Positions 1 to 33,986 of a DNA stretch of 33,986 bases are shown here, in pieces; within the stretch, counting starts at the first letter, position 1, and the number at the start of each line of letters is the position of its first letter. The position numbers and the translations under genes are program-made. The stretch is from positions 1 through 33,986 of the forward strand of contig NZ_JADEXE010000040.1 in assembly GCF_015207265.1 (NCBI RefSeq). The letters are read 5' to 3'. Under the pieces are notes generated by a model that was not told the DNA's origin, did not search any database, and worked only from the letters and a program-made list of their open reading frames with translations. This stretch comes from Nodosilinea sp. LEGE 07298. GTDB taxonomy: Bacteria > Cyanobacteriota > Cyanobacteriia > Phormidesmidales > Phormidesmidaceae.

Positions 1-1
1 G

Positions 2-691
2 GGCTACACGGCGCTGGCGGTCGCCGGGGCCGAGCTTAACTTTGACCATTTGCAAGAGGTGTGCAACGCGCCCAGTGAGCCCTTCCAGAATCGCGGCTTT
101 ATTCACCTCAATGTGTCGCTGCTGTTGCAGTGTCAGGCGCTAGAACTACCCCGGCAGCCCTACACCTTTCGCGACCCGCGCATTAACTCGGTGCTGCTCG
201 TCAACCCGGTGAACAGCAGCGTGTTTGGCCCCGAGGGGCTAGCTGCCGTAACGGTACCGGTGATGGTGATCGCGGGCAGCTACGACCCCGCTACCCCAGC
301 GGTGTTTGAGCAGTTTCGCACCTTTCCCTGGTACACCACCGAGAGCCGATCGCTGGCGCTAATTGAAGGGCAGGCCCATGTTGACCTCTCGGCCCTCGAT
401 GCCGGGTTGTCGAACCTGTTGACCTCTCTACCGGGGCTAACCCTGGCCGAACCCGAAGTCATCGATCGCTACCTGAATGCCCTTAGTCTGGCCTTTGTTG
501 GTCGCTACGTGGCCCGCCGCCCCGAATACAGCCTCTACCTGCGATCGGGCTATGCCGAATATCTCAGCCAGGGCGAACCTTTTGATCTGTTCATGGTAAA
601 TGCTGGCATTGAGGTTGACCAAGAATTAGTGGAGCCTTTAGAGAATCGGCTTGAATCGCTGGAGATCCCCAACGCTCAACCAGCAGAGTAG
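2..691 (+). CDS. Alpha/beta hydrolase (dienelactone-hydrolase-like), 3' part
   Basis: The reading frame is open from the left edge, so this is the C-terminal part of a longer gene (about 229 residues seen). It begins GYTALAVAGAEL, which fits the segment just after a nucleophile elbow of GHSFGGYT type; the nucleophile Ser itself would lie just outside the window. Further on, GSYDPATPA carries the likely catalytic Asp and EGQAHVDLS the likely catalytic His, in the order expected for an alpha/beta hydrolase. This resembles the large cyanobacterial hydrolases annotated as predicted dienelactone hydrolases. The substrate is unknown. A TTG at 50 can be read as a start but lies inside the conserved fold and should be ignored. 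It converges on shc, with 139 bp between the stop codons. Confidence 0.75.
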   Translation, partial: GYTALAVAGAELNFDHLQEVCNAPSEPFQNRGFIHLNVSLLLQCQALELPRQPYTFRDPRINSVLLVNPVNSSVFGPEGLAAVTVPVMVIAGSYDPATPAVFEQFRTFPWYTTESRSLALIEGQAHVDLSALDAGLSNLLTSLPGLTLAEPEVIDRYLNALSLAFVGRYVARRPEYSLYLRSGYAEYLSQGEPFDLFMVNAGIEVDQELVEPLENRLESLEIPNAQPAE

Positions 692-779
692 GGGAGCTTG
701 AACTGCTTTGGTCAAAGTACCAAGGAGATTTCTAGAAAAAAGGATACCAGCTTTAATCCAGCGACTAGAGCCACTGTAG

Positions 780-796
780 GGTGGGCACTGCCCACC
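780..796. repeat. 7-bp perfect hairpin between convergent genes
   Basis: GGTGGGC-ACT-GCCCACC is a perfect 7-bp stem with a 3-nt loop between the hydrolase and shc stop codons. Hairpins of this GGTGGGCA kind recur in cyanobacterial intergenic DNA. There is no clear T tract on either side, so it may act as a bidirectional barrier or may simply be a dispersed repeat. Confidence 0.5.
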
Positions 797-830
797 ATTT
801 GGGAAACTATTTTCTAGAAGTCGCCCAAGC

Positions 831-2762
831 CTATCCCTGCATTTGATAGCGGCCCAGGGCCATCAGCGGAAAGTGATGGCGGTAAAGGTGATAACGAATA
901 TAAAAGTGGCGGGGAAAGCCGGTGCCGGTAAACTCCTGTTCCTCCCACGTGCCCTCGGGGGTCTGAGTCTCAATCAGATAGCGAATGCCCTTTTGGACAG
1001 CCAACTCGGCGGTTCTAGAACAACCCACGTCGAGCAGCCCCAGCAGCGCCCAAGCAGTTTGAGACGGCGTGCTCGGCCCCTGCCCCTTGAGGGTAGGGTC
1101 GTCGTAGCTGCGGCAGGTTTCGCCCCAGCCGCCATCGGGGTTTTGGCAGCTAACCAGCCAGTTAACCGCGCGCGCGATCGCCCCTTGACCCCGTTCTGGA
1201 GCCACGAGCGCCAGCGCCGATAGCGCGCCGCTGGTGCCGTAGATGTAGTTCACGCCCCAGCGGCCAAACCAGCTACCATCGGCCTCCTGTTCGTTGAGCA
1301 GAAAAGTGAGGCCTTGTTCGAGCCGCTGGGCGGTGAGATCGCGGGCGTAGCGTGCCGCCAGGCCGGGTTCGCGGCAGAGGCGACCGTGCATCTCCAGCAC
1401 CCGAGCGGTGATGTCGGCAGTGCTGGGGTCGATCATCGCTTTGAGATCGCCGTAGGGAACGGCATTGATCCAGTCTTGGTCGTTGTTGATGTCGAAGGCG
1501 GCCCAGCCTCCGGTTTTGCACTGCATGGTGGCCACCCAGCGCACGGCCCGGGCGATCGCCTCGCGCTTTAGCGCCGCGTCGGGCAGGACGACATCTTGCA
1601 GCGCCATCGCCACCACCGCCGTATCGTCCACATCGGGGTAGAAGCGGTTCTCAAACTCAAAGGCCCAGCCCCCCGGCTGGCCCTGGGGATTTTTGACAAT
1701 CCAGTCGCCGTAGTCGAGAATTTGCTTCTCTAGCAGCCATTCGCCCGCCCGCACCAGGCTGGGGTGATCAGGGGCCAGGCCCGAATCGGTCAGCGATCGC
1801 ATGCCCAGCGCCGTATCCCACACCGGAGAAATGCAGGCCTGCACCCAGTAGGTATCGTCAGTTTCTACCGCAAAGTTGTCGATCGCCCGCAGGCCGCGCC
1901 GCACCACCGGGTCATTCACGTCATAGCCGAGGCAGCGCAGGGCCAGCATCGAGTTCAGCATGGCCGGGATAATGCCGCCCCAGTCACCCGTTGCCTCCTG
2001 CCGCTCTAAAATCCACTGCTCGGCTTTGCGAATACCCTCATCGCGAAACGGCGTGAAGTTGATAGCTTCGGCAAACTTAAACGCGCCATCCAGCCAGATA
2101 AAGATGTCGCTCCAGTCGCCAGCCTTCGGCAGTTCCCAGCGCACGTTACCGATGCCCTCGGCATAGAGTTCATCTACGTTAATGGCCGGTTGGATCTTAT
2201 AGACCGGCTTTTGGTCAAAGACAATCAGCAGCGGCACGGTGCTGCCCCGAGCCCAGCTCGACAGTTCGTAGATAGTGAACGGCGAGGGCGACTCCAGCAG
2301 CATGACCCAGGCGGGCAGCGAGGGCAGACCACGCCAGTCGTAGCAGCCAATCAGAGCCAGGTGCAGCTTGGTGAAAATGCGGGTTTTGCTGATGCCGCCG
2401 CGCTGGAGAATAAAGTCTTTCGCCCGCAGCAGGGCCGGATCGCTGGCGGGTACCCCCAGCACCCGTAGCGCCGTATAGGCCTCGACGGAAGTGCTCAGGT
2501 CGCCGCCGTCGCCGTAGAACAGTTCCCAGCCACCGTGGTCGCGCTGGTGCGATCGCAAATAGTGCTCGGCCTTAGCCATGGGGCGCTTGCTGTCGGTGCC
2601 CCAAATCTTGTGCAGCAGAATGATTTCAGCGGTAATGGTGACGTTAGACTCCAGCTCTGCCCACCAGTAGCCGTCGGGGTGCTGTAGAGCCAGCAGGTAG
2701 TTTTGGGCAGCGGCTATTGCTCGATCCAGCCCGGTTAGCTGCTGCGGTTCTTGAGTCTGCAT
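831..2762 (-). CDS. shc: Squalene-hopene cyclase
   Basis: Cyclises squalene to hopene/hopanol, the committed step of hopanoid synthesis, as a monotopic membrane enzyme. About 643 residues, close to the 631 of the well-studied Alicyclobacillus enzyme. The protonating DxDD motif (DVDD, near residue 378) is intact, and several QW-type repeats are visible, for example KTGGWAAF, EADGSWFGRWG, QNPDGGWGE and QTPEGTWEE. The frame could also start at a GTG at 2768, but the ATG at 2762 has a GAGGGG ribosome site about 5 nt upstream, whereas the GTG lies directly against it, so the ATG is preferred. It is transcribed away from hpnB, which lies about 0.8 kb to the right beyond an Uma2 gene. The family assignment is firm; the exact product mix is not visible. 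Confidence 0.96.
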   Translation of the reverse strand: MQTQEPQQLTGLDRAIAAAQNYLLALQHPDGYWWAELESNVTITAEIILLHKIWGTDSKRPMAKAEHYLRSHQRDHGGWELFYGDGGDLSTSVEAYTALRVLGVPASDPALLRAKDFILQRGGISKTRIFTKLHLALIGCYDWRGLPSLPAWVMLLESPSPFTIYELSSWARGSTVPLLIVFDQKPVYKIQPAINVDELYAEGIGNVRWELPKAGDWSDIFIWLDGAFKFAEAINFTPFRDEGIRKAEQWILERQEATGDWGGIIPAMLNSMLALRCLGYDVNDPVVRRGLRAIDNFAVETDDTYWVQACISPVWDTALGMRSLTDSGLAPDHPSLVRAGEWLLEKQILDYGDWIVKNPQGQPGGWAFEFENRFYPDVDDTAVVAMALQDVVLPDAALKREAIARAVRWVATMQCKTGGWAAFDINNDQDWINAVPYGDLKAMIDPSTADITARVLEMHGRLCREPGLAARYARDLTAQRLEQGLTFLLNEQEADGSWFGRWGVNYIYGTSGALSALALVAPERGQGAIARAVNWLVSCQNPDGGWGETCRSYDDPTLKGQGPSTPSQTAWALLGLLDVGCSRTAELAVQKGIRYLIETQTPEGTWEEQEFTGTGFPRHFYIRYHLYRHHFPLMALGRYQMQG

Positions 2763-2852
2763 GGCCACCCCTCACATCTTGAACGCCGTGATCATTGAGG
2801 CAGCATAATGCAAATGCTCCCGCCAAGGAAAGATAAGCAGGATGAAATTCGG

Positions 2853-2880
2853 GTAGTGGCACAGCCTGCTGTGCCACTAC
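2853..2880. repeat. 13-bp perfect inverted repeat
   Basis: GTAGTGGCACAGC, 2 nt, then its exact reverse complement. It lies between the shc start and the Uma2 stop codon. It could end Uma2 transcription on the minus strand before the shc promoter, although no good T tract follows. It could also be a small dispersed repeat. Its perfection over 13 bp argues that it is recent or selected. Confidence 0.6.
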
Positions 2881-2911
2881 CAATGGGGAGAATCAATTCA
2901 AAACAGTCTAT

Positions 2912-3475
2912 CTAGAAAAAACTACTGATCGGGCAGGAAAACTCTGGCAGCAGGGGCGATTCGAGATCATCTGTTGCCAGTAGCGTCGCGACTCGCTGTA
3001 GCTGAGCCTCTTGGCGGCGATAAATTTCAACCTGCCGTAGCCGCCAGTTGGCAATCCAGTATTCCTGCACGCCTTGCTGAGAGTAGAGTTTGAGCTTAGC
3101 TTCGCGGTCTCGCCGCTCGTTGGTGCTACCTTCAGAGAGCACTTCCACAATCAGTTCTGGTGCGCCGCGCAGGTGTCCTTCGTCATCAGTCAAAGCCGCT
3201 AAGCGATCGTGAGACCCCCAAATCACGTCGGGAATAACGTTATCGGTGTCGGTAAAAATTAGACCTGGAGCCAGGGACGGTTTACCCAGTCCGCTTTGCT
3301 TTGACCATAGGAGTAGCTGAGCATAAATCTCTCCGGCAGTATCTTGATGTTTGATATGGGGAGCGCGAGTCACGCACAGGTCTCCATCAACGATTTCGTA
3401 GCGCTTCCATTCGTCGGCGGCCAGAACCTCAAGGTCGGCAGTCGTCCAGCGGATTTTGGGAGTGGCTTGAGACAT
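2912..3475 (-). CDS. Uma2 family (DUF820) putative restriction-endonuclease-like protein
   Basis: 187 residues, the usual size for the Uma2/DUF820 family, which is greatly expanded in cyanobacteria. The PD-(D/E)xK-like core is visible: IPD (Asp83), ELIVEVLS (Glu111) and EAKLKLY (Lys127/129), followed by the family signature GVQEYWIAN. The ATG is well supported by AGGAGG at 3481-3486, about 6 nt upstream. Biological role is unknown; these genes are usually solitary and scattered, and nothing here ties it to the hopanoid genes on either side. The family call is firm; nuclease activity is inferred from the fold only. Confidence 0.88.
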   Translation of the reverse strand: MSQATPKIRWTTADLEVLAADEWKRYEIVDGDLCVTRAPHIKHQDTAGEIYAQLLLWSKQSGLGKPSLAPGLIFTDTDNVIPDVIWGSHDRLAALTDDEGHLRGAPELIVEVLSEGSTNERRDREAKLKLYSQQGVQEYWIANWRLRQVEIYRRQEAQLQRVATLLATDDLESPLLPEFSCPISSFF

Positions 3476-3572
3476 GAGAGCCTCCTGTGGGTGCCCTTTG
3501 CTCTAGCTTAGCGTCGTCAGCCAGCGCGATCGCCTCTATGATCCGAAAGACCAATCAGCGCACACAACGGCG

Positions 3573-4742
3573 ATGGCAACTTTAGCTTTGGGCTTGACGA
3601 GTCTGGCACTCCTGATCTGGATCGGGATGCTGCTGTTTTGGGGCCAGTTTTGGCGGGCTGACCAGCGGCTGGATGACCAGCGGGTATCGCTGACCACCTG
3701 GCCCACAGTGGCGGTGGTGATTCCGGCCCGCAATGAGGCAGAGCTGATTGGGGTGGCGGTGCGATCGCATCTCACCCAGACCTACCTCGGCCCTTTGAGC
3801 GTGGTGCTGGTAGATGATCAGAGCACCGATGGCACGGCAGCGGTGGCGGGGGAAAGTGCGACTGCGGTAAACCAGTCCGATCGCCTCACGGTACTCTCGG
3901 GCGCAGCGCTTCCGGCTGGCTGGACGGGTAAGCTCTGGGCGATGGAGCAGGGCTTTCGCTACCTGGCGGCGCAACCCACCCCGCCTGACTTTGTGCTCTT
4001 TACCGACGCTGACATCAAGCACGACGCGACCAGTTTGCAGCAGTTGGTGACCAAGGCCGAAGGCGACGGGCTCGATTTAGTGTCGCTGATGGTACGGCTC
4101 CGCTGCGAGAGCATCTGGGAAAAGCTGCTAATTCCCGCGTTTATCTTCTTCTTTCAGCTGCTCTACCCCTTTCCCTGGGTGAACAATCCCCAAAAACAAA
4201 CCGCAGCAGCGGCAGGGGGGTGCGCCCTGATTCGCTTCAGCGCCCTTCAGCGCATCGACGGTCTCCAGGCCATTCGCCAGGCGCTAATCGACGACTGTGC
4301 CCTGGGGGCGGCGGTTAAGGCCAATGGTCCGATCTGGCTCGGCCTCAGCACCACAATCCACAGCCTGCGTCCCTACCCCGATTTGCACAGCATCTGGACT
4401 ATGGTCGCCCGCAGCGCCTATACGCAGCTCAACTACTCGCCCTGGCTGCTGGTCGGCACGGTGCTGGGAATGCTGTTGGTCTACCTGGTCTTTCCCCTAG
4501 GCGTGGTTTTGGGAGTTATTTGGGGCAACCCTGCTCTAGTGCTGACTGGGCTGGCTGGCTGGCTGCTGATGGCTCTCGCCTACTGGCCAACGCTGAAGCT
4601 CTATGGCGGTAGCCCTCTGCTGGCGCTGGCGCTACCGTTGATTGCGCTGCTCTACACCTTGATGACGCTAGATTCGGCACGGCAACACTGGGCCGGGCAG
4701 GGCGGTGCCTGGAAGGGACGAGTTTATAGCGATATAGGGTAA
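3573..4742 (+). CDS. hpnB: Hopanoid-associated glycosyltransferase HpnB
   Basis: 389-residue family 2 glycosyltransferase. It has an N-terminal membrane segment (about residues 1-24), a nucleotide-sugar site DDQSTDGT (81-88), the metal-binding DAD in LFTDADI (145-147), and C-terminal hydrophobic helices (about 290-380). This layout, plus position near shc and hpnH, matches HpnB of hopanoid clusters. HpnB is thought to modify hopanoids with a sugar at the membrane, but its exact substrate is not established. The ATG has no strong ribosome site, and the frame offers no better start. The product could be a related carotenoid- or lipid-type glycosyltransferase; context favours HpnB. Confidence 0.85.
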   Translation: MATLALGLTSLALLIWIGMLLFWGQFWRADQRLDDQRVSLTTWPTVAVVIPARNEAELIGVAVRSHLTQTYLGPLSVVLVDDQSTDGTAAVAGESATAVNQSDRLTVLSGAALPAGWTGKLWAMEQGFRYLAAQPTPPDFVLFTDADIKHDATSLQQLVTKAEGDGLDLVSLMVRLRCESIWEKLLIPAFIFFFQLLYPFPWVNNPQKQTAAAAGGCALIRFSALQRIDGLQAIRQALIDDCALGAAVKANGPIWLGLSTTIHSLRPYPDLHSIWTMVARSAYTQLNYSPWLLVGTVLGMLLVYLVFPLGVVLGVIWGNPALVLTGLAGWLLMALAYWPTLKLYGGSPLLALALPLIALLYTLMTLDSARQHWAGQGGAWKGRVYSDIG

Positions 4743-4889
4743 GGGCGAAGGTCATAAACTCGGACTTGGTATGAGCCATTCCCTAGCATCCGCTCAAACC
4801 GGCTCAATCAGTTGAATGAAATCGTTCGTCACGAATTGTGAAACCATAGTGAAATAGCGCGCATAATCTTCTCCGTAGTCACCTCCTAG

Positions 4890-5675
<786 letters not shown>

Positions 5676-5693
5676 CCCTTTAGAAGAGGCTGC

Positions 5694-6704
5694 TTAGAAT
5701 AGGCTGCCCATCGCGCGCATCATATTCTGCGGCTGCAGGGCATCTTCTGCCGCCGTGGGCTCGTAGCCGCAGTGCACCATACAGTCGGCGCACTGGGGAT
5801 TGCCGCTCTTGTGCCCGTACTGCGCCCAGTCGGTATTGTCGAGCAGTTCTTGGAAAGTCTCGTAGTGGCCTTCGTTGAGCAGGTAGCAGGGTTTTTGCCA
5901 GCCCAGCACGCTATAGCTAGGGCTGCCCCAGGGCGTGCAGTCGTAGTCTTTTTGGCCGGTTAAAAAATCCAAAAAGAGCGGATTGTGGTTAAACTCCCAC
6001 TTCTTTTTGCCCGCTGTAAACGGGGCCAAAATTTCTCTAAACAGCGCCTTGGTCTGCTCGCGCTGGAGGAAGTGCTCCTGGTTGGGAGCCCACTCATAGC
6101 TGTAGCCCGGTGACACCATCATGCCGTCTACTTTAAGCTCGGTCAGATAGTCAAATAGCGACTGAATTTCTTTTGGGTCGGTGCCCTCAAACACGGTGGT
6201 GTTGGTGGTCACACGGAAGCCTCGCGCTTTGGCAGCTCGAATCGCGCTGATCGCAATATCGAACACGCCGGAGCGATCGACGCAGCGATCGTGCAGCTCT
6301 TTCATGCCGTCTAAGTGAACGCTAAACGAGAGGTGGGGAGAGGGCGTAAACTTATCCAGACTTTTTTCGAGCAGCAAACCGTTGGTGCAGAGGTAAACAA
6401 ACTTTTTGCGATCGACTAGTCCCTGCACGATCTCATCAATCTGAGGATGCAGCAGCGGCTCTCCACCGGGAATTGAAACCACGGGCGCACCGCATTCTTC
6501 AACTGCCGCAAAGCAGTCTTCGGGTGATAGGTTCTGCTTCAGAATTTCCTTGGGGTGCTGAATTTTGCCGCAGCCCGAGCAGGCCAAGTTACAGCGAAAC
6601 AGCGGTTCTAGCATCAAAACCAGAGGATACTGCTTGCGGCCTCTGAGGCGCTGAGTGACCAAATATTGCCCCACGCCCAGGGCCTGCTGCAGACTGATTG
6701 CCAT
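5694..6704 (-). CDS. hpnH: Adenosyl-hopene transferase (radical SAM)
   Basis: HpnH joins the 5'-deoxyadenosyl group of SAM to diploptene to give adenosylhopane, the precursor of bacteriohopanepolyols. The radical-SAM cluster motif CX3CX2C is intact at Cys38, Cys42 and Cys45 ([10 protein letters not shown]), followed by GGEPLLHP, the usual SAM-binding GGE. A C-terminal Cys group ([10 protein letters not shown]) is typical of the family. Length 336 matches HpnH. The ATG at 6704 is preceded by GAGGAG about 10 nt upstream. It diverges from the terpenoid operon starting at 7114. No hpnG (the next step, releasing ribosylhopane) is seen in this window. Confidence 0.94.
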
Positions 6705-7113
6705 GTCTCTTTACTCCTCGGTTGGGGAGGATCCGAAAGCAGAGCCGCTGACTTGGGCACATTCGCGCCCGTCCGCCGCTGTCGCCAATGATCGAACCCT
6801 GATTATGAATACCCAACTACCGTAATTCATTTTGACTAAAACGGTTGTCTTCAGCCCAACCGAACCTCCTGCTGAGGCGACACAGGTTCGTCATATCTGG
6901 CCTTAGCCCCTGCCTTTGGCTAGATATAACGCTGTAAGATGCGTTTTCCCCGGCTGCTGCCACTAGCTAAGGGCAGTTCACAGATGCCTCAGGTATTGGT
7001 AATCTCAGATACCATCTATCCGAATCTATTCATCGTTAATGCTTTATTAATGCTTATTGGATGAAATTCAACCAGTATGGTTGAAAACTCAAGTAGTGTG
7101 AGGAGATTGCTCA
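6705..7113. promoter_or_regulatory. Divergent control region between hpnH and the terpenoid operon
   Basis: A 409-bp gene-free stretch that must hold promoters for both directions. It contains a 10-bp inverted repeat with one mismatch (ATATCTGGCC at 6893-6902 and GGCTAGATAT at 6918-6927), which could be an operator or a hairpin. Closer to the operon is an AT-rich tandem repeat of TTAATGCTT (about 7037-7055). A ribosome site GAGGAG lies just before the ATG at 7114. No known regulator box was recognised, and no ORF or tRNA is visible. Confidence 0.5.
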
Positions 7114-7959
7114 ATGCCATCTATCAAATCTGCGCTGGACTTGCTGAGGGAGACTAGCCGAACGTTCTTTATCCCGATTAGCTTGCTACCAGCCAAGCTT
7201 CAGGAAGCGGTTGCGTCTGCGTACCTGTGCATGCGGGCGATCGATCAAATTGAGGATCATCCGACCCTGGATAGTGGCACCAAAGCCAGACTACTGCGCC
7301 AGATTAGCCTCAACCTACAGGCAGGCACTGAAGCTTCAGCGGTAGATGATTTTGCGATCGGGCTAGGCGGCTATGTGGGGCAACTCGACGAAGTGACCCT
7401 CCGCATTGGTGAATGGGCCTTGCTGGCTCCCGATACGATCGCCCCCCGGATCTGGGATGCGACCGCCACCATGGCCGATCGCATGGCCTACTGGGCCGAG
7501 CAAAACTGGCAGATTAAAACCGAAGCCGATCTCGATCGCTACACCTTCAGCGTGGCCGGGGCCGTGGGGTTAATGCTGTCTGATCTGTGGGCCTGGTACG
7601 ACGGCACCGAAACCAGCCGCATGGAGGCGATTGGCTTTGGGCGGGGCCTGCAATCAGTCAACATTTTGCGCAATCACCTGGAAGATAAAGATCGCGGCGT
7701 CGACTTTTTCCCAGAGGGCTGGACTGCAGATGACATGCAGCGCTATGCCCGCCGCAACCTGAAGATGGCCGACTCCTACACCCGCGCCCTGCCCAAAGGG
7801 CCAGCTCTGCTGTTTTGCCGCATTCCCTTAGCGCTAGCCACAGCCACCATCGATGCTCTAGCCCAGGGCCGAGAGAAGCTCAGCCGGGCTGACGTGATGG
7901 CGATCGTGACACCGCTGCTGGGCGTTGGCAAATCGGTCGAACTTATGACTAAAGTCTAG
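7114..7959 (+). CDS. Squalene/phytoene synthase family protein, short form
   Basis: 281-residue head-to-head prenyl synthase homologue (Trans-IPPS_HH fold); the neighbourhood suggests C30 substrates. The first Asp-rich motif DQIED (44-48) is intact, followed by YTFSVAGAVG (143-152). The second motif reads NHLED (187-191), with Asn where classical squalene and phytoene synthases have the first Asp; the rest of the block (NILR before, GVDFFPEGW after) is well kept. It is shorter than cyanobacterial squalene synthases (usually about 350 residues) and lacks the C-terminal part. GAGGAG about 8 nt before the ATG supports the start. The aminotransferase follows after 37 bp. It could make presqualene diphosphate or squalene for Shc, or be a variant acting on another prenyl substrate. 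Confidence 0.85.
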   Translation: MPSIKSALDLLRETSRTFFIPISLLPAKLQEAVASAYLCMRAIDQIEDHPTLDSGTKARLLRQISLNLQAGTEASAVDDFAIGLGGYVGQLDEVTLRIGEWALLAPDTIAPRIWDATATMADRMAYWAEQNWQIKTEADLDRYTFSVAGAVGLMLSDLWAWYDGTETSRMEAIGFGRGLQSVNILRNHLEDKDRGVDFFPEGWTADDMQRYARRNLKMADSYTRALPKGPALLFCRIPLALATATIDALAQGREKLSRADVMAIVTPLLGVGKSVELMTKV

Positions 7960-7996
7960 TTAGACCCGATACTGCCCCTCTTTACCTCGCTAGTGC

Positions 7997-9385
7997 ATGA
8001 ACATTCTGGATCGCATCGCCGAGCGTCAGCGCGACAATTTCTCGCTGCACAGCCAGTACCTTAACCCTCAAATGGTCAACGTCCTCAAGACCATTGGGTT
8101 CGATCGCCATTACGTGAGAGCTGAGGGGCCTTATCTATTTGACGACCAGGGCGATCGCTACCTCGACCTGCTCAGCGGGTTTGGCGTGTTTGCGCTGGGC
8201 CGCAACCATCCCAAAATTGTGCAGGCTTTGCAGGACGTGCTGACCGCCGAACTGCCCAACCTGGTGCAGATGGATGTGTCGATTCTGTCTGGACTCTTAG
8301 CGGAAAAACTACAGCAGATCACGCCGCCGGGGCTAGACCGCATCTTTTTTGCCAACTCTGGTACCGAAAGCGTCGAGGCGGCGATCAAGTTCAGCCGCTA
8401 TGCCACGGGTCGCGCCAAGATTGTCTACTGCGAAGGGGGCTATCACGGCCTCACCATGGGGTCTTTATCCGCCACGGGTGACCCCCACTTTAAGGAGGGC
8501 TTTGGTCCCTTTTTGCCCGATTTCATCGAAATTCCCTTTGGTGACTTGGCTGCCCTAGAAAAGGTCTTGTCTCGTAAAGATGTGGCCGCCTTTATCACCG
8601 AGCCGATCCAGGGGCACGGGGTGTGGATTCCTGAGGCCGATTACCTACCCGGCGCGGCGGCGCTGTGCCGTCAGTATGGCAGCCTGTTCATCGCCGATGA
8701 GGTGCAGACCGGGCTAGGCCGCACGGGTAAATGGTGGGCGGTAGACCACTTTGGCGTTGAGCCCGATCTACTCTGTATGGCCAAGGCCCTCTCCGGCGGG
8801 TTTGTGCCTATTGGGGCCGTAGCCTGCCGATCCTGGATTTTTGACAAGGTATTCAACCGCATGGATCGCGCCGTTGTTCACGGCAGCACCTTCGGCAAGA
8901 ACAATTTGGCTATGGCAGCCGGTCTGGCCACCCTAGATGTGCTCGAAACTGAGGGCTGGATTAACCACGCGGCCCAGATGGGACAGCAGATTGTGGCTGA
9001 TTTGCAGCCCCTGGTCAGCCAGTACGACTGTCTGAAAGCGGTGCGGGGCCTGGGCATGATGATGGCGCTGGAGTTTGGCGAGCCCAAGAGCCTGAAGCTG
9101 AAGCTGTCGTGGAAGATGCTGGAGACCGCCAACCGAGGTCTGTTTTCCCAAATTATTACGGTGCCGCTGTTTACTCGCCACCGGATTTTGTCTCAGGTGG
9201 CCGGGTACGGCATGAACGTGGTCAAGTTTATTCCGCCCCTGACCCTGCAAGAGAGCGATCGCCGCTGGATTGTCGAGGCCGTCACCGATGTGGTGGCCGA
9301 TGCTCACCGCATACCAGGGGCCGCCTGGGACTTCGGCAAAACCCTGGCCACCCAGGCGATGAAAACTAAAGCCGGAGCCCGGTAG
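7997..9385 (+). CDS. Class III PLP aminotransferase, possibly HpnO-like
   Basis: 462-residue fold-type I aminotransferase of the acetylornithine/HpnO branch. Visible features are the PLP phosphate site NSGTESVEAAIK (120-131), the ring-stacking GGYHG region (147-151), Asp234 in IADEVQTG and the Schiff-base Lys263 in MAKALSGG. HpnO is the class III enzyme that makes aminobacteriohopanetriol in other bacteria, so a hopanoid amine is a reasonable guess given shc and hpnH nearby. However, this gene sits between a prenyl synthase homologue and a sulfotransferase, which is not the usual HpnO setting. The start ATG at 7997 has a weak ribosome site; the sulfotransferase begins 9 bp after the stop, so the three are very likely co-transcribed. 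Confidence 0.82.
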   Translation: MNILDRIAERQRDNFSLHSQYLNPQMVNVLKTIGFDRHYVRAEGPYLFDDQGDRYLDLLSGFGVFALGRNHPKIVQALQDVLTAELPNLVQMDVSILSGLLAEKLQQITPPGLDRIFFANSGTESVEAAIKFSRYATGRAKIVYCEGGYHGLTMGSLSATGDPHFKEGFGPFLPDFIEIPFGDLAALEKVLSRKDVAAFITEPIQGHGVWIPEADYLPGAAALCRQYGSLFIADEVQTGLGRTGKWWAVDHFGVEPDLLCMAKALSGGFVPIGAVACRSWIFDKVFNRMDRAVVHGSTFGKNNLAMAAGLATLDVLETEGWINHAAQMGQQIVADLQPLVSQYDCLKAVRGLGMMMALEFGEPKSLKLKLSWKMLETANRGLFSQIITVPLFTRHRILSQVAGYGMNVVKFIPPLTLQESDRRWIVEAVTDVVADAHRIPGAAWDFGKTLATQAMKTKAGAR

Positions 9386-9394
9386 CCTTAGCCT

Positions 9395-10507
9395 ATGGCA
9401 AGCCTGTTTCATCCGCTCTGCGGCAGCAACCCGCCCACCCTGCTGAAGCTGTTTTTAGACAATGGACTACCTAGCCGCGATCGCTACCCCCAGGCAGCTC
9501 TAGCACTGGCGGTATCGCTAGCCCGCTGGCCCTTTTCAACGGTAGAACAGGCGGTGTTTGCGCTATCCCCCAAAAAGCAAATGCCGGACCCCATCTTTAT
9601 TGTCGGCTATTGGCGATCGGGCACCACCCACCTGCACAACGTGATGGCCCAGTGTCCGGCCTTTGGCTACATTACCCCGCTGGCAACGGGGATGCCGTGG
9701 GATATTTTGGGCATAGTGCGATCGCTGGAACCGCTGCTAGAGCAGGCTCTACCTCAGGACCGCTATGTGGATAATGTGGCAGTAACGCCGACCTCCCCCC
9801 AGGAAGATTCCATTCCCCTGGCGACCATGGGGGCGGCCTCCTACTACCACGGCATGTACTTTCCTCAGCACTTTGAAACTCACTTTCGGCAAGAGGTGTT
9901 TTTAGCGGGAGGCGAGGACCATATTGAGCATTGGAAACGTCTGCATCGCCACCTGCTGCAAAAAGTTTCGGTGCACCAGGGGCACCGCCCGCTGCTGATT
10001 AAAAACCCGGTTTACACCGGCTATATTCGTCACCTGCGATCGCTATGGCCTAGGGCCAAGTTCATTCACATCTACCGCAATCCCTACCGGGTGTTTCCCT
10101 CGGCGCGGCACTATTTTACAAGATTACTGCCCGAGCTGGCGCTGCAAGACTACGGCGATTTGCCAATTGATGAGCTGGTTTTGGAGAGCTACCCGTTTCT
10201 GTTAGACGCGCTCAAAACCGATACGGCGGATCTGCCCTCTAATCAATTTGCGGAGGTTCGCTTTGAAGATTTACAGAGCAATCCGCTGCCAGAGCTACAA
10301 CGCCTGTTTGAACAGCTAGAGCTACCCGATTTTGAAACTGCTCGCCCCGATTTTGAAACTTACTTGGCAGGGCTAAAAGACTACCGCCAAAACCAGTACA
10401 ACCTTGATGCTAAAACCATTCAAATCATTGAAACTCACTGGGGTTCCTATATCCAAAGCTGGGGCTATAGCTTGGCGGACGAAGGGCTTTGCTCAAACTC
10501 GATCTGA
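9395..10507 (+). CDS. PAPS-dependent sulfotransferase family protein
   Basis: 370 residues with the two co-substrate sites of the Sulfotransfer_3 family. The 5'-phosphosulfate loop is GYWRSGTTHLHN (71-82) and the 3'-phosphate site is HIYRNPYRVFPS (225-236); LIKNPVYTGYI (201-211) lies between them. It would transfer sulfate from PAPS to a hydroxyl or amine of a small molecule or lipid. It starts 9 bp after the aminotransferase stop, so it is the third gene of a compact operon, and the acceptor may be the product of the first two enzymes. The 3' end runs antisense to a decayed ABC transporter fragment. The family is firm; the acceptor is inference. Confidence 0.88.
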   Translation: MASLFHPLCGSNPPTLLKLFLDNGLPSRDRYPQAALALAVSLARWPFSTVEQAVFALSPKKQMPDPIFIVGYWRSGTTHLHNVMAQCPAFGYITPLATGMPWDILGIVRSLEPLLEQALPQDRYVDNVAVTPTSPQEDSIPLATMGAASYYHGMYFPQHFETHFRQEVFLAGGEDHIEHWKRLHRHLLQKVSVHQGHRPLLIKNPVYTGYIRHLRSLWPRAKFIHIYRNPYRVFPSARHYFTRLLPELALQDYGDLPIDELVLESYPFLLDALKTDTADLPSNQFAEVRFEDLQSNPLPELQRLFEQLELPDFETARPDFETYLAGLKDYRQNQYNLDAKTIQIIETHWGSYIQSWGYSLADEGLCSNSI

Positions 10508-10581
10508 TTGGGCTTGAAGATGCGATCGCTCGCCTGAAAGTAATACTCGTCGTGGCTGATCATAAAAACAGCTTTCCCTGA
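10465..10581 (-). pseudogene. C-terminal remnant of an ABC transporter (cyclic-peptide exporter type)
   Basis: On the minus strand a short frame reads GKAVFMISHDEYYFQASDR and continues IFKPNQIEFE. This closely resembles the Walker-B-distal H-loop (SHD) and C-terminus of YojI/PvdE-type peptide-exporter ATPases. A stop codon lies a few codons upstream, and nothing else of the transporter is present in the window, so this is a gene fragment. It overlaps the 3' end of the sulfotransferase in antisense. The match is from memory of family motifs, over about 30 residues. It suggests a rearrangement joined the terpenoid operon to this locus. Confidence 0.5.
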
Positions 10582-10614
10582 CCTTCAAACCTGGTGAAGC
10601 CGGGTAGAGAAAAT

Positions 10615-10705
10615 GGCGTTGCTGATTCAGAGAATGAACCGAGGCCTGAAAGCTCTGAAAGCTCGTTCAGAATTTCGCAAAATCATCCCGCTATTCAGCA
10701 ACGCC
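10615..10705. mobile_element. 91-bp MITE with 8-bp target duplication (copy A)
   Basis: The ends are a perfect 11-bp inverted repeat, GGCGTTGCTGA at left and TCAGCAACGCC at right. In both ends ATGA follows after exactly 8 nt, giving about 23-bp imperfect termini. The element is flanked by an exact 8-bp direct repeat GAGAAAAT (10607-10614 and 10706-10713), the hallmark of transposition. It has no coding capacity, so it must be mobilised in trans. The 8-bp duplication and TGCTG-containing ends recall IS1-like elements, but the parent family was not identified. It lies between the ABC fragment and the psbA terminator. Confidence 0.85.
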
Positions 10706-10723
10706 GAGAAAATGAGCTTAAAC

Positions 10724-10758
10724 GCAAAGAGCGCTCCCCCAAGGGGAGCGCTCTTTGC
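10724..10758 (-). terminator. Terminator downstream of psbA
   Basis: A perfect 16-bp stem (GCAAAGAGCGCTCCCC and its complement) with a 3-nt loop, 29 bp beyond the psbA stop codon. The minus strand continues into a moderately T-rich stretch. The position and strength fit the intrinsic terminator of a highly expressed photosystem gene. Confidence 0.85.
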
Positions 10759-10787
10759 TATTCAATCAATGGGGTAGTCAGTCAAGA

Positions 10788-11849
10788 CTAGCCGATGATT
10801 TCAGGAGCCTGAGCCGTAGCTAGGTCGAGGGGGAAGTTGTGAGCATTGCGCTCGTGCATTACTTCCATACCCAGGTTCGCACGGTTGATCACGTCAGCCC
10901 AGGTGCCAATCACACGACCCTGTGAGTCAAGGATCGACTGGTTGAAGTTGAACCCATTCAGGTTGAACGCCATCGTGCTGATGCCGAGAGCGGTGAACCA
11001 GATGCCAATCACAGGCCACGCACCCAAGAAGAAGTGCAGAGAGCGGCTGTTGTTGAAGCTGGCATATTGGAAGATCAACCGACCGAAGTAGCCGTGGGCT
11101 GCCACGATGTTGTAGGTCTCTTCTTCTTGGCCAAACTTGTAGCCGTAGTTCTGAGACTCGGTCTCGGTGGTTTCACGCACTAGTGAAGAGGTCACCAGCG
11201 AACCGTGCATAGCGGAGAACAAGGAACCACCGAACACACCGGCCACACCCAGCATGTGGAAGGGGTGCATCAGAATGTTGTGCTCAGCCTGGAAGACCAG
11301 CATGAAGTTGAAGGTACCCGAGATACCCAAAGGCATGCCGTCGGAGAACGAACCTTGGCCCAGAGGATAGATGAGGAATACAGCAGAGGCAGCGGCCACG
11401 GGTGCGCTGTAAGCAACGCAGATCCAGGGGCGCATGCCCAAGCGGTAGCTCAGTTCCCACTCACGACCCATGTAGCAGAAGACGCCAATGAGGAAGTGGA
11501 AAATTACCAACTGGTAAGGGCCACCGTTGTACAGCCACTCATCGAGGGAAGCGGCTTCCCAGATGGGGTAGAAGTGCAAGCCAATGGCGTTCGAGGAAGG
11601 CACAACCGCACCGGAGATGATGTTGTTGCCGTACATCAGGGAGCCAGCAACGGGCTCACGGATGCCATCGATGTCGACGGGGGGTGCAGCGATGAACGCT
11701 ACGACGAAGCAGGCGGTAGCAGCGAGCAGGGTAGGAATCATCAACACGCCGAACCAGCCTACATACAGGCGGTTCTCGGTGCTGGTGACCCACTGGCAAA
11801 ACTGCTCCCACAGGGAGGCAGATTGTTGTCTTTGGAGAGTCGTTGTCAT
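10788..11849 (-). CDS. psbA: Photosystem II D1 protein, E130 form
   Basis: D1 reaction-centre subunit of photosystem II in the thylakoid membrane. It carries P680, pheophytin, QB and most ligands of the oxygen-evolving Mn4CaO5 cluster. 353 residues; all key residues are in register: Tyr161, Asp170, Glu189, His190, His198, His215, Ser264, His272, His332, Glu333, His337, Asp342 and C-terminal Ala344. Residue 130 is Glu, the form associated with high-light D1 in cyanobacteria with several psbA copies. The cleaved extension after Ala344 is only 9 residues (TAQAPEIIG), as in plants, instead of the common 16. The ATG has no clear Shine-Dalgarno sequence. Other psbA copies are expected elsewhere in the genome. 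Confidence 0.99.
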
Positions 11850-11919
11850 GATTTGGATAAGTGCAAGTTAGGTTTGCTTGGTGCCCGTCCGAGAGGACAA
11901 GCAAGTTATGTATGTACTT

Positions 11920-11948
11920 ACATTAACCGTAATGTTGCAGTTTGTAAA
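11920..11948 (-). promoter_or_regulatory. Candidate psbA promoter
   Basis: On the minus strand, TTTACA (11943-11948) and TAATGT (11920-11925) are separated by 17 bp. This would put the transcript start near 11913, with a leader of about 65 nt, typical of psbA. The -10 matches only half of the consensus. A small stem (GTCC/GGAC) lies in the leader near 11890. No other gene lies between here and the ggt stop at 12151; the rest of this 301-bp gap is filled by the decayed repeats listed separately. Confidence 0.45.
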
Positions 11949-12013
11949 CATGCCCTGTGGTTAATGTCTCAAATATCTCGCCAAGGCGTACGGCTGTGTG
12001 CCCTTGACCAGAT

Positions 12014-12036
12014 TCATGCTGTCATTCAGCAACGCT
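12014..12036. repeat. Solo terminus of the copy-A MITE family (copy C)
   Basis: TCAT, 8 nt, then TCAGCAACGCT has the same layout as the right end of the 91-bp MITE at 10683-10705, with 10 of 11 terminal bases identical. A possible left end at about 11931 (AATGTTGCAGT, 8 nt, ATGC) is weak, and no target duplication supports it. So only this end is claimed. It lies about 70 bp upstream of the proposed psbA -35. Confidence 0.55.
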
Positions 12037-12048
12037 AAAGGTTACAGG

Positions 12049-12149
12049 GGAGGTGCTGTACACAGGTATGAACCATACATTCAACGTCTCTCGTAGGGAA
12101 AAACGGCCGTTTTCCCATCCCTAAAGTCATGCATCAATTTGGCAACGCC
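12049..12149. mobile_element. 101-bp decayed MITE of the copy-A family (copy B)
   Basis: The left end GGAGGTGCTGT is followed after 8 nt by ATGAACC, exactly the spacing and inner bases of copy A. The right end is TCAT, 8 nt, TTGGCAACGCC. The flanks GTTACAGG (12041-12048) and ATTAGAGG (12150-12157) agree at 6 of 8 positions, consistent with an old target duplication. The ggt stop codon (12151-12153) lies inside the right-hand duplicate, so the element probably inserted at the very end of ggt. A hairpin fills its centre. Confidence 0.55.
12096..12116 (-). terminator. Possible ggt terminator inside the decayed MITE
   Basis: GGGAAAA, CGGCCG, TTTTCCC (with one extra A on the plus strand) forms a near-perfect palindrome about 35 bp beyond the ggt stop. 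On the minus strand the stem ends in a run of T. It may terminate ggt before psbA. Because it lies in the middle of a mobile-element relic, the terminator would have been brought in by insertion. Confidence 0.4.
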
Positions 12150-12150
12150 A

Positions 12151-13746
12151 TTAGAGGTGTGCGATCGCGCCATCACTTCTGGGGTCACACCCGCCCCGCA
12201 AGCCATCTGCATTAATTTGAATGGCATGGGCATGGCCCATCTGGTCGGCCCAGGCGGGGACCACTTTTAGCTGATGTCCCCGACCTGCTAAGGCTTGCTG
12301 CACATCCACAGGAATGCGGCTCTCCACGGCAAGCTCGGTGGTCGCCTCGCCCCAGGTGCGGCCCCATACCCAGCGGGGTAGATCGATCGCCGTCTGTGGG
12401 TCAAAGCCAAAGTCAAGCATTCGCGTCAGCAGCGCCAGCTGAGTTTGGGGTTGGCCCTCACCGCCCATGGTGCCAAGCACCAGGTAGGGGCGGCTCTGGC
12501 TATCTAGCACCAGACCCGGCATTAAAGTGTGAAAGGGGCGCTTGCCGGGTTCTAGGGTATTGGGGTGGTCGGGGCTGAGTGAAAACAGCGCCCCTCGGTT
12601 TTGGAGCGGAAAACCCAGGTCGGGCGGTACTACTGCCGAGCCAAAGTCAAAGTAGTTGCTTTGGATAATTGAGACGGCGTTACCTTCGCCATCGACCACA
12701 GCGGTGTAGGTGGTGTCACCACCGACCTCAAGGGCTGGGTAGTGCTGGGCGACGGCCATACTCAACTGTGCCCTACGGCGATCGCCGTAGGACTTCGAAA
12801 TCAGCTCTGTGAGCGGAATGTCGCTAAAGTCGGGGTCGCCCAGCCAGCGATCGCGGTCGGCAAAGGCTAGCTTAGTAGCCTCAACTAGCAGGTGGTAGTA
12901 GTCGGCGGTGCCGTGGCCGATGGTGTGCAAGTTAAACCCCTCCAGCACATTCAGCATTTGCAGCACGGTAAAGCCCTGGGTATTGGGTGGCAGTTGGCAC
13001 ACCTGATAACCCCGGTACGTGGTGCTAATTGGGTCTACCCAGGTGGTCGTGTGGCGGGCAAAGTCGTCCGGGCTGAGCAACCCACCCAAGCTGTCTAGGT
13101 AAGCAATTAAGCTGGCGGCAATCTCACCCTGGTAAAAGTCTTGGGGGCCAGCGGTCGCCAAGCGTCGCAGAGTTTTGCCCAAGGGGCGATTGGTAACTTG
13201 AACGCCTGCTTCGGGCACCGTGCCACCGGGTAAAAAGGGATTGTTTGCGCCGCCATAGGCTTCTAAATGGCCCTGATTCACCCGTGTCCAGTGGGACTGG
13301 GAAGCAGAAATAGGGTAGCCCTGCTCAGCGAGTTCGATCGCAGGCTGAAGCAAGTCGGCCCAGGGCAGGTGACCAAAGCGCTGGTGAGCTTCGCCCCAGG
13401 ATGAAACCCCTCCCGGTACTGTAATAGCGGCCTGGGGGCCGCGCTGGGGAATGGTACCTAGGCCCAGGCGAGCAAAAGCGGCGCGATCGCACCCAGCCCC
13501 CGCTCGCCCTGACCCATTAAGGCCATACAGCTGCCCTGAACCAGTGTGGTAGCCCAGCCAGAACGCGTCGCCGCCCAGCCCAGTCATGTGGGGATAGACC
13601 ACTGCTAGGGCCGCCTGGACTGCGATCGCCGCATCCACCGCATTGCCCCCCTGGCTAAGTACATTTGACCCAGCGGTAGAGGCGAGGTAGTGGGGGCACA
13701 CCACCATTGCCGTAGGCTGCTGAGGGTGGGAAGTAGAGAAAGACAT
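12151..13746 (-). CDS. ggt: Gamma-glutamyltransferase
   Basis: Hydrolyses or transfers the gamma-glutamyl group of glutathione and related peptides. 531 residues forming a self-cleaving precursor. The N-terminal GNAVDAAIA and MTGLGGDAFWL are family signatures. The autocatalytic nucleophile is the first Thr of DTTYTAVVD (Thr345), just before EGNAVS. Where many relatives have TTH, this protein has TTY, as in several GGT-like hydrolases. No signal peptide is visible, so it may be cytoplasmic or exported another way. The ATG has a weak AGG ribosome site. Its stop codon lies in the target-site duplicate of a decayed MITE. Confidence 0.93.
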   Translation of the reverse strand: MSFSTSHPQQPTAMVVCPHYLASTAGSNVLSQGGNAVDAAIAVQAALAVVYPHMTGLGGDAFWLGYHTGSGQLYGLNGSGRAGAGCDRAAFARLGLGTIPQRGPQAAITVPGGVSSWGEAHQRFGHLPWADLLQPAIELAEQGYPISASQSHWTRVNQGHLEAYGGANNPFLPGGTVPEAGVQVTNRPLGKTLRRLATAGPQDFYQGEIAASLIAYLDSLGGLLSPDDFARHTTTWVDPISTTYRGYQVCQLPPNTQGFTVLQMLNVLEGFNLHTIGHGTADYYHLLVEATKLAFADRDRWLGDPDFSDIPLTELISKSYGDRRRAQLSMAVAQHYPALEVGGDTTYTAVVDGEGNAVSIIQSNYFDFGSAVVPPDLGFPLQNRGALFSLSPDHPNTLEPGKRPFHTLMPGLVLDSQSRPYLVLGTMGGEGQPQTQLALLTRMLDFGFDPQTAIDLPRWVWGRTWGEATTELAVESRIPVDVQQALAGRGHQLKVVPAWADQMGHAHAIQINADGLRGGCDPRSDGAIAHL

Positions 13747-14083
13747 ACCTGGCTCAGGCTACATGTTCGGTATCGGGCATAGAACAGTAGCACTTTTAGG
13801 GGGTTGTAGGTGTTATCTGTGCCTACCTCTGGGGCCTCCTAACGTGTGTAACTTCCAACACTTGGTTAGAGAGGTGTCCCAGGAGGGATGACAAAGCCGC
13901 AGTTTAACTCGGTGAACGTCTCGGATTAAGCCATACCCCTGACGCGATCTTTGTTAGGAAACATCTCAACTTGTTTCAGTAAACCTTGTTTTTCAGCATG
14001 AACCCTGCCTAAAGGGCAGTTCCACGGTTGCCAATCTCTGGGCTAAGGTTTAGACAGTCTGCGTTGTAATTCAACCCAAAGCT
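13747..14083. promoter_or_regulatory. Divergent region between ggt and class I aldolase
   Basis: 337 bp without a gene; it must carry promoters for ggt (minus) and the aldolase (plus). A small hairpin CTGCC-TAAA-GGGCAG sits near 14005-14019. No convincing -35/-10 pair, NtcA site, tRNA or repeat was recognised. Confidence 0.35.
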
Positions 14084-15166
14084 ATGGTAACTGCCCTATC
14101 TTCCCCCAGTAAGATCGCCGACTGGCTTGGCTCTGATGCCGACTCGCTGCTCGGTTACGAGGCCAAGGTCTCTAAATCAATGCTGCACCTGCCAGGGCCA
14201 GACTGGGTCGATAGAATTTTTGCCCAGAGCGATCGCAATCCTCAGGTATTACGCAGCCTGCAACAGCTCTACAGCAACGGTCGCTTGGCCAACACCGGCT
14301 ATCTCTCCATCCTGCCGGTGGACCAGGGCATCGAGCACTCGGCTGGAGCTTCCTTTGCGCCTAACCCGATGTACTTCGACCCGCAGAATATTGTCGAACT
14401 GGCGATCGCGGGGGGCTGCAATGCCGTCGCCACTACCCTCGGTGTGCTGGGCAGCGTATCGCGCCGCTACGCCCACAAAATTCCCTTTATTGTTAAGCTC
14501 AACCACAACGAGCTGCTCACCGCCCCCAACCGCTTTGACCAGATCATGTTTGCCGATGTCGAGCAGGCCTGGAACTTAGGAGCCGTCGCTGTAGGGGCCA
14601 CCATCTACTTTGGCTCCGATGAATCGACCCGGCAGATTCAAGAAGTCAGCGCCGCCTTTCAGCGAGCCCACGAGCTGGGCATGGCCACCATTCTCTGGTG
14701 CTACCTGCGCAGCAGCTCCTTCAAACAAGACATTGATTACCACCTGGCGGCTGACCTCACCGGTCAGGCCAACCACTTAGGCGTCACTATCGAGGCCGAT
14801 ATCATCAAGCAAAAGTTACCGGAGGTCAACAACGGCTATGGGGCTGTGGCCAAAGCACTGGGAGAGTCCTACGGTAAAACCCACAGCCGCATCTACAGCG
14901 ACCTTACCACCGACCACCCCATCGACCTCACCCGCTACCAGGTACTCAACTGCTACGCTGGCCGCATGGGGTTAATTAACTCTGGCGGTGGCTCCGGCGA
15001 AAACGATTTTGCCGAGGCGGTGCGTACCGCCGTTATCAACAAGCGGGCTGGCGGCATGGGGCTAATTTCGGGCCGCAAGACCTTCCAGCGCGATTTCAAA
15101 GAAGGGGTGAAGCTGTTCCACCTGATTCAGGACGTATACCTGTCCGACGCCGTCACCATTGCCTGA
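14084..15166 (+). CDS. Class I fructose-bisphosphate aldolase, archaeal/DhnA type
   Basis: Cleaves or forms fructose-1,6-bisphosphate (and possibly sedoheptulose-1,7-bisphosphate) in glycolysis and the Calvin cycle. 360 residues, similar in length and layout to E. coli FbaB (DhnA). PVDQGIEHS (79-87) is the family's N-terminal signature, KLNHNELL (138-145) lines the barrel, and Lys242 in [11 protein letters not shown] is the likely Schiff-base lysine. A phosphate site [10 protein letters not shown] lies near residue 305. This enzyme is unrelated in sequence to the plant-type class I and the zinc class II aldolases that cyanobacteria also use. Its 3' end overlaps the convergent methyltransferase gene by 40 bp. 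Confidence 0.92.
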
Positions 15167-16116
15167 GGCTGACCAGACTGGCTGGCCCGCACGGCCCGAA
15201 ACATGCCAAAGCGGCACAGTCCACTCCCAAAGGCGAGGCGCATGAGCAGCAGTGTCGGTACCTCCCGCACTGACTTGAGAATCCCCGCAGGCCCAAAGCG
15301 CACCATGCCCTGGGGCCGTATGATTCCTTGCCAGATCGAGTCAAGCCAGGAGGGTAGGGTTTCTCGTGACCAGTCGGCAGTGGTGACCTGGCCCGCCACC
15401 AGACCGGTCGCCTCTAGCTGTTCGGCAAAGCCTTCAATACTGGCAAAGGCCGGGTGCGACCACTGATCGAGCAGCTGGCGCATGACCGGCTTTTCCCAGG
15501 TGTTGAGGGGGATTTTGCGATCGTCTCGCTGGTTCCAGTCGGCGACAACCAGCACCCCACCGGGCTTCAGCACCCGCAGCAGTTCGCGGGCAAAGACGGC
15601 CTTATCGGGCATGTGGGGGCCTGCTTCCACCGACCAGACCACATCAAAGCTGGCGTCTGGAAAGGACAGTGCCATAGCGTCATCTACCTGAAAGCGAGCC
15701 GTCACGCCCTCGGGCGTAAGCTGTTGCGCCCGCCGCACCTGGTTGGGGCTGATAGTGACACCAGTAACCGCAAACCCATAGTCGTGGGCCAAAATGCGGC
15801 TACTGCCGCCAATGCCGCAGCCAACATCTAGTACTGTGGTGCCCGCAGGCAGCTGGTCTAGGCCACCCCAGCGCACCATTTCATGCACAAAATCGGCCTT
15901 GGCTGTTAAAAAATTTTTGCGTCGGGGCGGCGACCCATAGTGGCCCAGGTGAATATGCTCACCCCAATAAAACTCAAGAATGCCGTCATCGGTCCACTGA
16001 TCATAGGAATTGGCGACGGTGTTAGAAGACTCGTAGCGGCGAGGGGTGAACAGGTATGCCCCTACACCTAACGCCAGCAGCGCTAAAAGAATGCCAAGAA
16101 TGCTGATTAGGTTCAT
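15127..16116 (-). CDS. MPBQ/MSBQ methyltransferase (tocopherol and plastoquinone synthesis)
   Basis: SAM-dependent methyltransferase that methylates 2-methyl-6-phytyl- (and solanesyl-) benzoquinol. It is the counterpart of Synechocystis Sll0418. 329 residues: an N-terminal membrane helix (about 3-23), then the SAM-binding [12 protein letters not shown] (95-106), [23 protein letters not shown] and a C-terminal [10 protein letters not shown] region, which together are characteristic of this family in cyanobacteria. It acts at the thylakoid or envelope membrane. The stop codon lies inside the 3' end of the aldolase gene (40-bp tail-to-tail overlap). A strong terminator about 120 bp upstream isolates it from upstream minus-strand transcription. 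Confidence 0.92.
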
Positions 16117-16235
16117 GTAGTGTCAGGGCCGCCGGGTAACGGTTTGTGTCTTTGATTGTGTTCTTATTGTGACAAGCTTGCGGCCCTCGATCAACATAGA
16201 CAAGTTGAGTGTATTCAGTTGAGCCTCTTCTCCTC

Positions 16236-16264
16236 AAACAAAAACCCCCGACCGAAGCCGGGGG
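16236..16264 (-). terminator. Strong intrinsic terminator with UUCG tetraloop
   Basis: Read on the minus strand: CCCCCGGC-TTCG-GTCGGGGG followed by TTTTTGTTT. The C(UUCG)G loop, 8-bp GC stem and T tract make this a textbook terminator. No annotated minus-strand gene lies between it and the 32-residue ORF ending at 17237, about 1 kb away, so it points to an unannotated transcript. Confidence 0.85.
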
Positions 16265-16390
16265 AAACCCCATCAGGAGACGCCTATCTGACGTTTAAGT
16301 TAAAACAAAGCCGCCCTTTCAGCGCTTGTACTAAGACTATCGAACTACGGGCTATTTGAGAGAGCACCACCGAGAATTTACGGAAACAAT
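16236..16390 (-). ncRNA. Candidate small RNA ending at the UUCG terminator
   Basis: The DNA just upstream of the terminator on the minus strand has no ORF of useful length. It has a possible promoter (CTGCCA, 18 bp, TAAAGT at about 16398-16427), giving a transcript of roughly 150 nt. Internal pairings such as TCAG/CTGA lie next to the terminator stem. It does not resemble Yfr1, tmRNA or RNase P RNA as far as can be judged by eye. Between 16117 and 16702 only this candidate and the repeat at 16519-16630 were found. The 5' end is a guess. Confidence 0.35.
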
Positions 16391-16518
16391 ACGGCCAACT
16401 TTAAGAATTACTTACAAAATTTGGCAGCACGGTCGGGAACTTTCAAGTTTCCGACTACGCCCAGGGCCTTGAATTAGCTCATAGCCTCTTCAACATTGGG
16501 GTACGGCAGGAGATAGCA

Positions 16519-16630
16519 CTAGTACTCTGCGGCGCAAGTTTAGGTCCTATTCTCCGGGGGCTAGGGAGCAGAGGGGCTAGGGAGCCAAGCAATTCGGAAT
16601 GGTGGGCATATTTCAGCCGTCGAGTACTAG
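16519..16630. mobile_element. 112-bp palindromic-ended dispersed repeat, copy 1
   Basis: Begins CTAGTACTC and ends GAGTACTAG, and the inverted match extends inward (GCGG/CCGT region). The same sequence recurs nearly unchanged at 21222-21317, so it is a dispersed MITE-like element. This copy carries an extra 16 bp from internal duplication of GGGGCTAGGGAG. No coding capacity. Ends containing TA at the border would fit a Tc1/IS630-like TA target, but this is inference. Confidence 0.8.
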
Positions 16631-16702
16631 CGTCATTTCCCTGGCGATCGCAACCAGGATGAGAATGTTAAAACTAAACCAGTCCCGTCTAAAGGTATCT
16701 CA

Positions 16703-17218
16703 ATGCTGTGGTTTCCTAACCTGATAAAGCGTTTTATAGCCACCGTCGTAGGTCTAGCTTTAGGGTTTGGCCTGTGGGGAGGGGTCGCCACCGCCAACCC
16801 CAACTACCCGCCACCGCTGTCCTTTAGCAATGCCGAACTCAAGGGCAGAGACTTCTCTGGGCAGCAGCTGCGGGCAGCAGAATTTTCGAATGCCAATCTG
16901 GAGCTGACCAACTTTAGCGGTGCCGACGTGCGGGGAGCCATCTTCAGCGGTTCGGTAGCCACCGACGCCAACTTTAGCGGGGCCGATTTCACCACCGGCA
17001 TGCTCGACTCGGTCAGCTTTACCCGCAGCGACCTTAGCAATGCCGTTCTGGTTGACACTATTTTGCTGCGGGCCACCTTTGATGAAACCGCGATCGCCGG
17101 GGCCGATTTTTCAGGAGCCATTCTAGATGGTGCTCAGGCGCGTCAGCTGTGCCAAACAGCGGCGGGGGTGAATTCAACCACTGGGGTAGCGACGCGAGAC
17201 TCATTAGGCTGCCGGTAG
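16703..17218 (+). CDS. Exported pentapeptide-repeat protein, probably thylakoid lumenal
   Basis: 171 residues. An N-terminal signal peptide (hydrophobic core about 10-28) ends at ATA-NPNY near residue 31. The body is a series of A(D/N)LxX-type repeats, for example NFSGADVRGAIFSGS and DFSGAILDGA, expected to form a right-handed quadrilateral beta-helix. The C-terminus holds two Cys in LCQTAAGVNSTTGV and LGCR, typical of cyanobacterial/chloroplast lumenal pentapeptide proteins such as TL17, whose job is unknown. AAAGG about 9 nt before the ATG supports the start. It stands alone, downstream of repeat copy 1. Confidence 0.88.
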   Translation: MLWFPNLIKRFIATVVGLALGFGLWGGVATANPNYPPPLSFSNAELKGRDFSGQQLRAAEFSNANLELTNFSGADVRGAIFSGSVATDANFSGADFTTGMLDSVSFTRSDLSNAVLVDTILLRATFDETAIAGADFSGAILDGAQARQLCQTAAGVNSTTGVATRDSLGCR

Positions 17219-17236
17219 AGATCTAAATCCAGAGAG

Positions 17237-17335
17237 CTATGGATTAGGGCGAGAGGTGAGCACAATGACCGCGATCGCCACCAAAAAACTCACGTACCCT
17301 CCCACAAACAGCCACTCCTGCCAGCTACCTTCCAT
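17237..17335 (-). CDS. 32-residue single-helix membrane peptide, translationally coupled
   Basis: A small ORF whose ATG overlaps the thioesterase stop in TAATG, a classic arrangement for translational coupling. The peptide starts MEGSWQEW, has one hydrophobic helix of about 18 residues (VSFLVAIAVIVLT) and ends SRPNP. The size and layout resemble the tiny one-helix subunits of cyanobacterial photosynthetic or NDH complexes, but it does not match PetM, PetN, PetL, PsaM or Psb30 as remembered. Function unknown. It is last in the likely order birA, M23 peptidase, thioesterase, this ORF. A short chance ORF is possible, but the overlap and clean helix argue against it. Confidence 0.6.
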   Translation of the reverse strand: MEGSWQEWLFVGGYVSFLVAIAVIVLTSRPNP

Positions 17336-17781
17336 TACTGGCCCTCCCTAAATAGGCCATCTCCAACCGGGGATGGCCGATCGCTCCAGCGGGTCAGCCA
17401 CTGCTCCATCTCAGTAGGCAAAGGACAGCGGCGGCGGTTGACTACCGAGATACAGGCGTGACGAGTCGTCGCCTGGGCCGCCAGCGTATCCTCAAGCTTG
17501 AGCTGATATTGAACATCAAAGCTACTGTCATCCAAGCGGGCGGGGGTCAGGTGGATGGTAACGCGATCGCCGCAGTGCAGCGGACGGCGGTAGTCAATGC
17601 TGGCATGGACAACAGGGTAGGCGATTGTTTCAGCCCTAAAGAATGCGGCTAGATCTATACCCGCTGCCGCGAGGGATGCCTCGTAGGCGATATGGCAGAT
17701 TACCAACTCATTGGCAAAGTACACCACCCCAGCTCCATCCGTCTCGTGGAACCGCACCCGATGCTCAGCGACGTAGCCCAT
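17335..17781 (-). CDS. Hotdog-fold acyl-CoA thioesterase, probably DHNA-CoA thioesterase
   Basis: 148 residues of the 4HBT family. The signature RFHETDGAGVVYFANEL (10-26) carries the catalytic Asp15 and is very like Synechocystis Slr0204. That enzyme releases 1,4-dihydroxy-2-naphthoate from its CoA ester in phylloquinone (vitamin K1) synthesis for photosystem I. ASIDYRRPLHCGDRV is the other conserved block. It lies 45 bp downstream of the M23 peptidase gene on the same strand, and its stop overlaps the start of a 32-residue ORF. A general short-chain thioesterase is the alternative. Confidence 0.85.
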   Translation of the reverse strand: MGYVAEHRVRFHETDGAGVVYFANELVICHIAYEASLAAAGIDLAAFFRAETIAYPVVHASIDYRRPLHCGDRVTIHLTPARLDDSSFDVQYQLKLEDTLAAQATTRHACISVVNRRRCPLPTEMEQWLTRWSDRPSPVGDGLFREGQ

Positions 17782-17826
17782 AGCGACTACGCCCGAGCTA
17801 GGGCAGACATTTGGGAACTAGCTACC

Positions 17827-19290
17827 CTAGCTAGCATTGGGCTGGGCCGGGCGGAAGGGATAGTCAGTTGGTAAGTCCTCCTCGGTTGCAGCCGCCTCAG
17901 ATCCGTCGCGCCCCAGGGCTAGCAGCGGATTGTCGATGATTTCGAGCAGGTTGGCGACGCCGTACTCCAACACCTCAATCGGGTCGACAGCCGCCCAGCC
18001 CTCAGCCGTGAGCTGGCGCATTTCAAAGTGCAGGTGGGGGCCAGTAGATGTGCCTGTACTGCCTACCAACCCAATCACTTCGCCCTGCTCAACCCACTCG
18101 CCCGCTTGTACCGCGAGCTGAGACAGGTGAGCGTAGCGAGACTCTAGGTTGTCGTTGCCATGGCGTAAGATCACCGTCAGGCCGTAGCCCCCTAAAAAGT
18201 CTGATACCGATACGCGTCCAGCTTGGGTGGCCAATACCGGGGTACCTAGAGGAGCGGCTAGGTCGGTACCCGAGTGGAACCGCCAGCTTTGGTGAACAGG
18301 GTGCATGCGCCAGCCAAACAGCGACGAAATTGACGCTGGCACCGACAGCGGAAATACGTACTCTTCATTGCCACGCCGCAGTACGTTGAGGGGGCGCAGC
18401 TTTTCATTGAGGGCGGCACGGCTGACGATGGTGGTACTGCCCAGACGCACCCCTTGAGAGCTAACGGCAATAGGCCCCACCCGAATTTCGCCTTGGCCAA
18501 CGCTACTAGATGCAGCCCCCTGACCGGTAGAGGCCGTAGACGAGCACGCGGCATTGGGGCTGGTTTGCCCAGCGGCAACGGTAATTTGGCAGCCGCTAGA
18601 GCGTTCTGCAAACACCACGCTTGGCGTGCCGCCCGGTTGGGCGGTTGGGGCCTGGGTAGCCCCTAGACCATAGTTAGTAGGGTCGATAAAAACGCTATTG
18701 TAGCCCGCGGGCACTGACTCATCGGCGGCGATGGTTTCAGGCACTGAGTCTGCAGGTGCTACGGCTGCGGGCATCGTTGGGGCTGCTACAGCTTGCTCAG
18801 GGGCGCTGACCGCAGCGGGAGTCTCGGCTGTAGTCTCACTGGCCATAGAGGCAACAGCGGGCTTCAGCAAGCTCTCAGCCATAGTAGAGGCGGCTGGCGT
18901 AGCCGGAATCGTAACGGTGATAGCCGCTGGCGGGGGAGGGGGAACCGGAGAGAACATCGGCGAACTCGCTGCAGGGGGTGATGTCACAACGGCTGATGCA
19001 GACGGACGCTGAGGGGTAAAGTCAGGTCGTACTGCTGAAGGTGAAGGCAAACTTAGAGTCGCTGTGGGGCCAGACCTATGAGCACTGCTGGCCCCAGGTA
19101 TGAGGTAGTCAGCTGAGGTTTCGACTGGTCCCTCTTGCGCAGGCGTGTCAGGCGTTTCAGCAATAGCCAACCCGCTGTGGGTTAATCCCACGCCGCCTAC
19201 TAGCATCGCTACCTGTAGCCAGGCTACTGACGGATAAACTCCGGAAAGTTTATTCGTTTGAATAGGCTCTAAGTTATTTTTTTTCATCAT
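17827..19290 (-). CDS. M23 family peptidoglycan metallopeptidase
   Basis: 487 residues. A hydrophobic segment near 23-43 (ending SGLAIAE) looks like a signal peptide. A long low-complexity Ala/Pro/Thr/Ser region (about 45-260) would span the periplasm or wall. The C-terminal M23/LytM domain has zinc ligands H339 and D343 (HSGTD) and HLH (419-421), all intact, so it is probably an active endopeptidase that cuts peptide cross-links. It begins 9 bp after the birA stop, so the two are probably co-transcribed. Two Cys (CQITVAAGQ and AACSS) sit before the catalytic domain and may form a disulfide. Confidence 0.92.
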   Translation of the reverse strand: MMKKNNLEPIQTNKLSGVYPSVAWLQVAMLVGGVGLTHSGLAIAETPDTPAQEGPVETSADYLIPGASSAHRSGPTATLSLPSPSAVRPDFTPQRPSASAVVTSPPAASSPMFSPVPPPPPAAITVTIPATPAASTMAESLLKPAVASMASETTAETPAAVSAPEQAVAAPTMPAAVAPADSVPETIAADESVPAGYNSVFIDPTNYGLGATQAPTAQPGGTPSVVFAERSSGCQITVAAGQTSPNAACSSTASTGQGAASSSVGQGEIRVGPIAVSSQGVRLGSTTIVSRAALNEKLRPLNVLRRGNEEYVFPLSVPASISSLFGWRMHPVHQSWRFHSGTDLAAPLGTPVLATQAGRVSVSDFLGGYGLTVILRHGNDNLESRYAHLSQLAVQAGEWVEQGEVIGLVGSTGTSTGPHLHFEMRQLTAEGWAAVDPIEVLEYGVANLLEIIDNPLLALGRDGSEAAATEEDLPTDYPFRPAQPNAS

Positions 19291-19299
19291 AATCAGCCG

Positions 19300-20127
19300 C
19301 TACGCATTGTAGCCCAAAGTTACTTTACCTGGTTCAATCTCCAGCGTCTTGACCGCTGGTATGTCGCTATGGGTGGGCGTTAGCTGCACGCGCAGATTTC
19401 CCGATGGGGCCACTCCAATCACCTCTGCCGATTTCCCTTCTACGGTCAGGCCCTGGCCTAGGTTGGCCAGACGAGCCTGGTAGTCGACGAGAAAGGCGTC
19501 ATCCCCCTGGTTTTGCCAGTGAAGATACCCCTGCATCAGGCCGTAGAGGGCGATCGCGGCCAGGTCCTCCAAGGTATTCAACGGGCCAGAGGCCAATTCC
19601 GGTTGAATTAGCTGCTGAATGGAGGTGCCAGTGGCAGGCACCGGATTGAATCCATTCAGCCCCAGCCCAATGACTACGGTTTGAACCTGGCCACCTTCCA
19701 GATGGGTTTCGGCCAGCACGCCCCCTAGCTTTTTACCCCCAACCACCAAATCGTTAGGCCACTTGACCTGCACTGGCAGCCCTAGGTTGGCCAGGCTGGT
19801 GGCTACACCCCAGGCGCTGGCCAGGGTAAGAAACGGGCTGCGGGAAGCCGGGAGGTTGGGCTTTAGCCCCAGCGATAGGTACAGCCCTCCTCGTGGAGAC
19901 TGCCACTGTCGCCCCCACTGCCCTCGCCCAGCTTGCTGAGCCGCCGCAACTAACACCGTACCCGCCGGAGCACCCGCCGCCATCATTTCAGATAGCGCCC
20001 GGTTGGTGGAGTCAATCTGCTCGACCCAGTGGAGGTGAAAACGCGGCCGCAGTGCCTGATAACAGGGCATTATTCCCAGCGTTTTAGAGGGCTTTAGAAC
20101 AGCCTGGTAGAGTCGATCTAGGCTCAC
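19300..20127 (-). CDS. birA: Biotin--[acetyl-CoA carboxylase] ligase
   Basis: Activates biotin with ATP and attaches it to the biotin carboxyl carrier subunit of acetyl-CoA carboxylase. 275 residues without the DNA-binding domain of the E. coli repressor form. Visible motifs are EQIDSTN (36-42), the biotinyl-AMP loop GRGQWGR (67-73), GGLYLSL and KWPND (122-126) followed by KKLGG. The longest frame starts at a GTG (20127) with a distant AGGA; an ATG at residue 20 is possible, but the catalytic domain would still be complete. First gene of a likely minus-strand operon with the M23 peptidase. Confidence 0.93.
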   Translation of the reverse strand: MSLDRLYQAVLKPSKTLGIMPCYQALRPRFHLHWVEQIDSTNRALSEMMAAGAPAGTVLVAAAQQAGRGQWGRQWQSPRGGLYLSLGLKPNLPASRSPFLTLASAWGVATSLANLGLPVQVKWPNDLVVGGKKLGGVLAETHLEGGQVQTVVIGLGLNGFNPVPATGTSIQQLIQPELASGPLNTLEDLAAIALYGLMQGYLHWQNQGDDAFLVDYQARLANLGQGLTVEGKSAEVIGVAPSGNLRVQLTPTHSDIPAVKTLEIEPGKVTLGYNA

Positions 20128-20262
20128 CCGATGAATATCCTGAAGTTACATAAACAAGTTCAAGTCCAGAAGACGTGAAGTTCTACCGGTGGGAAAACTA
20201 CAGATCCCGAGCTGGACTGGGTACAAAAATCAAATAGGTTTTTCTTGATACCGATTACGCTA

Positions 20263-20418
20263 TCACCTCAAGAAAACCACAGAGGCAACCAGGACCACGC
20301 CAAAATAGAACTTGATGAAACGGCGCTGTAGCTTAACGCCTTCTCTATAAATCTGCGAGAGAGAGTTGGCAAGCAAGATTGGCGAGCGGTCCCGACCGCT
20401 GTAGCATCGTACAGACAT
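20263..20418 (-). CDS. Hypothetical 51-residue protein with C-terminal membrane helix
   Basis: A small ORF in the 312-bp gap between birA and pgeF. It starts MSVRCYSGRDRSP, has a basic stretch (GVKLQRRFIKFY), and ends in one hydrophobic helix (FGVVLVASVVFL). The basic-then-hydrophobic layout suggests a tail-anchored membrane peptide. The start is only 21 bp from the divergent pgeF ATG, and no ribosome site is clear, which weakens the call. The frame can extend upstream into pgeF antisense, but that part looks like noise. Function unknown. The rest of the gap, 20128-20262, shows nothing recognisable. Confidence 0.4.
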   Translation of the reverse strand: MSVRCYSGRDRSPILLANSLSQIYREGVKLQRRFIKFYFGVVLVASVVFLR

Positions 20419-20439
20419 CAAAACCGCCACGGGGGCAAA

Positions 20440-21225
20440 ATGGCAGACTGGCACTGGCAAACCTGGCAGGGGCAAGACTTTCTCACCTGTGACCTGCTGA
20501 AGCCCTGGTCCCACGGTTTTTTTACTCGGCAGTTTTGGCCCCAGACCCCGGATGTCCTAACGGCGACGCTGGCGGCAAATGCAGTGGTGCAGCGGGTGAA
20601 GCAGGTACACGGCAATCGGGTGCTGGCCCCCGCCGATCTGCCCACCACCGATAGGGCAATGCCCAAGGCCGAGGCCGATGGTTTGCTGAGTGATCGCGCT
20701 CATCAGGCCCTCTGGGTCTGCTCAGCCGACTGTAGCCCCGTGCTAATTGGCGATCGCGCTACCGGCCAGGTTGCAGCTGTCCATGCGGGCTGGCGAGGCA
20801 CGGCTCAGGCCATTGTGCCGGTGGCGGTGGGCAAGCTCCAGGCTCAGGGCAGCCGCCTTAAAGATCTGGTAGTGGCGATTGGTCCCGCGATCGCGGGCGA
20901 GGTCTACCAGGTATCGGTAGAGGTAGCCGCAGCGGTGGGGCGCACGTTGGTGAGCGATGCCACTAGCGACGACGAGTCGGTGGTAAAGGCGCTACTAGAA
21001 GAGGAAAGTTCGCCGCTGCTGGAAGATGGCACACTAGGCAAGGTGCGGCTGGATGTGCGCCAGGCCAACGCCTGGCAGCTAGATCAGTTAGGGCTGGGCC
21101 GCGATCAGGTAGCGATCGCCCCCCACTGCACCTTTCAGGAACCCGATCGATTTTTTTCCTACCGACGCACTGGCGAAAAGCAGGTGCAGTGGTCAGGCAT
21201 TGTTAGCCGAGCCCTGACTGACTAG
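20440..21225 (+). CDS. pgeF: Peptidoglycan editing factor (laccase-domain, YfiH/PgeF family)
   Basis: 261 residues. The family's zinc-binding triad is visible: His57 in KQVHGNRV, Cys98 in CSADCSPVLI and His115 in AVHAGWRGTA. E. coli PgeF keeps wrongly charged Ser muropeptides out of the wall; relatives also show purine-nucleoside phosphorylase-like activity. The start MADWHWQTWQG fits cyanobacterial relatives. The stop codon TAG (21223-21225) lies inside the terminal repeat of a MITE-like element, so the last residues may have been reshaped by insertion. Confidence 0.92.
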   Translation: MADWHWQTWQGQDFLTCDLLKPWSHGFFTRQFWPQTPDVLTATLAANAVVQRVKQVHGNRVLAPADLPTTDRAMPKAEADGLLSDRAHQALWVCSADCSPVLIGDRATGQVAAVHAGWRGTAQAIVPVAVGKLQAQGSRLKDLVVAIGPAIAGEVYQVSVEVAAAVGRTLVSDATSDDESVVKALLEEESSPLLEDGTLGKVRLDVRQANAWQLDQLGLGRDQVAIAPHCTFQEPDRFFSYRRTGEKQVQWSGIVSRALTD

Positions 21226-21317
21226 TACTCTGCGGTGCAAGTTTAGATACTATTCTCCGGGGGCTAGGGAGCCAAGCAATTCGGAATGGTGGGCATATTT
21301 CAGCCGACGAGTACTAG
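21222..21317. mobile_element. 96-bp palindromic-ended dispersed repeat, copy 2
   Basis: Same element as 16519-16630: CTAGTACTCTGCGG at the left, CCGACGAGTACTAG at the right, and a nearly identical core (for example AGCAATTCGGAATGGTGGGC). It lacks the 16-bp internal duplication of copy 1. The element begins at the last codon of pgeF and supplies its TAG stop. No clear target duplication; ACTGA occurs on both sides but not flush with the ends. Confidence 0.8.
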
Positions 21318-21335
21318 ATACTGATTGACCGCAAT

Positions 21336-23048
21336 CTAGGGCAGCCAGGTCGCCTGGATGCCGCTGAAGGGAAAGGTTTTTGGATCAACGACGGTCGGCG
21401 TAGCGGCTGAAGCATCAGAAGCATCAGCCACGTCGGCAGTATCACGGTCGACGGAGTCTGTTTCAGCCGCGTCAGCATCGGCAGAATTCGCAGCTACAGA
21501 ATCGTCCCCAAGCCTCCTGTCGGAGCCGCTGTCGGAATTGCTGTCGGGGGGCTGATACACTAGCGGCAAATACCAGATCTTAGGCCCCTGGTTAGACTCA
21601 GTATCGGCGGCCTGGTTGGTCAAATCTAGCAGCAGCGATCGCCCGTCGGGGGCCACACTCAGGTGAATGTTCTGCTGCAGGGGCAGCCGCAGCAGCGGGC
21701 TAACCTCGCCATCGGCCAGGGTAATGGCCAGCAGCAGGGGCTGCTCGACATAGGCATCGGCCGTTTGCAGCGTGTCGTTGTCTAGTGGAGCATCGACTAG
21801 TTCACTGGCCAACACGTAGATTACCTGCCGGGTAGGGTCAAACCGGGCCTCTAAAATAGCGCCGCTGACCTGCAAAAGCTCCTCTTCGCGGCCCTGGTTA
21901 GTGACTAAAAATAGTGACTCGGTGAAGCGCTTTTCGGGGTCATCCTGATTAAAGTTGACCATGGCCGCCGCTGAACCGTCGGCCTTTAGGTCTAGCACGC
22001 GACCGTAGTTAGGCAAAAAATCGAGAGGCTGGCGGGGGCCGCTGGCTGGCTCCCCCCCCAGGTCGATAATGGCGGTTCCCTCACCCTGGAGCAGCAGCAG
22101 CGACTGACTATCGGGAGCAATTAAAAAGTCGCCACCAGGCTCGGTTTCAATCGGGGCAGGAGGTTTTCCGGCCCGCACCAGCCAGGGACCAAAGTCAGAT
22201 GGATCCTGCTGATTGACCCGCTGCACTACAATAGTTTCCCCATCTGGCGATAGATCAAATTTGAGGTTTTGGTAGTTGCGGTTGTCGAGCACTAGGGTGG
22301 TTTCTCCCGAAGGGGGTGGCGCGCCCTGAGGCAGTAACCGCTGCCATAGAGGCGGGCGATCGCCCATAAAATCAATCGGCGGGCGGGGAGTAATACCTGT
22401 GGTCACGGTATAGATCTGCTGGTTGAGCAGACCGCCTTCCTGGCTACTGTCGCTGGCCGAAAAGAGCACCTTGTCCCCCAGTGGGTAGGGCTGAAAGGCT
22501 AGTAATGAAAGGTTTTTGGGGGTCAGAATGGTGCGCTCCTGGCGGTCCAGGTCGGCTAGAACTAGGCGGTTGGCCTCGTCGCCCTCGGCCCCGATGTATA
22601 AAAAGGCTCGCCGCCGGGTTTGAAACTGAGCCTGAAAGGGCTCAAAACGGCTGGGGCGATCGCGGCGGGCAGAATATCGATCGCGCGCTTCATCTAAGCT
22701 GAGCGTAAACGACTCGCCGTAGGGCAGCGGGTCGGTGAGGGTGTAGGCCATACGCCGCCCGGCCCAGCTCACCTTACCCGGCAGGGGTGGATCCAGAGTG
22801 AGATTTTTCTCCACGCTGGCCACATCCATGGGACGGCTAAAGGTGATTAAAAAGGCCCGATCTTCGGTCCCTACCTGGCGGTCTTGCCAAGTAAAGTCGC
22901 GCACTCGTGCCGTAGCGTGGTCACCCGAGAGAATGAGCAGCCCCATCGCTAGCGCTAGGCCAGCCATTACCGCCAAGGCCAGGCGGTCTAAGGGTTGGAC
23001 GCGAGCCAACCGTTGATTGCGGGAACGACGAGAGCGGCGACGGGCCAT
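21336..23048 (-). CDS. Membrane-anchored Ig-like plus beta-propeller-like protein
   Basis: 570 residues with no assigned function. A very basic N-terminus (RRRSRRSRNQR) precedes one membrane helix (about 25-42). Then comes an SbsA-type Ig-like domain (about 60-145: ITFSRPMD, KNLTLDPPLPGKVSW, PYGESFTLSL), followed by repeated blades such as LSPDGETIVV and VAPDGRSLLLDL, suggesting a propeller. The tail (about 510-560) is Asp/Ser/Ala-rich and low-complexity. Its ATG lies 2 bp beyond the DUF1980 stop, so the permease pair and this protein are probably one transcript. It may be a periplasmic sensor or scaffold; that is inference. Confidence 0.7.
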   Translation of the reverse strand: MARRRSRRSRNQRLARVQPLDRLALAVMAGLALAMGLLILSGDHATARVRDFTWQDRQVGTEDRAFLITFSRPMDVASVEKNLTLDPPLPGKVSWAGRRMAYTLTDPLPYGESFTLSLDEARDRYSARRDRPSRFEPFQAQFQTRRRAFLYIGAEGDEANRLVLADLDRQERTILTPKNLSLLAFQPYPLGDKVLFSASDSSQEGGLLNQQIYTVTTGITPRPPIDFMGDRPPLWQRLLPQGAPPPSGETTLVLDNRNYQNLKFDLSPDGETIVVQRVNQQDPSDFGPWLVRAGKPPAPIETEPGGDFLIAPDSQSLLLLQGEGTAIIDLGGEPASGPRQPLDFLPNYGRVLDLKADGSAAAMVNFNQDDPEKRFTESLFLVTNQGREEELLQVSGAILEARFDPTRQVIYVLASELVDAPLDNDTLQTADAYVEQPLLLAITLADGEVSPLLRLPLQQNIHLSVAPDGRSLLLDLTNQAADTESNQGPKIWYLPLVYQPPDSNSDSGSDRRLGDDSVAANSADADAAETDSVDRDTADVADASDASAATPTVVDPKTFPFSGIQATWLP

Positions 23049-23050
23049 AG

Positions 23051-23848
23051 CTAATATTCGTAAGGAGTGCGAGGCTCGGGGATTTCGGTCAGGGTAGCAG
23101 AACCAATGGTGAGCTGACGCTTGCCGTCAAGAGTAGTGGTTTTCATGGTGCCCTTGATTTCTAGCCAGGTATCGGGGGCGGGGCGGTTGGCCCCTGCCGG
23201 TAGCTCCACCGGCAGCCCTACTGGGTAGGCATCGGCGGCACAGCAGGTCAGCACGAACCGCGAAATCATAATGATGTTGTCGGGCCAGCCAGGAATGTGG
23301 GTGACAAACCCGCTCACCGTTGCCCCCTGCCCGGCGTAGGCGTCGGGTTCGGGGTAGACGTTGAGGGTGCGCACCCAGTCCACAATGGTCCGGTTTTCAG
23401 AATCACCGCCGAGGGAAAAACGCTGGGGCCGCGATCGCGTCTGACCCAGCACATCGGTAATCCCCCGCTGAAATGCCGTTTCGCTGGCAAAGGGACGGGG
23501 GTTGTAAATCAGCCCAAACACCGCAATGGCAATTAATAGCACGCTGCTAAACTGGCGGGGCAGTAGGGCGATGTGCTCCTGGCTACGAGGAGCGGGGCCG
23601 CTACGCTGGCGGTAGCTTGACCACACTTGCACTACACGGGCCAGGCCCATGGCCAGCAGCAGCACCATCGCCAGGTGAGCCAGCCACATGTAGTCGGGGT
23701 GCAGCAGCAGGTACAGTTTGCCGGTCACCGTAAAGCGCAGCAGCATTAGCCCCCACAGCATCAGCATGGTGGCATCGACTAGAGCCTGCCAGGGTATCTG
23801 TCGCCGACCAGGAGCGCGCGACCCGTTAGCTTTAGGGATAGAGGTCAT
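23051..23848 (-). CDS. TIGR03943/DUF1980 family membrane protein, partner of DUF318 permease
   Basis: 265 residues with hydrophobic helices in the N-terminal half (about 20-40, 50-72, 95-115) and a soluble C-terminal domain containing VSGFVTHIPGW and FVLTCCAADAYPVGLPVE. This matches the YcgQ-like family, nearly always encoded next to a DUF318 permease, as here (72 bp downstream of it). The conserved Cys-Cys in the C-terminal domain may bind metal. The transported substrate is not known. The next gene follows after 2 bp. Confidence 0.85.
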   Translation of the reverse strand: MTSIPKANGSRAPGRRQIPWQALVDATMLMLWGLMLLRFTVTGKLYLLLHPDYMWLAHLAMVLLLAMGLARVVQVWSSYRQRSGPAPRSQEHIALLPRQFSSVLLIAIAVFGLIYNPRPFASETAFQRGITDVLGQTRSRPQRFSLGGDSENRTIVDWVRTLNVYPEPDAYAGQGATVSGFVTHIPGWPDNIIMISRFVLTCCAADAYPVGLPVELPAGANRPAPDTWLEIKGTMKTTTLDGKRQLTIGSATLTEIPEPRTPYEY

Positions 23849-23920
23849 GGATGCAAGTCAAAACGACACAGTCTTAGACGACAATCTCAGACAACCAACA
23901 AAGGCAGCCCACCTGTGGTG

Positions 23921-24943
23921 CTACCCCGTATAGAGATTCATCACCAGGGTCAGTAAAAAGGTGAGCTGGGCCGCCAGCACAAATAAATAGATAATGGCGC
24001 GTCCCTTAAACACGGTCAGCAGCAGGCTGATGTTTTTGAGGTCAATCATGGGACCAAACACCAGAAAGGCCAGCAGCGCCCCGCTAGTAAAGGTAGACGC
24101 AAAGGATAGAGCAAAAAACGAATCGACCGTCGAGCAAATCGATACCACCCAAGCCAAGGCCATCATCGCCACAATTGAGGTTACTGGCCCCTGCCCCAGG
24201 CTCAAGATGACTTCCCGAGGTATAGCCACTTGAACAAAGGCGGCGATCGCGCTGCCGATAACTAGCACCGCCCCCAGTTCTCGCAGCTCCAGCACCATGT
24301 TATCGACCATCATTCGCAGCCGCTGGCCCATGGGTGGAGGGGCCACCGCCACCTGGGCCAGCACCTGGGCCGGAGGCGCATCGAGCTGTAGCACCTGCCC
24401 CGGTGCCTGCATCAAAAACGTGCCTGACTTGAGCAATGGCGATACTTCAGGCTCAGTTGAGACTGCGACAGCGGGGTCGGGTTCCCCCATCATGCGGGTC
24501 AGGTTGTCCTGTAAGAAGGGGCGTATATCGGCCTGGGCGCTAAAAATAAGGGCGATCGTCACCGCCACAGTCAGGGAAAAACCTACCCGCAAAAATACAA
24601 TTTCTGGCTGGTCGCGAAAGGCAATCCAGGTGGCCCAAAACACCACCGGGTTCACCGTCGGCGCGGCCAGCAAAAACCCGATCGCAACCGCCGTGGGCGC
24701 GCCCTTGGTCAGCAATCGCCGGGCCACGGGAATGTTGCCGCACTCGCAGACCGGAAACAGAAAGCCGATCAAACTTCCCGCCAGGGCCGCCAGCACCACG
24801 TTTTTCGGCATGATAGCCAACAGCTTTTGCTCATCCACGAACAGCAGCAGCACGCTCGAAAAAATTACCCCTAGCAGTAGAAAGGGCATGGCCTCGACCA
24901 GCAAGCTAAAAAATAGCGTGATGCCGTTGTTGAGTTGGGTCAT
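23921..24943 (-). CDS. DUF318/UPF0718 family permease
   Basis: About 340 residues and eight or so membrane helices in two halves, typical of the YraQ/YcgR permease family. PVCECGNIPVARRL, with its Cys-Glu-Cys, is the family signature in the first half; STVDSFFALSFAS and FGPMIDLKN are in the second. The longest frame begins at a GTG (25003), but the added 20 residues are polar and unlike the family, so the ATG at 24943 is preferred. Together with the DUF1980 protein it probably forms an exporter or importer of unknown substrate. Confidence 0.85.
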   Translation of the reverse strand: MTQLNNGITLFFSLLVEAMPFLLLGVIFSSVLLLFVDEQKLLAIMPKNVVLAALAGSLIGFLFPVCECGNIPVARRLLTKGAPTAVAIGFLLAAPTVNPVVFWATWIAFRDQPEIVFLRVGFSLTVAVTIALIFSAQADIRPFLQDNLTRMMGEPDPAVAVSTEPEVSPLLKSGTFLMQAPGQVLQLDAPPAQVLAQVAVAPPPMGQRLRMMVDNMVLELRELGAVLVIGSAIAAFVQVAIPREVILSLGQGPVTSIVAMMALAWVVSICSTVDSFFALSFASTFTSGALLAFLVFGPMIDLKNISLLLTVFKGRAIIYLFVLAAQLTFLLTLVMNLYTG

Positions 24944-25199
24944 AGAACCAGCCGTGATGCAGGGAGGTTGGCCTGGTGGGTAACCCCCTTCAGGCAGAAG
25001 CACATTTTAGCGGATCTTGCTGCCCCCTGCCTATTCGCGGGGATCGCCCTGCCCTAAAGCGATTCAGAGGATAGATTGGGCAGCCGGGAACAAGCTCCAA
25101 CCCAATTGAACTGCAAGAAATCCGCTTGCAAACAAACCGCTGGCGCAGGGGTAGATGGGTTGACAATCAGATTTCGCGCCAGAGAGATAGGTGACTCTA

Positions 25200-26069
25200 T
25201 TACAAAAATGCGATCGACATCTCTATGGTGGTTTCTAGAGTCTGCTGAGGGTCAATAGTGAGCAGGTTTTCGCCCGTATTCAGGGCATTGCGCGGAGCGG
25301 ACCACGGTTCTAAGCAGTAGTAGTCTTTTCCCTTCACTGTCCAGAACACCAGCTTGGTGTAATTGTCACTCCAGGAGAGCGTCAGCTGCCGCCCTAGGTG
25401 ATGATCGATGACGGTGGCGGTGGCAGCCGTCAGCCCCTGAAACGCCAGATCGATCTCGTCTTGGCTAAAGTCAAAGCTGCCCCCAAAGGCTTCTACTCCG
25501 CCGCTCAGGTGGTTGCGAAACTCCTGTGAAGGAATTTCAAACGCTAGCTGAGACTTATCTCCCACCAAAAAATAAGGGTGCAGCCCAGTAGAAAATGGCA
25601 TGGGCTGGGTGGAAAGATTGGTGAACTGCTGCTGCAACACCAAAGTATGGCCGCGCAGACGAAAGGTAAACACCAGCTTAAACTCAAAGGGATACTGAGC
25701 CAGAGTGGTTTCGCTGTAGCTCAGTTCTAGGCTGAGGCTAGCGGCTTCGCTAACGTCTTGATGGGCCACCCGCCAGGGTAAATCACGGGCAAAGCCATGC
25801 TGCTTGAGGCTATAGGTTTGCCCCCCCAGGCTGTACTGGTTGTCAGGCAGGTTGCCACAGATCGGAAACAGAATGGGAATACCGCCCCGCACCGATAGCT
25901 CAGGGTTGGCAAAGCGATCGCGGTCAAAGTAGAAAATATCCTGGCCTTCTACCTGCCAGCGGGTGGCAATGCCGCCGCGATCGGGCACCAGTTCGAGGCG
26001 GGCGGCGGTATCGGTATCAGAGAGTACGTAGGTGGCAGGGGAGTCTGCTTTTAGAGCAACGGCGAACAC
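25200..26069 (-). CDS. Aldose 1-epimerase / hexose-6-phosphate mutarotase family protein
   Basis: 289 residues with the galactose mutarotase-like beta-sandwich signatures: RGGIPILFPICG (61-72), QHGFARDLPW (90-99) with the catalytic-type His91, FSTGLHPYF, and a late Glu in YCLEPWSAPRNALNTG. These fit the YeaD-like/glucose-6-phosphate 1-epimerase group more than classical GalM. It would speed alpha/beta conversion of a sugar or sugar phosphate. It is a single gene with 117 bp to the CapA-like gene upstream. Substrate is not visible. Confidence 0.85.
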   Translation of the reverse strand: MFAVALKADSPATYVLSDTDTAARLELVPDRGGIATRWQVEGQDIFYFDRDRFANPELSVRGGIPILFPICGNLPDNQYSLGGQTYSLKQHGFARDLPWRVAHQDVSEAASLSLELSYSETTLAQYPFEFKLVFTFRLRGHTLVLQQQFTNLSTQPMPFSTGLHPYFLVGDKSQLAFEIPSQEFRNHLSGGVEAFGGSFDFSQDEIDLAFQGLTAATATVIDHHLGRQLTLSWSDNYTKLVFWTVKGKDYYCLEPWSAPRNALNTGENLLTIDPQQTLETTIEMSIAFL

Positions 26070-26168
26070 AGGGCACCTCAGCGGCAGTATGCCTAGACGT
26101 TACCATAGCTCCCTTAAGGACAAAGAACGATGGCAGTTCGGTTTGCCTTAACCTTATAGAGACCATGG

Positions 26169-26190
26169 CTAAAGCCCTTTCGAGCTTTAG
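26169..26190 (-). terminator. Possible hairpin terminator at the CapA-like stop codon
   Basis: CTAAAGC and GCTTTAG pair around an 8-nt loop and overlap the TAA stop of the CapA-like gene. No T tract follows on the minus strand, so it is at best a weak terminator. Confidence 0.3.
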
Positions 26191-28535
26191 TCTGCGGGCG
26201 CGGGCGCTACCAGTGTAGGGCGTTCGGGCACGGTATCGGTCCAGGCAGAAACCTCACCAGAAACTTCACCAAACACCTCAATTGTCTTCTCTTGAGCTTT
26301 TGGCGGTGGGGCTAGAACAGCCACAGGTTCTTCGTGGCCCAGGTCAGGCTGAGGAGTCGATATTTCGGTATTAGAGTCACTGCCCCCCGATCGCTGGGGC
26401 GGCACCGGCTCAAACTCCTGCTGCTTTGGCGATACCTTCGGTCCCCACTCCAATAGATCTTCGTTAAACTCCACCTCGATTTCTGGCTGTGACGCCGGTC
26501 CGTCTGGGGTCTCAGGCTCGGTCGTTGAATCCGATGGAACTAAGGGCTGATCGATGTTTTTATCCGGTTTCGTCAATGCCTCAGGCAGTGGTTCAGATTC
26601 AGATTCAGCCTCAGGCTCCTGCTTTGGTTCTAACTCTACTGGCAAGACATCGTCAGCCTCGGGCGACACAAAGGGGCTACTGGGGTCGCTGATGGCTTCT
26701 GGGGGCACCTCTGGAGCTTTAAGATCTAGCACCACGGGTGATTTCAGCGGCTGATCAAACTGCGACGAGGCCTGCTCAATGCGCCGCAGAACGTCCTGGC
26801 TGGCGCTGCCGTCAAGGGTCTTGGGATGAGAATCGCGCACCCGCACTGGCACTAGCTCCACCCGCATCTGGTCGTCTTTAAGAGACACCTTTAGAACGGC
26901 AGAGTCTTGATTTTCGACGGGCTCATCAGGTTGAAAGACAAAGTCCCCTAGGGAATAGGCAATGGGTCGGCCTTTGTAAACTTCTCCCCCCTGAATTACG
27001 GTCGGATGATAGCCCACAACAACATCAGCCCCCTGATCGATAGCCAGGCGAGCCAGGTTTGTCTGCATAAAGTTGGGCTGCTCGCTGAGATGGTCAACCC
27101 AGCGAAAGTTCACCACAATCCAGTCCACCTCATTGCGTAGGGCCTGAATATCGGCCACAATTTCGGGCATGTTTTGGGCATTAAACCCAGCGCGATCTTT
27201 AAAGGCGGTGGCGGTTTTGAAGGTTTCTACTTCTTTTGCGATCGCCTGGTCGTCAGCCCCAGCCCGCTCCTTAAGAACGTCGGTATCGTGGGCGGCATTG
27301 CTGCCCCCCATGGCGTAGCTCAAGTAGGCAATCCGCTTCCCTTTGACATCGAGCACCTCGGGGCGGCGGGCCTCTAGAGCATTGCGCCCGGCCCCAATTC
27401 GATAGAGTCCCTTGCTGTCGAGGGTAGTCAGGGTTTCGTCTAGACCTGCCGCCCCATAGTCCATCAGACGGCTGTGGGTGAGGTTGACAATGTCAACACC
27501 GCTATTCACCAGTAAATCGACCGCATCGGCCCGGGTCTGGTGGCGTAGGCCTTCTTCCAGATTGGTAGCCGCCGTCGCCAAAGGAGTCGCCAAATTGACC
27601 AGGGCCAAATCAGCCTCGCCGTAGTCGGTGACATCGGCAAAAAAACCGCCGGGGGCCGTCAGAGCGTCGGGAGCTATATCTTCTAAAGAAATATCGCCGC
27701 CAAACAGGAGCGTGACATCATCGCTAGGCGTTGGGGTGAGCGTTGGGTGAGTTATCACGCCTACGGGTTCAAGGGCCGCATCGACGACTGTGGGGCGGTG
27801 GGTTGTGGCGGTGGCAGAGGTGGTGGCCGGAGCGCTGGACCTGGCAGAGGGGCCTTCGACCAAGGCGGTCGCCCCGTCCCCTACTCCGGTCATCGTCGGA
27901 GCGACCGGAGCATAGGCTCCACGGGCAACCTCACCCTGTAGCTCAGACCGAGCTGAAAACTGGGGTAGCGTGGGGGATGGCGCTGAAATAATGACTTCTA
28001 GCAGACAACCCATCACAAAAGCCGCCACCGCTGACCCCGATAGCACAAAGGTCCGCAGCATCTGCAAGTGTCGGCGCGACAGCCCCTTGGTCAGCCGTGG
28101 TGAGCGAATTTGGGCAGGCAGCGGTGAGGGCTGATGGCGCTTGGCCGTAGCCTTTAGCTCGGCTTGGTGGCGCTTTAAGGCCGGGGTGACAATTTTAATC
28201 CGCTGCTGCCACAGCACCTGCCGGTGCCCTAGGGGCCGAGCGACCACCAAAATTCCTTCGATCAGCTCTGAGTTCAGTAGCCACACTCGATGACATAAAA
28301 ACCGCAGCAGTCGATCTTTAATGGGCGGCCGCTGAAACTCCACAATCAACCGCAAACAGCCGGGGCGATCGGCCTGCACCTGCACAAAAATACCGTGGGC
28401 CGCCAGGGGCTGGTTTAGCCATAGGGCAATGTCGCGAAAGTAGCCCGCCGCTGCCCGTTCTCTCACCGTAGGAGGCTGAGGCAACGGCTCCAGGGAGACC
28501 AGCCGAGGCTGAGGAGGAACAACCGCACTAATCAT
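26187..28535 (-). CDS. CapA/PGA_cap-like metallophosphatase-fold protein with altered active site
   Basis: 782 residues in four parts: a cytoplasmic N-terminal domain (1-150), one membrane helix (about 162-184), a CapA domain (about 273-560), and a long acidic Pro/Glu-rich tail (about 575-782). Family landmarks are recognisable (LLFGGDISLED, VGYHPTVIQGG, IAYSLGDFVF). Several usual metal ligands are changed: NLE is NLA (316), NNH is LTH (354 His kept), HWG is RWV (478), and HPH is HPT (510-512). It may be catalytically weak or have a new role, probably with the domain outside the membrane. CapA in Bacillus helps poly-gamma-glutamate capsule synthesis; no capB or capC is seen here. Confidence 0.82.
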   Translation of the reverse strand: MISAVVPPQPRLVSLEPLPQPPTVRERAAAGYFRDIALWLNQPLAAHGIFVQVQADRPGCLRLIVEFQRPPIKDRLLRFLCHRVWLLNSELIEGILVVARPLGHRQVLWQQRIKIVTPALKRHQAELKATAKRHQPSPLPAQIRSPRLTKGLSRRHLQMLRTFVLSGSAVAAFVMGCLLEVIISAPSPTLPQFSARSELQGEVARGAYAPVAPTMTGVGDGATALVEGPSARSSAPATTSATATTHRPTVVDAALEPVGVITHPTLTPTPSDDVTLLFGGDISLEDIAPDALTAPGGFFADVTDYGEADLALVNLATPLATAATNLEEGLRHQTRADAVDLLVNSGVDIVNLTHSRLMDYGAAGLDETLTTLDSKGLYRIGAGRNALEARRPEVLDVKGKRIAYLSYAMGGSNAAHDTDVLKERAGADDQAIAKEVETFKTATAFKDRAGFNAQNMPEIVADIQALRNEVDWIVVNFRWVDHLSEQPNFMQTNLARLAIDQGADVVVGYHPTVIQGGEVYKGRPIAYSLGDFVFQPDEPVENQDSAVLKVSLKDDQMRVELVPVRVRDSHPKTLDGSASQDVLRRIEQASSQFDQPLKSPVVLDLKAPEVPPEAISDPSSPFVSPEADDVLPVELEPKQEPEAESESEPLPEALTKPDKNIDQPLVPSDSTTEPETPDGPASQPEIEVEFNEDLLEWGPKVSPKQQEFEPVPPQRSGGSDSNTEISTPQPDLGHEEPVAVLAPPPKAQEKTIEVFGEVSGEVSAWTDTVPERPTLVAPAPAD

Positions 28536-28817
28536 AGGAATGCAAACACAGATAAAACAGCATCACCCGAAGTGGCTAAGTAACATTTCGTAGACCGAAC
28601 CCAGAGGCCAAAACCGCCACGGCAAATGCAATGTCCCAATCATAATGCAGACTTGAAAGGGCGGCACATTCATCCCATTGCTGATCCCTGGGGCTCTGTT
28701 TTACCCCAGCGATGGCCCTGGCCTCAGGTCGTTCCACGGTTCTGCCCCTGCTGATACAGACCGGCACAAGGCTTCCCCAATAATCTGCTAATGTCTTATT
28801 TTTACGAGTGCTTGCCT

Positions 28818-29741
28818 ATGGCTATGCCACCCCTGAGCGGACGCGACCTGCTGAGCCTGAGCGATCTAAGCGCCGATGAGTTGACGGAACTACTCGCCTT
28901 TGCTACCGAACTGAAGGCTGGCAAGCACCGCCCCCAGTTTCCTCAGAAAGTGCTGGGGCTGCTGTTTCGCAAAGCTTCGACCCGTACCCGAGTCAGTTTT
29001 TCGGTAGCGATGTATCAGCTGGGTGGGCAGGTGCTTGACCTGCATTCTGGCGTTACCCAGGTGGGCCGGGGCGAGCCGACCAGTGACACCGCTCGAGTGC
29101 TCGATCGCTACCTTGATGTGGTGGCCATTCGCACGTTTGATCAGGCTGAAGTTCAAGAATTTGCTGACTACGCCTCTATGCCTGTGATCAATGCTCTGAC
29201 CGATCTGGAGCACCCCTGCCAAATTTTGGCCGATCTACTCACCATTCAAGAAGAGTTTGGCACCCTGCAGGGATTGACCCTAACCTATTTGGGCGATGGT
29301 AATAACGTGGCCCACTCTCTGCTGCTGGGCTGCGCCATGGTGGGTATGAACGTACATGTTGCTGGCCCCACTGGCTATGCCCCCGCCCCGGCCATCGTAG
29401 AACAAGCCAACCAACTCATGCAGGGGCGGGGCAAGGTGTTGGTCACAACCGATCCCGAGGCTGCTGTCAAAGAGGCCCAGGTGCTCTATACCGATGTATG
29501 GGCCAGCATGGGGCAAGAGTCGGAAGCGGGCGATCGCCTGCCGATATTTCAGCCCTATCAGGTAAATGATGCGCTGTTGCAACAGGCCAGCAAAGAGGCG
29601 ATCGTGCTGCACTGTTTACCGGCCCACCGGGGCGAAGAAATTACTCATGACGTTATGGAAGGTACTGCCTCCCGCGTGTGGGATCAGGCGGAGAACCGGA
29701 TGCACGCCCAGAAAGCTCTGCTGGCTAGCGTTCTTAGTTAG
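28818..29741 (+). CDS. argF: Ornithine carbamoyltransferase
   Basis: Makes citrulline from ornithine and carbamoyl phosphate in arginine synthesis. Carbamoyl-phosphate site STRTR (63-67 counted from the upstream ATG), HPCQ (141-144) and the ornithine-loop HCLPAHRGEE (274-283) are all present. The frame is open from an ATG at 28791, but homologues usually begin close to the GRDLLSL block, so the ATG at 28818 (or the one at 28824) is preferred. Neither start has a strong ribosome site. Upstream, 28536-28790 is a divergent gap with nothing recognised. Confidence 0.95.
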   Translation: MAMPPLSGRDLLSLSDLSADELTELLAFATELKAGKHRPQFPQKVLGLLFRKASTRTRVSFSVAMYQLGGQVLDLHSGVTQVGRGEPTSDTARVLDRYLDVVAIRTFDQAEVQEFADYASMPVINALTDLEHPCQILADLLTIQEEFGTLQGLTLTYLGDGNNVAHSLLLGCAMVGMNVHVAGPTGYAPAPAIVEQANQLMQGRGKVLVTTDPEAAVKEAQVLYTDVWASMGQESEAGDRLPIFQPYQVNDALLQQASKEAIVLHCLPAHRGEEITHDVMEGTASRVWDQAENRMHAQKALLASVLS

Positions 29742-29860
29742 TAACAAGATGAGGAGACGAGTCAAAACAAGGAAGGGAAAATCAAAACCGTCCGTTTTAT
29801 CCTCTTGTCTCCCTATCCCCTCGTTGGCCTCACGTTGCCGATTGCCTCTGGCCTGCCTCT

Positions 29861-30019
29861 CTAAACCAGATTTAAAAAGTGCAGTACTCCCTGGCCGCTT
29901 AAGGCTTCAATGATGACTGCGAAGGCAAAACCCAGCATCGCTAGGCGGCCGTTGAGGCTTTCGGCAGCAGGGGTAAAGCCCCACTCTTGAGATTCAGAAG
30001 AATTAGGGGATTTAGCCAT
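29861..30019 (-). CDS. High-light-inducible one-helix protein (Hlip/SCP)
   Basis: A 52-residue ORF. The chlorophyll-binding helix signature is clear: [19 protein letters not shown] (13-31), followed by Glu and a Gly-rich turn and LHFLNL at the C-terminus. The ExxNGRLAMxGF motif is diagnostic of the Lhc/ELIP/Hlip superfamily. Hlips bind chlorophyll and carotenoid, protect photosystem assembly intermediates and rise under high light. A GAGA a few bases before the ATG is a weak ribosome site. It diverges from the LD-carboxypeptidase gene (about 60 bp between starts). The stop lies about 120 bp from the argF stop. Confidence 0.93.
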
Positions 30020-30078
30020 GGATCTCTTTTGTAACGCTTTGTTAAGCAGTATAGCGAATTTGCTCTGGAGCTAGAGGG

Positions 30079-31011
30079 TTGAACACCGATATCCCCATTC
30101 CCGATTCACCGTCGTCCCTGCGGTATCCGCTGCCGCTGCAAGTAGGCGATCGCCTGCGGGTGATTGCCCCCAGCGGTACCCTGCGTGAGCTAGAGCGCTT
30201 TAACCAGGGGATAGAAATTTGGCGCAGCTGGGGGTTTACGGTCGATGTGAGCCCGGGTGCCAACGACCAGTGGGGCTACCTGGCCGGGGCTGACCTCAAT
30301 CGCCAGCAGCAGCTCGATCATGCCCTAGGAGATTCAACCTATCGCGGTATTCTCTGTGCCCGAGGGGGCTATGGGGGAACCCGGCTGCTGGAGGGCTGGC
30401 AGTGGCCCAAGGCGTTGGCCCCTAAGTGGCTGATTGGCTTTTCTGACATTACCAGCCTGCTGTGGAGCCTGGGCAAGCAAGGGATTGTTGGCATTCATGG
30501 GCCATTGCTGACTACCCTGGCCTCGGAGCCCGAGTGGTCGCAGCAGCGGCTCAAAAATTTAGTCATGGGTCATGGTTTACCTTCTTTACATGGCCAAGGA
30601 TGGGGCTGCGGCAGTGCCGTAGGGCGACTGTGGCCCGCCAATCTGACGGTGGCTACCCACCTGCTGGGTACTCCCCACCAGCCCGACCTAACTGGCGCTA
30701 TTTTGGCCTTTGAAGATGTCACTGAGGCCCCCTACCGCATCGATCGCATGTTGACCCACTGGCGTATGACGGGTCTGCTTGCTGGGGTCAAGGGCATTGC
30801 CCTGGGCAGATTTAGCCGCTGCGAACCGCCGGAGGGGGTACCCAGTTTTACCGTTGCCGAGGTACTGCGCGATCGCCTGGGCGACCTTGGCATTCCCGTA
30901 GTTGCTGATCTGCCCTTTGGCCATGACGGCAGCAATGCCGCTCTGCCGGTAGGGGCCATAGCCCGTTTGGATGGCGATGCAGGCAGCCTGAAAATTTTGC
31001 CCCATGCCTAG
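30079..31011 (+). CDS. LD-carboxypeptidase (S66 family)
   Basis: 310 residues of the MccF/LdcA family, which trim the terminal D-Ala from muropeptide tetrapeptides during wall recycling, or inactivate microcin C-like compounds. The nucleophile Ser122 lies in GFSDIT after ARGGYGGTR. The later FEDVTEAPYRIDR carries the catalytic Glu and FGHDGSNAALP the His. Start is read as TTG (30079), with GGAG about 8 nt upstream; no better in-frame start precedes the conserved RVIAPSG block. A wall-recycling role is likely, with pgeF and the M23 peptidase elsewhere in the window, though they are not linked. Confidence 0.9.
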   Translation: MNTDIPIPDSPSSLRYPLPLQVGDRLRVIAPSGTLRELERFNQGIEIWRSWGFTVDVSPGANDQWGYLAGADLNRQQQLDHALGDSTYRGILCARGGYGGTRLLEGWQWPKALAPKWLIGFSDITSLLWSLGKQGIVGIHGPLLTTLASEPEWSQQRLKNLVMGHGLPSLHGQGWGCGSAVGRLWPANLTVATHLLGTPHQPDLTGAILAFEDVTEAPYRIDRMLTHWRMTGLLAGVKGIALGRFSRCEPPEGVPSFTVAEVLRDRLGDLGIPVVADLPFGHDGSNAALPVGAIARLDGDAGSLKILPHA

Positions 31012-31086
31012 CTGTTCGCAGTCCGGGTATTTCTGCCAATGCCTTTAATGATGTCTCTACAATAAAATCACACATTAGGTATCGCC

Positions 31087-31788
31087 GTGGTTCCCCTTCG
31101 TGACGACAACCCTGTCAGCATTACCCCAGTCGTTACCTACGGGCTGATCGGCCTCAATATTGCTGTGTTTGTGTTTCAGCTAGGTCTGTCGCGGGAGAGT
31201 CTTGACGGCTTTTTTGACGCCTGGGCGCTGGTGCCCAACCAGCTAACGGCCAGCTTTCAGGGGGCGCTACAGGCCCCTGCTTCGGAGTGGATTACCCTGG
31301 TCTCGTCGCAGTTTCTCCACGGCGGCTTTTTTCACGTGGGGGGCAACCTGCTCTACCTTTGGGTGTTTGGCAACAACATTGAAGACCGGCTAGGGCACGT
31401 CAAGTTTTTGATTTTTTATTTGGGCTGCGGGGCGCTGGCAGGTCTAACTCAGTGGGTGTTTGACCCCTCTTCTACCGTGCCGACGATTGGGGCCAGTGGC
31501 GCGATCGCCGGGGTGATGGGAGCCTATATTCTGCGGTTTCCACGCGCCTATATCGTCACCCTAATTCCGCTAATTATCTTCTTCACCACCATCCGTATTC
31601 CGGCGATTTTTTTCCTAGGGTTTTGGTTTGCCCAGCAGGCGCTGTTTAGCATCGCCAGCTTGGGCGAGACTAACCTGGGGTCAGGAGGAGTCGCCTACTG
31701 GGCTCACTCAGGGGGGTTTGTGTTTGGGTTGATTTTGGGGCCACTGCTGGGGCTAATGGGGCCAAGTCCTGGCTCGTCTCGCCGCTAG
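31087..31788 (+). CDS. Rhomboid family intramembrane serine protease
   Basis: 233 residues, six or so membrane helices. The catalytic dyad is Ser138 in GASGAIAG and His207 in YWAHSGGFVFG; the oxyanion-side HGGFFHVGGNLLYLW (78-92) is also intact. Starts at a GTG (31087) with AGGT upstream. Rhomboids cut membrane-protein helices; the target here is unknown. A possible -10 (TACAAT, about 31058) precedes it. Located 75 bp after the LD-carboxypeptidase on the same strand. Confidence 0.92.
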   Translation: MVPLRDDNPVSITPVVTYGLIGLNIAVFVFQLGLSRESLDGFFDAWALVPNQLTASFQGALQAPASEWITLVSSQFLHGGFFHVGGNLLYLWVFGNNIEDRLGHVKFLIFYLGCGALAGLTQWVFDPSSTVPTIGASGAIAGVMGAYILRFPRAYIVTLIPLIIFFTTIRIPAIFFLGFWFAQQALFSIASLGETNLGSGGVAYWAHSGGFVFGLILGPLLGLMGPSPGSSRR

Positions 31789-31947
31789 ACCATAGATCTG
31801 CGCTCAACAATCTAGGCTGGTCGTGACCACTAGCTAGGGTGGTAACTTCGTAAAGTTGTCGAGTAAGCTATGGAATTATTTGTGGTTTTATTGCTGATGC
31901 CGATCAAAGTGTGTGAAAAGCACTAAAAGGGCATTGGGTGCTCTTGC

Positions 31948-31963
31948 TGCGGCTACAGCCGCA
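31948..31963. repeat. 7-bp hairpin upstream of the response regulator gene
   Basis: TGCGGCT-AC-AGCCGCA forms a perfect stem, followed by a smaller CCCCGAGGGG palindrome. Both lie in the 240-bp gap before the regulator gene and could be leader structures or the rhomboid terminator. No T tract follows. Confidence 0.4.
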
Positions 31964-32028
31964 AACTGATTCCCCGAGGGGTTCCTGACGATCTAGCCTA
32001 ACCAGTCAACTTATAGAAAGGTACGATT

Positions 32029-32745
32029 ATGGCGGAAGCCAAGATCCTCGTTGTCGATGACGACCCCGCAATTCGCAACCTGATTCATCGGTTCCTAGCC
32101 AAGCAGGACTATGAAATGGAATCAGCCGAGGACGGCAAAAAAGCCCTGGCGGTGTTTGAGCAGTTCACCCCTGATCTCGTGGTTCTCGACTTAAATTTGC
32201 CCGACACCAACGGCTACGATCTGTGTAAAGAAATGCAATCGCGTACCGGTGTGTTTGTGCTCATGCTGACGAGTCGTACCGATGAGTCAGACAAAATTCG
32301 GGGCTTTCACGAGGGAGCTGACGACTATCTAACTAAACCCTTCAGTCTGGGCGAGCTAGAGGTGCGGGTCGGGGCTATTCTCAAGCGTCAGCGCCCGGTT
32401 ACGGCTGCTGAACAGCAGTGCCTCACCTTCAACAGCCTGGCCATCGACCCGGTACGGCGAGAGGTGATGCTAAACGAAGAAATGGTGCCTCTAACGGCCC
32501 TAGAATTCGACCTGCTGCATTTTTTGGCCAGCCACCCCGGTCGGGTGTGGCGACGAGCCGAACTGATTCAAAAGGTGTGGGACTATGACTACGTGGGCGA
32601 TCAGCGGGTTGTCGATGTGCACGTCGGCCAGATCCGCAAAAAAATTGAGAAAGATACGACCCAGCCAGCCCTGATTCAAACAGTACGGGGCGTAGGCTAC
32701 AAGTTTGAGCCTCCCGGCACCGAAACAGAGGCGATCGCCGGTTAG
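32029..32745 (+). CDS. OmpR-family response regulator
   Basis: 238 residues: receiver domain with Asp10-Asp12 acid pocket, phosphoacceptor Asp54 (VVLDLNLPD), Thr81 and Lys103 (LTKPF). The winged-helix C-terminal domain includes RVVDVHVGQIRKKIE as recognition helix and VRGVGYKF as wing. All phosphorylation residues are intact. It is clearly not RpaA or RpaB by sequence memory. It may be related to the NblR/Rre37 branch, which controls nutrient-stress responses, but this is uncertain. AAAGG about 8 nt before the ATG supports the start. No sensor kinase is adjacent; HetZ-like converges on it with 9 bp between stops. Confidence 0.9.
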   Translation: MAEAKILVVDDDPAIRNLIHRFLAKQDYEMESAEDGKKALAVFEQFTPDLVVLDLNLPDTNGYDLCKEMQSRTGVFVLMLTSRTDESDKIRGFHEGADDYLTKPFSLGELEVRVGAILKRQRPVTAAEQQCLTFNSLAIDPVRREVMLNEEMVPLTALEFDLLHFLASHPGRVWRRAELIQKVWDYDYVGDQRVVDVHVGQIRKKIEKDTTQPALIQTVRGVGYKFEPPGTETEAIAG

Positions 32746-32754
32746 CTCATTCTC

Positions 32755-33986
32755 CTAGCTCGCGGCTGAACCGCGAGCCTGATTGCGAAACGTCCAGGCC
32801 AGTTTGAGCACCTTCGTCCAGTTGCGCTGCACTTTTTTCGGTGTCCAGCTTAGAGCTGTGGCGATCGCCTCGTCCGTCAGGGCACCGTCGTTGCTCTGCT
32901 GCTGCTTGAGGGAGAGAAACCGACGGTAGTCGGCGGGCAGGGTTGTTAGAAAGTCAGCCCATTCCGTGGGGGTCATACCCAGCCGAGATTCTAGGTTGGC
33001 TCCCAGCCACTGGTGTACCAGCTGCCACTCGTGCTGCTGGGAAAATTTTTCCACATGGTACTTAAATCGCTGCTGCAGATAATCGCGCTCGCGGGCAGAC
33101 AGGCCCAAAATATCGTCAATTTCGGCAGCGGAGCAGTCCTTCAGCTTAAGTACCAGGTAGTTGACACAGTCAGGCTGGTTTTGGGCCTTGAGATACTGCA
33201 TGAGCGCATTGATCACGCGATCGCGCATCACCCCATCGCCGGGGTCGTCGGTCTCGGCCATCATTTTTTCGCGCACCTGCTGCACCACCGAGCTGCGCGC
33301 GTGGGATTCAGCCGCCTCGGTTTTAGCCCCTTCACTGACCAAGGCCATGTCCACCGAGGTTTCAGCCGGTTGGCGGCGGCTAAAGGCCTGGGCTCGCAGC
33401 ACAATCAGCTGCTGACTACCGCCCCGCAGGTTAATGCGCCGTTTCGCGTACTGCTCGCTAAAGGCCATGTACTCCGCCAGCTCCAGCTGGGTGCGGGGGG
33501 TATAGGTAGCAGGCAGGTCATGTTCTCGCCGAAAGGCGTTTAGCACCTCAATATAAAAGTTCTGCATGAAGTCTTCGAGCAGGGCATAGCGGCCCTTAAA
33601 CCCTAGGTGACTCCCCTGTGGGGCCACATGACGGTAGACAATGGCGCTCAGGCTGCTGTGCAGCTCGACCCGACCTCGGTGAGAGCCCATGTCGTAGTAG
33701 GTTAGGCATTTGCTCACTCGGTGACGCACCAGGGCCATTTGCCAGTGGCTAATGTCGCCAGAGGCCTGGATGCGATCGCTCAGTGCACAAATGCGATCAA
33801 TTTCTGCCGTCAACCGCTGCATGACCCCGGTTAAACCCCCAGGTCGTCGCTGTAGGTGAGCCATAAATAGCTCTTGCACCAGCGTGGCCACTGTAGGTGC
33901 AGTTTCGCCCGTTGGTTGAGATGGTGAGTCTTGGAGCAGTTCTGGACGCTGCTCTGGGGGCGGTTCTGGGGGCGGTGGTGTAATCC
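32755..33986 (-). CDS. HetZ-family protein, 5' end cut by window edge
   Basis: The frame remains open to the right edge, so a GTG at 33891 is probably not the true start. The visible extra N-terminal residues are Pro/Glu-rich (PPPPEPPPEQRPELLQDS). The body (ALSDRIQASG, SHRGRVELHSSLSAIVYRHV, ALLEDFMQNFYIEVLNAFRRE, LELAEYMAFSEQYAKRRI) matches HetZ-family proteins. These control early heterocyst differentiation in Anabaena and are also found in filamentous strains without heterocysts. The C-terminal part (LTDEAIATALSWTPKKVQRNW) looks like a helix-turn-helix. The convergent neighbour is a response regulator. Whether this organism makes heterocysts cannot be judged here. Confidence 0.85.
   Translation of the reverse strand, partial: ITPPPPEPPPEQRPELLQDSPSQPTGETAPTVATLVQELFMAHLQRRPGGLTGVMQRLTAEIDRICALSDRIQASGDISHWQMALVRHRVSKCLTYYDMGSHRGRVELHSSLSAIVYRHVAPQGSHLGFKGRYALLEDFMQNFYIEVLNAFRREHDLPATYTPRTQLELAEYMAFSEQYAKRRINLRGGSQQLIVLRAQAFSRRQPAETSVDMALVSEGAKTEAAESHARSSVVQQVREKMMAETDDPGDGVMRDRVINALMQYLKAQNQPDCVNYLVLKLKDCSAAEIDDILGLSARERDYLQQRFKYHVEKFSQQHEWQLVHQWLGANLESRLGMTPTEWADFLTTLPADYRRFLSLKQQQSNDGALTDEAIATALSWTPKKVQRNWTKVLKLAWTFRNQARGSAAS

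Follow-up and report, generated by a model that had tools for sequence, protein, structure and literature searches.

Three consecutive genes in a 33,986-nucleotide stretch of Nodosilinea sp. LEGE 07298 DNA (hereafter the window) lie close to hopanoid biosynthesis genes, raising the question of whether they form a dedicated unit that builds a triterpenoid, aminates it, and sulfates it. Genes 1 (7114..7959; 281 aa), 2 (7997..9385; 462 aa), and 3 (9395..10507; 370 aa) are all on the plus strand, and the open reading frame coordinates bear out the compact arrangement of the original prediction, with gaps of 37 bp and then 9 bp. The predicted enzyme classes for backbone, amine, and sulfate are matched by Pfam domains, all above the gathering score: PF00494 (SQS_PSY; 92 bits) in gene 1, PF00202 (Aminotran_3; 327 bits) in gene 2, and PF13469 (Sulfotransfer_3; 109 bits) in gene 3. 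The neighboring genes are likewise as expected, with each scoring above its curated NCBIfam cut-off: shc, for squalene-hopene cyclase (831..2768, minus strand; TIGR01507, 932 bits); hpnB, for a hopene-associated glycosyltransferase (3573..4742, plus strand; TIGR03469, 562 bits); and hpnH, for adenosyl-hopene transferase (5694..6704, minus strand and divergent from gene 1; TIGR03470, 551 bits).

The conserved unit is a pair comprising genes 2 and 3, an HpnO-family aminotransferase and a sulfotransferase, not the trio. Every one of the 32 cyanobacteria in which gene 2 was found also carries gene 3, positioned 1–49 bp downstream in 28 of them; the non-cyanobacterial L138, L139, and L142 stand outside these 32, and a Virgibacillus match (L145, 34%) was left out of the gene 2 carriers. 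Gene 3 was not found in any of the three non-cyanobacterial carriers searched. The two genes occur in an identical 14 of 57 relatives, adjacent every time, and in an identical 7 of 339 genomes from the phylum, and we rejected chance adjacency given this co-occurrence in 32/32 carriers and 7/339 phylum genomes. P values calculated in the analysis take no account of common descent and serve as a guide only. Of the 32 cyanobacterial loci, 12, the window among them, have gene 1 upstream of gene 2 at a distance of 33–145 bp, and a thirteenth has it upstream at 2.8 kb; the three-gene string is limited to close relatives, the pair is distant from gene 1 in G033 and G009, and gene 1 was not found in the pair carrier G006. 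The trio of the original prediction thus reduces, as a conserved unit, to genes 2 and 3, and the scattering in relatives that would have counted against it is seen for gene 1 alone, with genes 2 and 3 remaining linked in other lineages.

Judging from its size and distribution, gene 1 most probably encodes the ordinary squalene synthase that serves hopanoid synthesis. Orthologues are present in 26 of the 57 relatives, every one with Shc, and genes 2 and 3 are missing from 13 of these; distant squalene-synthase-like matches in G034, G037, G045, and G052 (E > 1e-15) were excluded. The Shc-positive relatives without gene 1 are G006, G045, G049, and G052, and in G045 and G052 a longer squalene-synthase-like homologue lies ≤3 kb from Shc. 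At 281 aa and found only with Shc, gene 1 resembles Synechocystis sll0513 (277 aa), which is reported in the accessible part of PMC3953072 to share >60% identity with cyanobacterial homologues, and from this identity and its length gene 1 is likely of the same short cyanobacterial type. Its Asp-rich motifs depart from the usual form: the first, DQIED, is intact, but the second opens with Asn in place of Asp, and the protein scores 75.5 bits against TIGR01559, the squalene synthase model, for which two intact motifs are expected and the cut-off is 286.75. These departures could mean that gene 1 encodes not a squalene synthase but a degenerate prenyl synthase, or one put to a new use, working with genes 2 and 3, which we regard as very improbable, since the Asn is common to all 26 aligned orthologues, all from Shc-positive relatives and 13 of them without genes 2 and 3 (four distant homologues in the same alignment have Asp); moreover, the genome has just one further PF00494 protein, which we take for phytoene synthase, and deletion of sll0513 is reported to have abolished squalene in Synechocystis (PMC3953072, seen in part). 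We therefore rejected a prenyl synthase dedicated to genes 2 and 3. Gene 1 tracks Shc and not the pair, occurring without it in 13 of the 57 relatives and lying far from it in G033 and G009, and its predicted membership in a trio most likely does not hold.

Phylogeny and co-occurrence place gene 2 within the HpnO family. It shares 52% identity with the aminotransferase of a Streptomyces hpn cluster and groups with it in our tree, and its 12 closest homologues among 299 Pseudomonadota genomes are all in HpnH-positive genomes, 10 of which are represented in the tree (G110 and G275 were omitted). Matches in the HpnH-negative Pseudomonadota G205 and G297 (44–45%) and a second gene 2-like copy in G266 (42%) were kept out of the HpnO count. 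Gene 2 and its relatives thus group with hpn-cluster aminotransferases and track HpnH, the exceptions being G205, G297, and a Rhizobium phosphonate-locus protein that lies inside the HpnO group on a long branch. Residues K263, D234, E235, and Q237 are invariant across seven aligned orthologues, and K263 and the DE-Q-G region presumably correspond to the conserved residues of class III PLP aminotransferases. We rejected assignment as PigE or ArgD because gene 2 does not reach the cut-off of either model and, in the tree, proteins resembling PigE and ArgD lie outside its group. Gene 2 is similar to the known HpnO proteins of Rhodopseudomonas palustris and the Streptomyces hpn cluster in fold class, in grouping with the Streptomyces member, and in tracking HpnH, although the likeness runs via the Streptomyces protein and not the R. 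palustris sequence; it differs in being coupled to a sulfotransferase in 32 of 32 cyanobacterial carriers. R. palustris with inducible hpnO is reported to make more aminobacteriohopanetriol (PMC4676935, seen in part). The amine-adding step of the original prediction stands as an enzyme class, but a new pathway is not needed, with gene 2 lying within the HpnO family. No mention of HpnO in cyanobacteria was found in the accessible portions of the literature searched.

Gene 3 is, by its motifs and modeled fold, a PAPS-type sulfotransferase. Its RSGTT stretch is kept in 22 of 22 aligned proteins and a second stretch (RNPY.VF.S in gene 3) in most of them, and we take the two to be PAPS-binding sites. 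A structure model of moderate quality (mean pLDDT 65.3), used for fold class alone, has the sulfotransferase fold, with mycobacterial STF1 (E 3.6e-7) and STF9 (E 6.0e-7) as best matches; these and the CurM sulfotransferase are the closest solved structures by profile and fold, although gene 3 is only 16–17% identical to them. Homologues sharing 44–48% identity lie beside hpnA in the cyanobacteria G028, where the setting is a hopanoid cluster, and G033, and others in this range are in hopanoid clusters of three Azospirillum plasmids (of 19 plasmid records matching gene 3, the neighborhoods of H3, H5, H7, H8, H10, H11, and H15 were viewed). The Azospirillum brasilense hpnA-shc-hpnH region codes for a sulfotransferase 44% identical to gene 3, which is unannotated in the records examined and, unlike gene 3, has no adjoining HpnO; among Alphaproteobacteria, hpnO is reported in Hyphomicrobiales only (PMC12583986, seen in part). 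Relatives with 35–38% identity follow a glycosyltransferase in the crtI-crtI-acyltransferase-glycosyltransferase carotenoid glycolipid clusters of Azospirillum oryzae, A. ramasamyi, and Palleronia, which share the isoprenoid lipid context but have carotenoid-type genes instead of hopanoid genes; the A. oryzae protein groups with gene 3 (joint clade support 97/99). A more distant homologue in Gloeothece is in a polyketide locus. No hopanoid gene was found in the ~4-kb loci of cyanobacterial sulfotransferases with 30–39% identity (G017, G030, G054, G377, G657, and G552) or on the 6-kb contig carrying a 44% homologue in G036. One of the ~4-kb loci contains an ABC exporter resembling the one seen at hopanoid loci.

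The hopanoid context of the pair recurs in other arrangements and lineages. Within the genus, 13 of 26 genomes carry the pair, and the identical 13 carry Shc and HpnH above the cut-offs; the other 13 are without both Shc and the pair. Among the gene 2 carriers searched, Shc is present in 33/33 and HpnH in 32/33, with no HpnH above the cut-off in the pair carrier M. aeruginosa LEGE 91341 (G063); L146 and L147, whose loci both hold the pair, were outside this search. The company of shc and hpnH is complete for Shc and has one exception for HpnH among these carriers, and belongs to the pair. An in-frame TAG in Shc of eight Microcystis carrier genomes proved to be the normal gene-end stop in the two examined. 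HpnG adjoins the pair in G006 and G009, and HpnA in G033, with both assigned at scores below the cut-offs; HpnG was not found within the window. An HpnL-like gene (below cut-off) follows the pair in the four Microcystis and Pleurocapsales-type loci tested. No core hopanoid gene was found near the pair in Pegethrix, or in Microcystis and Xenococcaceae, where only the HpnL-like gene or an ABC exporter is nearby.

We think it reasonably probable that the locus encodes bacteriohopanepolyol synthesis extended by one tailoring reaction, in which gene 3 sulfates the HpnO product or a close derivative. We base this on gene identities by family, linkage, co-occurrence, and phylogeny, from which we infer substrate, product, sulfate position, step order, and role. 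Gene 1 would provide squalene, Shc would cyclize it to hopene, HpnH would add an adenosyl side chain, and HpnG, encoded in the loci of relatives but not seen within the window, would release ribosylhopane. Transamination by HpnO (gene 2) would then give aminobacteriohopanetriol, and PAPS-dependent gene 3 would place sulfate on it or on a close derivative, yielding an anionic or zwitterionic hopanoid. In broad terms, we read gene 3 as a putative sulfotransferase that tailors hopanoids, with aminobacteriohopanetriol or another bacteriohopanepolyol related to it as the acceptor. We favor O-sulfation, at a hydroxyl of the side chain or on a sugar, over N-sulfation because gene 3 homologues are in hopanoid clusters for which HpnO was neither found nor reported, and N-sulfation of the amine was lowered from leading idea for the same reason.

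Several observations argue against hopanoid sulfation, including the isolation of the pair from core hopanoid genes in Microcystis and Xenococcaceae, the sub-cut-off scores of HpnG and HpnA in relatives, the failure to find HpnG in the window, the carrier G063 with no HpnH above the cut-off, the Rhizobium phosphonate-locus protein within the HpnO group, and the distant gene 3 homologues in carotenoid glycolipid and polyketide loci. In addition, A. brasilense Sp 7 has the hopanoid-linked homologue, yet only adenosylhopane is reported by UHPLC-HRMS (PMC12583986, seen in part). The acceptor could instead be a glycosylated or extended hopanoid, for example with a sugar or cyclitol added by HpnB or HpnA, and the tie to HpnO a matter of co-regulation or of a later common intermediate. 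HpnB is in the window, HpnA has a gene 3 homologue next to it in G028 and G033 and close by in Azospirillum, and the 35–38% relatives follow a glycosyltransferase; however, the distribution of gene 3 follows that of HpnO, not that of HpnB, given that the pair-less relatives G028 and G047 have HpnB-like genes (58–76%) in their loci and that 28 of the 32 pairs are directly adjacent, so we consider this unlikely. Less likely still is a non-hopanoid product, such as an exported amino-sulfo metabolite, with the Nodosilinea neighborhood incidental. It would suit the Microcystis, Xenococcaceae, and Pegethrix loci, the ABC exporters that flank the pair in several loci and whose family takes its name from the export of cyclic peptides, and the resemblance of gene 2 to PigE and putrescine aminotransferases, but not the presence of Shc in every carrier, the 13 genus genomes without both Shc and the pair, the tracking of HpnH by the HpnO group in Pseudomonadota, or the recurrence of hopanoid links in several arrangements.

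If gene 3 does sulfate an HpnO product, a sulfotransferase within the pathway predicts an anionic hopanoid class in bloom-forming Microcystis and mat-forming cyanobacteria that the usual methods may miss, and for which gene 3 would be a gene marker; the pair also suggests that cyanobacteria possess HpnO. Few bacterial lipids are preserved in rocks as well as hopanoids, whose side chains serve to trace the organisms that made them. The literature searched, mostly outside subscription journals, contained no description of a sulfated hopanoid or of HpnO-sulfotransferase linkage. We speculate, tentatively, that several cyanobacteria (Nodosilinea and relatives, Microcystis, and Xenococcaceae) and some Azospirillum make sulfated bacteriohopanepolyols as a lipid class that has so far been missed, with a zwitterionic amino-sulfate hopanoid as the cyanobacterial product. 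These lipids could have been overlooked because the classic Rohmer degradation requires free vicinal hydroxyls and hopanoid screens target known masses. The adenosylhopane-only profile of A. brasilense Sp 7, which is reported to have six key genes and no Rohmer products (PMC12583986, seen in part), is how a masked polyol would be expected to look.

Three open reading frames on the + strand (7114-7959, 7997-9385 and 9395-10507) are separated by 37 and 9 bp, as originally predicted, and Pfam and NCBIfam bear out their classes as squalene/phytoene synthase (gene 1, Sqs), class III aminotransferase (gene 2, putative HpnO) and Sulfotransfer_3 (gene 3, ST). The claimed hopanoid neighbors Shc (831-2768, -), HpnB (3573-4742, +) and HpnH (5694-6704, -) each exceed their curated NCBIfam cut-offs, and no HpnG, HpnA, or RND/ABC homologues like those of related loci were detected within the window, one complete contig of a 7.25-Mb genome. 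An NAD-binding SDR-like gene (4899-5675) adjoins hpnH here and in loci L118, L119 and L146, and a Uma2-type putative endonuclease gene (2912-3475), whose homologue (86-87%) adjoins hpnB in L120 and L121, lies between shc and hpnB.

The original prediction was to be checked by surveying cyanobacterial genomes for a conserved trio; only genes 2 and 3 behave as a unit: gene 3 lies 1-49 bp downstream of gene 2 on the same strand in 28 of 32 cyanobacterial gene 2 carriers (distinct loci, comprising 28 of 32 homologue loci plus those of G008, G011, G033 and the window), whereas gene 1 is directly upstream of gene 2 in just 12 of the 32. Among 57 relatives, gene 2 (at least 77%) and gene 3 (at least 61%) occur in the same 14 genomes and are adjacent in all 14. 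The two genes (gene 3 at least 59%) also share the same seven genomes in a 339-genome phylum sample, namely the window's own and six of one genus, inferred to be Microcystis; nine more have gene 3 homologues of 28-38% alone. Gene 3 lies 1.7 kb downstream of gene 2 in Xenococcus PCC 7305, and is outside the fetched locus but elsewhere in the genome for L123, L137 (whose contig terminates within gene 2) and L143. Two Nitrosomonas and one Myxococcales, the non-cyanobacterial gene 2 carriers screened, gave no gene 3 match. In Xenococcus, two genes separate HpnO from the sulfotransferase (L126, 11430-13099), one with a HIRAN domain and the other matching no Pfam or NCBIfam family.

Constant association with shc and hpnH, also put forward as a check, held for Shc in every one of the 33 carriers screened (14 from the relatives, a further 19 via their loci; 30 cyanobacteria and three others) and for HpnH in 32, the sole carrier without HpnH above cut-off being M. 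aeruginosa LEGE 91341 (G063). Among 26 genomes of the window's own genus, the pair is present in 13, and Shc and HpnH exceed their cut-offs in those same 13. A TAG inside Shc of eight Microcystis carriers proved an ordinary gene-end stop in the two checked (L228, L229). Hopanoid genes fall within the fetched locus in 16 of 32 cyanobacterial carriers, window counted. The order HpnH, Sqs, HpnO, ST, ABC exporter, RND, HpnG, HpnB, Shc is complete in six loci; others are Shc, HpnB, ST, HpnO, HpnG, RND (G006), RND, HpnG, HpnO, ST (PCC 7104, G009, with HpnH on a different contig) and ST paralogue, HpnA, ST, HpnO (G033). An HpnL-like gene follows the pair in Microcystis and Pleurocapsales-type loci (145-161 bits in four tested, below the 195.65 cut-off); HpnG assignments score 71-91 bits (cut-off 187.1), and those of HpnA 353-365 bits in cyanobacteria and 292 in A. 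brasilense (cut-off 367.65), all likewise under the cut-off. The pair is accompanied by an ABC exporter, and within Nodosilinea by an RND pump as well (L100, 12106-17326; L124, 8092-9756; L143, 6414-8081; L137, 4354-5997; L135, 3657-4875). The exporter family, TIGR01194 (tested in L100, L111, L124 and L143), is named for cyclic peptide export; exporter and pump are candidates for exporting the pair's product.

Two PF00494 proteins turned up in the genome. Gene 1 (281 aa), one of them, has a TIGR01559 score of 75.5 bits, below the 286.75 cut-off. It occurs at E < 1e-100 in 26 of 57 relatives, all 26 with Shc above cut-off; Shc exceeds its cut-off in 30 of the 57 (own genome counted in both). 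Of the four Shc-positive genomes without gene 1, G045 and G052 have a longer homologue (28% identity to gene 1) less than 3 kb from Shc; the other two are G006 and G049. The available text of PMC3953072 describes two cyanobacterial types, a 359-aa T. elongatus enzyme and the 277-aa sll0513, 29.5% identical, and loss of squalene on sll0513 deletion. From the co-occurrence with Shc and these two reported types, gene 1 is therefore most likely the general squalene synthase. In this squalene synthase type, the second Asp-rich motif starts with Asn in all 26 aligned orthologues (window and L007-L031).

Sequence comparison with cyanobacterial, myxobacterial, proteobacterial and Streptomyces proteins files gene 2 as a putative HpnO family member. 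Its nearest homologues are in Tildeniella, Phormidium, Nodosilinea, Leptolyngbya and other filamentous cyanobacteria; no listed NCBIfam model bears the name HpnO, and the best 25 of 69 matches all fall below cut-off. A Streptomyces fungicidicus plasmid homologue has 52% identity over 98%, and the cluster there is annotated as hpnE, polyprenyl synthetase, shc, isoprenoid reductase, hpnH, ispG, dxs and, at its end, aminotransferase; in the portion of PMC9228677 available, the aminotransferase of a Streptomyces cluster is called HpnO and the strain yielded N-acetyl-aminobacteriohopanetriol. Twelve of 299 Pseudomonadota genomes have a gene 2 homologue at 49-59% (11 at 57-59%), all among the 37 HpnH-positive ones and within 5 kb of hpnH in eight; two weaker matches (44-45%) are in HpnH-negative genomes. 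In a 38-row tree, some long rows of which are unsure, cyanobacterial, myxobacterial, proteobacterial and Streptomyces hpn-cluster aminotransferases group together, with PigE-like and ArgD-like proteins separate and a Rhizobium phosphonate-locus protein inside the HpnO group on a long branch. According to available passages of PMC12583986, amino hopanoids are more widespread than hpnO, which within Alphaproteobacteria is restricted to Hyphomicrobiales.

Gene 3 has a sulfotransferase domain with its conserved stretches present, and its predicted structure (mean pLDDT 65.3, moderate confidence) matches the folds of mycobacterial STF1 and STF9, CurM and other sulfotransferases. Relatives of gene 3 unpaired with HpnO also occur beside hopanoid genes. 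The G028 homologue (48%) adjoins HpnA in a cluster of HpnA, HpnH, Sqs, ABC, HpnG, HpnB and Shc, and no HpnO was found in that genome (best gene 2 match, E 1.9e-49). The G033 paralogue (48%) likewise adjoins HpnA, and two A. brasilense strains (Sp 7 and MTCC4038) as well as A. argentinense Az39 carry a 44% homologue in the same region as HpnA, Shc and HpnH (HpnM, tested in Sp 7 alone, scores 146 bits, under its 160.1 cut-off). Gene 3 and its orthologues form a clade (97/99) with these homologues, a G036 homologue (44%, no readable hopanoid context) and an A. oryzae protein, separate from six other cyanobacterial sulfotransferases; a Gloeothece homologue (30%) lies beside a polyketide synthase. 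Because readable contexts near gene 3 are mostly isoprenoid-lipid, gene context argues for a lipid as the probable acceptor.

Literature searches, with subscription journals mostly outside their scope, listed no match to a sulfated hopanoid ("sulfated triterpenoid" was the sole phrase matched among the papers listed) and none combining sulfotransferase with hpnH, bacteriohopanetetrol or bacteriohopanepolyol. Hopanoid and sulfotransferase occur together in 13 papers, PMC8776678 among them, and bacteriohopane and sulfotransferase in one, PMC3908369. The available text of PMC12271159 contains no sulfotransferase, and that of PMC4558948 mentions one for olefin synthase only; neither ties a sulfotransferase to hopanoids. 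Within that mostly non-subscription scope, the locus apparently joins known hopanoid biosynthesis to an unreported tailoring enzyme.

A. brasilense Sp 7 has the six key genes and gave no Rohmer products, with adenosylhopane alone detected by UHPLC-HRMS; Rohmer degradation requires two vicinal hydroxyls (both from the accessible part of PMC12583986). A sulfated side chain could escape Rohmer-based detection in this strain; in that same part, the authors' own account of the result is adenosylhopane alone. In A. oryzae, A. ramasamyi and Palleronia, a gene 3 relative sits in a crtI-crtI-acyltransferase-glycosyltransferase operon (L151, 1-9080; L226, 1-7074; L227, 1-7110), and the gene content of these operons suggests a sulfated carotenoid glycolipid.
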